In this document: in pieces, positions 1 through 64,000 of the stretch
Layout: every line of letters begins with the position of its first letter
Position numbering within the stretch: the stretch's first letter is position 1
Source of the DNA: Neisseria sp.
GTDB lineage: Bacteria > Pseudomonadota > Gammaproteobacteria > Burkholderiales > Neisseriaceae
Length of the DNA stretch: 64,000 nt
Assembly (NCBI RefSeq): GCF_030530745.1
Contig: NZ_JAUMUI010000003.1
Location: forward strand, 78,394-142,393
Direction: 5' to 3'
Program-made: the position numbers and the translations under genes
The notes under the pieces: model-generated
Told to the model about the DNA's origin: nothing
The model's input: the letters and a program-made list of their open reading frames with translations, nothing else
Databases searched by the model: none

Positions 1-448
1 TAATCTCACCGCACACACCGCGTTTTTTGGTGAACTCTATAAATTCGTTCAACACCTGCTGCGCTTCTTCCTGCGTGTAGCCGTGCAGATCCACATCTGC
101 CACCACCGGCCAGTGGCCGCTCTGCAAACGGCGGATGTCGTTTTTACCCTGCCCGTTTTTGCTGAAAGTGGCGGGCGGCTCGTCGGCTCCGCCGTCGCCC
201 ACATAAAAATAATCTTCGGCCGCCAACGCCTCTGCCTGGATTTTGCGCGGTCTGATGGGCGACATGTCGCGCGGCGGCACATAGCGGTTGCTGTTTTTCA
301 ACGGGGTAACACCGGCCATTTCTTTGGCGAAATCCACTTGTTGCGCCGCCTGTTTGCGTACCACTTCTTCGGCTTGTGCCTTCTCCTCGGCGGCCTGTTT
401 GGCCTGTTTGCCCAATGTTTTTAAAACGGATTGGAAATCGTTGCTCAT
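1..448 (-). CDS. Smr-domain protein (partial, C-terminus outside window)
   Basis: The gene runs off the left edge; only the first 149 codons are present. The N-terminal ~45 residues are rich in Lys, Ala, Glu and Gln and probably helical. A linker rich in Pro and Arg follows (about 50-70). Near residues 115-125 comes the start of an Smr domain, with the diagnostic D-x-D-L-H-G-Y-T motif followed by a helix. Smr domains are found in MutS2 and in stand-alone proteins and have nuclease or RNA/DNA-binding activity; this small stand-alone form resembles bacterial SmrA/YdaL-type proteins. The catalytic C-terminal half cannot be inspected. The ATG at 448 is the start that gives the usual short leader. 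Confidence 0.8.
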   Translation of the reverse strand, partial: MSNDFQSVLKTLGKQAKQAAEEKAQAEEVVRKQAAQQVDFAKEMAGVTPLKNSNRYVPPRDMSPIRPRKIQAEALAAEDYFYVGDGGADEPPATFSKNGQGKNDIRRLQSGHWPVVADVDLHGYTQEEAQQVLNEFIEFTKKRGVCGEI

Positions 449-510
449 TGCTGTTGCTTTCTATGGCCGGGTTTTCAGACGGCCTTATCGAAAATATTTC
501 ATGCCGCACC

Positions 511-1239
511 TTAACGCAGGCGGCGCACATCATCAATAACGTTTGTGCCGAAACACCCGCTTGCAATCATTCCGGCAATTCCGGCGGCGGCGGTTTCGGG
601 GCTGCTCAGTCCGCCCTCTGCTTTCAGATCAAGAAAACGCCGCACCATCGGAAAATCTGCTTCATGCACCCGGCGGATTTCGTCCTGCATGGCGGTATCG
701 ATCACGCCCGGGGCGATGGATGCGATTTTCACGCACGGATGTTGTTCGGCGGCGATGCAGCGGGCGTGATGGTCGAGCGCGGCTTTGGCGGCACCGTACA
801 CGCTCCAGCCAGGATAAGCGTTGCGCCCTGCCCCGCTGCCGATATGGGCGATTTTCAGCACCGATCCTTCGGGCTTGCAGGCTATCAGATAATTGGCCAG
901 CAGCATGGGCGCGGTAATGTTCAGCGAAACGGCGGCGGCAACCTCGGCTGCCTGCTGCCGTCCCGCCACGGCATTGGGAACAACGGTTGCGGCATTGTTG
1001 ATTAAAACGATTTCCCTGCCGTCTGAAACAAAATGTGCCAATTCACCGCTTTGCAGCCATGCCGTCAAAGCGTCGGTATCGCTCAAATCGATACTGTGCT
1101 GCACGATGTTTTCAGACGGCCTGAAATCTGCCTGCCGCCGCGCAATGCCCAATACACGGCAGCCTGCCTGCAGATAATGCACGGCCAGTGCTTTACCCAG
1201 GCCGCTGCTGTGGCCGGTGATGATGATTTTGGTGTCCAT
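511..1239 (-). CDS. SDR-family short-chain dehydrogenase/reductase
   Basis: A 242-residue protein of classical SDR length. The N-terminal nucleotide-binding motif is T-G-H-S-S-G-L-G (residues 8-15), an N-N-A-A element follows, and the active-site Y-G-A-A-K matches Y-x-x-x-K, so it is probably an intact NAD(P)H-dependent oxidoreductase. The overall look (short, GHSSGLG, V-x-N-N-A-A) is closest to sepiapterin-reductase-like or YciK-like SDRs, but the substrate cannot be read from the sequence. It lies 62 bp downstream of the Smr gene on the same strand, with a DUS in the gap. Two DUS copies lie inside the coding region. Confidence 0.8.
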   Translation of the reverse strand: MDTKIIITGHSSGLGKALAVHYLQAGCRVLGIARRQADFRPSENIVQHSIDLSDTDALTAWLQSGELAHFVSDGREIVLINNAATVVPNAVAGRQQAAEVAAAVSLNITAPMLLANYLIACKPEGSVLKIAHIGSGAGRNAYPGWSVYGAAKAALDHHARCIAAEQHPCVKIASIAPGVIDTAMQDEIRRVHEADFPMVRRFLDLKAEGGLSSPETAAAGIAGMIASGCFGTNVIDDVRRLR

Positions 1240-1425
1240 ACGGTCTGTTTGATAAGGGAAGAAAACCCTATTTTAACGCGGACACTGTTTTTGCCAAGGC
1301 TTCGGCCGTCTGAAACAGGCATGGTATCCAAGCCTTGTGTTTTGCGGTATATTGACCCGCTTCATAAGCAGGCACCGGCTGTTTCCAACCGGTTTGGCCG
1401 ATAGTTTTAAAAAAAAGGAAATGCG

Positions 1426-1836
1426 ATGTTTAAACGCCCTGAAGAACTGATTGTGGCCGTATTGGCGGCCTTATGGGTGGTACTCTCCTACCTGATTGCC
1501 AATTATTTCGGCGCTCCCGCACAAACCAAACTGCTGATTTCAGCGTTAACGCTGATTTGCGTAACCGTATGCTTCGTGCTGTGGCAGCGCAACCTGAGCC
1601 GCACGGTCTGGCCGTTTTTTCTGGGGCTGCTGACAGCCTGCTGGTGGCCGTACCTCGATTGGGTGGCGGTGCGCGATATTCTGGTGCCCGGTGCGGAATC
1701 TTCGGCCATCGTTATCAGCAAACCCTGGTATGCCGGCTGGACTTTTAAAATCATCACCGCCGCCGTACCCGTAGTGCTGGGCTATGCGGTAAAATGGAAG
1801 CTGCACAACAAACACAGGCATAAAGCGGTGGATTAA
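1426..1836 (+). CDS. small integral membrane protein, unknown function
   Basis: A 136-residue hydrophobic protein with about four predicted membrane segments (roughly residues 8-27, 33-52, 60-78 and 108-124) and a basic, His/Lys-rich C-terminal tail, which suggests a cytoplasmic C-terminus. An AAAAAAGGAA stretch just before the ATG is a good ribosome binding site. It is a single-gene unit: the neighbour upstream is divergent and a DUS-pair hairpin follows directly. I do not recognise a named family and give no function. Confidence 0.7.
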   Translation: MFKRPEELIVAVLAALWVVLSYLIANYFGAPAQTKLLISALTLICVTVCFVLWQRNLSRTVWPFFLGLLTACWWPYLDWVAVRDILVPGAESSAIVISKPWYAGWTFKIITAAVPVVLGYAVKWKLHNKHRHKAVD

Positions 1837-1851
1837 ACCGTACCAATCCGC

Positions 1852-1887
1852 AAAGGCCGTCTGAAAAACGCTTTTCAGACGGCCTTT
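1852..1887. terminator. DUS inverted-repeat terminator
   Basis: Inverted pair of AG-DUS (AAAGGCCGTCTGAAAA, loop ACGC, then the complement) ending in TTT. It sits between two convergent genes and can serve both. Confidence 0.75.
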
Positions 1888-1900
1888 GCACAGCACTGCT

Positions 1901-2971
1901 TTATTTATGGTTATAAAACCAGCTTTTGAAATACACGTCTGCACCTTCGCGCAGCAGCACCAGCGTTACCGCCGCCAGCGGCAGGCCGACGAGCATGCCC
2001 ACGAAACCCATCAGCTGCCCGAACGCCATCAGCGAGAAAATCACCCAGAAAGGCGACAGGCCGATACGGTCGCCGACGATTTTCGGTGTGATAAAGAAAC
2101 TTTCTAAAAACTGGCCGGCGGCAAACACCCCCCACACCATCAACAGCCCCTGCCACGAACCGAACTGCAACAGCGCGGCAACAGAAGCGAGCAGCAGGCC
2201 GGTAAATGCGCCCAAATAAGGCACAAATACCAAAATGCCGGCAATCATGCCGATGGCAAAACCCGAATCCAGCCCCACCAGCATCAGCCCCATGCCGTAA
2301 ACCAAACCCATAATCAGCATCACCATCAGCTGGCCGCGCAGAAACTCGCCCAACACCTTATCCATATTGCCGCTGATACGCACATAGCTGCCGATAAAAC
2401 GGCGCGGCACCAGCTTGCGCACACCGTCGCCCCAACGCTGCCAGTCGAGCAGGAAGTAATACAGCAGAAAAGGCAGCAGCAACAGGTTGGAAACCCCCGC
2501 CGCCACATTGCCGCCCTGCCGTATCAGAGTGGGTGCGGCCTTGCGCAGGGTATTGCTCAATTCGCCCGTGTGCGACTGCAGCCACACGGTAATGCTCTGC
2601 ACGTCGACTTCCACCCTCTCTCCCGCCAAACGGCTCACCCACGGCAAGAACCTGTTTTGAACAAAGCCCACAATTTGCGGCAGGCGCTCCACCAGATTGT
2701 TAAACTGGTTAATCAGCATCGGCACAATAATCAGCACCAGCGCGAAAATTACGGCCAGAGAAAAAACCATCACCACCATCGCCGCCGGTGCGCGCCCCAT
2801 ACCTTTGGCGCGCAGCTTTTCCACCAGCGGGTTGAGGATATAGGCCAGCACAGCTGCCACCACAAACGGCGTAAGGATATTGCCCAATGCATAAACCAGC
2901 CATATAAAAGCGGCCAATACCGCCGCCATGATTATCCACGGCCGTGCGCCGCGAGGTTTTTTGCGATACAT
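1901..2971 (-). CDS. AI-2E/PerM family transporter
   Basis: A 356-residue polytopic membrane protein. After a short basic N-terminus it has two or three membrane helices (about residues 12-50 and 62-90), a hydrophilic stretch (about 95-150), and a C-terminal block of hydrophobic helices including a conserved P-Y-x-G segment. This is the pattern of the AI-2E transporter family (formerly UPF0118; PerM, YdiK, TqsA), which exports small molecules or acts in Na+/H+ antiport in some members. Length fits the family (340-370). Substrate is unknown. It is convergent with the membrane gene to its left and divergent from purM. Confidence 0.85.
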   Translation of the reverse strand: MYRKKPRGARPWIIMAAVLAAFIWLVYALGNILTPFVVAAVLAYILNPLVEKLRAKGMGRAPAAMVVMVFSLAVIFALVLIIVPMLINQFNNLVERLPQIVGFVQNRFLPWVSRLAGERVEVDVQSITVWLQSHTGELSNTLRKAAPTLIRQGGNVAAGVSNLLLLPFLLYYFLLDWQRWGDGVRKLVPRRFIGSYVRISGNMDKVLGEFLRGQLMVMLIMGLVYGMGLMLVGLDSGFAIGMIAGILVFVPYLGAFTGLLLASVAALLQFGSWQGLLMVWGVFAAGQFLESFFITPKIVGDRIGLSPFWVIFSLMAFGQLMGFVGMLVGLPLAAVTLVLLREGADVYFKSWFYNHK

Positions 2972-3186
2972 AAAATCAAATAAACAGTTTGTTTGCAGGT
3001 TTCAGACGGCCTCAAGCATATCATATTTGGCTTTAAAAGCCGTCTGAAATTACAGGCAGGCATCGGCAGCCCCAAGCCCTCACCTGCATTTCCGGCATGC
3101 GCCGGAAGCTTTCGGACGGCCGCAACAACACCGCATAATAATCAGGTAAAATAACCTAATTTTTACCTTAGAAAGAAAGCCCCGCG

Positions 3187-4224
3187 ATGAACATCCCTTC
3201 CCTAAGCTACCGCGACGCAGGCGTCGATATCGATGCAGGCGACCAATTGGTCGAAAACATCAAACCCTTTGCCAAACGCACCATGCGCCCCGAAGTGTTG
3301 GGCGGCTTGGGCGGCTTCGGCGCGCTGGTGGAAATCAGCAAAAAATACCGCAACCCCGTTTTGGTTTCGGGCACCGACGGCGTGGGCACCAAACTGAAAC
3401 TGGCCTTTGATTGGGACAAACACGACACCGTCGGCATCGACCTCGTAGCCATGAGCGTGAACGATATTCTGGTGCAGGGCGCCGAGCCGCTGTTTTTCCT
3501 CGACTATTTCGCCTGCGGCAAACTCGACGTGGCACGCGCCACCGATGTGGTCAAAGGCATCGCGCAAGGCTGCGAAGAATCGGGCTGTGCCCTAATCGGT
3601 GGTGAAACCGCCGAAATGCCCGGCATGTATCCCGAAGGCGAATACGATTTGGCCGGCTTCGCCGTGGGTGTGGTGGAAAAAGATCGGATAATCACCGGCC
3701 GCAGCATCGCGCCGGGCGACGCGGTATTGGGCTTGGCTTCCAACGGCGCACACTCCAACGGCTATTCGTTAATCCGCAAAATCATCGAGCGCTGCCAACC
3801 CGATTTGGATGCCCCGTTCGACAACGGCCAAACCCTGCGCCAAGCCGTTATCGCCCCCACCCGCCTGTATGTGAAACCGGTTTTGGCCGCACTGCAAAAA
3901 TTCACCATCAAAGGCATGGCGCACATCACCGGCGGCGGTATCACCGAAAACCTGCCTCGCGTGTTGCCCGAAAACACCGTCGCCCAAATCGATGCGGGCG
4001 CATGGCAGATGCCAAAACTGTTCCAATGGCTGCAACAGGCCGGCAATGTGGAAACGCAGGAAATGTACCGCACCTTCAACTGCGGCATCGGCATGGTGGT
4101 GATTACCGCCGCCGAAGATGCCGATGCGGTGCAAGCCTTCTTGGCCGGACAAGGCGAAACCGTTTACCGTTTGGGTTCGATTCGCGAACGCTCGGGCAAC
4201 GAACACCAAACGCAGATTGCCTGA
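3187..4224 (+). CDS. purM: phosphoribosylformylglycinamidine cyclo-ligase (AIR synthetase)
   Basis: A 345-residue protein of normal PurM length. It makes 5-aminoimidazole ribonucleotide (AIR) from FGAM with ATP, the fifth step of purine synthesis. Visible landmarks are the N-terminal [11 protein letters not shown], the substrate/ATP segment [10 protein letters not shown], the [11 protein letters not shown] element and the glycine-rich G-G-G-I-T-E-N-L-P. The gene stands alone; purL, the preceding enzyme of the pathway, is 7 kb downstream. A small inverted repeat (GGTAAAA and TTTTTACC, about 3146-3169) lies in the leader and could be an operator, which is only a guess. Confidence 0.97.
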
Positions 4225-4287
4225 TTTTGGTTTGATTGTCCGAACATACGGATAAATCGGATTCACACCAAATCAGTACTGCAGTAA

Positions 4288-4327
4288 AAATGCCGTCTGA
4301 AACAATTTACTGTTTCAGACGGCATTT
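4288..4327. terminator. DUS-pair terminator after purM, AT-DUS dialect
   Basis: Inverted pair with the ATGCCGTCTGAA spelling and a T run. Most other DUS pairs in this window use the AG spelling. Confidence 0.75.
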
Positions 4328-4537
4328 TGATTTGGTAATCCCGAACAAAGTAATTTTAGAAAACTTTATACAACCGCAATAAATTCGATATCTTTTTAGC
4401 ATAAATAACGATTATTTTATAGGTATTTACAAATCAAATTTAACCGATATGATTATTCATTTTTCAATTAAACTACATAATAACAGATGAAATCCAGCAG
4501 CATTTTTAAAATGGTTGTATTCATTATAAATTACCTA
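4328..4537. other. AT-rich non-coding stretch
   Basis: About 210 bases of distinctly AT-rich sequence between the purM terminator and the transposase relic. I see no convincing gene, tRNA or hairpin; it marks the left edge of the accessory patch. Confidence 0.5.
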
Positions 4538-4783
4538 TCAAAAATGCCGAAAACATTTACGGCTGCCACACAGCGGAATCACTGCTTTGCAACCCCAGCT
4601 ATCCAAGTTCTCCGGCAAGCCGGCCTGCGTCAAAAGCTTTGTCCGTAAACAGTGCCTCCCACCACCTTCAAGCAGGGCTTTCATACCACAGATACCGTTT
4701 CGCTGTCCGGAAAGCAGTTCGAAATCCGACAAATTGCCTAAAGCATCAATCATGGCAAGGATTTTTAGCACCCATTTTGTCCT
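4538..4783 (-). pseudogene. IS5-family transposase remnant
   Basis: About 80 codons on the minus strand, without a start codon, that read like the middle of an IS5/IS427-type DDE transposase: a K-I-L-A-M-I-D-A-L-G-N segment (compare the family's KIHA..DALGNP), then L-L-S-G-Q-R, and G-C-K-A-V-I-P followed by R-K (compare AVIPP..NRK). An in-frame stop lies just upstream (TAA at 4784-4786) and the frame ends after R-H-F, before the rest of the catalytic domain. No terminal inverted repeats were found, so this is a decayed fragment. Its place beside a bacteriocin-type gene suggests the patch was once mobile. Confidence 0.65.
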
Positions 4784-4898
4784 TTACACCAAAAAACCAA
4801 CTTCAAAATGAAACTTTTTTTTATTTTGATAATCGTAACAGTGAATCTCCATAGAACGGGATTTATGTTATTGATGATTTCATATTAAAGGAATAATT

Positions 4899-5165
4899 AT
4901 GCATACCTTGAAACACAGTGAATTGAACCATGTGTCAGGAGGATTTGCCTTAAACGCAGGAGGCGCTGCCTTAGGAGCATTAGGAGGCGGTATTTCCTAT
5001 GCTACTTATAATTATGCAAGTAACGGCAAATGGAATTGGACTCACTTTGCGGGATCCGTAAGTGGGGGCGCAATGGCTGGTGCTTTAATGAATCCGGTTG
5101 CAGTTGCAACAGTAGGTGCCGCCGCTAACGGAGCAATAGCAGGCACTGCCGCAAGAGCCAAATAA
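4899..5165 (+). CDS. double-glycine leader bacteriocin-type peptide (locus D)
   Basis: An 88-residue peptide with a 15-residue leader (M-H-T-L-K-H-S-E-L-N-H-V-S-G-G) ending in Gly-Gly, as in class II bacteriocins and microcins that are cut and exported by peptidase-containing ABC transporters. The predicted mature part (~73 residues) is Gly/Ala-rich with several G-x-x-x-G-like runs and little charge, typical of membrane-active pore-forming bacteriocins. RBS AAAGGA lies before the ATG. It shares leader logic and a N-P-V core with the three peptides near 23-25 kb. A hairpin and a small membrane gene follow. Activity is inferred, not shown. Confidence 0.75.
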   Translation: MHTLKHSELNHVSGGFALNAGGAALGALGGGISYATYNYASNGKWNWTHFAGSVSGGAMAGALMNPVAVATVGAAANGAIAGTAARAK

Positions 5166-5172
5166 AAAAACA

Positions 5173-5202
5173 AATCAGCTTCTGCTAAAGCGGAAGCTGA
5201 TT
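5173..5202 (+). terminator. hairpin between peptide and membrane gene
   Basis: Stem AATCAGCTTC-T-GC with TAAA loop and near-perfect complement. It has no good T run and may act as an attenuator or mRNA-stabilising element between peptide and putative immunity gene. Confidence 0.55.
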
Positions 5203-5230
5203 ATCAATAACAGAGACAGGGTTATTTCAG

Positions 5231-5488
5231 ATGAATTTTTTATGGAAAATTTTAGCCCCCTCCGATTCGTTTGCACAAAATATGTATGTCGTTTTTTTTA
5301 TTTTTATCGGCATGGTATTTATCATGCCGGCATTTTACCGTCTGTTTGCAGGAATCGAACCTGTTACGGCTATGGGCCGCTTTGCCGTTCCGTTTTTATC
5401 ACTGCTTGCAACTATTGCCGTTTCCACCCTGTTTACTTTGTTTTCGGCCAAACTTCATAAACAGAGTAAAAAATGCAAACATGATTAA
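5231..5488 (+). CDS. small membrane protein, putative immunity protein (locus D)
   Basis: An 85-residue protein with three likely membrane segments (about residues 15-35, 44-50 with a Pro/Ala loop, and 52-74) and a strongly basic Lys-rich C-terminus. Small basic membrane proteins directly downstream of class II bacteriocin genes are usually self-immunity proteins; here the gene starts 65 bp after the peptide gene stops. No recognisable family. The immunity role rests only on position and size. Confidence 0.5.
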   Translation: MNFLWKILAPSDSFAQNMYVVFFIFIGMVFIMPAFYRLFAGIEPVTAMGRFAVPFLSLLATIAVSTLFTLFSAKLHKQSKKCKHD

Positions 5489-6097
5489 AAAAAAACTGTG
5501 GGAAAAGGTCGGGTTGTTTACACTTTTTATGCCAAACGACTTTTGTTTTTTGCTGGAATGATGGTTTCGTGATTTTTGAGCATTCTCAAGAACGATGCGG
5601 CTTCGCCGTGCCTTTCGGCATTCTTGACAACCCTCAAAAATCCCAAAATGGGTCTGCATACAAAAAACGGAAAGTGTAAACAACGCTAGAATTTCCTACA
5701 ATATACAGCAGGCCGTAACAGCAGGCTATAAGACTAAATTGATTTCTTCAGGCCATATTCTTTTGGATTCGCATTTTTCAATACAAGGCAGCCGGCCGAA
5801 AACAATACAAACAGCAAGAGACAGCTTCTGTTTCTGCTGCGGTTTATAAAACGTTCTCTTTAGGTCAAGGTGCAGCATCACCGTAGCAAAAATTTAAGCT
5901 AACCCACCATTTAAGCTTTGAATGTTTCAACACACAGGACGACACATAAAGCGCCGCCCTACGTGTTGCCCTGATTGGGAAGGGGTTACACCCCTACCCG
6001 ATAAACCCAAATTCTACCGCCATAAATGGCGGGGTCTCAACCGAAAAGGAAACTTGATAAAATCCCCAACCGGACGCAGATTTCAAATGCGGTTCTG
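5489..6097. other. 609-bp intergenic region with repeat debris
   Basis: No convincing gene. It holds the 170-bp inverted-repeat element listed separately (5514-5683), a stretch near 5850-5905 (ACGTTCTCTTTAGGTCAAGG onward) that looks like a decayed half of a Correia element when compared with the intact copy at 21.3 kb, and a short hairpin CCGCCATAAATGGCGG (6017-6032). The region probably accumulates insertions. Confidence 0.5.
5514..5683. repeat. 170-bp element with 13-bp terminal inverted repeats (MITE-like)
   Basis: It begins TTGTTTACACTTT and ends AAAGTGTAAACAA, perfect 13-bp inverted repeats. The interior is itself an imperfect palindrome: TTTTTGAG..TTCTCAAGAA near 5573-5591 pairs with the TTCTTGACAACCCTCAAAAA side near 5620-5640, around GC-rich loops. 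There is no coding capacity. Size and structure fit a non-autonomous miniature element or a large folded RNA; I do not recognise it as a named neisserial repeat. Confidence 0.5.
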
Positions 6098-7612
6098 CTA
6101 AAACGTTTTACCCATTTCGATAAACATACGGTTTTTGCGGTACCCGTAATACACATCGTTGCTCGATGTGCCGTTGTGGCCGAACGTGAGGCGCGGGGTG
6201 ATGCCGCCGAAGTGGACGGCGCGGTGCCACAGGCTCACCGAAGCGTTCCATTCTTTATCGCGGCGGTTTTCATTATCGCTGAACAGGCTGGGCGTGTAAT
6301 AAACGCGCTTGGCCGCCCCCGCCTGCACACGGCTTGAGAAGCCGCCCTTCCATTCCTGCCCCCATGCGGCCCGCAGGCCGAAACGGTTGAAATTGTCGGA
6401 ACGGTCATCGCGGTTGCGCTCTTGGTAAAAATCCTGCCCCACCAGCCAGTATTGCCGCGCATTGCGGTGGAACACCAGCGAAGCGCTGGCCAAACGGTGC
6501 TGCGTATCGGAATACGGCCGCCTCAGGTTGTTCAGGCGGCCTGTTTCCAATGCGGCCAAACTTTGCAGCCTGGGCTGCCACCAACGGTTCCAATAAAGGC
6601 GCACACCGTTGGTATAACTGTAAGCGTCGTTGCCGTAGAAGCGGCGCTCGTGAAACACGGTTGCTCCCGTATCGTTGCGCTGGCCGGCACGGCCCAAACC
6701 TGCCGACAGCCGCGCAGAGGCATCGTTGTACCGCGAATAGGAACGGTAGGCCTTACCCCACACATCCGCACCGGCCTTGGCGTAAAAGCCGTTTTTCAGC
6801 GACTGTTTTTTCTCTGCTCCCGCCTGATAGCTAAGGCCGGTTGTATCGATGGGCGGGTTGAAACGCCAGCCTATAAAACAGTCGTTGTCCGGCTCGTTGA
6901 TTCTTTGGCGGTATTGATCGCATTCCGCGCCTTCAAGCTGCGTGCCCAAGCGCTGCTGCCTCGGGGCTTGGTTGATATTTTGCTCGCGGGCAAAGTTTAC
7001 CCCGGCATAAAGCTGCCACGAGTCGCGTTTGCGCAAGGCTTCTCGGTAGGCTTCGATACGCTGCACCACCGCTTCGGGCAGCCGCTCGGTTTTCAGGCGG
7101 TCAAACTGGTCGGCGGCAGCTTCGTTTTGCTGGTCTTCAAACAGTGCCTGCGCAAGCTGTAGGCGGATAACGGGCGAACCGGGCTGCGCCGCAATCAGAA
7201 TGCGGTAAAGTTTCACCGCCTCGGCCGCCCGCCCGTCGTTCTGCAATACCAATGCGCGGCCGAACATGGCCAGCTCTTTATCGTGTTGCGGCCATTTTTC
7301 ATAAATCGGCAGCAACATCTTGATACCCGCCACGTTCATCCCGACTACGGCGGAATACATCGCCCGCGACAATAATTCCGTGTCGGCCAGCAGCACCGTT
7401 TCGTCAACCTCCAACACCCTGCTCCGGCTGCCTTCCGCATCCGGCGGGGTTTGTTCCTCCGCATGTTCGGGCGGTTCGGCGGCACGGATGTTCAATTCCA
7501 GCTCGGGTTTGGGTTGGGGCAGCGGCGGCGCGGCGGCAGGATCGGGCGGCGTATCGGCACGGGCGTGTGCAAACAACCCGGCCAGTGCCAGAAAACATAA
7601 GACGTTTTTCAT
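6098..7612 (-). CDS. slam: Slam-type outer membrane protein (surface lipoprotein assembly modulator)
   Basis: A 504-residue protein with a Sec signal peptide (residues 1-19, ending A-R-A), a Pro/Glu-rich linker, TPR-like helices (about 75-200, including an A-A-E-A-V-K-L-Y-R repeat) and a C-terminal β-barrel of alternating aromatic strands (about 205-504) that ends in Phe, the usual β-barrel end signal. This is the layout of Slam (DUF560), which moves lipoproteins such as transferrin- and factor-H-binding proteins to the cell surface in Neisseria. Length is close to Slam1 (about 490). No transferrin-binding-like lipoprotein gene is adjacent; the gene to the right is an rRNA methyltransferase. 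Confidence 0.88.
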   Translation of the reverse strand: MKNVLCFLALAGLFAHARADTPPDPAAAPPLPQPKPELELNIRAAEPPEHAEEQTPPDAEGSRSRVLEVDETVLLADTELLSRAMYSAVVGMNVAGIKMLLPIYEKWPQHDKELAMFGRALVLQNDGRAAEAVKLYRILIAAQPGSPVIRLQLAQALFEDQQNEAAADQFDRLKTERLPEAVVQRIEAYREALRKRDSWQLYAGVNFAREQNINQAPRQQRLGTQLEGAECDQYRQRINEPDNDCFIGWRFNPPIDTTGLSYQAGAEKKQSLKNGFYAKAGADVWGKAYRSYSRYNDASARLSAGLGRAGQRNDTGATVFHERRFYGNDAYSYTNGVRLYWNRWWQPRLQSLAALETGRLNNLRRPYSDTQHRLASASLVFHRNARQYWLVGQDFYQERNRDDRSDNFNRFGLRAAWGQEWKGGFSSRVQAGAAKRVYYTPSLFSDNENRRDKEWNASVSLWHRAVHFGGITPRLTFGHNGTSSNDVYYGYRKNRMFIEMGKTF

Positions 7613-7778
7613 TAAACTTATCGTTATTAAAGTTTGTTTACAGAATAAAAATGAATTTTAACACAAAGCGTTTTAAAAGCCAGCAAAGCCGCACACGATT
7701 TCACACGGTCCGCACGCTCGCTTTACGGTAAAATACACCCGTTCGCCGCCGCAAGGCCGTCTGAAAGCACTTGAATTT

Positions 7779-8729
7779 ATGACCGACATCACCGCTTTTG
7801 CCAACCGTTTGGGCAAAAACATCAAACACTACCTGAAATGGGCGCGGCGCAACGGCATCGAAGCGTGGCGCATGTATGACCGTGATATTCCGCAGTTTCC
7901 GTTTGCCATCGATATTTACGGCGACCAAATCCATTTGCAGGAATACGACACCGGCTGGCTGATGCAGCCCGAAGCATATGAAGCATGGCTCTCCGGGGTA
8001 TTCGAAGCCGTTGCCTTCGTAACCGGCTTTACGCCCGCACAGATCCATTTCAAACGCCGCGAACGCCAGAAAGGCTTGCAGCAATACGAAAAAACCGGCA
8101 GAGAAGGCGGCGATTTCATCATCAGCGAAAACGGGCGGCGGTTTTGGGTGAACCTCGATAAATATCTCGACACCGGCCTGTTTCTCGACCACCGCAACAC
8201 CCGCAAAAAAGTGGGCGAAACCGCCGGAGGCAAACGCTTTCTCAACCTGTTTGCCTACACCGGCAGCTTCAGTGTTTACGCCGCCACCGGCGGCGCGGCC
8301 GCCAGCGAAACCGTGGATTTGTCGAACACCTATCTCGATTGGGCGAAGCGCAATTTCGAGCTTAACGGCATCAACACCGAACAGCACCGTATCGTGCGCG
8401 CCGATGTGTTCCAATACCTGCAAACCGCGCAGGCGGAAGGCAAAACATTCGATTTGATTGTGATGGATCCGCCCAGTTTTTCCAACAGCAAAAAAATGCC
8501 CGGTATCCTTGACATCCTGCGCGACCACCCCAAACTGATAGACGGCGCCATGCGGCTGCTCGCTTCAGACGGCCTGATGTATTTTTCAAACAACCTGCGC
8601 AGCTTCGAGCTGAGCGGCGGCATAACGGAACGCTACCGCGTGAAAGACATTTCCAAACAATCCGTTCCCGAAGACTTCCGCAACAAAAAAATCCACCAAT
8701 GCTGGGAAATCCGCCATCAGGCCGTCTGA
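7779..8729 (+). CDS. rlmK: 23S rRNA methyltransferase, RlmK-like (stand-alone)
   Basis: A 316-residue Class I SAM-dependent methyltransferase that matches the C-terminal (RlmK) half of E. coli RlmKL: N-terminal A-N-R-L-G-K-N-I-K-H with K-W-A-R, the R-E-R-Q-K-G element, D-T-G-L-F-L-D-H-R, the SAM motif F-L-N-L-F-A-Y-T-G and the catalytic D-P-P-S-F-S-N-S. RlmK makes m7G2069 in 23S rRNA. Here it is a separate polypeptide, without the THUMP-containing RlmL half, as known in some other bacteria. The small lipoprotein gene follows after 13 bp. Family call is firm; the exact target base is inferred. Confidence 0.85.
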   Translation: MTDITAFANRLGKNIKHYLKWARRNGIEAWRMYDRDIPQFPFAIDIYGDQIHLQEYDTGWLMQPEAYEAWLSGVFEAVAFVTGFTPAQIHFKRRERQKGLQQYEKTGREGGDFIISENGRRFWVNLDKYLDTGLFLDHRNTRKKVGETAGGKRFLNLFAYTGSFSVYAATGGAAASETVDLSNTYLDWAKRNFELNGINTEQHRIVRADVFQYLQTAQAEGKTFDLIVMDPPSFSNSKKMPGILDILRDHPKLIDGAMRLLASDGLMYFSNNLRSFELSGGITERYRVKDISKQSVPEDFRNKKIHQCWEIRHQAV

Positions 8730-8742
8730 AAGGATATTTTTC

Positions 8743-8958
8743 ATGAAAAAAACATTATTTATCCTGCTCGCGCTGCCCCTTGGCGGCTGCTTCTACGCCG
8801 AAACCCCGTACGGGCGCGCGGCGGCGGTGGATTTGCCGCTGCACAGCCAAACCACCGTCAACAAAAACATCACCATCAACGCCCCGCCCGGCAGCACGGT
8901 GATTTATCAGGAAGCCCAGCCGGTGATGCCCGCCTATCCGCGCTACCGCCGCTATTGA
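8743..8958 (+). CDS. small lipoprotein, unknown function
   Basis: A 71-residue precursor with a lipoprotein signal: M-K-K, a hydrophobic stretch, then the lipobox L-G-G-C (Cys16). The mature part is about 56 residues, with a possible β segment (T-T-V-N-K-N-I-T-I-N) and a Pro/Tyr/Arg-rich tail ending R-R-Y. RBS AAGGA lies 10 bases before the ATG. It is 13 bp after the methyltransferase gene and probably co-transcribed. It is too small to be a classic Slam substrate. Homologues are not recognised. Confidence 0.7.
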   Translation: MKKTLFILLALPLGGCFYAETPYGRAAAVDLPLHSQTTVNKNITINAPPGSTVIYQEAQPVMPAYPRYRRY

Positions 8959-9137
8959 AGCCTGTGGAAGTTACGGGCAGGCCGTCTGAAAAAACCTCCC
9001 GCTTTACACCCCGCCGCAACCTTTCAGACGGCTTCTCAGCCGCCCGCAGCCATCAAATTCCGCTATCGCACCAACATTTTTTTCAATCGCAACTTCGGCT
9101 ATAATATTGCGCTGCCATTCCCTTTCCCTCGATCACA

Positions 9138-10400
9138 ATGCAACTCACCGCCGTCGGCCTCAACCACCAAACCGCCCCCCTGAGCATACGCGAAAAGCTG
9201 GCCTTTACTGCCGACGGCCTGCCCGATGCCCTGCGTGCGCTGGCCGCCGAAGCAGCCGTGAAAGAAGCAGTGATTCTTTCCACCTGCAACCGCACCGAGC
9301 TTTACTGCGTGGGTGATGCCGAACACATTGTCCGCTGGCTGGCCGGCTACCGCCGGCTCAATATCGAAGAAATCCGCCCCTACCTCTACACCCTAGGTTG
9401 CAGCGACACCATACGCCACGCCTTCCGCGTGGCCTGCGGCTTGGATTCCATGGTGCTGGGCGAGCCGCAGATTCTCGGCCAAATCAAAGACGCCGTGCGG
9501 GTGGCGCAAGATCAGCAAATGGTGGATACCTGGCTCAACGCCCTGTTTCAGAAAACCTTTGCCGTTGCCAAAGAAGTGCGCACCGGCACGGCGGTGGGCG
9601 AAAACTCGGTTTCCATGGCCGCCGCATCGGTTAAGATGGCCGAACAGATTTTCCCGTCGGTGGGCGGTTTGAACGTGCTGTTTATCGGCGCCGGCGAAAT
9701 GATCGAGCTGGTGGCCACCTATTTTGCCGCAAAAACCCCGCGCCTGATCACCGTGGCCAACCGAACGCTGCCCCGCGCGCAGGAATTGTGCGAAAAACTG
9801 GGCGTAGACGCCGAACCGCGCCTGCTTGCCGAACTGCCCGAAATCCTGCACGAATACGATGTCGTAGTGTCTTCCACCGCCAGCCAGCTGCCCATCGTCG
9901 GCAAAGGCATGGTGGAACGCGCGCTCAAACAGCGCCACCATATGCCCGTGTTTATGCTTGATCTGGCCGTGCCGCGCGACATCGAAGCCGAAGTGGACGA
10001 TTTGAACGATATTTACCTCTATACGGTCGACGACATCGCCAACATCGTCCAAACCGGCCGGCAGGCGCGCCAAAAAGCCGCCGCCGAAGCCGAAGCCATG
10101 GTGGAGCAGAAAGTGGCCGAATTCGTCGAATGGCAGCGCAGCCGCCAAAGCGTGCCGCTTATCCGCGCACTGCGCGACGAAGGCGAGCGCGCCCGCCGCC
10201 AAGTGCTTGAAAACGCCATGAAACAGCTCGCCAAAGGCACTGCACCCGAAGAAGTGTTGGAGCGTTTGTCGGTACAGCTCACCAACAAACTGCTGCACTC
10301 GCCCACCCGCACCTTAAACAAGGCCGGATCGCAGAATCAGAATCTGGTAGACGCCGTGGCGCAGATTTATGATTTGGAACATCCGAACAACGGTTTGTAA
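9138..10400 (+). CDS. hemA: glutamyl-tRNA reductase
   Basis: A 420-residue protein of normal length. It reduces Glu-tRNA(Glu) to glutamate-1-semialdehyde with NADPH, the first step of C5 tetrapyrrole synthesis. The catalytic Cys50 sits in S-T-C-N-R-T-E-L; G-L-N-H-Q-T-A-P near the N-terminus and L-G-E-P-Q-I-L-G-Q are family signatures, followed by the NADPH-binding domain (G-A-G-E-M near residue 185) and a helical C-terminal dimerisation domain. A TATAAT at 9100-9105 could be its -10 box, with a weak T-rich -35. It stands alone between two DUS hairpins. Confidence 0.97.
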   Translation: MQLTAVGLNHQTAPLSIREKLAFTADGLPDALRALAAEAAVKEAVILSTCNRTELYCVGDAEHIVRWLAGYRRLNIEEIRPYLYTLGCSDTIRHAFRVACGLDSMVLGEPQILGQIKDAVRVAQDQQMVDTWLNALFQKTFAVAKEVRTGTAVGENSVSMAAASVKMAEQIFPSVGGLNVLFIGAGEMIELVATYFAAKTPRLITVANRTLPRAQELCEKLGVDAEPRLLAELPEILHEYDVVVSSTASQLPIVGKGMVERALKQRHHMPVFMLDLAVPRDIEAEVDDLNDIYLYTVDDIANIVQTGRQARQKAAAEAEAMVEQKVAEFVEWQRSRQSVPLIRALRDEGERARRQVLENAMKQLAKGTAPEEVLERLSVQLTNKLLHSPTRTLNKAGSQNQNLVDAVAQIYDLEHPNNGL

Positions 10401-10457
10401 CCGCTGTTATCTCAGGCCTGCCGCTTTGTATCGAAATCATTCACCCCGCCATAAATA

Positions 10458-10493
10458 AGGCCGTCTGAAAACATTAAGCTTTTCAGACGGCCC
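10458..10493. terminator. DUS-pair terminator between hemA and glnB
   Basis: Inverted AG-DUS pair (GGCCGTCTGAAAA, short loop, complement) between two convergent genes. Confidence 0.75.
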
Positions 10494-10512
10494 GAACTTT
10501 CAATCAATTCAA

Positions 10513-10929
<417 letters not shown>

Positions 10930-11030
10930 TCAGCTTTTCAAGAGGCCGTCTGAAACCGAAATACCCGAGCAGCCTACCCCGCTTTCGCGTACAATTACGG
11001 TTTTTCCAACCGCCATCCGAGAGCCACGTC

Positions 11031-14999
<3,969 letters not shown>

Positions 15000-15020
15000 C
15001 CTGCCGTTTTTGACAACAAC

Positions 15021-15045
15021 GGCCGTCTGAAACTTTCAGACGGCC
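15021..15045 (+). terminator. DUS-pair terminator after purL
   Basis: GGCCGTCTGAAA and its complement with almost no loop, 21 bp after the purL stop codon. No T run, so efficiency is uncertain. Confidence 0.6.
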
Positions 15046-15172
15046 TCACAGCGTTAAATATAAATTTTCCGCTTTAATGTTTCAACACATCAGCTATACC
15101 CCAAAACCGTTCAAACGGCCTTTATGCTAAACTGGCCGCCCGTTCCCCAATCTTTTCCAGAAGCAAAACACC

Positions 15173-16267
15173 ATGGCAGGCAACACTTTCGGACAACTCT
15201 TTACCGTAACCACCTTCGGCGAAAGCCACGGCCCCGCCTTAGGCTGCATCATCGACGGCTGCCCACCGGGTCTGGCCTTAAGCGAAGCCGACATCCAGGC
15301 AGACCTCGACCGCCGCAAACCCGGCACCAGCCGCCACGTTACCCAGCGGCGCGAGGCCGACGAAGTGGAAATCCTATCCGGCGTGTTCGAAGGCAAAACC
15401 ACCGGCACCCCCATCGCACTGTTAATCCGCAACACCGACCAGCGCAGCAAAGACTACGGCAACATCGCCCGCCAATTCCGCCCCGGCCATGCCGACTACA
15501 CCTACTGGCACAAATACGGCACGCGCGACTACCGCGGCGGCGGCCGCTCTTCCGCCCGCGAAACCGCCGCCCGCGTGGCTGCCGGTGCGGTAGCGAAAAA
15601 ATGGCTAAACGAAACATTCGGCACACAAATCATCTGCTGGGTAACCCAAGTGGGCGAAGTGGAAATCGCATTTGAGGGCGAAGAATGGATTGGGCAAAAC
15701 CCGTTTTTCGCCGCCAATCAAAGTCAAACCGCCGAACTCGAAGCCTATATGGACAGCGTGCGCAAATCACTGGATTCCGTGGGCGCGAAACTGCACATCG
15801 AAGCGCGCAACGTGCCCGTGGGCTTGGGCGAACCCGTGTTCGACCGCCTCGATGCCGACATCGCCCGTGCCCTGATGAGCATCAACGCCGTGAAAGGCGT
15901 GGAAATTGGCGACGGCTTCGACGTGGTGGCGCAACGCGGCAGCTATCACGGCGACGAACTCACGCCCGAAGGCTTCGCCTCCAACCACGCAGGCGGCATT
16001 TTAGGCGGCATTTCCACCGGCCAGGCCATCACCGCCAATTTCGCCATCAAACCCACCAGCTCCATCGCCACCCCGCGCCGCAGCATCGACATCGACGGCA
16101 ACAGCGTCGAAATCGCCACCCACGGCCGCCACGATCCCTGCGTGGGCCTGCGCGCCGCCCCCATTGCCGAAGCCATGCTCGCACTGGTGCTGATCGACCA
16201 CGCGCTGCGACAGCGCGCACAAAACGCCGATGTTTGCGTGAACACGCCCGATATCGCACGTTTCTGA
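15173..16267 (+). CDS. aroC: chorismate synthase
   Basis: A 364-residue protein of normal AroC length, the last enzyme of the shikimate pathway, making chorismate from EPSP with reduced FMN. Signatures are visible in order: G-E-S-H-G near residue 17, the R-H-V-T-Q-R-R-E-x-D-x-V segment near 45, G-R-S-S-A-R-E-T-A near 125, and a C-terminal [10 protein letters not shown]. The ATG follows AAAACACC with only a weak ribosome site. It stands alone, with an intrinsic terminator 65 bp downstream shared with convergent ilvD. Confidence 0.97.
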
Positions 16268-16331
16268 ATACAAAGCTTTTCCGGTTATCATAACATCTGC
16301 TTCAAAGTTAAATGTTTTCCCGTCCGAATCA

Positions 16332-16368
16332 AAAAACGGGCGTACCCTCTGAAGGTACGCCCGTTTTT
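16332..16368. terminator. strong bidirectional intrinsic terminator
   Basis: AAAAACGGGCGTACC, 7-base loop, GGTACGCCCGTTTTT: a perfect 15-base stem with A run before and T run after, between convergent aroC and ilvD. Unlike most terminators in this window it is not built from DUS. Confidence 0.9.
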
Positions 16369-16385
16369 CAATTATATTTTTGCGG

Positions 16386-18248
16386 TTATCCGCGCTCCAC
16401 CTGGCTCACATCGCGCACGGCGCCGGTGTCGGCGGAAGTGGTCATCGCGGCATAGGCGCGCAGGGCGGCAGAAATGCGGCGGTCGCGGTTTTCGGGTTGC
16501 CATGCTTTTGCGCCCCGCGCTTCCATTTCGGCGCGGCGGCCGGCCAACTCTTCGTCGGATACGGCTAGGCGGATGCTGCGGTTGGGGATATCGATTTCGA
16601 CGGTATCGCCCTCGCGCACCAAGCCGATGGCGCCGCCTTCTGCCGCTTCGGGGGAAACGTGGCCGATGCTCAAACCGGAAGTGCCGCCTGAAAAACGGCC
16701 GTCGGTGAGCAAGGCGCAGGCTTTGCCCAAGCCTTTCGATTTCAGGTAGCTTGTGGGATAGAGCATTTCCTGCATGCCCGGGCCGCCTTTGGGGCCTTCG
16801 TAGCGGATAATGACAATGTCGCCGGCGACGATTTGGTTGTCCAAAATGCCTGCCACAGCAGCGTCTTGGCTTTCAAACACGCGGGCGCGACCGGTGAATT
16901 TCAAAATGCTGTCGTCCACGCCGGCGGTTTTTACCACGCAGCCGCGTTCGGCGATGTTGCCGAACAGCACCGCCAAGCCGCCGTCTTGTGAGTAGGCGTG
17001 TTCTTTACTGCGGATGCAGCCGTTTTCGCGGTCTAAATCCAAGCTCGGCCACTGGCGGTTTTGCGAAAAGGCTTGCGTAGTGCGCACGCCGCCGGGCGCG
17101 GCTTTGTAACGCGTGTGCGCCGCTTCGTTGGCGGGATTCATCACGTCCCATTGTGCCAGCGCGTGTTTCAGCGTGGGCGCGTGTACGGTGGAGACATCGG
17201 TTTGCAGGCAGCCGGCGCGGTCGAGTTCGGCCAAAATGCCCATCACGCCACCGGCGCGGTGCACGTCTTCCATGTGGTATTTCTGGGTGGCGGGGGCGAC
17301 TTTGCACAGGCACGGCACTTGGCGGCTGATGCGGTCGATATCGGCCATTTTGAAATCCACTTCGGCTTCATTGGCGGCAGCCAGCAAGTGCAGCACGGTG
17401 TTGGTAGAACCGCCCATTGCCACATCAAGGCTCATGGCGTTTTCAAAGGCGGCTTTAGTGGCGATGCTGCGCGGCAGCACGCTCACGTCGTCTTGTTCGT
17501 AATAGCGTTTGGTGATTTCCACAATCAGACGGCCTGCTTCCAGAAACAGCCCTTTGCGCCCTGCATGGGTGGCCAAGAGCGAGCCGTTGCCCGGCAGCGA
17601 CAGCCCCAGTGCTTCTGTGAGGCAGTTCATTGAGTTGGCGGTAAACATGCCCGAGCACGAGCCGCAGGTGGGGCAGGCAGAGCGTTCCACCGCCGCCACT
17701 TCTTCGTCGGAAACCTGATCGTTGGCGGCATCCACCATGGCGTCCACCAAATCGAGCTTGCGTTCATCAACGATATTGGCCACGCCGATCACTTTGCCCG
17801 CCTCCATCGGGCCGCCGGAAACAAACACGGTGGGGATGTTCAGGCGCATCGCCGCCATCAGCATGCCCGGGGTGATTTTGTCGCAGTTGGAAATACACAC
17901 CAGCGCATCGGCGCAGTGGGCATTCACCATATATTCCACCGAATCGGCAATCAAATCTCGGCTGGGCAGGCTGTAGAGCATACCGCCGTGGCCCATGGCA
18001 ATGCCGTCGTCCACCGCGATGGTGTTGAATTCTTTAGCCAAGCCGCCCGCTTTCTCAATTTCGCGGGCAACCATTTGGCCCAAGTCGTGCAGGTGCACAT
18101 GGCCGGGCACGAATTGTGTGAACGAGTTGGCGATGGCGATAATCGGCTTGCCGAAATCTTCGTCGGCCACGCCGGTGGCGCGCCACAATGCGCGGGCGCC
18201 GGCCATATTGCGGCCGTGGGTGGAGGTTTTGGAGCGGTAGGCTGGCAT
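16386..18248 (-). CDS. ilvD: dihydroxy-acid dehydratase
   Basis: A 620-residue protein matching the E. coli-type IlvD length (616). It dehydrates 2,3-dihydroxy acids to 2-oxo acids in valine, leucine and isoleucine synthesis. Fe-S cluster cysteines are seen in [10 protein letters not shown] (Cys122) and [10 protein letters not shown] (about 195); the C-terminal half carries the G-R-F-S-G-G-T-S-G signature. It is a single-gene unit, with the terminator at 16332-16368 on its 3' side and a DUS-rich leader of about 100 bp upstream. Confidence 0.97.
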
Positions 18249-18454
18249 GGTTGTTATCCTTTTTCTGAATCGGTTGCAGGCCGTCTGAAAGATTGCAGCG
18301 GTTTGAATATCGGTTTTGCGGTTGCAAATATGTTGCAGAAACCGTTTTCAGACGGCCTTAAATAAATACGTTTGACGATGTTTTTTTTAAGGAGTGTAGT
18401 CAGGATTTTAACCAAAAATGCCGCCGCAACGCGGTCGACTACACGCCCTAAGGC

Positions 18455-19222
18455 TTACAAGCGCACTTCGATACCGGCTGCGCGCATAGCCAGTTTGGCT
18501 TCGTGTATGCCCACTTCGCCGAAGTGGAAAATGCTGGCCGCCAGCACCGCATCGGCTTTGCCTTCTTTCACGCCGTCGATCAGGTGCTGCACGTTGCCCA
18601 CGCCGCCGGAAGCAATCACGGGAATATCCACCGCCTCGGAAACGGCGCGGGTGAGCGGCAGGTTGAAGCCGGCTTTGGTGCCGTCCCTGTCCATGCTGGT
18701 GAGCAGGATTTCGCCCGCGCCGCGTGCCTGCATGTTTTTCGCCCATTCCACCGCATCAATGCCGGTGGGTTTGCGGCCGCCGTGGGTAAACACCTCCCAG
18801 CGGGTGTTTTCGGGGTTGACGGCTTTGGCGTCTATCGCCACCACAATCGCCTGCGAACCGAAAAAACCGGCCGCTTCGTTAACCAAATCGGGGTTGGTAA
18901 CGGCGGAGGTGTTGATGCTGGCTTTGTCGGCGCCGGCGTTGAGCAGGCAGCGCACGTCGGCCACGCTGCGCACGCCGCCGCCGACGGTCAGCGGGATAAA
19001 CACCTGCGAGGCCACATCTTCGATAACGTGCAGAATGGTGTCGCGGTTGTCGCTGCTGGCAGTGATGTCGAGAAAGGTCAATTCGTCGGCACCTTCGTCG
19101 TTGTAGCGTTTGGCCACATCGACGGGGTTGCCCGCATCGCGCAGGCCGACGAAATTCACGCCTTTGACCACGCGGCCGTTATCGACATCCAAACAGGGGA
19201 TGATGCGTTTTGCTAATGCCAT
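18455..19222 (-). CDS. hisF: imidazole glycerol phosphate synthase subunit HisF
   Basis: The ATG at 19222 gives a 255-residue TIM barrel starting [13 protein letters not shown]; a longer frame continues upstream but has no family support. HisF takes ammonia from HisH and closes the imidazole ring, releasing AICAR and IGP. Catalytic aspartates are Asp12 and the one in S-M-D-R-D-G. Last gene of the hisH-hisA-orf-hisF block, separated from the orf by a DUS hairpin (19241-19279), so expression of hisF may be partly uncoupled. Confidence 0.96.
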
Positions 19223-19240
19223 GTTGTGTTTCCCGAAACA

Positions 19241-19279
19241 GGCCGTCTGAAAAAACGGCACGGGTGTTTTCAGACGGCC
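19241..19279 (-). terminator. DUS-pair hairpin between orf105 and hisF
   Basis: Inverted AG-DUS pair directly upstream of hisF. It may reduce read-through from hisH-hisA. Confidence 0.55.
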
Positions 19280-19296
19280 CTGGTTGGTGCGGTTTC

Positions 19297-19614
19297 TCAA
19301 ACCGCCAAACCCGCCACCCAGCCGGGCAGCCGTTCGAAAAGCTGGTAATAGCCGACTGCGCCTATGGCGGCCATCACCATGGTGCTCATAAAACTGCCGG
19401 CAGCGCGATTGACGACGGCAAACACCAATGCCGCGTAAGCCCACAAAATGCCCATCACCGCGCACCACTGCGCATCGATTTGCGGCAGCGCGAAATCCAT
19501 GCCCATGCTGATTAATATACTGATAATGGTGAAGGCCAGCCCTTCGCTGACGGCATGGATATCTCGGTCGGACGACCACAGCGTCCAAAAGCCCAAAACA
19601 AATGCCTGAAACAT
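19297..19614 (-). CDS. small membrane protein inside the his block
   Basis: A 105-residue hydrophobic protein with three or four predicted membrane helices (about residues 25-43, 50-70 and 74-92). It has no histidine-pathway motif. It is encoded between hisA and hisF on the same strand, 91 bp after hisA and 74 bp before hisF. I do not recognise the family; a similar small membrane gene may be a conserved passenger in neisserial his blocks, which I cannot check. The ATG at 19614 has AAAGGGG as a ribosome site. Confidence 0.65.
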
Positions 19615-19705
19615 GGTTCTACCCCTTTTAATAAAATAACAATCTGTTTTTGAAATATTTTAAATTTCCTGCAAAATTGCGGCAGCCGTTTCGGACGGCC
19701 TTTGT

Positions 19706-20449
19706 TTATTGCCCCGCAAGCGAATCGGCCAGTTTTTGCGCTTCGGCAAAATCAATGCTGCCTTCGTAAACCGCCCGGCCGGTGATAGCGCCGGCCACGC
19801 CGCTTTTTTCTACGGCGCACAGGGCGCGGATATCGTTCAAATCGGTCAGCCCGCCCGAGGCAATCACGGGAATGCGCACGGCTTCGGCCAGTTTGACGGT
19901 GGCCTCGATGTTTACGCCGCTCATCATGCCGTCGCGGCCGATGTCGGTGTAGATGATACTGTTGACGCCGTCATCTTCAAAGCGTTTGCTCAAATCAATC
20001 ACATGGTGTTCGGTAACGGTTGCCCAGCCGTCGATGGCAACCATGCCCTCTTTGGCATCCAAACCCACGATGATGTGCCCCGCGAATTCTTTGCAGGCTT
20101 CGCGCACGAATCCGGGATTTTTCACGGCGGCGGTGCCGATAATCACATCGGTCAGCCCCAAATCAAGGTATTTTTCGATGGTGTGCAAATCACGGATACC
20201 GCCGCCCAGCTGAACGGGAATCTCTTTGGCCACTTCGCTCAAAATGCCGCCGATGGCTTCGAGGTTTTTCGGTTTGCCGGCGAAGGCGCCGTCCAAATCC
20301 ACCAAATGAAGGCGGCGCGCGCCTTGTTTGAACCAGTGCAGCGCGGTTTCGGCCGGGTTGTCGGAAAACACGGTGGCCTGGTCCATCAGGCCCTGCTTCA
20401 GGCGCACGCAGCGGCCTTCTTTCAAATCGATTGCGGGAATCAGCAGCAT
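19706..20449 (-). CDS. hisA: ProFAR isomerase HisA
   Basis: A 247-residue TIM barrel (usual length 240-250): phosphoribosylformimino-5-aminoimidazole carboxamide ribotide isomerase of histidine synthesis. Starts M-L-L-I-P-A-I-D-L with the catalytic Asp8; the second catalytic Asp lies in Y-T-D-I-G-R-D-G-M. The R-L-x-Q-G and G-G-G-I-R phosphate-binding elements are present. It follows hisH by 72 bp with a DUS pair in the gap. Confidence 0.97.
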
Positions 20450-20471
20450 TTTATTTCCTGGTATTTTTCAT

Positions 20472-20505
20472 GCTTTCAGACGGCCCCGATGCCGTCTGAA
20501 AAGGC
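20472..20505 (-). terminator. DUS-pair hairpin between hisH and hisA
   Basis: TTTCAGACGGC and GCCGTCTGAAA in the opposite order to the usual terminators, with a six-base loop. Weak; may be a processing or attenuation site. Confidence 0.4.
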
Positions 20506-20521
20506 TGTATTTTACACAATT

Positions 20522-21166
20522 TTAACCGTTCCAGCGGAGAAAATTACGCAGCAGCAGCAGGCCGCCGTCATGGCTTTTTTCGGTGTGGAACTGGGTGGCA
20601 AACACGTTGTCTTTGCCCACGATGCAGGCAAATTCGTTCGGATATTCGCTGGTGCCGAACACGATGTTGTTGTCGGCGGGGGCGAAATAGTAGCTGTGCA
20701 CAAAATAGAAACGAGTGTTTTGGGGCACATCTTGAAACAGCGGATGCGCCTGCGTTTGATGCACGGTGTTCCAGCCCATATGCGGCACTTTGAGTTTGTT
20801 GCCCTCCGCATCAAGGCGGTTGGCGGCAAAACGTTTCACGTCGCCCGCAAACCAACCCAAACCGGCGGTATCGCCCTCTTCGCTGTGGTCGAACAGCAGT
20901 TGTGCGCCCACGCAGATACCGAAAAAAGGCTTGTTTTTCAGGCCGTCTGAAACCGCCTCGCCCAAGCCGCTGCGTTGCAGCGCGGCCATGCAGTCGGGCA
21001 TGGCGCCCTGCCCCGGAAACACCACTTTATCGGCGGCAAACACTTCTTCGGGGCGGTCGGTGAGCACGATTTGCGCGTCCACATCCGCCAGCTTTTGCGC
21101 AGCCTGCACCGATTTGAGCACCGAATGCAGATTACCCATGCCGTAATCGACGATGGCGACTTTCAT
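20522..21166 (-). CDS. hisH: imidazole glycerol phosphate synthase glutaminase HisH
   Basis: A 214-residue class I glutamine amidotransferase that supplies ammonia to HisF. The nucleophile Cys85 is in F-F-G-I-C-V-G-A-Q, where most HisH proteins have G-I-C-L-G-x-Q, and the His/Glu pair is in T-Q-F-H-T-E-K-S. N-terminal V-D-Y-G-M-G-N-L is diagnostic. First gene of the his block; a Correia element lies about 145 bp upstream, so its promoter could be affected by that element. Confidence 0.96.
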   Translation of the reverse strand: MKVAIVDYGMGNLHSVLKSVQAAQKLADVDAQIVLTDRPEEVFAADKVVFPGQGAMPDCMAALQRSGLGEAVSDGLKNKPFFGICVGAQLLFDHSEEGDTAGLGWFAGDVKRFAANRLDAEGNKLKVPHMGWNTVHQTQAHPLFQDVPQNTRFYFVHSYYFAPADNNIVFGTSEYPNEFACIVGKDNVFATQFHTEKSHDGGLLLLRNFLRWNG

Positions 21167-21311
21167 GCTTAATCCTTTTTGGCGGTTAAAACAATTTGCA
21201 AACGGCAGATGATAACAGAAACAAACAAAAGCGGGAAAAGGCCGTCTGAACGTATAAACAGCCCGCTGCAGAGCACTTCAAAGTCTCACGCAGCACCCGG
21301 GTGTCGTGGAA

Positions 21312-21467
21312 TATAGTGGCTTTAAATTTAAAGAGGGCAAGGCGGCAAAACCGCAGGCTGTACAAGTAGCACGAAACCGGTTCTGTTGCCGTTTCAGCGG
21401 CCTACAAAATCATTCTCTTTGAGTTAAGGCGCTGCAATGCCGTAGCGGAGTGAGTTAATCCGCTATA
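21312..21467. repeat. Correia repeat-enclosed element (CREE), 156 bp
   Basis: Begins TATAGTGGCTTTAAATTTAA and ends GAGTTAATCCGCTATA, the TATAGTGGATTAAATTTAA.../...GTTAATCCACTATA ends known for neisserial CREE, with the internal ATTCTCTTTGAGTTAAGGCG-type core. Its length of 156 bp equals the full-size class. It lies between hisH and trpS, both on the minus strand. CREE carry IHF sites and outward promoters in other species, so it could drive hisH. Bases differ from the gonococcal consensus at several positions. Confidence 0.8.
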
Positions 21468-21493
21468 GCCCACCGGTGTGCGGACACCCGCGT

Positions 21494-22504
21494 TTATTTC
21501 AGAGCGCGTATCCCCACTGCATCGCGCACTTGGTCGAGCAGCACGCGGGCTTCTTTTCGGGCTTTGGCCGCACCTGCCTGCAAAACCTCTTCGATTTGCG
21601 CGGGGTTGGCGGTGAGCGCGGCATAGCGTTCGCGCGGTTCGGCCAATTCGGCGTTGATTTTCGCCGCCAGCAGTTTTTTTGCTTCGCCCCAAGCCAGCCC
21701 TTCGGCCAGCATTTGTGTAAAATCAGCGGTTTCCTGCGGCGTGGCGAAGGCTTTGTATATCTCGAACAGCGGGCTTTCGCCAGGCTGCTTCGGCTCGCCC
21801 GGCTCTTTGAGGTTGGTGATGATTTTGTTCACCGATTTTTGGGTTTTCTTGTCGTTTTCCCACAGCGGAATGGTGTTGCCGTAGCTTTTGCTCATTTTAC
21901 GGCCGTCCAAACCCGCCAACAGCTCGACGTTTTCGTCGATTTTCACTTCCGGCAGGGTAAATACTTCTTTAAAGCGGTGGTTGAAGCGGCCGGCGATGTC
22001 GCGCGCCATCTCGACATGCTGGATCTGGTCGCGCCCCACCGGCACTTCGTTTGCCTGAAACATCAGAATATCGGCGCTCATCAGAATCGGGTAACTGTAT
22101 AAGCCCATCTCGATTTGGTGGTCTTGGTCTTCCTGCCCTTTGTCCAGATTTTCCTGCACCGCGGCTTTATAGGCATGGGCGCGGTTCATCAGCCCTTTGG
22201 CGGTGATGCAGGTGAGTATCCAGTTTAATTCCATGATTTCGGGAATATCGCTCTGGCGGTAAAACGTGGTGCGCTCGGGGTCAAGTCCGCAGGCCAGCCA
22301 AGTGGCGGCAACGGCTTGGGTGGACACGTGAATCACCGCCGGATCATGGCACTTGATAATGCCGTGGTAGTCGGCAAGAAACAGATAGGATTCGGTGCCG
22401 GGATTCTGCGCGGCACGCACGGCGGGGCGGATGGCGCCGACATAATTGCCCAAATGGGGGATGCCGGTGGTGGTTACCCCGGTTAAAACGCGTTTTCTGG
22501 TCAT
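21494..22504 (-). CDS. trpS: tryptophanyl-tRNA synthetase
   Basis: The ATG at 22504 gives a 336-residue class I synthetase starting M-T-R-K-R-V-L-T-G; the longer upstream frame runs into a repeat and is not coding. The HIGH-like motif is P-H-L-G-N-Y and the KMSKS motif is intact ([10 protein letters not shown]). It charges tRNA-Trp. Its 5' side borders the bacteriocin array: the repeated leader segment begins only about 45 bp upstream. Confidence 0.96.
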
Positions 22505-22687
22505 GACAGCTTTCTTTATCTCTTTGCAAACGGGCTTAAAACGGCGGCAGAGGCCGCCTGAAAATCTCTCATTATACAGGCAAATACCGGGATATTTTAT
22601 TGCCGCCGTGCGGCGGGCGGATATTTCCATGTATTAACCCAAAAACATATTTCTCAAAAAACCCATTCTGATTGCACAAAAATTAAC

Positions 22688-22703
22688 AAAAAAAAAAAAA
22701 AAA
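22688..22703 (+). repeat. poly-A tract, 16 A
   Basis: Uninterrupted run of 16 A, 107 bases before the start codon of peptide A. The paralogous tract at 24437 has 18. Homopolymers of this length slip in Neisseria and can change promoter strength. Confidence 0.8.
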
Positions 22704-22753
22704 CTAAAACAAAATTATAAAAACTATATCAATAAAAACGAATCCCACCTATA

Positions 22754-22777
22754 GAATTCACGCCGACGGCGGAATTC
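22754..22777 (+). promoter_or_regulatory. palindrome upstream of peptide A, possible operator or hairpin
   Basis: GAATTC-A-CGCCG-A-CGGCG-GAATTC, an 11-base-arm inverted repeat 33 bases before the ATG, conserved in the second repeat copy. A TATAGA just upstream could be the -10 box, in which case the palindrome covers the transcript start. Confidence 0.5.
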
Positions 22778-22810
22778 TTGAATTATCAAACTATCATTAG
22801 GAGTTTTATT

Positions 22811-23107
22811 ATGAGAACTTTAAATGCAAATGAATTGAACTATGTGTCTGGTGGCTTGGTACTTAATGCTGTTGGTGGTATTGCAGGAGGAATAGGAGGA
22901 CACTTTGGGTACCTAGGCGGTGCGATTGCAAGTGGCACATATAACAGAAATGCACATTTGGCAGCAATTGGTGCTGGAGCAATAGGTGGAGCAGTTAACC
23001 CGATAAGAGGCGTTGGCAGTGCCATTGCAACTTTCGGAAGTAGTACTGCGCTGACAGGTGCAACAACCTATATTGGTAATACTGGAACAAGTACCCGTAT
23101 CAGATAA
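22811..23107 (+). CDS. double-glycine leader bacteriocin-type peptide A
   Basis: A 98-residue peptide starting at the ATG after TTAGGAGTTTTATT (the frame is open further upstream but has no ribosome site). The 15-residue leader M-R-T-L-N-A-N-E-L-N-Y-V-S-G-G has the Leu/Glu/Leu/Val/Gly-Gly pattern cut by C39-peptidase ABC exporters. The mature part (~83 residues) is very rich in Gly, Ala and Ile, with repeated G-G/G-x-x-G, like pore-forming class II bacteriocins. N-P-I-R-G-V-G is shared in altered form (S-P-V-R/N-G-I) with peptides B and C. Low GC for this genome. Function inferred. Confidence 0.75.
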   Translation: MRTLNANELNYVSGGLVLNAVGGIAGGIGGHFGYLGGAIASGTYNRNAHLAAIGAGAIGGAVNPIRGVGSAIATFGSSTALTGATTYIGNTGTSTRIR

Positions 23108-23130
23108 ATACGGTGTTTTCAGTATGTATT

Positions 23131-23160
23131 AGGCATGTTATGGAAAATCATAACATGCCT
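23131..23160 (+). terminator. hairpin between peptide A and its membrane gene
   Basis: AGGCATGTTATG, six-base loop, CATAACATGCCT: a perfect 12-base stem with no T run. It has the same placement as the hairpin at 5173-5202. Confidence 0.55.
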
Positions 23161-23189
23161 CCAATTCCATCAAAAACAAATATTTTAAT

Positions 23190-23435
23190 ATGATTATCAT
23201 GGCTTTTTTAGCAACTTGCTTTATGCTTTGTTTCGGGTTTGCCAATTATTGCGTCAAAAATAAATTTTATAGGATTGTTTTTTTAATTTTAGGATGGGTG
23301 TTGTTCGGTTTACATTCTTATTTTTTACAAAAAACCATAGATGATTACAACTTCAAGCAAATATCTATTTATTTTTTATACTTGTTTGCCCAGTTGGTTG
23401 CTTTTATTTTTCTGTTTCGTAAGTTTGACAAATAA
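23190..23435 (+). CDS. small membrane protein, putative immunity protein A1
   Basis: An 81-residue protein with three membrane segments (about residues 3-19, 27-44 and 60-76) and a basic end (F-R-K-F-D-K). It is clearly a paralogue of the protein at 24041: both share F-M-L-C-F-G-F-A-N, K-N-x-F-Y-R-I, a G-W and F-L-Y-L-F-x-Q. No strong ribosome site is seen; the second Met (I-I-M-A-F) is an alternative start. Immunity to peptide A is a guess from position. Confidence 0.55.
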   Translation: MIIMAFLATCFMLCFGFANYCVKNKFYRIVFLILGWVLFGLHSYFLQKTIDDYNFKQISIYFLYLFAQLVAFIFLFRKFDK

Positions 23436-23446
23436 CCTGCTTCGTT

Positions 23447-23701
23447 GTGTACAATGAAATCCAAAATGTATCCGGCGGCTGGGTTGTCGCACATGCTGCA
23501 GGAGCTGTATTGGGAGGTTATGCCAGTGGATACGGCTATTTGGCCGGCGGCGGTAAAGATCCTGATGGATTTCGCAATGCCGTTATTGCAGGGGCAGCGG
23601 GAGGAGCACTCAGTCCTGTGAGAGGCATTGCATCCGGTGCTACTGCAATTGCCAGCGGAATAGTCAGTGGGGCTGTAAATACACACCTGTCAAAAAATTA
23701 G
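23447..23701 (+). CDS. bacteriocin-type peptide B with truncated leader
   Basis: Reads Y-N-E-I-Q-N-V-S-G-G-W after a GTG, so the Gly-Gly processing site is present but the first residues of the usual leader (M-R-T-L-N-A) are gone; an in-frame stop lies seven codons upstream of the GTG and no ribosome site is seen. The mature part is a close paralogue of peptide C, sharing G-Y-G-Y-L-A-G-G-G-K-D-P and S-P-V-x-G-I. It begins 11 bp after the A1 membrane gene. It could be translated by coupling from GTG, or be a silent cassette that donates sequence by recombination. Either is inference. Confidence 0.55.
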   Translation: MYNEIQNVSGGWVVAHAAGAVLGGYASGYGYLAGGGKDPDGFRNAVIAGAAGGALSPVRGIASGATAIASGIVSGAVNTHLSKN

Positions 23702-23710
23702 GATACAAGT

Positions 23711-23920
23711 ATGTGGGATATGCTATATGAACCTTTATTTATCGGCCTAAGCATATTACAGATGATTCTATTTGGAGCAATAGTACTTGGCCTTTATATT
23801 TTTTATATTTTTGTCATGAAGCGTATCCATCATAATTTACTGCTTACATTTTTAGCACAAACTGGAGCAGCCATTATCGTCGGCTATCTAGTTTCTAAAA
23901 TTTTTAATATTCATCATTAA
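23711..23920 (+). CDS. small membrane protein, putative immunity protein B
   Basis: A 69-residue protein, two membrane segments (about residues 9-35 and 45-63), His-rich around 40 and at the C-terminus. Ribosome site TTAGGA overlaps the stop of peptide B, nine bases upstream. Sequence differs from the A1-type membrane proteins. It is followed by a strong hairpin. Immunity role inferred from position only. Confidence 0.5.
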   Translation: MWDMLYEPLFIGLSILQMILFGAIVLGLYIFYIFVMKRIHHNLLLTFLAQTGAAIIVGYLVSKIFNIHH

Positions 23921-23936
23921 CTGAATATCTAAAAAT

Positions 23937-23967
23937 AACACTGCCTGTAAATTTTACAGGCAGTGTT
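23937..23967 (+). terminator. hairpin after the peptide B unit
   Basis: AACACTGCCTGTAAA and TTTTACAGGCAGTGTT form a long perfect stem followed by a weak T-rich tail. Likely transcription end for the left half of the array. Confidence 0.7.
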
Positions 23968-24040
23968 CTTATAACTAAAATGCTGCTTTAATGCCGTTTG
24001 AAACTTAATTTATGCCGATTGGCCTCCAATGGGAGGAAGA

Positions 24041-24277
24041 ATGCTTTATTATGCAGCAATATTGGCTACAGCTTTTATGCTTTGCTTCGGATTTGCCAAC
24101 CATATAATCAAAAACAGGTTTTATAGAATAACCTGTTTGATTTCCGGTTGGATTATTTTCACTTTTCATCAGTATGTCATAATAAATAACATAGAACATG
24201 TTCCGGGCCGTTATTTTTTATACTTATTCACACAGGCCGTTATCCTTGTTTTTCTGTTCCGAAGATTTTCAAAATAA
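24041..24277 (+). CDS. orphan small membrane protein, paralogue of A1
   Basis: Starting at the ATG after GGGAGGAAGA gives 78 residues (M-L-Y-Y-A-A-I-L-A-T-A-F-M-L-C-F-G); an in-frame ATG 12 bases earlier overlaps the ribosome site and is less likely. Three membrane segments, basic tail F-R-R-F-S-K. Paralogue of the A1 protein at 23190 through the whole length. No peptide gene precedes it: a terminator-like hairpin is upstream and repeat copy 2 begins 22 bp downstream. It may be an orphan immunity gene left after loss of its peptide. Confidence 0.55.
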   Translation: MLYYAAILATAFMLCFGFANHIIKNRFYRITCLISGWIIFTFHQYVIINNIEHVPGRYFLYLFTQAVILVFLFRRFSK

Positions 24278-24436
24278 TCATCTTTTTAAAACCGGTACAG
24301 GCCGCCTGAAAACCCCTGCATTATACAGGCAAATACCGGGATATTTTATTGCCGCCGTACGTCGGGCGGATATTTCCATGTATTAGCTCAAAAACATATT
24401 TCTCAAATAATCCATTCCGATCGCACAAAAATTAAC

Positions 24437-24454
24437 AAAAAAAAAAAAAAAAAA
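24437..24454 (+). repeat. poly-A tract, 18 A
   Basis: Uninterrupted 18 A, 107 bases before the start of peptide C, matching the 16-base tract of copy 1 in position. Confidence 0.8.
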
Positions 24455-24504
24455 CTAAAACAAAATTATAAAAACTATATCAATAAAAACGAATCCCACC
24501 TATA

Positions 24505-24528
24505 GAATTCACGCCGACGGCGGAGTTC
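24505..24528 (+). promoter_or_regulatory. palindrome upstream of peptide C
   Basis: GAATTC-A-CGCCG-A-CGGCG-GAGTTC; same place as the perfect palindrome of copy 1, with one arm base changed. It lies 33 bases before the ATG. Confidence 0.45.
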
Positions 24529-24561
24529 TTGATTTATCAAACTATCATTAGGAGTTTTATT

Positions 24562-24831
24562 ATGAGAACTTTAAATGCAAATGAAATCCAACATGTATCC
24601 GGCGGCTGGGTTGCCAATGCGTTAGGTGCGGCAGCAGGAGCATACGGAGCCGGATACGGCTATCTTGCCGGAGGCGGCAAAGATCCCAATAGATTTTTAG
24701 GAGCCGTAGCACTGGGGGGGCTTACTGGCGCAGCAAGTCCTGTGAACGGTATTCGTTCTGCCGCAAAGACAGCAGCTGTCTCATTCGGAGGTAGTGCCGC
24801 CACCACTGCAATTGGAAGTCCTTATTTTTAA
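24562..24831 (+). CDS. double-glycine leader bacteriocin-type peptide C
   Basis: An 89-residue peptide from the ATG after ATTAGGAGTTTTATT. The leader M-R-T-L-N-A-N-E-I-Q-H-V-S-G-G is intact and nearly identical to that of peptide A over the first nine residues. The mature part (~74 residues) is Gly/Ala-rich and closely related to peptide B, for example G-Y-G-Y-L-A-G-G-G-K-D-P. The predicted product would be exported and cut after Gly-Gly by a transporter encoded elsewhere. A 52-residue membrane protein gene follows after 4 bp. Confidence 0.75.
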   Translation: MRTLNANEIQHVSGGWVANALGAAAGAYGAGYGYLAGGGKDPNRFLGAVALGGLTGAASPVNGIRSAAKTAAVSFGGSAATTAIGSPYF

Positions 24832-24835
24832 ATAA

Positions 24836-24994
24836 ATGAAAAAAGATTTTCTATTCTTTTTTGTTATTCTATTATCATTTATTACCATAATAATAGGGTT
24901 AAAATACTTGTTTCCTGATAGAGATATGTTTTACTGGCAGCTAGGAACAAGCTTAACTGCTGCAGTTCTTATCCGAAAACTGTTCAAATATTAA
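24836..24994 (+). CDS. 52-residue membrane protein, putative immunity protein C
   Basis: A short frame, M-K-K-D-F-L-F-F-F-V..., ending L-I-R-K-L-F-K-Y. One strong membrane helix (residues 5-22) and a second, weaker one near the C-terminus, with a basic end. It starts four bases after the peptide C stop, so translation is probably coupled, and ends just before a terminator hairpin. Small size and placement fit an immunity protein; there is no sequence match to the other three membrane proteins. Confidence 0.5.
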   Translation: MKKDFLFFFVILLSFITIIIGLKYLFPDRDMFYWQLGTSLTAAVLIRKLFKY

Positions 24995-25004
24995 CCCTCA
25001 ATCC

Positions 25005-25031
25005 AAAGGGAAGAATTTAATTCTTCCCTTT
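25005..25031 (+). terminator. terminator at the end of the bacteriocin array
   Basis: AAAGGGAAGAA, TTTAA loop, TTCTTCCCTTT: perfect 11-base stem 11 bp after the last membrane gene. Confidence 0.75.
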
Positions 25032-25169
25032 CTGCTTTCCGCTTCGGCCTACTTATTTTTCAGACGGCCTCAAACAAGCACTCAACCCGAACTTACCCAC
25101 AAACTAAATAAAATAATCAAACAAAAACAGAATATTGAATAAAACAGCTGCAATAAAAAGCAGTTTTTT

Positions 25170-25198
25170 CTTGACTTATCCACAACCAAACCCATATA
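25170..25198 (+). promoter_or_regulatory. candidate heat-shock (RpoH) promoter of clpB
   Basis: CTTGACT at 25170-25176, 14-base spacer, CCCATATA at 25191-25198, close to the sigma-32 pattern CTTGAAA/CCCCATNT. About 40 bp before the clpB ATG. The spacer contains a perfect DnaA box, TTATCCACA (25176-25184). Confidence 0.55.
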
Positions 25199-25237
25199 GC
25201 CTGCATTCAAAAACCATATCTGATAAAAGGCAAACAG

Positions 25238-27811
<2,574 letters not shown>

Positions 27812-27830
27812 GCGTTTGATGGTATTGTAA

Positions 27831-27864
27831 ACAGGCCGTCTGAAAAATATTTCAGACGGCCTGT
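27831..27864. terminator. DUS-pair terminator after clpB
   Basis: ACAGGCCGTCTGAAA, AATA loop and complement, 20 bp after clpB and convergent with the kinase gene. Confidence 0.75.
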
Positions 27865-27890
27865 TATTTTGCCCCACCCAAGCCGGCAAT

Positions 27891-28538
27891 CTACACTTCG
27901 CTCAAGTTCAGATAATGGCGGCTGCCCTGCATATCGCTCATGGCGCGCAGCAGCATTTCGAAGTGGTCGTCGTTGTTGATGAAGTCCAACTCGTCGGCAT
28001 TGGCGATCAACAGCGGCGAGTTTTGATAGAGGTGGAAAAAACGGCGGTATTCGTCTTGAATCTGCCCCAAATAGCCGGGCGGGAAAACGTTCATCATGTT
28101 GCCGTGCCGCTTTTGCAGGCGTTTTTGGGCGTTTTCGTCGGATGTCTGCAAATAGATCACCAAATCGGGCACGGGGTATTCGGGCATAATTTTGCGCTTC
28201 ATCTGCCAAAACAGGGTTTGTTCGTTGGCAGGATCGCTGCCTTTGAGCACCACCGGCACGAAAATCTGGTCTTTTTCAAGCAGGAAATCGGCGATAATGC
28301 GCTCGTTTTTTTCTTCTTCGGTGTTAATCAGCTCCACCGCTTCGGCGCGGCGCATCAGAAAATACAGCTCGGTGGCCAAGCCGTGGTTGGCGGCGTTGAG
28401 GTAGAACTGCTCCAAAAAGGGATTGCGCTCGGGGCTTTCGGTTAAGTGCAGGGCATCGAAATATTCTGCCAAACGGCGGCTCAGCTCGGATTTGCCGCTG
28501 CCGATGGAGCCTTCTACTACGATATAACGGTGGTGCAT
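27891..28538 (-). CDS. deoxynucleoside kinase (dNK family)
   Basis: The ATG at 28538 gives a 215-residue protein starting M-H-H-R-Y-I-V-V-E-G; the frame is open 75 bases further upstream but that part is DUS-rich and unlike the family. P-loop G-S-I-G-S-G-K-S (residues 10-17), then L-x-E-S-P-E-R-N-P-F-L-E-x-F-Y typical of deoxyadenosine/deoxyguanosine kinases, and D-L-V-I-Y-L-Q-T-S. It phosphorylates salvaged deoxynucleosides; the exact base preference cannot be read. It follows folK, a frequent neighbour pair in Neisseria and related bacteria. Confidence 0.85.
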   Translation of the reverse strand: MHHRYIVVEGSIGSGKSELSRRLAEYFDALHLTESPERNPFLEQFYLNAANHGLATELYFLMRRAEAVELINTEEEKNERIIADFLLEKDQIFVPVVLKGSDPANEQTLFWQMKRKIMPEYPVPDLVIYLQTSDENAQKRLQKRHGNMMNVFPPGYLGQIQDEYRRFFHLYQNSPLLIANADELDFINNDDHFEMLLRAMSDMQGSRHYLNLSEV

Positions 28539-28593
28539 GATGGGTGGTCTTTCTGTGGTGGTCGGTTGTTTGTCTGCCTGTTCGGGCGGCGGT

Positions 28594-29130
28594 TCAGACG
28601 GCCTGACTGCCAAGGCCGTCTGAAAAAACGGGGACGGCTTCGGTTACGGCGATGCCGCCGCTGCCCAATTGTTCCGCCAAATCCGCCGCGCGGCCGTGGC
28701 TGCCTATGCGGAAATCGGGGGCGATTTCGGCCAGCGGGCGCATCACGAAACTGCGCTCGTGGGCGCGCGGGTGCGGCAGGGTGAGGTGCGGGTCTCTGCT
28801 GGATTCCCCGTTGTAGTCGATAATATCCAAATCGAGCGTACGCGGGGCATTGCGGAAACTGCGCTCGCGCCCGAAGTCTTGTTCTATGCCGTTTAACACG
28901 GCCAGCAGACCGGATCCGCCCAAGTTGGTGGATACGGTGCAGACAGCGTTAACGAAGTCGGGCTGGTCAGTGTAGCCCACAGGCGCAGTGGTATAGAGCG
29001 AAGATACGCGCCGCAGTTCAATCTGCGGGTGTTCGGCAATGATTTGTAAGGCGTTTTTTATCTGCCGCGCGGGGTTTTTCAGATTGCTGCCCAGGGCGAT
29101 TACGGCAGTGTCGGTTAAAGGTGCAGGCAT
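28594..29130 (-). CDS. folK: 7,8-dihydro-6-hydroxymethylpterin pyrophosphokinase
   Basis: A 178-residue HPPK that transfers pyrophosphate from ATP to the pterin in folate synthesis. Motifs: A-L-G-S-N-L near the N-terminus, S-x-x-Y-T-T-A-P-V-G-Y-T-D-Q-P-x-F-x-N-A, R-x-R-S-x-x-x-A-P-R-T-L-D-L-D-I-I and L-P-H-P-R. The C-terminus beyond residue ~160 is extended by an in-frame DUS (S-D-G-L), probably dispensable. Middle gene of a three-gene minus-strand run, SirB2-like, folK, kinase. Confidence 0.94.
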   Translation of the reverse strand: MPAPLTDTAVIALGSNLKNPARQIKNALQIIAEHPQIELRRVSSLYTTAPVGYTDQPDFVNAVCTVSTNLGGSGLLAVLNGIEQDFGRERSFRNAPRTLDLDIIDYNGESSRDPHLTLPHPRAHERSFVMRPLAEIAPDFRIGSHGRAADLAEQLGSGGIAVTEAVPVFSDGLGSQAV

Positions 29131-29149
29131 AATTTTTCAGACGGCCTTG

Positions 29150-29521
29150 TTAAAACGGTTTGTAACGCGCCAGATAAACCATCGCCGCCACGCACAGCAT
29201 CGACAAGGCATAGCCCGCCCATGCCCTGCCGGTTCTCGGCTCGGCGCGCACGGTCATCATGCCGAAACCGATATAGGCCAGCAGCAGCAACAGTTTCACA
29301 CCCAGCCAGCCTGCATTGCCGAAGGGAGTGAAACGGGTGATTTTCATCAGCCACAATCCGGTAAACAGCAGCAGCGTATCGTTGAAATGGGGGATGATTT
29401 TCAAAATTTTCGACAGCGGTTCTCCGGGCCTGGCGGCGCGCAGCCAGAAACGCAGGTTGAACAGCAGCACAGTAACGGCCACAAACAGCATATGGCTGTG
29501 TTTCACAATCAGATATTGCAT
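29150..29521 (-). CDS. SirB2-family inner membrane protein
   Basis: A 123-residue protein with four membrane segments and the SirB2 pattern: V-K-H-S-H-M at the start, a central K-I-I-P-H-F-N-D-T-L-L-L segment and a W-L-x-V-K-L-L-L-L-L-A-Y-I-G-F-G. SirB2 proteins are poorly understood and have been linked to invasion gene regulation in Salmonella. The stop is 19 bp before folK, so the two are probably co-transcribed. Confidence 0.8.
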   Translation of the reverse strand: MQYLIVKHSHMLFVAVTVLLFNLRFWLRAARPGEPLSKILKIIPHFNDTLLLFTGLWLMKITRFTPFGNAGWLGVKLLLLLAYIGFGMMTVRAEPRTGRAWAGYALSMLCVAAMVYLARYKPF

Positions 29522-29647
29522 GGCGGCTTCAATATTTGTTTTTTCAGACGGCCCGTATTGTAACCCGAAACCGGTATGGATTTTGTATCTTCAGTAGCGT
29601 GATGGCCGTGATTAAAACCGAGGAGGGGTTTAAAACGACGGCATGGA

Positions 29648-31399
29648 TTATGCCGGAGTTCCGGCCTGTTTTTCCGTTTCTTCGGCAATCATTTCCCGCA
29701 ATGCGCTGCGGCGGTTTTCCTGTGTGGTGCAGGCCGTCTGAAAAGCGGTGCGGCCGCCCCAGAATACAAACCGTTCGCGGGCGCGGGTAACGGCGGTGTA
29801 GAGCATGGCGCGGTTCAGGCCGTGCCGGCTGCCGTCGGGGGTGGAAGGCGGCAGCAGCCACACTTCGCCGTATTCCGACCCCTGGCTTTTGTGCACGGTG
29901 ATGGCGAATGCGGTTTCGTGGGCGGGCAGGCGGCTTAACGGCACGGCGCGCTGCCCGCCTGCGGCGGGGAAATAGGCGGCCAGCGTACCGGGGCGGCTGC
30001 GGTCGGGCAGAATCAAACCGATGTCGCCGTTGAATAAATCAAGCGCGTAATCGTTGCGCGACACCATCACCACCTGCCCGGCGAACCACGGCGCATCGGC
30101 GCGCGCCAAGCCCTGCCGTTGCAGGCAGCGGCGGTAGGCTTCGTTGAATGCGGCAGCATCTTCGCGCCGGGCCGCCAGCACCACGGTATCGGTTTGGCGG
30201 CGGAACGCCTGTTCGGAATCGCCCGCAGCCACCGCCTGCCAATAGGCGGCCTGTTGTCCGTAAAAGGCTTCGGCCTGTTGTTTGAGGCTGCCTTCGCGCA
30301 CGCCGAGCGCGTCGGGGAAACGGGCAAACTGCGCCCATGCGTTTTCCGCATCTCCCGCCACAATGGCGCGTGCCAGGCAGCCGATACCACTGTCGGCGCC
30401 GAAGCGGTGGCTGAAGTGCAGGCGGGCGGTATTTGCCGACAAGGGCGGCGGGTTGCCGGTAACTTTGAAACCGTGCCGGGGCAGCATGGCCGACAGCTCT
30501 TGCGCGGTTGCCGTGTTTAACCGGGTTTCCTGCGCCAGTTCGGCCAAAACCGCGCCAGCCCCCACCGAGGGCAGTTGGTTTTCGTCGCCCAGCAGAATGA
30601 CGCGGCAACCTGAAGGCACGGCGCGCAGCAGTTGCAGCATCAGAGCCAGGTCGAGCATTGAGGCTTCGTCGATAACCAGCACATCCAGCGGCAGCGGCTG
30701 CTCGCGGTGGAAGGCGGGCCGCATCTGCGGCGGACGCAGTTTCAACAGGCGGTGTACGGTTTGGCCTTCGAGTTGCAGCAGATAGCGGCGGACTGTGTCG
30801 GGCAGCCCGAAAGTGCCGGCGGCATGGTGCAGCGCCCGCGCCATATGGGCAGCGGCCTTGCCCGTGGGTGCGGCCAGCGCGATGCGTGGCAGCCTGCCGC
30901 CGTTGCCGCACAACAGCCCCAGCAGTTTGGCCACGGTGGTGGTTTTGCCCGTACCCGGCCCGCCGCTGATTAAGATAAGCGGTTGCAGCAGGGCCAATGC
31001 GGCGGCATCGCGCTGGCCTTCGCTGTTTGCACCGGCAAACCATTGCGCCAGATTCTGCCCGGCCTGCATCTGGTCAACAGGCTCTGCCGCCGCCGCTGTC
31101 AGGCGCACGATTTCCCGCGCCAAGTCGCGCTCGAGCTGCCACATTCTGCCGAGAAACAGCCGTTTGCCCGAGAGTATCAGCGGCATCCCGCTGCCGCCCG
31201 CTATGCCCGGAATCTGCCGCAAAGCCGCCACGTCGGCATCGTTTAACCAAATAAAGGTGTGGCCGTCTGAAAGCGCTTCAAACAGTTTGCGCACATACGG
31301 TGAGGCGGTAGCGGCCTCTTCGGGTGCGTGCCGCTGCAATAGTTCAATCGCGGCATCGGCGGCGGCATGATTTAAATCGGCGTTGGTTTCTTGCGGCAT
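29648..31399 (-). CDS. recD: exodeoxyribonuclease V alpha subunit
   Basis: A 583-residue protein, the motor helicase (5' to 3') of RecBCD, acting in double-strand-break repair and in degrading linear DNA. An N-terminal region (1-135) that contacts RecC is followed by the helicase core: Walker A G-G-P-G-T-G-K-T (146-153), Walker B V-I-D-E-A-S-M-L-D, L-G-D-E-N-Q-L-P-S-V-G-A-G, and the late motif A-I-T-V-H-K-S-Q-G-S-E-Y. Length matches E. coli RecD (608). recB and recC are not in this window. Confidence 0.95.
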   Translation of the reverse strand: MPQETNADLNHAAADAAIELLQRHAPEEAATASPYVRKLFEALSDGHTFIWLNDADVAALRQIPGIAGGSGMPLILSGKRLFLGRMWQLERDLAREIVRLTAAAAEPVDQMQAGQNLAQWFAGANSEGQRDAAALALLQPLILISGGPGTGKTTTVAKLLGLLCGNGGRLPRIALAAPTGKAAAHMARALHHAAGTFGLPDTVRRYLLQLEGQTVHRLLKLRPPQMRPAFHREQPLPLDVLVIDEASMLDLALMLQLLRAVPSGCRVILLGDENQLPSVGAGAVLAELAQETRLNTATAQELSAMLPRHGFKVTGNPPPLSANTARLHFSHRFGADSGIGCLARAIVAGDAENAWAQFARFPDALGVREGSLKQQAEAFYGQQAAYWQAVAAGDSEQAFRRQTDTVVLAARREDAAAFNEAYRRCLQRQGLARADAPWFAGQVVMVSRNDYALDLFNGDIGLILPDRSRPGTLAAYFPAAGGQRAVPLSRLPAHETAFAITVHKSQGSEYGEVWLLPPSTPDGSRHGLNRAMLYTAVTRARERFVFWGGRTAFQTACTTQENRRSALREMIAEETEKQAGTPA

Positions 31400-31446
31400 G
31401 AAAATCTTCCGTCATTAACTAAACAATTGGATTTTAATGAAGATTT

Positions 31447-31475
31447 CAGGCCGTCTGAAATTTTCAGACGGCCTG
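31447..31475. terminator. DUS-pair hairpin between tpx and recD
   Basis: CAGGCCGTCTGAAA and complement, directly abutting; it ends tpx transcripts and precedes recD. Confidence 0.65.
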
Positions 31476-31502
31476 CTTGTTACATCTGAATCTAAAACCG
31501 CA

Positions 31503-31997
31503 TCACAACGCAGCCAAAGCAGCAGCGTAATCCGGTTCGTTGGCGATTTCGCCCACCAGTTCGCTATGCAGAACCCGGTTGTTTTCGTCCAGCACCACCA
31601 CCGAACGGGCGGTCAGCCCTTTGAGTGCGCCGCTGTCGACGGCCACGCCGTAATCGCGGGCGAAACTGCTGCGGAAAGCGGACAGCATCACCACGTTACC
31701 GATGCCTTCCGCGCCGCAGAAACGCGCTTGGGCGAACGGCAGGTCGGCGGAAACACACAACACCACAGCGTTATCCAAGCCGGCTGCTTTTTCGTTGAAA
31801 GTGCGCACGGATTGCGCACACACGCCGGTATCGACGCTGGGGAAAATATTGAGGATTTTGCGCTTGCCGGCAAAGTCGGCCAATGCTTTTTCCGACAAAT
31901 CGCCTGCGGTCAGGCTGAAATCGGGTGCGCTCTGCCCTTGTTGTAAAAACACGCCGCCCACTTCGACGGGGTTGCCTTGCAGGGTTACTTGGGCCAT
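31503..31997 (-). CDS. tpx: thiol peroxidase (2-Cys, Tpx type)
   Basis: A 164-residue atypical 2-Cys peroxiredoxin that reduces lipid and other hydroperoxides with thioredoxin. Peroxidatic Cys60 is in P-S-V-D-T-G-V-C and the resolving Cys94 in A-R-F-C-G-A-E; the 33-residue spacing is that of Tpx. N-terminal V-T-L-Q-G-N-P is family-typical. It follows the DUF4230 gene by 24 bp. Confidence 0.95.
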
Positions 31998-32021
31998 AAC
32001 TTTCCTTTCATATTTGAAAAA

Positions 32022-32636
32022 TCAAACTTTGCACGGCGGCAAAGCGGAGGGGTAGATTGACACGTTGGTTTGCGCGAGTGCAAACAGCGTTTCGAGCCGG
32101 CGCTGCGCCTGAATCTGCGCGTGTTCAAGAATATCTGCTTTACAGGCGCTTGCCAACACTTGTTTTTTCGCCTGTTCCTGCACGGCGGCAAACACGCTTT
32201 TATCAATGGGGTGCAGGCCGAGCGAACCGGTTTTGATGTCGTACACTTCGATATTGTCGAGGTTCACGTCTAAAATTTCCACCGGCGGCAGGCTGATAAT
32301 CACTTTGCCGTCAACCACGTTCACATTGTCGGCGGTGAGTTTGTTTAAATCCAAACCCGCCAGCACCCTGCCTTGCGCCATAAACAGCCCGGTTTGCGCG
32401 TCTTGCCACAGCGCATACCAATTGCCTTTCTTTTCGGTTTTCACAATGGTGTCGATGTGGAACGCCGTGCTCTCCAAGCGGTTGAGGTTTTGGATTTGCG
32501 TGAGCACGCCCTCGCGCGTGAGCACTTGCTGCTGCGCCGCCTGCTGCGGCTGTTTGTGAAGCCCGTGCCACCAGCCGGCGGCAACGGCCAGCAGCAATAA
32601 CAATACCGCAGTGGCGGCACGGAAAAACGTTTTCAT
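32022..32636 (-). CDS. DUF4230-type membrane-anchored protein
   Basis: A 204-residue protein with one N-terminal membrane anchor or uncleaved signal (residues 5-25) followed by a Gln-rich stretch and a periplasmic domain with the DUF4230 pattern: L-N-R-L-E-S-T, a V-x-G-K-V-I-I-S-L-P-P-x-E-I-L-D segment and Y-D-I-K-T-G-S. Function unknown. The last ~30 residues have two Cys. Likely first gene of a unit with tpx. Confidence 0.75.
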   Translation of the reverse strand: MKTFFRAATAVLLLLLAVAAGWWHGLHKQPQQAAQQQVLTREGVLTQIQNLNRLESTAFHIDTIVKTEKKGNWYALWQDAQTGLFMAQGRVLAGLDLNKLTADNVNVVDGKVIISLPPVEILDVNLDNIEVYDIKTGSLGLHPIDKSVFAAVQEQAKKQVLASACKADILEHAQIQAQRRLETLFALAQTNVSIYPSALPPCKV

Positions 32637-32929
32637 GATCCAACCTCAACAAATTTACCAACAGCTCCCAATATAATGTTTCTAATCGGATTTTCAATAT
32701 TCGGAGCCGTCTGGAAAAACACAGTGCGGGCAGATCCGCCCGCGCCCCCCGTTGCCGAACCTACCGTTTCAGGCGCCCACCGTTTCCAATCTCGGAAACA
32801 AGCCGTCTGAAATTAGCCGAAACCGCATTTTTCGGCTAAAATACACAACTATTTGGTTTTTGTTTTGCCCGACCGGGCAAACCTTTTTCAGACGGCCTCT
32901 CAAGAATAACAACCGGCATATCCAACCCA

Positions 32930-34723
32930 ATGAAAAACATCAGAAATTTTTCAATTATCGCCCACATCGACCACGGCAAATCCACCCTCGCCGACCGCTT
33001 TATCCAATATTGCGGCGGTTTGGAAATGCGTGAAATGAGCACGCAGGTGCTGGATTCCATGGATATCGAAAAAGAACGCGGCATCACCATCAAAGCACAA
33101 ACCGCCGCCCTCAACTATAAAGCGAGAAACGGCGAAACCTACCTGCTCAACTTAATCGACACCCCCGGACACGTTGATTTTTCTTACGAAGTCTCCCGCT
33201 CGCTTTCCGCCTGCGAAGGTGCGCTCTTGGTGGTAGACGCTTCGCAGGGCGTGGAAGCGCAAACCGTGGCCAACTGCTACACCGCCATTGATTTGGGCGT
33301 GGAAGTGGTGCCCGTTTTAAACAAAATCGACCTGCCCGCAGCCGATCCCGACCGTGTGGCGCAAGAAATCGAAGACATCATCGGCATCGACGCCGCAGAC
33401 GCAGTGCAGTGCTCTGCCAAAAGCGGTATGGGCGTGGAAGACGTGCTCGAAGAAATCGTGGCAAAAATCCCCGCGCCCGAAGGCGATGAAAACGCACCGC
33501 TGCAAGCCATGATTATCGATTCGTGGTTTGATAATTATGTGGGCGTAGTGATGCTTGTCCGCATCAAACAAGGCCGTCTGAAACTGAAAGACAAACTGCT
33601 GTTTATGAGCACCAAGGCCGAAACGCAGGCCGAACAGCTGGGTGTATTTACCCCGAAATCACTGCCCAAACCCGAATTGAAAGCCGGCGAAGTTGGCTTT
33701 CTGATTACCGGCATCAAAGAGCTGAACGCCGCCAAGGTGGGCGACACAGTAACACTGGCGGCCAACCCCGCACAGACCGCACTGCCGGGGTTCCAAGAGG
33801 TGCAGTCGCAGGTGTTTGCGGGGCTTTATCCGGTGGAAAGCCACGACTACGAAGCCCTGCGCGACGCGCTGGAAAAACTGCAATTAAACGATGCCTCGCT
33901 GAAATTCGAGCCGGAGGTGTCGCAGGCGTTGGGCTTCGGCTTCCGCTGCGGCTTTTTGGGGCTGCTGCATCTGGAAATCGTGCAGGAGCGTTTGGAGCGC
34001 GAGTTCGATATGGACTTAATCACCACCGCGCCGACGGTGGTGTATGAGGTGCTGCTGAAAAACGGCGAAAAAATCGAGGTGGAAAACCCGTCGAAACTGC
34101 CCGACGCAGGCAGCATCGACACCATTTTCGAACCGGTTATCACCGCCACCATTCTGGTGCCGCAGGAATATGTGGGCGCAGTGATGACGCTGTGCAGCCA
34201 AAAGCGCGGCGTGCAGAAAAACATGCAGTATATGGGCCGGCAGGTGATGCTCACCTACGATTTGCCCATGAACGAAGTGGTGATGGACTTTTTCGACAAA
34301 CTCAAATCCACCTCCCGCGGCTATGCTTCGCTGGATTACGAATTTAAAGAATTCCAGGCCGCCGATTTGATCAAACTCGACATTATGGTGAACGGCGAAA
34401 AAGTCGACGCCCTAAGCCTGATCGTGCACCGTTCCAACGCCGTGTTCCGCGGCCGCGAGCTGGCGGCGAAAATGCGCGAACTGATTCCGCGCCAAATGTT
34501 CGACATTGCCGTGCAGGCCGCCATCGGCAGCCAGATTATCGCCCGTGAAACCGTAAAGGCCCTGCGCAAAAACGTATTGGCAAAATGCTACGGCGGCGAT
34601 ATTACCCGCAAGAAAAAACTCTTGGAAAAACAAAAAGCCGGCAAACGCCGCATGAAGCAGGTAGGTAATGTGGAAATTCCGCAGAGCGCATTTCTGGCGA
34701 TTCTGCAGGTTGGGGACAAATAA
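32930..34723 (+). CDS. lepA: elongation factor 4 (LepA), ribosome back-translocase
   Basis: A 597-residue translational GTPase of exact family length. G1 A-H-I-D-H-G-K-S (11-18), G3 D-T-P-G-H-V-D-F, G4 N-K-I-D, then EF-G-like domains II, III and V and the LepA-specific C-terminal domain rich in Lys ([16 protein letters not shown]). It acts on stalled or mis-translocated ribosomes. Its stop overlaps the lepB start by one base (TAATG), a classic lepAB operon. Confidence 0.97.
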
Positions 34724-35706
34724 TGAACAACACTTTGATTTGGGGTGCAGTGGCCGCTTTGCTTGCCGGCCTGGTTTTATATGTGAAAAGCAGTAAGTCG
34801 CGCGAAGAAGGCGGCGAATGGAGCGGCGGCCTGCAATGGGGCTATCTGCTGATGATGGTGGGCGTGTTCGGCTTATTGTCGGCCTTTATGAGCTTCACCG
34901 CCGTTTTACTGGTTTTCGTGCTGTTTACCGGCATCGTGTGGTTTGTCCACAAAGGCCGTCTGAAAAAGAACCCGACCGGCGACAGCAACCATTTCACCGA
35001 CTATATGAGCGGGTTTTTCCCGATTATCCTGGCGGTATTCGTGCTGCGTACTTTTGTGGCCGAACCGTTTCAAATCCCGTCGAGCTCCATGCGGCCGGGG
35101 TTGGTGGTGGGCGACTTTATTCTGGTTAATAAATTTTCCTACGGCATCCGCACGCCGATTATCAATAATGTGCTGATTTCCACCGGAGAGGTGGAGCGCG
35201 GTGATGTAGTAGTGTTCAACTACCCCGAAGATACCAGAATCAACTACATCAAACGCGCGGTAGGGCTGCCGGGCGACGTTGTCGAATACAGCAACAAGGT
35301 TTTGAGCATCAACGGCCAGGTTGTTGAAGACCGCTCTGCCGGCATTCAAAGCTACCGCGAAAATACGCCGCAATACGGTCTGATTACCATTGAAGCCCAA
35401 GCATTCAAAGAAACCATAGGTTCGCACCAATTCGAAGTGCTCAAAATTCCCGGCCAGCCCAGCTTTCTGCCGCAGGGCGTGCGCCCCGACTTTGCCCACC
35501 GCCAAAGCTGCGAATACGCCGAAGACGGCTCATGGTTCCGCTGCACCGTGCCTGAAGGCCATTATTTTATGATGGGCGACAACCGCGACAACAGCGAAGA
35601 TTCCCGTTATTGGGGTTTTGTGAGCGACAAGCTGATTGTAGGTAAAGCATTTTTTATTTGGATGAATTTCGGCGACATCAGCCGCGTGGGTACCGGTATA
35701 CGGTAA
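34723..35706 (+). CDS. lepB: signal peptidase I
   Basis: A 327-residue inner membrane protease that cuts Sec signal peptides. Two or three N-terminal membrane helices (about 5-20, 41-75 and 98-110) are followed by the catalytic domain: Ser122 in P-S-S-S-M-R-P-G, Lys177 in I-N-Y-I-K-R-A-V-G-L-P-G-D, and G-D-N-R-D-N-S-E-D-S-R-Y-W-G near the C-terminus. It starts within the lepA stop, so translation is coupled. Confidence 0.96.
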   Translation: MNNTLIWGAVAALLAGLVLYVKSSKSREEGGEWSGGLQWGYLLMMVGVFGLLSAFMSFTAVLLVFVLFTGIVWFVHKGRLKKNPTGDSNHFTDYMSGFFPIILAVFVLRTFVAEPFQIPSSSMRPGLVVGDFILVNKFSYGIRTPIINNVLISTGEVERGDVVVFNYPEDTRINYIKRAVGLPGDVVEYSNKVLSINGQVVEDRSAGIQSYRENTPQYGLITIEAQAFKETIGSHQFEVLKIPGQPSFLPQGVRPDFAHRQSCEYAEDGSWFRCTVPEGHYFMMGDNRDNSEDSRYWGFVSDKLIVGKAFFIWMNFGDISRVGTGIR

Positions 35707-35715
35707 CTTTCCGGC

Positions 35716-35747
35716 AAGGCCGTCTGAAAACATTTCAGACGGCCTTT
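35716..35747 (+). terminator. DUS-pair terminator after lepB
   Basis: AAGGCCGTCTGAAAA, short loop and complement with TTT, 10 bp after lepB. Confidence 0.7.
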
Positions 35748-35820
35748 GGCTTTAAGGGGGCATCATAATAAAAGTTTAAGGCGTTTAGCCAGAAAGCTGA
35801 TTCTGAAAAAGCAGGCAAAG

Positions 35821-35852
35821 AAAAAAGCACCGGTTTTAAGCGGTGCTTTTTT
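35821..35852. terminator. bidirectional intrinsic terminator
   Basis: AAAAAAGCACCG, eight-base loop, CGGTGCTTTTTT. It ends the tRNA transcript coming from the right and backs up the lepB terminator. Confidence 0.85.
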
Positions 35853-35863
35853 CTTTAAAGGTT

Positions 35864-35940
35864 TGGCGGAGTGGACGGGGCTCGAACCCGCGACCCCCGG
35901 CGTGACAGGCCGGTATTCTAACCAACTGAACTACCACTCC
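35864..35940 (-). tRNA. tRNA-Asp (GUC)
   Basis: 77 nt including an encoded CCA. Acceptor GGAGTGG pairs CCACTCC, the anticodon stem-loop reads C-C-T-G-T-C-A-C with anticodon GTC, the T loop is G-T-T-C-G-A-G, and the discriminator is G. It closely resembles bacterial tRNA-Asp. Second in a two-tRNA transcript. Confidence 0.97.
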
Positions 35941-35952
35941 GCGCAGAAAACT

Positions 35953-36028
35953 TGGTGGGTGATGACGGAGTCGAACCGCCGACATTCTGCTTGTAAGGCA
36001 GACGCTCTACCAACTGAGCTAATCACCC
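35953..36028 (-). tRNA. tRNA-Val (UAC)
   Basis: 76 nt with encoded CCA. Acceptor GGGTGAT pairs ATCACCC, the anticodon loop C-T-T-A-C-A-A gives anticodon TAC, discriminator A. A 12-nt spacer separates it from tRNA-Asp. Confidence 0.97.
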
Positions 36029-36049
36029 GTACCGTCTTGCGAAGGCGTA

Positions 36050-36078
36050 ATTAAACCAAAATCCCGAAGCTTGTGCAA
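36050..36078 (-). promoter_or_regulatory. promoter of the tRNA-Val/tRNA-Asp unit
   Basis: On the minus strand TTGCAC, 17-base spacer, TTTAAT, with the tRNA-Val 5' end 21 bases further on. Good sigma-70 spacing. Confidence 0.6.
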
Positions 36079-36170
36079 GCATTTTTTCGGCCTGATAAAT
36101 CACTTTTTAACAAACCCATGAAATATAAAAATTAGTTTTCAGACGGCCTAAACTTTGCGGCCGGCAATGT

Positions 36171-37241
36171 TTAACGTTTTTCCTGTTTGCGTATCAGATA
36201 CACGCCCAAAACGGCAAACAGAACTGTCGGCAGCACGGCGGCTGCAAACGGCGGGATTCCGTAAAGCTGCCCGGTAAAACTGAACAACCGGCCTGCAAAA
36301 TGGAATGCCAAACCCAAACAGATGCCGCCGAACAGTTTCAAGCCCATATTGCCGCGTCGGGTGTTTTGCGGGGTAAACGCCAGCGCCACCAACGCCATCA
36401 CCAAGGCGGCGACGGGATACATCAGTTTGCGCCACCAAGCGATTTCGTAGAGCTTGGTTTGCTGCCGGTTGTTTTTCAGATGGCCTATATAAGTGGTTAA
36501 TTCGGACACCGACATTTGTTCCGGCTTCACCAGCAACACGTCCAGCAGGCCGCGTTGCAGCCTGACCGGCCAGTTTTGTTCGGCCTGTGTTTCGGTGCGC
36601 ACCGCTTCGCCGTCAAGCAGGCTGCGGCGCACGTTTTTCAGCTGCCAGCTGTTATCTGTGTTCAGCGTTGCGGATTCCGCTTCCACCGCTTCGGCCAGTT
36701 GGAAGGCTTCGTTGTGCCGCCACACTTTCACGCCCAACAGGGTATGGTCGGGCAGCATTTCGCGCACGTTGATAATGTTGTTCTGCTCTTTCAGCCACAA
36801 GCCCTGCGCACCCGTGCTGATGCGGCCGCTGGTAGCGGTGGCTTTCATGTTTTCGGCGCTTTGGCTCAGCGACGGCGCCAGCCATTCGCCCAAGACGGCG
36901 GTGGCAACGGCGAAAATCAGGCCGAAACGCAGCAAGACGGCAATCAGCTTCCCGGTGCTCATGCCGCTGGTTTTCATTACCGTGATTTCGCTGCCCGAAG
37001 CGAGCTGGCTCAAGGCAATCAGGCCGCCGATCAGCACGGCCAGCGGCATCAGGTCGTAAGCGCGGGCGGGCATCTGCATCAGCACATACTGCATCATTTT
37101 GGTGCCGTTATAGCTGCCTTTGCCGAGATCGCCCACTTCATTGATGATGTCGAAAAAACTGTAAAGCGCCAGAAAGGCAAGCAGTGCATAAACCGCCATC
37201 ACGCTGAGCTGGCGGATAAGGTAGCGGGTAACCAGCTTCAT
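36171..37241 (-). CDS. lptG: LPS export permease LptG
   Basis: A 356-residue inner membrane protein of the LptB2FG transporter that extracts lipooligosaccharide from the inner membrane. It has the YjgP/YjgQ family layout: two or three N-terminal helices (about 12-35, 60-80 and 100-120) with M-P-A-R-A-Y-D-L-M-P-L-A, a periplasmic β-jellyroll (about 140-260) and three C-terminal helices. Its start overlaps the lptF stop by four bases, so the pair is translationally coupled. Confidence 0.95.
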   Translation of the reverse strand: MKLVTRYLIRQLSVMAVYALLAFLALYSFFDIINEVGDLGKGSYNGTKMMQYVLMQMPARAYDLMPLAVLIGGLIALSQLASGSEITVMKTSGMSTGKLIAVLLRFGLIFAVATAVLGEWLAPSLSQSAENMKATATSGRISTGAQGLWLKEQNNIINVREMLPDHTLLGVKVWRHNEAFQLAEAVEAESATLNTDNSWQLKNVRRSLLDGEAVRTETQAEQNWPVRLQRGLLDVLLVKPEQMSVSELTTYIGHLKNNRQQTKLYEIAWWRKLMYPVAALVMALVALAFTPQNTRRGNMGLKLFGGICLGLAFHFAGRLFSFTGQLYGIPPFAAAVLPTVLFAVLGVYLIRKQEKR

Positions 37242-38350
37242 CCGGCACCGCCTTTCAAGCTGAGTTTTACTGCGCGCCAGAAAGGCTGTGCAGGCATGCT
37301 GCGCACGCGCAGCAGGATAACGGCGACGGCGGCAATCAAGATGTGCATGGGCAGCATACCGAGCCAGAAATTTAGTTTGCCGCCTTCCACCGCATTGCGC
37401 AGAAAGGTAAGGCCGTTTTGGTAAACCAGATACATGCCGATGGCGATGAGGATATTATAGGTGTGTCCCGTGCGCGGGTTGAAATAGGAAAGCGGCACGG
37501 CGAGTATGCTCAACAGCAGCACGCTGACAGGCAGCGACAGCCGCCACATCAGCTCGGCCCGGTGTTGCGGGTTGCTGCTGCCGAAAAGTTTTTCGGTGGG
37601 AATGGTGCGGCGGTGTGAAATCGGATCGACGATTTTCGGCGTGGTGCTGATAATCAGGCTCAGATGTTCGAACGACACTTGGTTATAGTCGGCCCGGCCG
37701 GGCTTGCCGCTGTAACGGTAGCCGTTGCTCAGCTCCAGCGTGCGTTTGTTGTCTTTCAGGGAAAACGTGCCTTCTTCGGCGAAAACGATGTTGTCGTTGC
37801 CTTTACTGTCGGTTTCACGCAAAAACAGGTTTTTCATAATGCCTGAATCCGTATCGAAGGTTTCTACGAAATACACACGTCCGCCGCGCTTGCCCAGCGC
37901 GCGGAATTCGCCCGCCTCAACCAACGAGAGCTCTTGCTTCTGCTTCAGAATTTCAGAATATTCGCGGCTGCGCAGCTCCGCCCACGGCATCACAAAAAGC
38001 TGCATCACCGCAATCAGCAGGGCGAACGGCACGGCAAACTGCAACACGGGGCGTATCCATTGTTTCAGCGCCAGCCCGCACGAGAGCCAAACCGACATTT
38101 CGCTGTCGCGCCAATAACGGGTCAGCACGGTGAGCGTGCTGATATAGGCGGTGAGCACCAACAAGAGCGGCGTCATGCCGATAACCCAAAAGCCCACCAG
38201 CGCGGCCACGGCGTCAATCGCCACGCGGCCGTCGGCGGCGCGCCCAAGCAGGTTGACGGCCTGTGTGGACACCAACACCGCCAGCAGCACCACGAAAATG
38301 CCCACGGCGGTGAAAGAAAGTTCTTTGATAAAATTTCGTTGATAAATCAT
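37238..38350 (-). CDS. lptF: LPS export permease LptF
   Basis: A 370-residue partner of LptG. N-terminal I-Y-Q-R-N-F-I-K-E-L with a first helix, a second and third helix near 45-75 and 98-120, a β-jellyroll (about 130-270, including G-K-R-G-G-R-V-Y-F-V-E) and three C-terminal helices (the first near P-L-S-Y-F-N-P-R-T-G). Order lptF-lptG on the minus strand and divergent from pepA is the usual proteobacterial arrangement. Confidence 0.95.
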   Translation of the reverse strand: MIYQRNFIKELSFTAVGIFVVLLAVLVSTQAVNLLGRAADGRVAIDAVAALVGFWVIGMTPLLLVLTAYISTLTVLTRYWRDSEMSVWLSCGLALKQWIRPVLQFAVPFALLIAVMQLFVMPWAELRSREYSEILKQKQELSLVEAGEFRALGKRGGRVYFVETFDTDSGIMKNLFLRETDSKGNDNIVFAEEGTFSLKDNKRTLELSNGYRYSGKPGRADYNQVSFEHLSLIISTTPKIVDPISHRRTIPTEKLFGSSNPQHRAELMWRLSLPVSVLLLSILAVPLSYFNPRTGHTYNILIAIGMYLVYQNGLTFLRNAVEGGKLNFWLGMLPMHILIAAVAVILLRVRSMPAQPFWRAVKLSLKGGAG

Positions 38351-38507
38351 AAAATAGCCGCTTCAAATGGCGGGGTTGGCGTGATATGGCGGAAAACCGG
38401 ATGCAAACAACGGCGGCAATAAGTTTTCCGCCACGGGGTTTCCCCAAGGTTTCGGGCAGACCGATGATAGAGTACAATCAAACCGATATGTTTCAGACGG
38501 CCTGTAA

Positions 38508-39992
<1,485 letters not shown>

Positions 39993-40016
39993 ATACCGTT
40001 AAATCAAACGCAGCAT

Positions 40017-40060
40017 AGGCCGTCTGAAAACAAAACGCGGTTTCCGTTTTCAGACGGCCT
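40017..40060 (+). terminator. DUS-pair terminator after pepA
   Basis: AGGCCGTCTGAAAA ... TTTTCAGACGGCCT with an 18-base loop, 25 bp after pepA. Confidence 0.7.
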
Positions 40061-40326
40061 GTTTATATATGACAAAAATATAAACCCAATCCCAATCAAG
40101 CCCTTAAAGCTTACTCACAAAAGCTGTGGATAACTGTGTGGAAAGTTTGTGAAATCCCCGCGTTTTCCCCGCAAAATCAAGCTTTGCATATTGTTGCACA
40201 AAAATTAAGCCCAAATAAAAAACATTTATATATCAAATAAATAACCACTTCAAACAGTTGTCAAGCCCCTTATTCCGCATACTTGTCAATGCCGTAACTA
40301 TTGATGTGGATAAAGAAAATATTTTC

Positions 40327-40354
40327 TTGACAAAACACCCCGAAGCGATAATCT
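40327..40354 (+). promoter_or_regulatory. candidate sigma-70 promoter of earP
   Basis: TTGACA, 16-base spacer, TAATCT, 31 bp before the earP ATG. A DnaA box (40305-40313) lies just upstream. Confidence 0.5.
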
Positions 40355-40385
40355 CGCGCCACGCAAAGATTTATCAAAACCCATC

Positions 40386-41561
40386 ATGCTTTCCGAACGC
40401 CAAACCTGCCTGCCCCCGAAAACCGAATCCGCACCCGTTTGCTGGATTTTCTGCACCGTTATCGACAATTTCGGCGACATCGGCGTGTCGTGGCGGCTTG
40501 CACAAATGCTCCGCAACGAGCTTGGCTGGCTGGTGCACTTATGGATTGACGATACCGGAGCCCTGCGCGCACTCTGCCCCGATTTGCCCGCCCCGCCCTG
40601 TACGCACCAAAATATCCATATCCGCCTGTGGAACCCCAACGGTGCAGAAGGCTTGGAATCCGCCCCGCCGCCCGACACCGTTATCGAAACCTTCGCCTGC
40701 AACCTGCCGCCCAACGTAACGGCGGCAATAGCCGCAGCCCGGCCGCTGTGGCTGAATTGGGAATACCTGAGCGCCGAGGCCGGCAACGAACGCCTGCACG
40801 CCCTTCCCTCGCCGCAGGCAAACGGCCTGCAAAAATATTTCTGGTTTATGGGCTTTACCGAAAAAAGCGGCGGCCTGCTGTGCGAGCGGGATTACGCCGA
40901 GCGCAGCCGCTTCAACACGGCCCAATGGCGTACCCGCCTGATGCTGTCCGAAAAAACCGCCCCCGAATGGCTGCTGTTCGGCTACGAAAGCCCCGTTTGG
41001 GCCCAATGGCTGGATATGTGGCGGCAAAACGGCGAACCCGTTACCCTCCTGCTGGCCGGCAGGCAAATCACCGACAGCCTGAAAGCCGCCGCAGCCGTTC
41101 CGCACCATGCCCTGCAACAGACGGGCGACACGTTTCAGACGGCCTGCGTAACCCTAATCCGCATCCCTTTCGTGCCGCAACACGATTTCGACCGCCTGCT
41201 GCACCTTGCCGACGGCCTGATTGTGCGCGGCGAAGACAGCTTCGTGCGCGCCCAGTTTGCTGCCAAGCCCTTTTTCTGGCACATCTACCCGCAGGAAGAA
41301 GCCGTGCATATCGAAAAACTGCACGCATTTTGGGACAGGGCCTATGCGTATTACCCTGAGGACGTCCGCACCGCCCACCGGCAGTTGTCAGACGAACTCA
41401 ACGGTGCAGCCGCCCTCTCCCCCACGCAACGCCTGGCCGCCTGGCAAACGCTGCAAAGATGCGCCACAAACTGGCAAAAAAGCGCGGCAGACTGGCAAAA
41501 ACACCTGTTTTCACAACCCACAGCCATAGAAAAACTAGCCAAATTCAACCGGCACCGCTAA
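40386..41561 (+). CDS. earP: protein-arginine rhamnosyltransferase for EF-P
   Basis: A 391-residue enzyme that adds rhamnose from dTDP-rhamnose to Arg32 of EF-P. The conserved D-N-F-G-D-I-G-V-S-W-R-L (Asp27, Asp31) is at the N-terminus, and R-G-E-D-S-F-V-R-A-Q near residue 280 matches the dTDP-rhamnose-binding region. Its neighbour efp (42 bp downstream) carries the target Arg. The lysine-modifying genes epmA/epmB are not seen here, as expected for an EarP organism. Confidence 0.95.
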   Translation: MLSERQTCLPPKTESAPVCWIFCTVIDNFGDIGVSWRLAQMLRNELGWLVHLWIDDTGALRALCPDLPAPPCTHQNIHIRLWNPNGAEGLESAPPPDTVIETFACNLPPNVTAAIAAARPLWLNWEYLSAEAGNERLHALPSPQANGLQKYFWFMGFTEKSGGLLCERDYAERSRFNTAQWRTRLMLSEKTAPEWLLFGYESPVWAQWLDMWRQNGEPVTLLLAGRQITDSLKAAAAVPHHALQQTGDTFQTACVTLIRIPFVPQHDFDRLLHLADGLIVRGEDSFVRAQFAAKPFFWHIYPQEEAVHIEKLHAFWDRAYAYYPEDVRTAHRQLSDELNGAAALSPTQRLAAWQTLQRCATNWQKSAADWQKHLFSQPTAIEKLAKFNRHR

Positions 41562-41603
41562 AATAACGCGTTTTATTTTCACTGAATACCGATTGGAAAC
41601 ACT

Positions 41604-42164
41604 ATGAAAACCGCACAAGAACTGCGCGCAGGCAACGTATTTATGGTCGGCAACGACCCGATGGTGGTGCAAAAAACCGAATACATCAAAGGCGGCCGCT
41701 CTTCCGCCAAAGTGAGCATGAAGCTGAAAAACCTGCTCACCGGCGCCGCCACCGAAACCATCTACAAAGCCGACGACAAATTCGACGTTGTCGTTTTGGC
41801 GCGCAAAAACTGCACCTACAGCTACTTCGCCGACCCCATGTATGTTTTCATGGACGAAGAATTCAACCAATACGAAATTGAAGCCGAAAACATCGGCGAC
41901 GCCCTGAAATTCATCGTCGACGGCATGGAAGACGTGTGCGAAGTAACTTTCTACGAAGGCAACCCGATTTCCGTAGAGCTGCCCACCATCATCGTGCGCG
42001 AGGTGGAATACACCGAACCGGCCGTTAAAGGCGACACTTCGGGCAAAGTTATGAAAACCGCCCGTTTGGTCGGCGGCACCGAAATCCAAGTGATGGCCTA
42101 CGTTGAAAACGGCGACAAAGTGGAAATCGACACCCGCACCGGCGAATTCCGCAAACGTGCCTAA
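41604..42164 (+). CDS. efp: elongation factor P
   Basis: A 186-residue, three-domain OB-fold factor that relieves ribosomes stalled at proline runs. The tip loop reads [11 protein letters not shown], with Arg at residue 32, the site modified by EarP. Domain I ends near 65; the C-terminal [11 protein letters not shown] is typical. Probably in one transcript with earP. Confidence 0.97.
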
Positions 42165-42194
42165 AGTTTGATTACCCCTGCCAGAACAAGGTTT

Positions 42195-42225
42195 GGCCGT
42201 CTGAAAACATATTTTTCAGACGGCC
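42195..42225 (+). terminator. DUS-pair terminator after efp
   Basis: GGCCGTCTGAAAA, short loop, complement, then TTATTG; 30 bp after efp. Confidence 0.7.
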
Positions 42226-42408
42226 TTATTGTTTTTAAGCCCGGCGGCAGCGGGCAGATTTGGCCAACAGCCCGGCATTTTGCCGTGCAGGATAACGTCC
42301 CTTGATTCGGCAGCCGTATTCCCCAGCCATACTGTAACGGGCTTGGCAATTGTAAACCCCTGCCTCTTGTGCCAAAATCTTTGCCGTTCACTCTGCAAAG
42401 GAAAAACC

Positions 42409-43605
42409 ATGTTCCGACACATCGACTTCTACCCCGGCGATCCAATTTTGAGCCTGGTCGAAACCTATAACAACGACCCGCGCGGCCACAAAGTAAATCT
42501 CGGTATCGGCATTTATTTCGATGAAAACGGCAAACTGCCGCTGCTGGACTCCGTGCGGGCTGCCGAAACGAAACGTGCCGCCGCCGCGCAGCCGCGCCCC
42601 TATCTGCCGATGGAGGGCTTGGACAGCTACCGCCGTGCGGTACAGAAACTGCTGTTCGGTGCCGACTGCACGGCATTGAAAGAAAACCGCATCGCTACCA
42701 TCCAAACCCTCGGCGGTTCGGGCGCACTCAAAGTGGGCGCTGATTTTCTGCACCGCTGGTTTCCCAAAGCCAAAGCCTATGTGAGCGATCCCACTTGGGA
42801 CAACCACAAAGGCATTTTCGAGGGCGCGGGTTTTGAAGTCGGCACTTATCCTTACTACGACTCCGAAACGGGCGGCGTGAAATTCGAGGAAATGCTGGCC
42901 TTTTTCTTAAGCCTGCCCGAACACAGCGTGCTGGTGCTGCACCCCTGCTGCCACAACCCCACCGGCGTGGATCTAACGCCCGCACAATGGGATGCGGTGC
43001 TCGAAATCGTGCAAACCCGCAAGCTGATTCCGTTTATGGACATCGCCTACCAAGGTTTCGGCGAAAACTTTGACAGCGACGCCTACGCCATCCGCAAAGC
43101 CGTTATGATGGGGCTGCTGCTATTCGTCAGCAATTCTTTCTCTAAAAACTTGTCGCTCTACGGCGAACGCGCCGGCGGCCTGAGCGTGGTATGCCCCAGC
43201 GAAAAAGAAGCCGCCTTGGTGTTCGGCCAGCTTAAGTTTACCGTGCGCCGCATCTATTCCAGCCCGCCCGCACATGGCGGCTATATCGCGGCAGACGTGA
43301 TGAACACGCCCGAACTGTTCGCGCAATGGGAAAGCGAGGTTTACGCCATGCGCGACCGCATCCGCGCCATGCGGCAGAAATTGTATGAAGTGCTCTCTGA
43401 AAAAGTGCCGGGCAGAAATTTCGACTATTTCATCACCCAGCGCGGCATGTTCAGCTACACCGGCCTTTCCCCCGAACAAGTGCAGCGCCTGCAAAGCGAA
43501 TTTGCGGTTTATCTGGTTTCCTCCGGCCGCATGTGCGTGGCGGGGCTGAACGAAGGCAATGTTGGCTATGTGGCCGATGCGTTTGCCGCCGTGTTGAACG
43601 GGTAA
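42409..43605 (+). CDS. tyrB: aromatic/aspartate aminotransferase (class I)
   Basis: The ATG at 42409, after AAAGGAA, gives 398 residues; an open frame to 42229 runs upstream but is not family-like. PLP-binding Lys246 is in [14 protein letters not shown], with N-P-T-G and D-I-A-Y-Q-G before it. The N-terminal [10 protein letters not shown] and the ending match the E. coli TyrB/AspC group. It transfers amino groups among aspartate, tyrosine, phenylalanine and 2-oxo acids. Whether AspC or TyrB in preference cannot be settled. Confidence 0.85.
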
Positions 43606-43642
43606 AACCTCCGCTGGTTCAATCCGTTAGTTAGAAATCATC

Positions 43643-43673
43643 AAGGCCGTCCGAAATATTTTCAGACGGCCTT
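43643..43673. terminator. DUS-pair terminator (one degenerate arm)
   Basis: AAGGCCGTCCGAAA on one side and TTTTCAGACGGCCTT on the other, between convergent tyrB and glcB. Confidence 0.6.
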
Positions 43674-43702
43674 TAATTCCGTTTAAAACTACCGTTTTAA
43701 AA

Positions 43703-45880
43703 CTATTGCGCCTTGGCCACGCGCCGCCAGTGGTGCAGCAGCGGTTCGGTATAGCCGTTGGGCTGCTCCGTGCCCTTAAATATCAAATCACAGGCGGCGA
43801 GGAAAGCGGGCGAGGTATCGAAACGTCCGGTCATCGGTGTGTAGGCGGGGTCGCCTTCGTTTTGCCTGTCCACCACGCCGGCCATGCGCTCCAGCGTTTC
43901 ACGCACCTGCGCTTCACCCACCACGCCGTGCAGCAGCCAGTTGGCGATGTGCTGGCTGGAAATGCGCAGGGTGGCGCGGTCTTCCATTAAGCCTACGTTG
44001 TGGATGTCGGGCACTTTCGAGCAGCCCACTCCCTGCTCCACCCAGCGCACCACATAACCGAGTATGCCTTGGCAGTTGTTGTCGAGTTCCTGCCTGATTT
44101 CGTCGTCAGACCACATCCGGCCGTCTGAAAACGGAATGGTGAGCAAATCGCCGGTATAGTTTTGCGGCGGTTGCGCGAGCAGCGTTTTCTGCACGTCGAA
44201 CACGTTCACCTGATGGTAATGCAGGGCGTGCAGGGTGGCGGCGGTGGGCGACGGCACCCAGGCGGTGGTGGCGCCGGATTTGGGGTGGCCGATTTTCTGT
44301 TTGAGCATTTCGGCCATCAAATCGGGCATCGCCCACATGCCTTTGCCGATTTGCGCTTTGCCCGGCAGGCCGCATTGCAGGCCGGTTTGCACATTGCTCA
44401 ATTCGTAGGCGTTAATCCATTTGCTCGACTTCATATCGCCTTTGCGGATAAATGCGCCGCCCTGCATGGAGGTATGCATTTCGTCGCCGGTGCGGTCGAG
44501 GAAGCCCGTGTTGATGAACACCACGCGCTCTTTGGCGGCCCGAATGCAGGCGGCAAGGTTGGCGGAAGTGCGGCGCTCTTCGTCCATAATGCCCATTTTG
44601 AGGGTGTTGCGCGGCAGTTTGGCCAAATCTTCAAAGGCGGCGAACAATTCGTCGGCAAACGCCACTTCTTCGGGGCCGTGCATTTTCGGCTTCACAATAT
44701 ACACCGAGCCTGCGCGGCTGTTTTTGTTTTCGCTGCGGTTCAGGTCGAAGAGGGCTATCAGGGCGGTCATCACGCCGTCGAGTATGCCTTCGGGAATTTC
44801 GTTGCCCGCTTCATCGAGCACGGCGGGAGTGGTCATCAGATGGCCGACGTTGCGGATAAACAAAAGCGAGCGGCCGGGCAGTTTGAAGCCGCCGCTGCCG
44901 TCGGGCTTGGTGTAGGCGCGGTCGGCATTGAGGCTGCGGGTGAAAGTTTTGCCGCCTTTTTCCACTTCTTCGGTGAGCGTACCGGTCATCAGGCCGAGCC
45001 AGTTGGCGTACACCAGCGCTTTGTCTTCGCCGTCAACCGCGGCCACCGAGTCTTCGCAGTCCATGATGGTGCTCAGGGCCGCTTCGAGCACGATGTCTTT
45101 CACGCCGGCGGGGTCTTGGCTGCCGATGGGGCTGTTTTTGTCGATGAGGATGTCGATGTGCAGGCCGTTGTGCAGAAACAGCAGCGAGGAAGGCGCATCG
45201 GCGCTGCCGTTGTAGCCTGCGAAGAGTTCGGGCGAAGCCTGGCCGCTCTCGCTGCCGTCGTTCAGTTTGGCTTTCAGACGGCCTTCCGAAACGGTGTAGG
45301 CCGCAACGTCTTTATGGCTGCCTTTCGCCAACGGAATGCTGTTGTCGAGAAATTCGCGGGCAAACGCAATCACGGCGTCGCCGCGTTTGGGGTTGTAGCC
45401 TTTACCGGGCGCCAAACCGCCGCTCTGATCGATGGCGTCGGTGCCGTAAAGCGCGTCGTAAAGGCTGCCCCAGCGGGCGTTGGCGGCATTGAGTGCGTAG
45501 CGGGCGTTGTTAATCGGCACCACCAGCTGCGGCCCGGCCTGTTCGGAAAGCTCGCGGTCGACATTGGCGGTGGCGATTTTGAATTCTGCGGGCGCCTCAA
45601 CCAGATAACCCAGCTCTTTCAAAAATGCCTGATACGCGGCTTCGTCTTTCACCGCACCGGGATTCTGCCTGTGCCAAGCGTCGATTTGTGCCTGAATTTC
45701 ATCGCGCTTTTGCAGCAAGGCGCGGTTTTTCGGGGCGAATTTCTGCACCAAACCGGTAAAGCCCTTCCAAAATTCAGCCGATTCGACTTTCGGATGCTTG
45801 GCCAATACTTCGTTTTCGATAAATTGATAAAGACGATCGTCCACCTGCAAACCGGCGGCGCGGGTATAGCTGTATGCCAT
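43703..45880 (-). CDS. glcB: malate synthase G
   Basis: A 725-residue monomeric malate synthase (G isoform, usual length about 720) that condenses glyoxylate with acetyl-CoA. Seen: N-terminal α-clasp, the V-A-A-V-D-G-E-D-K region, the T-x-S-N-I/N-R-D-D-like stretch around the active site, and a C-terminal helical plug with [20 protein letters not shown]. Isocitrate lyase is not in this window, so it may serve glyoxylate or glycolate use. Start chosen at M-A-Y-S-Y-T-R, after a GGAGAACC site. Confidence 0.94.
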
Positions 45881-46131
45881 ATCGGGTTCTCCTGAAATAT
45901 TTTTCTCATTGCACCCTACCGCAGCTGCTGCGGCAAAGTTAAGGCAAAAATACCATTAATCTCGGGAATAATCCATAGTTTTAAACCGCTAACCTGCAAC
46001 AGGCCGTCTGAAAAAAGTTTTTATACACAATCTGTTTCAACAGACTACATACAACATGCCTTACAAAAACCGACAGGCTGCCCTAAAATGCGTTTCAAAC
46101 GGCCAAGGCCGTCTGAAAAAGGAACCCATCG

Positions 46132-46560
46132 ATGAAAACCAGCGCAAGAAACCAATTCGCCGGCACCGTTAAAGCCATCAGGCAAGACACAGTAAACAGC
46201 GAAGTAACCATCGCCCTGCCCGGCGGGCAGGAACTGGTGGCCGCCATCACCCGCAGCAGCTGCGACAACCTGAATCTGGCGGCAGGCAGCCCCGTGGTCG
46301 CCTTGATTAAATCCACCCACATCGTTATCGCCACCGATTTGGATCACATCAAACTTTCCGCCCGCAACCAGTTAAACGGCATTATCAGCGATATCGAACG
46401 CGGTGCGGTGAACTCGGTGATAACGCTTGATGTCGGCGGCGGCACGCTGATAACGGCGGGCATCACCATGCAGAGCACCGAGCAGCTCGATCTGCGCCCC
46501 GGCCAAAAAGCAACCGCGATATTCAAAGCCGGCAGTGTGATTTTGGGCGTATTGGCCTGA
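46132..46560 (+). CDS. di-Mop (TOBE) molybdate-binding protein
   Basis: A 142-residue protein made of two TOBE/Mop repeats (about 1-67 and 72-140). Each begins S-A-R-N-Q, then a V/I-x-x-I-x-x-x-x-V-N-S motif and ends in a hydrophobic I-L/V-A strand. Such proteins bind molybdate or tungstate, act as stores or buffers, and are found as ModG or Mop. No modABC genes are adjacent, so the call stops at molybdate binding. Single-gene unit. Confidence 0.85.
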   Translation: MKTSARNQFAGTVKAIRQDTVNSEVTIALPGGQELVAAITRSSCDNLNLAAGSPVVALIKSTHIVIATDLDHIKLSARNQLNGIISDIERGAVNSVITLDVGGGTLITAGITMQSTEQLDLRPGQKATAIFKAGSVILGVLA

Positions 46561-46593
46561 ATATAGTCAGACTACTTACTTAGCAACGATTCC

Positions 46594-46670
46594 GTCATAC
46601 CCGGGCTTGACCCGGGTATCTCTTTTTCTTCTAAAACAAAAAGATGCTCGGGTCAAGCCCGAGCATGACG
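46594..46670. repeat. inverted pair of palindromic repeats (REP/BIME-like)
   Basis: Two palindromes, ATACCCGGG-CTTGA-CCCGGGTAT (46597-46619) and ATGCTCGGG-TCAAG-CCCGAGCAT (46644-46666), face each other and share flanks (GTCAT.. and ..ATGAC, CTTTTT/AAAAAG), so the whole 77-bp unit folds as one larger hairpin. A third related copy is at 46716-46738. Not DUS-based. Confidence 0.7.
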
Positions 46671-46715
46671 CAAGTGTTTTAAGGTACCTAAACAACTTGC
46701 AAAGGTCTCAAAAAG

Positions 46716-46738
46716 ATACCTGGGCCAAGCCCGGGTAT
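46716..46738. repeat. third copy of the CCCGGG palindrome
   Basis: ATACCTGGG-CCAAG-CCCGGGTAT with one mismatch between arms, in the orientation of the second copy. Confidence 0.65.
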
Positions 46739-46789
46739 GACGCGTGTACTTTATATCAAGCTGATTAACTAAGGCCGTCTGAAAACACG

Positions 46790-48148
46790 CTACACCATGC
46801 CTATGCCCGACACTTCCCGCGCCATTTTGGCAGCGGCGTTATCGGTCATGCCGCCGACGAAATCGAGAATCTTCATATAGGCTTCATACAGGCTGTCGCT
46901 GCGGGTAACGGGTTCGCTGTTTTTCAGCAGTTCCAACGCGAGCGACTGGCGGGTGTTAACCTGCCCCTGTGTAATCAGCGCATGGGCGGCGGGAACCAGC
47001 AGGTCGAGAATCGAGCCCAAGCAGGGGAAGGCGGCGATTTCGGTCATCAGTTTGCTTTGGTGGCGGAAAATGCGTGTGCGCGCCAGCTCTTTGGCTTTTT
47101 CGAGCGTATTCTGCACTTCGGGGCTGCACAGGGCGAGCAAATCCCTGCCTTTGAAATGGTTGGACAGCAAATCCTGCTGGTGCGTCATAAAGGTTTGCGC
47201 CACGTCTTCAATCGCCCGCCCGATGGCCATGCCGCGCAGCATGGCGCAGCGTTGCAGGCTGCTTTGCGCCTGCCATGCGCCGGCGGTTTCGGTGAAGGTG
47301 AGTTCGGCCAAAATGCTTTCCACTTCGGCATCGCCGAGCAGGCCGATTTCGACGGCGTCTTCCAAATCGAGCAAGGCGTAGCAGATGTCGTCGGCGGCTT
47401 CCATCAGGTAAGACAGCGGATGGCGCGCCCAGCGGTCGCCGCCCTGCCCGATTAATCCCAATTCGTCGGCCACGCGGCGGATAAACGGCAGCTCGGTTTG
47501 GTAGATATTGAATTTTTTGCGGCCGTTGGGGTCGAGCGTGGTCCACGGGTATTTCAGCAGCGCGCCTATGGTGGCCGCCGTCAGCCGCATACCGCCTTTG
47601 CCGCGGTACATTTCCAAACTCGCCAGAATGCGCAGGCTGTGGGCGTTGCCTTCATAAGTTTGCACATCGTTGCGTTCGGGTTCGCTCAAGGTGTCGAGAT
47701 AACGCCCGTGGACGGGGTTGCGGAACCAGTCGCGCAGCGCGTCTTCGCCGGTGTGGCCGAACGGCGGATTGCCCAAATCGTGCGCCAGACACGCCACCTG
47801 CACCACCGCGCCGATGTCGCCCGGGGTGTTGCCCTGCGGCAGAAAACCGCCGGCCTGCAACATCACGCCGACGCGGTTGCCCAAGCTGCGGCCCACGCTT
47901 GCTACTTCCACGCTGTGGGTGAGGCGGTTGTGGGTGTGGTCGTGTTCGGCAAACGGATGCACCTGCGTTTTGCGCCCCAAACGGCGGAATGCGCCCGAAA
48001 ACACCACACGGTCGTAATCGATATGGAAATCGGTACGCAGTGCATCGGCCCCCTCTTGGGTAGACGGCGTTACCGTAGGCACCACTTCCCCGTCTTTCAG
48101 GCGGAAGCGCCGGGTAGAGAGCAGTTGCTGCCAGTTCATTTTCTGCAT
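46790..48148 (-). CDS. dgt: deoxyguanosinetriphosphate triphosphohydrolase-like protein
   Basis: A 452-residue HD-domain enzyme of the Dgt family. The metal-binding His/Asp motif is in [12 protein letters not shown] and the HD pair in [16 protein letters not shown]. It hydrolyses dGTP and perhaps other dNTPs. The start could be M-N-W-Q-Q-L-L, three residues inside (48139). It is downstream of rho on the same strand, with a DUS pair between. Confidence 0.9.
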
Positions 48149-48185
48149 AAGCCATTCAGCCTTTGTTGTCAGCCTTTATTGTCAG

Positions 48186-48215
48186 CAGGCCGTCTGAAAG
48201 CTTTCAGACGGCCTG
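48186..48215 (-). terminator. DUS-pair palindrome between rho and dgt
   Basis: Perfect CAGGCCGTCTGAAAG and complement without loop, five bases after the rho stop. Confidence 0.65.
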
Positions 48216-48219
48216 TATG

Positions 48220-49479
48220 TCATTTACCGCGCATCAGTTCGAAAAACTCGTTGTTGTCTTTGGAATCTTTAAGCTTGCCCACCAAAAACTCAATGGCCTC
48301 GATTTCGTCCATCGGATGCAGGAACTTACGCAGCAGCCACATACGCTGGAGCTGGTCGTTGGGTACCAGCAGCTCTTCGCGGCGGGTTCCCGACCTATTG
48401 ATGCTGATGGCGGGGAACACGCGTTTTTCGGCGATGCGGCGGTCGAGGTTGAGCTCCATATTGCCCGTGCCTTTGAATTCTTCAAAAATCACGTCGTCCA
48501 TGCGGCTGCCGGTGTCCACCAGCGCGGTGGCGATGATGGTGAGCGAACCGCCCTCTTCCACATTGCGCGCCGCACCGAAAAAGCGTTTGGGGCGGTGCAG
48601 CGCGTTGGCGTCCACGCCGCCGGTGAGAATTTTGCCCGAGGCCGGCACCACGGTATTGTAGGCACGTGCCAGGCGGGTGATGGAATCGAGCAGGATCACC
48701 ACGTCTTTTTTGTGCTCGACCATGCGCTTGGCTTTTTCAATCACCATTTCGGCCACCTGCACATGGCGCTGGGCCGGCTCGTCGAAAGTGGAAGCCACCA
48801 CTTCGCCGCGCACGCTGCGCGACATTTCGGTAACCTCTTCGGGGCGCTCGTCAATCAGCAAAACAATCAGTTCCACATCGGGATAATTGGCGGTAACGGC
48901 ATGGGCGATATTTTGCAGCATCACGGTTTTACCGGTTTTCGGCGGCGCCACCAAGAGCGCGCGCTGGCCGAAACCGATGGGCGAAACCAAATCAATGGCG
49001 CGGCCGGTGATGTTTTCTTCGGCCTTGATGTCGCGCTCGAGTTTGAACTGTTTGGTGGGGAAAAGCGGGGTGAGGTTTTCAAACAGGATTTTATGCTTGC
49101 ATACTTCAGGATTGTCGCCGTTGATTTTGTCCAGCCTCACCAAGGCAAAATAACGCTCGTTGTCTTTCGGCACGCGCACGCTGCCTTCGATGGTGTCGCC
49201 GGTGTGCAGGTTGAAGCGGCGGATCTGCGTGGGGGAAACGTAAATATCGTCAGGGCCTGCCAAATAAGAAGTGTCGGCACTGCGCAGAAAACCGAAACCG
49301 TCCGGCAGGATTTCGAGCGTGCCCGAGCAGGTAAACGATTCACCCTGCTTCATCATTTGGCGCACGATGGCAAAAACGAGATCTTGTTTGCGGAAACGGT
49401 TGGCATTTTCAATGCCGTGCTGCTCGGCCATTTCCACCAATTGGGAAATGTGTCGGGTTTGTAGTTCGGAAACGTGCAT
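48220..49479 (-). CDS. rho: transcription termination factor Rho
   Basis: A 419-residue hexameric RNA helicase of exact family length. N-terminal helical and RNA-binding cold-shock-like domains (about 1-130; R-S-A-D-T-S-Y-L), then the ATPase core with Walker A A-P-P-K-T-G-K-T and Walker [13 protein letters not shown], and the Q-loop/R-loop region. It ends many transcripts and is usually essential. A leader of over 900 bp of mostly empty DNA precedes it. Confidence 0.97.
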
Positions 49480-50411
49480 AAATTTTATGGATATAGTGTG
49501 TTAAGTAGATTGGCAAGAACGAAAAATCAGGCGGCCGGTATGCCGTCTGAATTCTAAAGATATTCAGAAATCCGGTTGCCGATACGGCAGTAAAGAATGA
49601 CAAGGTGTTTGTCGGGTTGGGATTTTAGGGAGTTCGGCAAACGGTGTCAAATGGATTTATGGGATTTATACCAAGCCGCCGCAATCACCTGCGAAAAACT
49701 TGCAAGCCCTACCAACGCTGTACTGTTTTAAATTTAAGCCACTATATTGCAGGCAAGGCATTAATCCTGCATACACGGCAACTGCACCATGAATTCAGAT
49801 GTATAAAAATTAACGGAATATACTTCACTTAAAAATAATGCCGTCTGAAAATATTTTTCAGACACTGCCGGTTTTTAATAACGGATTCCTGCAAGCATTC
49901 CCTTTTCTCCTGCACGGCACATTATTGATATTTGCAAACACCCTCATAAAATAATCCTTAACGCCAACCCGGCATTCTGTTCCGCTTCAAGACGCCGGCA
50001 AAAACTGAAAAGCCGATAAATCCACAGTTTCAATGCAGGTTACTGCCACGCAATTCTCTCTGCCTCAAGAAACCCATCAAACCTTTTCCCCTGAAATGCC
50101 GAATCAAAGTGTTTACCAAATTTGACACACAAAACAAAGAAAAGATAAAATTTTAACGAATTTAATTTTGTGTTTTTGAAAAAACAGCTTATATCTGCCC
50201 CGAAACAGAACAAACTGCCGGATGGCGCGTATCGGCGCCGACAGCATTAGTCCCGGCTGTTGCCGGTGCATGTACAACACGGAAAACACAAAATCATTAT
50301 GCCGCGAACACTTGCGGCAGTATTGGCGGCCGCCTTGCCTACTCCTTGCGGAGCAGTTCGGAACTGCCCGGTTGCCGCCAATTCTCAACCATCGACGGAG
50401 ATCGAAAAGCC
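49480..50411. other. 932-bp intergenic region between rho and gntP
   Basis: Nothing convincingly coding; a 62-residue frame at 49644-49832 has no start context. A half Correia element ends at 49746. A solitary half-matched DUS hairpin is near 49843-49865. An AT-rich block lies at about 50100-50190. A short hairpin (TGCCGC ... GCGGCA near 50298-50318) lies in the gntP leader. The region separates core genes from the ketone-body operon. Confidence 0.55.
49710..49746. repeat. degenerate Correia element end
   Basis: CCAACGCTGTACTGTTTTAA and then ATTTAAGCCACTATA match the GCAACGCCGTACTGGTTTAAATTTAATCCACTATA-type CREE end with few changes. The other end is not recognisable. Confidence 0.6.
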
Positions 50412-51800
50412 ATGGGTACCTTTGCAATCATTATTTCATTGATATTGCTGATGTTTTTCGCCTACAGAGGTCTGACAGTGCTGCTGCTTGCCCCGCTGAT
50501 GGCAGCCTTGGCGGTTCTGCTTTCGGGCGACGGCGGCTTTCTGATGCCTGCCTACACCGAAACCTTTATGAGCGCGCTTGGCAATTATCTGTTGAAATTT
50601 TTCCCTGTATTCCTGTTAGGCGCGCTCTTTGGCCAACTGATGGCCGATTCCGGCGCAGCCACTTCCATTTCCAACGGAATCATGAAGCGGCTGGGCGCAA
50701 AGCACGCCATCTTGGTAGTAATCCTGGTGTGCGGCCTGCTGACATACGGCGGGGTTTCCCTGTTTGTGGTCGCTTTCGCCATCTATCCGATTTCCAAAGT
50801 GCTGTTCCGTCAGGCCGGCATTCCCAAGCGTTTGGTTCCCGCCTCTATCGCACTGGGATCGTTCACCTTTACCATGACCGCGCTGCCCGGCACGCCCGCC
50901 ATCCAAAACGCCATTCCCATCCCTTATTACGGCACCAATGCATTCGCCGCACCCGGCTTGGGCATTATCGGTGGTGCCGTCATGTTCCTGCTCGGCTGGT
51001 GGTGGCTGCACAGCCGTGCGGCAAAAGCAGCGAAAAAAGGTGAAGGATACGGCACCTATTCCGACGATGCGCTGGAAGACAAAGAACCCGAAAAATCGGA
51101 TATGCCTTTCTTGATTGCCCTCCTGCCGCTGGTTTTGGTTATCGCTGTCAATGCCGTTTTAACGTATTTTGTTTTCCCCAACGTGAATTTCACATTTTTA
51201 TCCGAGCGTTTTCCTGATTTGAAAGTATCTGCCCAGCAGGGTTTGTGGTCGATTATCATCGCCCTTCTGACCGCCTGCTCGGTATTGATCGTTTTGAACC
51301 TGCGTCATTGGAAACACCTGCAAGGTACAGTGAATAAAGGTGTATACGGCTCCATGCTGCCGATTTTCAACACCGCCTCCGAAGTGGGCTACGGTGCAGT
51401 AATCGCATCGCTGGCAGGCTTCGCCGTCATCCGCGACAGTGTGTTGGGCATTGCGCCCGGCAACCCCGTGATTTCCGAAGCAGTAGCCATGACCGCACTG
51501 GCAGGTATCACCGGCTCTTCTTCAGGCGGCCTCAGCATTGCACTGCAGACTTTAGGGGCCGACTATCTCGCCATGGCTCAGGCAGCGGGCATTTCTCCGG
51601 AACTGCTGCACCGCGTGGCCGTGATGGCGGCGGGCGGTTTCGACACCCTCCCCCACTGCGGCGCCGTGATTACCCTGCTTTCGATATGCCACCTTAACCA
51701 CAAACAGTCTTATATGGACATTGCCGCCGTTACCATCGCCATTCCCGCCGTCGCCACGATAACGGTAATCACCTTGGGCACCCTTTTCGGATCTTTCTAA
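50412..51800 (+). CDS. GntP-family permease (putative 3-hydroxybutyrate transporter)
   Basis: The ATG at 50412 (GGAG 11 bases upstream) gives 462 residues with about 12 hydrophobic segments and family features such as an early F-x-x-G-A-L-F-G-Q-L-M-A-D-S-G-A-A and a T-Y-G-G-V-S-L-F-V-V-x-F. The frame is open 66 bases further upstream but that part is not membrane-like. GntP-type permeases carry gluconate and other hydroxy acids; first place in a hydroxybutyrate operon suggests 3-hydroxybutyrate here. A basic loop near 220-250 is distinctive. Substrate is inferred. Confidence 0.85.
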   Translation: MGTFAIIISLILLMFFAYRGLTVLLLAPLMAALAVLLSGDGGFLMPAYTETFMSALGNYLLKFFPVFLLGALFGQLMADSGAATSISNGIMKRLGAKHAILVVILVCGLLTYGGVSLFVVAFAIYPISKVLFRQAGIPKRLVPASIALGSFTFTMTALPGTPAIQNAIPIPYYGTNAFAAPGLGIIGGAVMFLLGWWWLHSRAAKAAKKGEGYGTYSDDALEDKEPEKSDMPFLIALLPLVLVIAVNAVLTYFVFPNVNFTFLSERFPDLKVSAQQGLWSIIIALLTACSVLIVLNLRHWKHLQGTVNKGVYGSMLPIFNTASEVGYGAVIASLAGFAVIRDSVLGIAPGNPVISEAVAMTALAGITGSSSGGLSIALQTLGADYLAMAQAAGISPELLHRVAVMAAGGFDTLPHCGAVITLLSICHLNHKQSYMDIAAVTIAIPAVATITVITLGTLFGSF

Positions 51801-51835
51801 CCCCATCACCGACCATGAAATTTTAGGAGTAAGCC

Positions 51836-52630
51836 ATGTCTTCCATCCGATATGATTTGAACGGAAAAACCGCATTGGTTACCGGCGCCGCCAGCGGCAT
51901 CGGCAAAGAAATCGCCGTACAGTTTGCCAAGGCGGGCGCCAATGTCGGCGTGGCCGATTTGAATCTGACTGCCGCCGAAACAACCGCCTCCGAAATCACA
52001 GCAGCAGGAGGCAAAGCCCTTGCCGTCGCCATGGACGTATCCGACGAAGCCGCCGTACAGGCCGGCACCGACAAACTGGCCGCCGCTTTCGGCAGCATCG
52101 ACATTCTGGTTTCCAACGCCGGTGTGCAGATTATTGATCCGATCGACAAACTCTCTTTCGCCGACTGGAAAAAAATGCTTGCCATCCACCTCGACGGCGC
52201 GTTCCTAACCACACAGGCGGCCTTGAAGCACATGTACGGCGGCAACGGCGGAACGGTTATCTATATGGGCTCCGTGCACTCCCACGAAGCATCTGCGCTC
52301 AAAGCTCCCTACGTAACCGCCAAACACGGCCTGCTGGGCTTGTGCCGCGTGTTGGCGAAAGAAGGAGCGGCACACAACGTCCGCGCCCACGTCATCTGTC
52401 CGGGCTTCGTAAAAACTCCTTTGGTAGAGAAACAGATTCCCGAACAGGCCCGGGAAAAAGGCATCAGCGAGGAAGAAGTGGTTAAGAAAGTCATGCTGGG
52501 CAACACCGTCGACGGCGAATTCACCACCACCGATGATATTGCACAACTGGCCCTCTTTTTGGCCGCATTCCCGACCAACGTCTTTACCGGCCAGTCTTTT
52601 CTTGCCGGACACGGCTGGGGCATGAAATAA
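51836..52630 (+). CDS. 3-hydroxybutyrate dehydrogenase
   Basis: A 264-residue SDR. N-terminal T-G-A-A-S-G-I-G (residues 16-23), N-A-G-V-Q, then S-V-H-S-H-E and Y-V-T-A-K-H-G, with Y-x-x-x-K intact, and the long substrate-lid segment with [10 protein letters not shown]. The H-S-x-x-A-S... and the lid are typical of bacterial D-3-hydroxybutyrate dehydrogenases, which give acetoacetate and NADH. Strong RBS TTAGGAG. It lies between two transporter genes and before the CoA transferase, in keeping with ketone-body use. Confidence 0.9.
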
Positions 52631-52725
52631 GCGCACCGGCAGGCCGTCTGAAAACAGATTACCTGCCGCGCGAAACCCTGTTTCCCCGGATACGGCCTGA
52701 TCCCGTTCCGGACATCCTGATACAA

Positions 52726-54081
52726 ATGGGTAAAAACATTATGTTCCGTTTTCTCGTTGAGTTGAATGTGCGGATAATGAAAAATTATCTGCCTTCCCCG
52801 TTCGTTTTCTGCATCATCCTGACAGCCTTGATTTCGGCCGCCGTATTAACCGTAACCGGACAAACCCTGCTTCAGGCGGCCGGTTTTTGGAGCGACGGTT
52901 TGTGGTCGCTTTTGGGTTTTTCCATGCAGATGGCCCTGATTCTGGTAACCGGCCACGTTTTGGCCAAAGCCCCTTCTGTCGGCCGGCTGCTGGATAATCT
53001 GGCCGCCAAAATCAAAACCCCCCGTGCCGCTGTTGCTGCCGTTACCCTTGCGGCATTGATCGGCTGCTGGCTGAACTGGGGTTTCGGCCTGATAATCGGT
53101 GCCGTTTTCGCCAAAGCCCTGGCAAGGCAGGTTCGCGGCGTGGATTACCCGCTGCTGGTAGCATCGGCCTATTCGGGTTTTCTGATTTGGCACGGCGGCC
53201 TTTCCGGCTCCATCCCCCTCGCACTGGCCACGGAAGGTGCGGATTTGGTCAAACTTTCCGGCGGCACGATTCAGGCAGCCGTTCCCGTTGCCGAAACACT
53301 GTTTTCCCCCTTAAACCTAACCATCGTTTTCGGCCTGCTTTTCGGCCTGCCTCTGCTGAATATGCTGATGCTGCCGAGAAATCCCTTAGTTGCCGATCCT
53401 GAAAAACTGCAAGAAAAAGCACCCGAAATGCCGCCGCGCGATACGTTCGCGCACAAGCTCGACGACAGCCGCCTGATTGCCCTGTTTCTGGCCGCTTTCG
53501 GGGCAGTCTACCTATATGCACACTTTAGCCGGAACGGGTTCAGCCTGGCCTTAAACGTAGTTATCGCCCTGTTCCTGTTTGCCGGCCTGCTGGCACACGG
53601 CACGCCCGAACGCTACAGCCGCGCCGTCGAAGACAGTGCCAAAGGCATTGCCGGCATTGTCCTGCTGTTTCCCTTTTACGGCGGTATCATGGGGCTGGTC
53701 ATGGGCGCACCCGAAGGCGGTACGTCCTTGGCCGCCATGATTACCAATGCCTTTATCGCCGTGTCTTCCGAACGCACTTTTCCGGTACTCGCCTTTCTCA
53801 GCGCCGGTCTGGTCAATGTATTCGTGCCCTCCGGCGGAGGGCAGTGGGCGGTTCAGGGACCTGTGATGCTGCCTGCCGGTGCCGCCTTGGGTGTCGATCC
53901 TGCCGTTTCGGCCATGGCGGTCGCGTGGGGCGATGCTTGGACCAATATGATCCAGCCGTTTTGGGCCCTGCCGCTTTTGGGCATCGTGGGGCTGGATGCC
54001 CGCGCCATCATGGGTTACTGCCTGACCGCCCTGCTCTATTCGGGCGCTTTAATCATATTGGCATTTTTGTTTTTAGCCTGA
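52726..54081 (+). CDS. atoE: short-chain fatty acid transporter AtoE family
   Basis: A 451-residue membrane protein with about 11-12 helices and the AtoE family segments: I-M-K-N-Y-L-P-S-P-F-V-F near the start, N-W-G-F-G-L-I-I-G-A-V-F, H-G-G-L-S-G-S-I-P-L, and F-V-P-S-G-G-G-Q-W-A-V-Q-G-P. AtoE carries acetoacetate and short-chain fatty acids. No ribosome site is clear at 52726; the in-frame ATG at 52741 is an alternative. It is 95 bp after the dehydrogenase, with a lone DUS in the gap. Confidence 0.88.
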   Translation: MGKNIMFRFLVELNVRIMKNYLPSPFVFCIILTALISAAVLTVTGQTLLQAAGFWSDGLWSLLGFSMQMALILVTGHVLAKAPSVGRLLDNLAAKIKTPRAAVAAVTLAALIGCWLNWGFGLIIGAVFAKALARQVRGVDYPLLVASAYSGFLIWHGGLSGSIPLALATEGADLVKLSGGTIQAAVPVAETLFSPLNLTIVFGLLFGLPLLNMLMLPRNPLVADPEKLQEKAPEMPPRDTFAHKLDDSRLIALFLAAFGAVYLYAHFSRNGFSLALNVVIALFLFAGLLAHGTPERYSRAVEDSAKGIAGIVLLFPFYGGIMGLVMGAPEGGTSLAAMITNAFIAVSSERTFPVLAFLSAGLVNVFVPSGGGQWAVQGPVMLPAGAALGVDPAVSAMAVAWGDAWTNMIQPFWALPLLGIVGLDARAIMGYCLTALLYSGALIILAFLFLA

Positions 54082-54180
54082 CCCTTCCGCCCGCATAACG
54101 GGAGAGGCAGACTTTTGGAGGCAGCCGGAATTCCCGCCCTGCCGTTTTCCAACCTGATGTGTTCAGAAGGAGCATTAATG

Positions 54181-54879
54181 ATGAACAAACTTTATCCCGA
54201 TGCCGCAACGGCATTAAAGGATGCCGTTGCCGACGGCCAAACCATCGCCGTAGGCGGTTTCGGCTTGTGCGGCATTCCCGAAGCCCTGATTGCCGCACTG
54301 CGCGAGAGCGGCGTAAAAAACCTGACCTGCATCAGCAATAATGCAGGCGTGGACGGATTCGGGCTCGGCCTGCTGCTGGAAACCCGCCAGATCAAAAAGA
54401 TGATTGCTTCCTACGTGGGCGAAAACAAAGAATTCGAACGTCAGTTTTTGTCGGGTGAGCTGGAAGTGGAGCTGACCCCGCAGGGCACGCTGGCCGAAAA
54501 ACTGCGTGCCGGCGGCGCGGGCATTCCCGCCTTTTTTACACGCACGGGTGTCGGCACGCAGGTAGCCGAAGGCAAGGAAGTACGCGAATTCGACGGCGCA
54601 GAATACGTTCTGGAGCGCTCCCTCACTGCCGATGTTGCTTTGGTGAAGGCTTGGAAGGCCGATAAATCCGGCAACCTGGTATTCCGCAAAACCGCACGCA
54701 ACTTCAACCCCGACGCGGCCACGGCAGGCCGCCTGACCATAGTGGAAGTAGAAGAACTGGTAGAAACGGGCACACTCGATCCCGACCATATCCATCTGCC
54801 CGGCATTTACGTACACCGCATCGTGGTTAACGCAAATCCCGAAAAACGTATCGAACAACGCACCATCAGGGAGGCATAA
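54181..54879 (+). CDS. scoA: 3-oxoacid CoA-transferase subunit A
   Basis: Starting at the second of two adjacent ATGs (AAGGAG eight bases before it) gives 232 residues, the SCOT-A length. It carries the CoA-binding [22 protein letters not shown], and [10 protein letters not shown]. With subunit B it moves CoA from succinyl-CoA or another donor to acetoacetate. The stop is followed two bases later by the start of subunit B. Whether the donor is succinyl-CoA (Sco) or acetyl-CoA (AtoDA) cannot be read from the sequence. Confidence 0.92.
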
Positions 54880-54881
54880 AC

Positions 54882-55511
54882 ATGGCTTGGACACGCGAAC
54901 AAATGGCGCAGCGCGCCGCCAAAGAGCTGCAGGACGGCTTTTATGTAAACCTCGGCATCGGCCTGCCTACACTGGTGGCCAACTACATTCCCGACGGTGT
55001 GAACGTGATGCTTCAGTCTGAAAACGGCCTGCTCGGCATCGGCGCCTTCCCAACCGAAGCGGAAATCGATGCCGACCTGATTAATGCCGGCAAACAGACC
55101 GTTACCGCACAAACCGGTGCCAGCTATTTTTCCAGCTCGCAATCGTTTGCCATGATACGCGGCGGAAAGGTCAACCTTGCCATTCTCGGCGCCATGGAGG
55201 TTTCCGAACAGGGCGATCTGGCCAACTGGATGATTCCGGGCAAAATGGTCAAAGGCATGGGCGGCGCGATGGATTTGGTTGCCGGCGTACAGCGCGTTAT
55301 CGTGCTGATGGAGCATACCGCCAAAAACGGGGCATTTAAAATCAAGCCCCAATGCGACCTGCCGCTGACCGGCAAAAAAGTGGTCGACCGCATCATCACC
55401 GATTTGGCCGTACTGGACGTTGTGCCCGAAGGTTTGAAACTGGTTGAACTTGCCGACGGCGTAACACTGGAAAGCCTCCAAGCCGCCACCGGAGTAAAAA
55501 TCCTGCCGTAA
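54882..55511 (+). CDS. scoB: 3-oxoacid CoA-transferase subunit B
   Basis: A 209-residue partner of subunit A. Starts M-A-W-T-R-E-Q-M-A; the [11 protein letters not shown] region is followed by the catalytic Glu in S-E-N-G-L-L-G-I-G. It activates acetoacetate to acetoacetyl-CoA. Two bases separate it from scoA. Confidence 0.93.
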
Positions 55512-55518
55512 ACCGTTA

Positions 55519-55559
55519 AAGGCCGTCTGAAAAACAGCTCTGCAGTTTCAGACGGCCTT
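55519..55559 (+). terminator. DUS-pair hairpin between scoB and thiolase
   Basis: AAGGCCGTCTGAAAA with a 14-base loop and complement, ending 41 bp before the thiolase ATG. It may cause partial termination inside the operon. Confidence 0.55.
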
Positions 55560-55600
55560 ATATATCAACCTTACCGCATCGAAATAAGGAGTTATTTGTT

Positions 55601-56782
55601 ATGAGCCGCAATATCGTGATTGTTGCCGCCAAACGCACCCCCATAGGCAGTTTCCTGGGCGGCCTCGCCACCCTGCGCGCGCCCGAACTGGGGGCGGTAG
55701 TCATTAAAGACCTGCTGCAGCAGACCGGCCTGAAACCCGAACAGATCAGCGAAGTGATAATGGGCAACGTGCTGACTGCCGGAGTCGGCCAGAACCCCGC
55801 ACGCCAGGCCGCCATTTTAGCGGGGCTGCCCGTTCATATTCCCGCCACCACCGTCAACGTAGTTTGCGGTTCGGGTTTGAAAGCCGTCCAGATGGCAGCA
55901 CAAGCCGTCGCCTGCGGCGATGCCGAAATCGTGATTGCGGGGGGTCAGGAGTCCATGTCGCAAAGCCCGCACTATGTCCATTTGCGCAACGGCATCAAAA
56001 TGGGCAACGGCGAATTGGCCGACAGCATGGTTTCAGACGGCCTTACCGACGTTTACAACAAATACCATATGGGCATTACCGCCGAGAACATTGCCGAACG
56101 CCTCGCCATCAGCCGCGAAGAACAGGATACCCTCGCCCTGCAATCACAGCAGAAAGCCGCCGCAGCACAGGAGGCAGGTAAATTCAAAGACGAAATCACC
56201 CCCGTTTCCGTACCCCAGAGAAAAGGCGAACCTGTGATATTCGGCCAAGACGAATACATCAAAGCCGGCACCACCGCCGAAAAACTGGCGGCACTGCGCC
56301 CGGCCTTTAAAAAAGACGGCACAGTTACCGCAGGCAACGCCTCAGGCATTAACGACGGCGCCGCTGCCGTAGTGGTGATGACGGCCGAAAAAGCCGCAGA
56401 ACTCGGCCTGAAACCCTTGGCCGTTATCCGTGCCTACGCCACCACAGGCGTAGAACCCGAAGTGATGGGGCTGGGTCCGGTAGGCGCAGTGGAGAAAACA
56501 TTGGAAAAAGCCGGCTGGAACGTCGGCGACGTAGACCTGTTCGAAGCCAACGAAGCCTTCGCCGCACAAGCCTTGGGCGTTGCCAAAGAACTCGGCCTGC
56601 CTGCCGGCAAAACCAACGTTAACGGCGGAGCCATCGCCCTCGGCCACCCCATCGGCGCATCAGGCTGCCGCATTCTGGTAACGCTGCTGCACGAAATGCA
56701 GCGCAGCGGCAAAGCCAGAGGCGTCGCCACACTCTGCGTCGGCGGCGGCATGGGTTTGGCCGTGGCGGTAGAACAAATCTGA
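55601..56782 (+). CDS. atoB: acetyl-CoA C-acetyltransferase (thiolase)
   Basis: A 393-residue biosynthetic-type thiolase of exact length. Cys89 in N-V-V-C-G-S-G-L-K-A is acylated; G-H-P-I-G-A-S-G-C-R holds the His and C-V-G-G-G-M-G the second Cys. It cleaves acetoacetyl-CoA to two acetyl-CoA, the last step of ketone-body use (or runs backward). RBS AAGGAG. Its DUS terminator follows. Confidence 0.95.
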   Translation: MSRNIVIVAAKRTPIGSFLGGLATLRAPELGAVVIKDLLQQTGLKPEQISEVIMGNVLTAGVGQNPARQAAILAGLPVHIPATTVNVVCGSGLKAVQMAAQAVACGDAEIVIAGGQESMSQSPHYVHLRNGIKMGNGELADSMVSDGLTDVYNKYHMGITAENIAERLAISREEQDTLALQSQQKAAAAQEAGKFKDEITPVSVPQRKGEPVIFGQDEYIKAGTTAEKLAALRPAFKKDGTVTAGNASGINDGAAAVVVMTAEKAAELGLKPLAVIRAYATTGVEPEVMGLGPVGAVEKTLEKAGWNVGDVDLFEANEAFAAQALGVAKELGLPAGKTNVNGGAIALGHPIGASGCRILVTLLHEMQRSGKARGVATLCVGGGMGLAVAVEQI

Positions 56783-56826
56783 CAACGCTCCTTCCCTGCC
56801 GAACCGTCCGGCTTTTCTAAAGCATC

Positions 56827-56858
56827 AGGCCGTCTGAAATGTTTTTTTCAGACGGCCT
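56827..56858 (+). terminator. DUS-pair terminator after the thiolase gene
   Basis: AGGCCGTCTGAAA, short T-rich loop, complement; end of the ketone-body operon. Confidence 0.7.
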
Positions 56859-56990
56859 TGCCCGTTTTACCCGAACCCCTGCTGTAACAGGCGGCATCCG
56901 TTCAGGCTCTGCAAAAAAAGCCTATAGCGTCGCCTAGGGTCTGTTGACAATTAACGCAACGGCGGTATTTAAACGCTTCAGACGGCCCGT

Positions 56991-58487
56991 CTATTTCACA
57001 GCCCGATAGGCCTTGTCAGCTTCTTCAAACCTGTTTTCTACTTCTTTGGAAACCCTGCCCGTCAGCGACACCGCCACAATGGCGGTAAAGCAGGCAATAA
57101 ATCCGGGCACGATTTCATAGAGGCTGCTGCCGGTCAAAGGCTTCCATGCCACCACGGTAACGGCACCGGCAATCATGCCGGCCAGCGCGCCGGCGGCGGT
57201 CATGCGTTTCCAAAACACCGACAAAATCACCACCGGGCCGAATGCGGCGCCGAAGCCTGCCCAAGCGTAAGACACCAGGCCCAACACTTTGCTTTCGGGG
57301 TCGGCTGCGATAATGACGGCGATCACGGCCACGGCCAGCACCATAATCCGGCCTACCCACACCAGCTCCTGCTGTGGCGCGTTGGGGCGTAAAAAGCCTT
57401 TATAGAAATCTTCGGTAATCGCGCTCGAGCATACCAGCAGCTGGCACGACAGGGTAGACATCACGGCGGCGAGAATGGCGGAAAGAATCACGCCGGCAAT
57501 CCACGGATTGAACAAAAGCGCGGTCAACGCAATAAAAATGCGCTCGTTATTGCCTGCCATGGCACCGGCCTGTTCAGGATGCGCACCAAAATAAGCGATA
57601 CCGAAATAACCCACGGCACATGCACCCGCCAAGCACAGAACCATCCAAGCCATACCGATACGGCGCGCGGATACCAGAGACTTCACGTTTTCGGCGGCCA
57701 TAAAGCGCGCCAGAATGTGCGGTTGGCCGAAATAGCCCAAGCCCCATGCGGCGGTTGAAACAATACCCATCAGGGTGGTACCGGCCAGCAGGCTGCCGTA
57801 TTCTTTACCGGCTGCGGCGGCCGCACTTTGGATGGCGGCACCTACTTCACCGGCTCCGCCCAAAGCCAGATACACCATAACGGGAGTGATGATGAGGGCA
57901 AAAATCATCAACGTAGCCTGCACGGTGTCTGTCCAGCTCACGGCCAGAAAGCCGCCGATAAAGGTATAGGCGATGGTTGCGCCCGCCCCCAGCCACATGG
58001 CCTGGGTATAGGTAACGTCAAGCAGGCTTTCAAACAGGCGGGCACCCGCCACGATGCCCGAAGCACAATAAATTGTGAAGAAAAACAGAATAATGGCGGC
58101 AGAAATCACCTTCATAGCCCTGCCGCCCGCACCGAAACGGTTGTAGAAATAATCGGGCAGCGTAAGTGCATTGTTATTGTATTCGGTGTGTACGCGCAGG
58201 CGGCCGGCCACCAAAAGCCAGTTGAAATACGCACCCACGGTCAGGCCGACGGCAATCCACGCTTCACTCAGTCCGACAGCATAAACCGCACCGGGCAGCC
58301 CCATCAGCAGCCAACCCGACATATCGGAAGCGCCCGCCGACATCGCGGTAACGAAACTGCCCAAACTGCGGCCGCCGAGAATATAGTCGTCGAAGCTGCG
58401 GGTAGAAAAATATGCCGCCAAACCTATCAGCAGCACGACAATCAGATAAATGCCGAAAGTAACATACATCGGATTAAACGCACCCAT
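56991..58487 (-). CDS. putP: sodium/proline symporter
   Basis: The ATG at 58487 (AGAGG five bases before it) gives 498 residues starting M-G-A-F-N-P-M-Y-V-T-F-G-I-Y; seven more upstream codons are unlikely. It has about 13 membrane segments and the SSS family core: D-D-Y-I-L-G-G-R-S-L-G-S-F-V-T-A-M-S-A-G-A-S-D-M-S-G-W and the W-G-L-G-Y-F-G-Q-P-H-I-L-A-R-F-M-A pattern of PutP. It takes up proline with Na+. No putA lies nearby. Divergent from lgt. Confidence 0.93.
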   Translation of the reverse strand: MGAFNPMYVTFGIYLIVVLLIGLAAYFSTRSFDDYILGGRSLGSFVTAMSAGASDMSGWLLMGLPGAVYAVGLSEAWIAVGLTVGAYFNWLLVAGRLRVHTEYNNNALTLPDYFYNRFGAGGRAMKVISAAIILFFFTIYCASGIVAGARLFESLLDVTYTQAMWLGAGATIAYTFIGGFLAVSWTDTVQATLMIFALIITPVMVYLALGGAGEVGAAIQSAAAAAGKEYGSLLAGTTLMGIVSTAAWGLGYFGQPHILARFMAAENVKSLVSARRIGMAWMVLCLAGACAVGYFGIAYFGAHPEQAGAMAGNNERIFIALTALLFNPWIAGVILSAILAAVMSTLSCQLLVCSSAITEDFYKGFLRPNAPQQELVWVGRIMVLAVAVIAVIIAADPESKVLGLVSYAWAGFGAAFGPVVILSVFWKRMTAAGALAGMIAGAVTVVAWKPLTGSSLYEIVPGFIACFTAIVAVSLTGRVSKEVENRFEEADKAYRAVK

Positions 58488-58738
58488 AAAAACCTCTTTA
58501 ACTCTCAAATATTTTTCTGAAAAGGCCGTCTGAAACGGCGGTTAATACCTGCCCAATATGCTGCGGCATTTAACCCGAAGCGCCGCTATCCGTCAAGATT
58601 GGTTAGACAAAGTTAACCGCTTGAAAACACACCGCTCGGTCAAAGCACCAGCCCGCACGTTTCAATCTGCCTCCTGCGTTTCAGACGGCCTCTGTTATAA
58701 TGGCTGCCCGCAAACGCACCCGCATAAGGTATTCCGTT

Positions 58739-59596
58739 ATGATAATACACCCGGAGTTCAGCCCCGAACTAATCAGCATCGGCCCGTTGGCGATACGCTG
58801 GTATGCGCTCAGCTACATTGTCGGTTTCGTTCTGTTTATCTGGTTGGGCCGGCGCCGCATCGGCCGCGACGGCCAAGTGTTTACCAAAGAAATGCTCGAC
58901 AACTTCCTCACCTGGGGCGTGCTCGGCGTGATCCTCGGCGGCCGTTTGGGCTATGTGCTGTTTTACCAGCCCGCCCACTTTCTCCAACACCCCGCCGACA
59001 TCATCAAAGTTTGGGAAGGCGGCATGTCGTTCCACGGCGGCTTTTTGGGTGTATTGATTGCCATGTGGCTTTTCGGCCGCAAATACAAAACCGGCTTTTG
59101 GCGTACGGCCGACTTCGTTGCCCCTCTGGTGCCTTTAGGTCTGGCTTCCGGCCGCATCGGCAACTTTATCAACGGCGAGTTGTGGGGCCGTGTAACCGAC
59201 GCCAACGCCTTTTGGGCGATGGGCTTTCCGCAAGCCGCCTATGAAGATGCCGCAGCTGCCGCCCACAACCCGCAATGGGCGGCCTGGCTGGCGCAATACG
59301 GCATGCTGCCGCGCCATCCTTCACAGCTCTACCAGTTTGCACTCGAAGGCATCTGCCTGTTTGTGATTGTGTGGCTGTTTTCCAATAAGCCGCGCCCCGT
59401 CGGGCAGGTATCCATGGTGTTTTTGGCAGGCTACGGCGTGTTCCGCTTTATCGCCGAATTCGCCCGCCAGCCCGACGAGCATCTCGGCCTCTTAACGCTG
59501 GGTTTGTCGATGGGGCAATGGCTGAGCCTGCCGATGATTATTCTCGGCATCATCGGCTTTATCTGTTTCGGCAAACGCAACGGAAAGGCCGTCTGA
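58739..59596 (+). CDS. lgt: prolipoprotein diacylglyceryl transferase
   Basis: From the ATG at 58739 the protein has 285 residues (upstream in-frame codons are basic and not conserved). Seven membrane helices. The Lgt signature [14 protein letters not shown] and the H-P-S-Q-L-Y motif are present. It adds diacylglycerol to the lipobox Cys of prelipoproteins, including the lipoprotein at 8.7 kb. It starts a run of core genes toward trpA. Confidence 0.95.
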
Positions 59597-59663
59597 AAAC
59601 CGCTTATCAAACGCCGCGCCGTTTCAGACGGCACCTTTGAAAACGATAACAGGCTGAAACATC

Positions 59664-60248
59664 ATGCTTCTAATGATCGACAACTACGACAGCTTCACCT
59701 ACAACATCGTGCAGTATTTCGCCGAACTCGGCCAAGAAGTAGAAGTGCGCCGCAACGACGACATCACACTCGAAGAAATCGCCGCCCTCAAGCCGCAATA
59801 CCTGGTTATCGGCCCCGGCCCCTGCTCGCCCAAAGAAGCAGGCATTTCCGTAGCCGCCATGCAGCATTTCGCCGGCAAACTGCCGGTTATGGGCATCTGT
59901 TTGGGGCACCAAACCATAGGCGAAGCCTTCGGCGGCAATGTCGTGCGCGCAAAAACGCTGATGCACGGCAAAGTGTCGCCCGTGCATCATTTGAACAAAG
60001 GTATGTTTCACAACCTGCCCGATCCCGTAACCTGCACCCGCTACCACAGCCTCGTTATCGACCGCCCCACTCTGCCAAGCTGCCTCGAAATCACAGCCTG
60101 GACCGACGACGGCGAAATCATGGGCGTGCGCCACAAAACGCTGCCCGTCGAAGGCGTGCAGTTCCACCCCGAAGCCCTGCTCACCGAGCACGGCCATGAA
60201 ATGCTGGCTAATTTCTTAAAAGAGTTTCAATATTTTCAGGTGGCCTGA
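59664..60248 (+). CDS. trpG: anthranilate/aminodeoxychorismate synthase glutaminase subunit
   Basis: A 194-residue class I glutaminase with Cys79 in M-G-I-C-L-G-H-Q and His/Glu in Q-F-H-P-E-A. Start is [14 protein letters not shown]. It supplies ammonia to TrpE (or PabB). It precedes trpD with only a small gene between, which fits TrpG, but such subunits often serve both pathways. Confidence 0.92.
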
Positions 60249-60277
60249 AACCGTACAACAAGTAAAGGATCAAACCG

Positions 60278-60586
60278 ATGCCGATATTCCACCCCGACAA
60301 CCGCAGCCGCAGCCCCCTGCACAAAAAAATCTACGCATACAGCGAACTGGCCTATACGATAGTCGACTTTTCGGCGGCACTGCTGTTTGTTATCGGCAGT
60401 ATCCTGTTTTTCAGCGCCCGAACCACATACGCAGGCACATGGCTGTTTTTAATCGGCTCGGTTTTATTCGGCCTGCGCCCAACCATCAAACTGTGCCGCG
60501 AGTTTGCCTACCTGCGTTTGGACAGCATGCCGCCTCAAAACAGCAGCCGCCGGCACCGGCAGTATTCCAACCCAAACTGCAAGTGA
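60278..60586 (+). CDS. YrhK-like small membrane protein
   Basis: A 102-residue protein with two close membrane helices (about 23-43 and 49-65) and the YrhK pattern: [13 protein letters not shown], a G-S-I-L-F-F hairpin and L-F-G-L-R-P. C-terminus is Arg/Ser/Asn-rich. Function unknown. Placed between trpG and trpD in the same direction, 29 and 44 bp away. Confidence 0.75.
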
Positions 60587-60630
60587 ATGTTTCCAGGCCG
60601 TCTGAAACACCCGACCTTCAAGGAAAACCA

Positions 60631-61662
60631 ATGATTACCCCCCAACAGGCCATTGCCCGCCTGATCGACAACAACGAACTTTTCTACGACGAAATGACCG
60701 CCCTGATGCGCCAGATCATGAGCGGCCAAGTGCCGCCCGAACAGCTGGCCGCCATTCTGACCGGCCTGCGCATCAAAGTGGAAACCGTATCCGAAATCAG
60801 CGCCGCCGCCGCCGTGATGCGCGAGTTCGCCACCCCCGTGCCCGTTATCGACAAAACACACTTGGTCGACATCGTCGGCACCGGCGGCGACGGCGCCAAA
60901 ACGTTCAACATCTCTACCACCGCTATGTTTGCAGCAGCAGCAGCAGGCGCAAAAGTGGCCAAACACGGCGGCCGCTCGGTATCGTCATCCAGCGGCGCCG
61001 CCGACGTGCTCGAGCAAATGGGTGTTAATCTTGAGCTAACGCCCGAACAAGTCGGCCGCAGTATCGACGGCATCGGCATCGGCTTTATGTTCGCCCCCAA
61101 CCACCACAGCGCCATGCGCCACGTCGCCCCCGTGCGCCGCTCGCTGGGTTTCAGAAGCATTTTCAATATCTTAGGCCCCCTTACCAACCCCGCAGGCGCA
61201 CCGAACCAACTGCTCGGCGTGTTCCACACCGACTTGTGCGGCATACTCTCGCGCGTGCTGCAACAGCTCGGCTCGCAGCACGTTTTGGTGGTACACGGCA
61301 GCGACGGCCTCGACGAAATTACCGTTACCGGCCCCACCCGCGTGGCCGAGCTGCATAACGGCACCATCAGCGAATACGATATTTCCCCCGAGCAGTTCGG
61401 CTTAACCACCTACCCCAACCTCGACGGCATACGCGTAGGCAACAGCGCCGAATCGCTCGCCCTGATGAACCGCGTTTTAGCAGGCGAACCCGGCGCCGCA
61501 CGCGACATCGTGCTGCTCAACACCGCCGCCTGCCTGTATGCGGGCGATGTTGTCCCTTCGCTGGCAAGCGGCGTTCAGGCCGCCGCCGAAGCCATCGATT
61601 CGGGCAAGGCCAAAGCCAAGCAGGTCGAATTTACGGCCTATACGCAAAGCTGCGCGCAATAG
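60631..61662 (+). CDS. trpD: anthranilate phosphoribosyltransferase
   Basis: The ATG at 60631 (AAGGAA site) gives 343 residues starting [15 protein letters not shown] site [14 protein letters not shown] (near residues 79-92), [12 protein letters not shown] and the N-P-A-G-A signature are present. Second step of tryptophan synthesis. The longer frame starting in the YrhK gene is a shadow. Confidence 0.96.
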
Positions 61663-61760
61663 CCATACCAACCTAACCATCTGAAAAAATTAAAAATATC
61701 AAAACCACAATCCGCCCTCCTCCCGCCTTTCGGCCTGCGTGCGGATTGTGTAAATTATCG

Positions 61761-61789
61761 TTCAGGCAAAATCAAAGCAATGTTATACT
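61761..61789 (+). promoter_or_regulatory. candidate promoter of trpA-accD
   Basis: Extended -10 TGTTATACT at 61781-61789, with a weak -35 (TTCAGG) 17 bases upstream. It fits the 188-bp gap after trpD. Confidence 0.4.
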
Positions 61790-61850
61790 TGCCATTTTCT
61801 TATTCCTTATCTTCAGGCCGTCTGAAACACAGGCCGCCGCACCTTGAACC

Positions 61851-62645
61851 ATGAGCAGAATCCGGCAGACCTTCAACGCGCTGGGCGGTAACAAAGCCCT
61901 GATTCCGTATATCACCGTCGGCGACCCCGACACCCGCACCACACTCGCACTCATGCACAGCATGGCTGCCAACGGTGCCGATTTAATCGAACTGGGCGTG
62001 CCGTTTTCCGACCCGATGGCCGACGGCCCCACCATCCAGCGTGCCGCCGAACGGGCTTTAGCGCAAGGCGTTTCGTTGAAAGACGTGCTGGCCGTGGTGC
62101 ACGAATTCCGCCAAACCAACCAAACCACCCCCGTAGTGCTGATGGGCTATCTCAACCCCGTGCATAAAATGGGCTATGCCGAATTCGCCCGCGCCGCCGC
62201 CGAAGCAGGCGTTGACGGCGTGTTAACCGTAGACTCGCCCGTCGAAACCATCGCCCCGCTGCACGACGCCCTGCGGCAAAACGGCTTGGACTGCATTTTC
62301 CTGGTCGCCCCCACCACCGGCGAAGCACGTATGGCCGCCATCGGCAAACTCGCCAGCGGTTTCGTATATTATGTATCGCTCAAAGGCGTAACCGGTTCCG
62401 CACAGTTGGATACCGAAGCCGTTTCGCGTAAAATCGAGCTTTTACGCAAATATACCGCCCTGCCCATCGGCGTGGGTTTCGGCATCAGCAATGCCGAAAG
62501 CGCCCGCAAAATCGCCGCCGTTGCCGATGCCGCTATCGTCGGCAGCCGCATCGTGCAAGAAATCGAAAACAACGCAGGCCGCGAAGCCCAGGCCGTCGGC
62601 GCATTGGTGAAACAACTAAAAGACGCCGTTGCACAGGCCGTCTGA
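61851..62645 (+). CDS. trpA: tryptophan synthase alpha subunit
   Basis: A 264-residue TIM barrel of exact family length that splits indole-3-glycerol phosphate. The catalytic Glu is in L-I-E-L-G-V-P-F-S-D-P-M-A-D-G-P (Asp for the second acid earlier in the barrel), and the phosphate loop G-V-G-F-G-I-S follows near residue 210. trpB is not in the window. The stop TGA lies inside a DUS; accD follows after 26 bp. Confidence 0.96.
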   Translation: MSRIRQTFNALGGNKALIPYITVGDPDTRTTLALMHSMAANGADLIELGVPFSDPMADGPTIQRAAERALAQGVSLKDVLAVVHEFRQTNQTTPVVLMGYLNPVHKMGYAEFARAAAEAGVDGVLTVDSPVETIAPLHDALRQNGLDCIFLVAPTTGEARMAAIGKLASGFVYYVSLKGVTGSAQLDTEAVSRKIELLRKYTALPIGVGFGISNAESARKIAAVADAAIVGSRIVQEIENNAGREAQAVGALVKQLKDAVAQAV

Positions 62646-62671
62646 AAGCATCTTCTAACTAAGGAGCAAAC

Positions 62672-63541
62672 ATGAGCTGGTTAGACAAAATCCTCCCTCC
62701 GAAAATCAAACGTGAAGACAAAAACGCATCCAACGTGCCCGAAGGTTTGTGGCACAAGTGCCCCTCATGCGCCGCCACCCTTTATTCCACCGATTTGCAG
62801 CAAAACCTGCAAGTATGTCCCAAATGCGGCCACCACAACGCCCTTTCCGCCCGCGAACGCCTCAACATCCTTTTAGATGAAAACGGCCGCGAAGAAATCG
62901 GCGCCGGCGTCAAACCCGTCGACATATTAAAATTCAAAGACAGCAAAAAATACCCCGACCGCCTTACCGCCGCACGCAAATCCACCGGCGAAGACGATGC
63001 ACTGGTGGTGATGAAAGGCACCATGAACGGCCTGCCCGTCGTAGTAGCTGCGTTTGAATTCCGCTTTATCGGCGGCTCGATGGGTTCGGTGGTGGGCGAA
63101 CGCTTCGTGCAGGGGGTGCGCCGTGCCGCAGCCGACCGCTGCAGCTTCATCTGTGTTGCCGCATCCGGCGGTGCGCGTATGCAGGAAGGCCTCAATTCGC
63201 TGATGCAGATGACCAAAACCAGCGCTTCCCTGCATCTGCTTACCGAAAAAAACCTACCGTTTATTTCAGTGCTCACTGATCCGACCATGGGTGGCGTATC
63301 TGCCAGTTTCGCTTTTTTGGGCGATATCGTAATAGCCGAACCCAACGCACTCATCGGTTTTGCCGGCCCCCGCGTGATTGAGCAGACCGTACGCGAAACC
63401 CTGCCCGAAGGTTTCCAGCGTGCCGAATTTCTCCTTGAAAAAGGCGCGATCGACCAAATCGTCGACCGCCGCGAGATGAAGCAGCGCATCACCGGCCTGC
63501 TTACCCTGCTGCGCCGGGAAGAACCCGTTACCGCCGCCTGA
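62672..63541 (+). CDS. accD: acetyl-CoA carboxylase carboxyltransferase beta subunit
   Basis: A 289-residue protein. The N-terminal zinc ribbon is visible as Cys30, Cys33, Cys49 and Cys52 (C-x2-C-x15-C-x2-C), and the carboxyltransferase core has G-G-A-R-M-Q-E-G and [14 protein letters not shown]. It makes malonyl-CoA with AccA. trpA and accD are often neighbours in proteobacteria. Confidence 0.97.
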
Positions 63542-63684
63542 TTGAAACACCCGAACAAAATCACATAAAGCAAACAGCATAATATTCAAACAGGTTATTA
63601 CATTGCCATTTGTTTTCAAAAACAACCATTCGATTTAAATATGCCTTCAGCTTATTAAAACAGAATAGAATAAAAGTTCGATTG

Positions 63685-63719
63685 CACCCGCAACCGCCCC
63701 GGTACTGCGGGTGTTTTTT
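63685..63719 (+). terminator. intrinsic terminator or attenuator ahead of the last gene
   Basis: CACCCGCA, 13-base loop, TGCGGGTG followed by TTTTTT. It lies only 27 bases before the next ATG, so transcripts of that gene from upstream promoters must pass it. Confidence 0.7.
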
Positions 63720-63745
63720 AACCAAACCTATAGGGAGTGTTAACA

Positions 63746-64000
63746 ATGAACTACGGCTATTCTTCTTACAGCTACAAAGGCTACAGCGCCGCATACTGCG
63801 CACCTTCGGCTAAAAGCTATTACCAAGGCGGCAGCTACGGCAGCTACTTCGGCTATTACGGCTATCAGAAACACGGCGGTAAAAGCAGCAGCAAAGCCGG
63901 AAAAAAAGGCGCTTGGGATATCTATTGTATTCCCAAAGACTATATCCCCTACTGTCCTCCTGTAAAACCCCTACCGAAACCCGAACCTAAGCCCGAACCT
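63746..64000 (+). CDS. Tyr/Gly/Ser-rich protein with Pro-rich tail (partial)
   Basis: The gene is cut by the right edge; 85 codons are visible. Start M-N-Y-G-Y-S-S-Y-S-Y-K-G-Y after a TAGGGAGTG site. The first 50 residues are low-complexity (Tyr, Gly, Ser, Lys), then W-D-I-Y-C-I-P-K-D-Y-I-P-Y-C-P-P with two Cys, then a K-P-x-P-K-P-E-P repeat that continues out of the window. No signal peptide or hydrophobic segment is present, so if secreted it would use a type I-like or other non-Sec path. Family unknown; the Pro/Glu/Lys repeat recalls stalk or TonB-like linkers. Confidence 0.55.
   Translation, partial: MNYGYSSYSYKGYSAAYCAPSAKSYYQGGSYGSYFGYYGYQKHGGKSSSKAGKKGAWDIYCIPKDYIPYCPPVKPLPKPEPKPEP

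What the first reader, a model, noticed from the sequence alone, without database searches (positions are those of the whole stretch)
22549..25031. Cassette-like array of double-glycine bacteriocin-type peptides between trpS and clpB
Three Gly/Ala-rich peptides with Gly-Gly leaders and four small basic membrane proteins are packed into 2.5 kb of low-GC DNA in a GC-rich core region. Peptides B and C are close paralogues, A is more distant, and two of the membrane proteins are paralogues. A promoter/leader segment is duplicated at about 1.75-kb spacing. This looks like an expanding toxin/immunity array for competition among neisseriae. No exporter is nearby, so a distant or shared ABC transporter is implied.
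Basis: partly seen in the sequence, partly recalled or inferred. Interest (0 to 1): 0.78.

Follow-up and report, generated by a model that had tools for sequence, protein, structure and literature searches.

The report
Orphan bacteriocin-and-immunity cassettes in Neisseria
A Neisseria genome carries a patchwork of small bacteriocin-like peptide genes and their likely protector genes, assembled by gene exchange, yet the machine normally needed to export such peptides was not found in it, so the set looks like a swappable reserve or an inherited shield rather than a working weapon.

Summary
Between trpS and clpB lie three related Gly/Ala-rich double-glycine peptides (A, B, C) and four small membrane proteins in low-GC DNA, with a promoter/leader segment duplicated 1,749-1,751 bp apart. 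Corrections: B has lost half its leader and shows no ribosome-binding site, and this is one of four cassette loci found in the genome (9 peptides, 15 immunity-like genes).
The site is usually empty: of 28 genomes with adjacent trpS and clpB, 24 have 255-405 bp gaps and the other four hold cassette material. Cassette C was exchanged recently with N. weixii (core dS 0.13; flanking clpB dS 1.12).
The implied distant exporter was not found: no C39 domain, no close HlyD and no NapF match in the 99.76%-complete draft, whereas 9 of 9 other genus genomes with this peptide family have a C39 protein.
Best reading: transformation-borne, possibly phase-variable peptide/immunity cassettes, export-deficient here, kept as an immunity and cassette reserve. 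Related cores also occur in nap-type loci behind Sec-like pro-leaders, so cores seem to move between export routes.
The kind is known (meningococcal double-glycine peptides, gonococcal Naps, Moraxella McbC/McbI); the exporter-less state, uptake-sequence borders and leader exchange are the new part. Function is untested.

The parts
22551..22562 (+). DUS-like 12-mer AGGCCGCCTGAA (one mismatch from the genome's AG-DUS) at the left edge of the A unit and of the duplicated segment
22570..22810 (+). upstream segment of peptide A, duplicated ahead of peptide C; contains a run of 16 A at 22688
22811..23107 (+). peptide A, 98 aa, leader MRTLNANELNYVSGG, predicted mature 83 aa, charge +4
23190..23435 (+). 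immA, 81 aa, about 3 hydrophobic segments, putative immunity protein of A
23447..23701 (+). peptide B, 84 aa, 5'-truncated leader (YNEIQNVSGG), no visible RBS or own promoter segment; probably inactive
23711..23920 (+). immB, 69 aa, about 2 hydrophobic segments; linked to a B-type peptide in G008 too
23937..23967 (.). 14-bp hairpin after immB, listed as terminator-like on the - strand
24029..24277 (+). immA2, 82 aa, paralogue of immA (53%), without its own peptide; same position as in the G044 gap
24299..24310 (+). second copy of AGGCCGCCTGAA, left edge of the C unit
24319..24561 (+). duplicated upstream segment of peptide C, with a run of 18 A at 24437
24562..24831 (+). peptide C, 89 aa, leader MRTLNANEIQHVSGG, predicted mature 74 aa, charge +3
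24836..24994 (+). immC, 52 aa, putative immunity protein of C; an immC-like ORF follows C at all six intact C loci examined
24545..25033 (+). tract 90.7% identical to N. weixii in the same gap (RBS, leader, core, immC, end of unit)
25059..25070 (-). AG-DUS on the - strand, right edge of the array
4290..4325 (.). inverted pair of AT-DUS about 0.6 kb upstream of the E cassette
4899..5165 (+). peptide E, 88 aa, leader MHTLKHSELNHVSGG: a further member in the same window
5231..5488 (+). 85-aa membrane protein after peptide E, putative immunity protein (by position and hydrophobicity only)

Best explanation
The trpS-clpB gap is a chromosomal docking site at which units of a bacteriocin-like double-glycine peptide gene plus its own small membrane immunity gene have been collected by DNA-uptake-sequence-guided natural transformation and homologous recombination. 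In species that own a C39 exporter the precursor would be cut after the GG and the cationic Gly/Ala-rich core exported to permeabilise membranes of relatives lacking the matching immunity protein. In this genome no C39 protease or exporter was found, so A and C are most likely not matured, B is beheaded, and the set now serves (or decays) as an immunity bank against producing relatives and as a reserve of cores that becomes active again when an exporter or another leader is acquired. Shown by sequence: the pairing, the docking site, the interspecies exchange, and the absence of detectable C39 in the draft. Inferred: immunity function, membrane target, transformation as the route, phase variation through the A/G runs, and retention by selection for immunity.
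For: No C39: (the same Pfam search matched 20 of 47 genus genomes; of the 10 genomes with this peptide family the 9 others have C39; Fisher P 0.0009, not corrected for relatedness). Docking site: gaps 255-405 bp in 24 of 28 genomes with adjacent trpS/clpB; the four larger gaps (G000, G043, G044, G022) all hold cassette material; the nearest relatives by clpB, G011 and G012, are empty. Exchange: C tract 90.7% identical to N. weixii; core dS 0.125 and immC dS 0.255 against clpB 1.12 and trpS 1.04. In the fetched stretches of C32 and C29, 13 of 14 AT-DUS but 2 of 33 AG-DUS lie inside the arrays. Pairing: an immC-like ORF follows C at 6 of 6 intact C loci examined (G000, G008, G021, G044 and two in G043); B+immB in G000 and G008. 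Constraint: C core 2 nonsynonymous of 9 changes against G043, P 0.0017 if 74% are expected nonsynonymous. Of 8 broken peptides examined, 5 keep an open partner frame (B/immB here; C in G022; D-type at two places in G043 and one in G044).
Against: The draft has 53 contigs, so an exporter could lie in a gap; only one genome per species is held, so strain variation was not seen. The gonococcal Naps had no detectable antibacterial activity (PMC11798529). The constraint on the C core may have acted in donor species that do export. No immunity-only genome turned up for the one partner family searched (D-type: 4 of 47 genomes, all of which also have peptides). Of the 8 broken peptides, one has an altered partner (B in the G044 gap), one no clear partner (A-type in G021) and one a doubtful partner (H-type in G043); one partner gene in C32 seems frameshifted while peptide F is intact. 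N. weixii's assembly scores 85% complete, so its broken genes may be sequencing errors. No expression, immunity or killing data.
Confidence: 0.55

Rival explanations
1. A working competition array: the exporter is encoded in an unassembled part of this genome, or an unrelated transporter (for example the LapB-like type I system on contig C35) exports the peptides.
For: Seven of the ten genomes with this peptide family have a C39 domain in an open frame of at least 450 aa, and an H-type relative lies within a few kb of such a domain in G044. A LapB-like ABC + HlyD + TolC-like set exists in G000. The C core is under purifying selection.
Against: Completeness is 99.76%. The LapB-like ABC protein has no PF03412 match. 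The GG leader is normally read by a C39 peptidase (established knowledge).
Confidence: 0.2
2. Nap-like autolysis effectors: the peptides act on the producer in stationary phase rather than on competitors, releasing DNA to kin.
For: Naps are bacteriocin-like peptides of the same genus and promote autolysis (PMC11798529). C/B- and D-type cores occur in nap-type loci (G083, G040).
Against: G000 gave no match for C39 or for one NapF query. Its peptides lack the Sec-like N-terminus of the nap-locus peptides seen. Each peptide is paired with a membrane protein, which fits protection better than suicide.
Confidence: 0.12
3. Plain decay: leftover genes of a lost system with no present function.
For: No exporter found; B is beheaded; broken relatives in G021, G022, G043 and G044.
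Against: Eight of nine peptides in G000 have intact frames with full leaders. The C core shows constraint. The C unit and the AT-DUS-bearing arrays look recently gained.
Confidence: 0.13

Closest known systems
Double-glycine peptide secretion units of Neisseria meningitidis 8013 (NeMeSys, PMC2784325, passages read)
   Same: Small Gly-rich basic or acidic peptides with GG/GA leaders in Neisseria; secretion genes listed among variable islands; a complete unit in some strains and only remnants in others
   Different: There the peptides go with units of C39 ABC protein and adaptor plus a TolC-like protein; here peptide/immunity cassettes stand alone and no C39 exporter was found. Sequence comparison with those peptides was not made
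nap island and Nap peptides of N. gonorrhoeae (PMC11798529; sections 3, 4 part 1 of 2 and 9 read, passages elsewhere)
   Same: Low-GC horizontally acquired island, cationic GG peptides, likely phase-variable tracts; related cores found here in nap-type loci of other Neisseriaceae
   Different: Nap loci carry NapP and NapF; nap-locus relatives seen here have a Sec-like N-terminus; gonococcal mature Naps are 16-36 aa against 74-83 aa here; direct sequence comparison with them was not made
mcbABCI of Moraxella catarrhalis (PMC2761928, passages read)
   Same: 101-aa GG peptide followed by a small immunity protein (74 aa), killing between strains shown
   Different: Exporter genes adjacent; sequence relationship to A-C was not tested
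Class IIb bacteriocins of the lactobin A/cerein 7B family (TIGR03949)
   Same: Leader and Gly/Ala-rich start match weakly (C: E 0.0009)
   Different: 19.0 bits, under the curated cut-off of 21.5

Membership tests
Class II microcin / double-glycine bacteriocin | GG leader on a small (<10 kDa) cationic peptide | tested here: met
   A and C: leaders ending VSGG, 98 and 89 aa, mature charge +4 and +3; B only a half leader
Class II microcin / double-glycine bacteriocin | C39-peptidase ABC exporter with HlyD partner in the genome | tested here: not met
   0 PF03412 matches, no close HlyD; draft of 53 contigs
Class II microcin / double-glycine bacteriocin | small membrane gene linked to the peptide (putative immunity gene) | tested here: met
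   conserved adjacency: C/immC at 6 of 6 intact C loci, B/immB at 2; the immunity function itself is untested
Class II microcin / double-glycine bacteriocin | antibacterial activity | not testable with these tools
   needs bench work
TIGR03949 (lactobin A/cerein 7B) | score over curated cut-off | tested here: not met
   C 19.0 bits and E 17.4 bits against 21.5; A and B no match
TIGR01847 (bacteriocin leader signal) | score over curated cut-off 15.7 | tested here: inconclusive
   not matched by window A, B, C or E; over cut-off for A', F and G of the same genome and for C of N. weixii and G008
PF10439 (Bacteriocin_IIc) | gathering score | tested here: not met
   no match for A-C; F and G of G000 23.0 and 24.6 bits against 27.1
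nap island | NapP (stand-alone C39) and NapF (FapF-like) | tested here: not met
   one search is one query, a NapF-like protein of N. weixii named by position and a sub-threshold barrel match, without a positive control in the same call
nap island | peptide cores homologous to nap-locus peptides | tested here: met
   nap-type loci of G040 (64% to D of G000) and G083 (39% to C, 47% to B); comparison with gonococcal NapA-C themselves not done
Minimal mobile element | alternative gene content between two conserved genes, exchanged by recombination without mobility genes | tested here: met
   trpS-clpB gap empty or differently filled, exchange tract with low dS; the N. weixii copy also holds transposase-like ORFs. 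The definition is recalled, with passages

The most novel reading that the evidence does not exclude
Neisseriaceae share a common pool of peptide-core + immunity modules that natural transformation shuffles between three contexts: C39-ABC exporter leaders, Sec + NapP pro-leaders in nap-type loci, and exporter-less arrays bounded by inverted DNA uptake sequences. Exporter-less genomes use the arrays as an inherited, DUS-tagged immunity library against neighbours whose lysis supplies the transforming DNA.
Probability: 0.3. Interest if true: 0.65.

Novelty: new variant of a known kind. Interest (0 to 1): 0.45.

Why it matters
If right, it links three observations in one genus: the unassigned double-glycine peptides of meningococci, the Naps that were tested and found not antibacterial, and the uptake sequences that steer transformation. 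It gives a testable case of immunity kept without a weapon, and of one peptide core being served by two different export routes through exchange of its leader. It also warns against annotating such arrays as active bacteriocin clusters.

Tried and rejected
Plasmid and phage origin: no match to the array DNA in plasmids, none for peptide C in phages or plasmids by tblastn, none confirmed in viral contigs (52 pattern matches, 0 relatives), no PHROG family for nine proteins at E 0.01. Known structures: no PDB sequence match to the peptide profile. An AlphaFold model of C was poor (mean pLDDT 52, pTM 0.33, three helices) and was not used. A possible C39 remnant on contig C7 (17 residues, E 0.02) was inspected and is a translated CRISPR-like repeat array. 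Contig C35's transporter was considered as exporter and found to lack PF03412. The promoter scan of the gap found no more sites than shuffles (7 against a mean of 9.4); the terminator scan found 5 against 2.6. The homopolymer control: 2 of 193 upstream windows had a run of 10 or more, and both are tracts that also lie upstream of peptides (trpS in the window and a gene in L073); I dropped these two rows to give 0 of 191, against 7 of 21 peptide upstream regions. The control is not GC-matched, and A and C are copies of one segment, so its P value is optimistic. Immunity genes without peptides were sought only for the D-type partner family (4 of 47 genomes, all with peptides), a result that does not help the immunity-bank reading. 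The peptide profile missed F and G of G000, which a leader pattern found, so its counts are lower bounds and say nothing of other double-glycine families.
Full report
OBSERVATION. The stretch lies between tryptophanyl-tRNA synthetase and ClpB. GC drops from 51-63% to 33-42%. Three related peptides and four small hydrophobic ORFs are present as described. The upstream/leader segment is duplicated at 1749-1751 bp spacing; both copies begin at a DUS-like word, AGGCCGCCTGAA, and carry a run of 16 or 18 A starting about 125 bp upstream of the start codon. A fourth peptide with an 85-aa membrane protein lies at 4899-5488 of the same window.

GENOME CONTEXT. In the window's own genome (G000, 2.28 Mb, 53 contigs, 99.76% complete) I found four cassette loci: the trpS-clpB gap (A, B, C; four membrane proteins), the E locus (one), an array on contig C32 (A', D, F; seven, one apparently frameshifted) and one on C29 (D, G; three). 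That is 9 peptides and 15 immunity-like genes; the last number rests partly on size, position and hydrophobicity.

EXPORTER. Peptidase_C39 gave no match in G000 but matched in 20 of 47 genomes of the genus. The peptide profile matched 10 of 47 at E 1e-4: seven of these (G006, G008, G021, G029, G035, G039, G044) have a C39 domain in an open frame of at least 450 aa, two (G040, G043) only short ones of 249 and 220 aa, and G000 none (Fisher P 0.0009, without correction for relatedness). A wider search gave 11 of 84 genomes of the family at E 1e-6, the one outside the genus being G083. A C39-ABC protein from G008 matched 48 places in G000, but only one, a 17-residue CRISPR-like repeat artefact, in its C39 part; among the others is a LapB-like type I system whose ABC protein has no PF03412. 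A HlyD from an exporter locus of G021 matched best that system's HlyD at 22% identity. A NapF-like protein of N. weixii found nothing. Thus the expected exporter is absent from the assembly as far as these searches show.

DOCKING SITE. From, recounted, trpS and clpB start codons face each other on one contig in 28 of 47 genomes; in 17 they are apart or on different contigs, and in 2 clpB was not found. In 24 of the 28 the gap is 255-405 bp. The four larger gaps are G022 (773 bp: peptide C with an internal deletion plus an open immC frame), G044 (1418 bp: broken B, altered immB, open immA2), G043 (2149 bp: C, immC, transposase-like ORFs, immB remnant) and G000 (2733 bp). G021 has C and immC beside clpB although trpS lies elsewhere. 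The nearest relatives by the clpB start, G011 and G012 (97% identity; dS 0.26-0.29), are empty. G000 thus combines a C unit as in G043, a B/immB/immA2 unit as in G044 and an A unit as in its own C32 array.

EXCHANGE. Window 24545-25033 is 90.7% identical to N. weixii. The C core differs by 7 synonymous and 2 nonsynonymous changes (dS 0.125) and immC dS is 0.255, against dS 1.12 for clpB (400 codons) and 1.04 for the start of trpS (92 codons). The leaders of these two copies are only 60% identical, so leader and core have different histories. In the fetched stretches of C32 (19.7 kb) and C29 (16 kb), 13 of 14 AT-DUS but only 2 of 33 AG-DUS lie inside the arrays (Fisher P 1e-8), although the genome otherwise uses AG-DUS (62 AG against 5 AT in the window; two of those five lie about 0.6 kb upstream of the E cassette). 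Inverted DUS pairs mark the unit borders in C32. PMC3630211 (passages read) reports AT-DUS in meningococci, gonococci, N. lactamica, N. cinerea and N. polysaccharea and AG-DUS in several commensals; AG-DUS transformed N. meningitidis at 0.90 of the AT-DUS rate, and AT-DUS worked at a somewhat lower rate than AG-DUS in N. elongata.

SELECTION AND PAIRING. Cores are strongly conserved between copies while partners are less so: A to A' 84% core identity with immA 26%; C to C of G008 78% with immC 33%; B to B of G008 71% with immB 38%. The adjacency is nevertheless kept: an immC-like ORF follows C at 6 of 6 intact C loci examined. The excess of synonymous changes in the C core (P 0.0017 under an assumed 74% nonsynonymous expectation) shows constraint, but not necessarily in this genome. 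Of 8 broken peptides examined, 5 keep an open partner frame (B here, C in G022, D-type twice in G043 and once in G044), one has an altered partner (G044 gap), one no clear partner (G021) and one a doubtful partner (H-type in G043). The three G043 cases may reflect assembly errors (85% completeness).

HYPERVARIABLE TRACTS. Runs of 10 or more lie upstream of 7 of 21 peptides (A16, A18, A15, A14, A10, G11, T10). The near-identical C copies of G043 and G044 (98% protein identity) have A6 and A14 at the same place. In the C32/C29 arrays a G run of 5, 6, 7 or 11 lies between TTAAC and TAGATAC, while a run-free G044 relative keeps the two boxes at a similar distance. Phase-variable transcription is a reasonable inference; it was not tested.

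CORES BEHIND TWO KINDS OF LEADER. In G040 a D-type core (64% to D of G000) follows an N-terminus that looks like a Sec signal plus a LAELSQKEMKETEGA pro-leader, between a C39 (NapP-like) gene and a NapF-like gene. In G083, another genus of the family, a C/B-type core (39% to C, 47% to B) has the same kind of leader, with a weakly immC-like ORF next to it (27% over 41 residues) and NapF/NapP-like ORFs around it. Sec signals, the G083 NapP and the NapF labels were judged by eye and position; no signal predictor was run and gonococcal NapP/NapF were not compared. An H-type relative lies in the same 18 kb as a C39-ABC exporter in G044. Cores with partners therefore seem to move between export routes.

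PRIOR KNOWLEDGE. Similar peptides are known in N. meningitidis with C39 exporters (PMC2784325, passages) and in the gonococcal nap island, where synthetic Naps did not inhibit bacteria but the peptides promoted autolysis (PMC11798529, sections 3, 4 part 1 and 9). In Moraxella a GG peptide/immunity pair kills rival strains (PMC2761928, passages). My paper searches (listings only beyond the papers named, held open-access library only) showed no title or abstract describing exporter-less, DUS-bounded arrays or leader exchange between these routes.

VERDICT. A real, horizontally assembled peptide/immunity array; the kind is known, the orphan state and modular traffic are the notable part. Mechanistic steps beyond sequence are inference.

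Noticed in passing
window 4899-5488: A further double-glycine peptide (E) and an 85-aa membrane protein downstream of purM, with an inverted AT-DUS pair at 4290-4325 in an AG-DUS genome.
   Followed up: partly
L085 (G000 contig C7), about 1150-3600: A CRISPR-like repeat array whose repeat translates as CFNTQPPEGGC, beside a Cas2-like ORF (3808-4101, -; by eye); it gave a false C39-like hit.
   Followed up: no
L083/L084 (G000 contig C35): A LapB-like type I secretion set: ABC protein without PF03412, HlyD-like and TolC-like genes (labels by eye apart from the ABC domains).
   Followed up: partly
L006 6822-7384: Transposase-like ORFs (by eye) inside the trpS-clpB gap of N. weixii, beside the peptide C cassette.
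   Followed up: no
L065 9755-10150; L090 3292-3747: Nap-locus peptides of G040 and G083 carry D- and C/B-type cores behind Sec-like N-termini; the G040 N-terminus weakly matches NF047414 (BRANT), under its cut-off.
   Followed up: partly
L060, L062, L063, L064: Several peptides in exporter-bearing stretches share a C-terminal tail such as GNNYDGTNY or GNNYCDDGTDY, which the orphan peptides lack.
   Followed up: no
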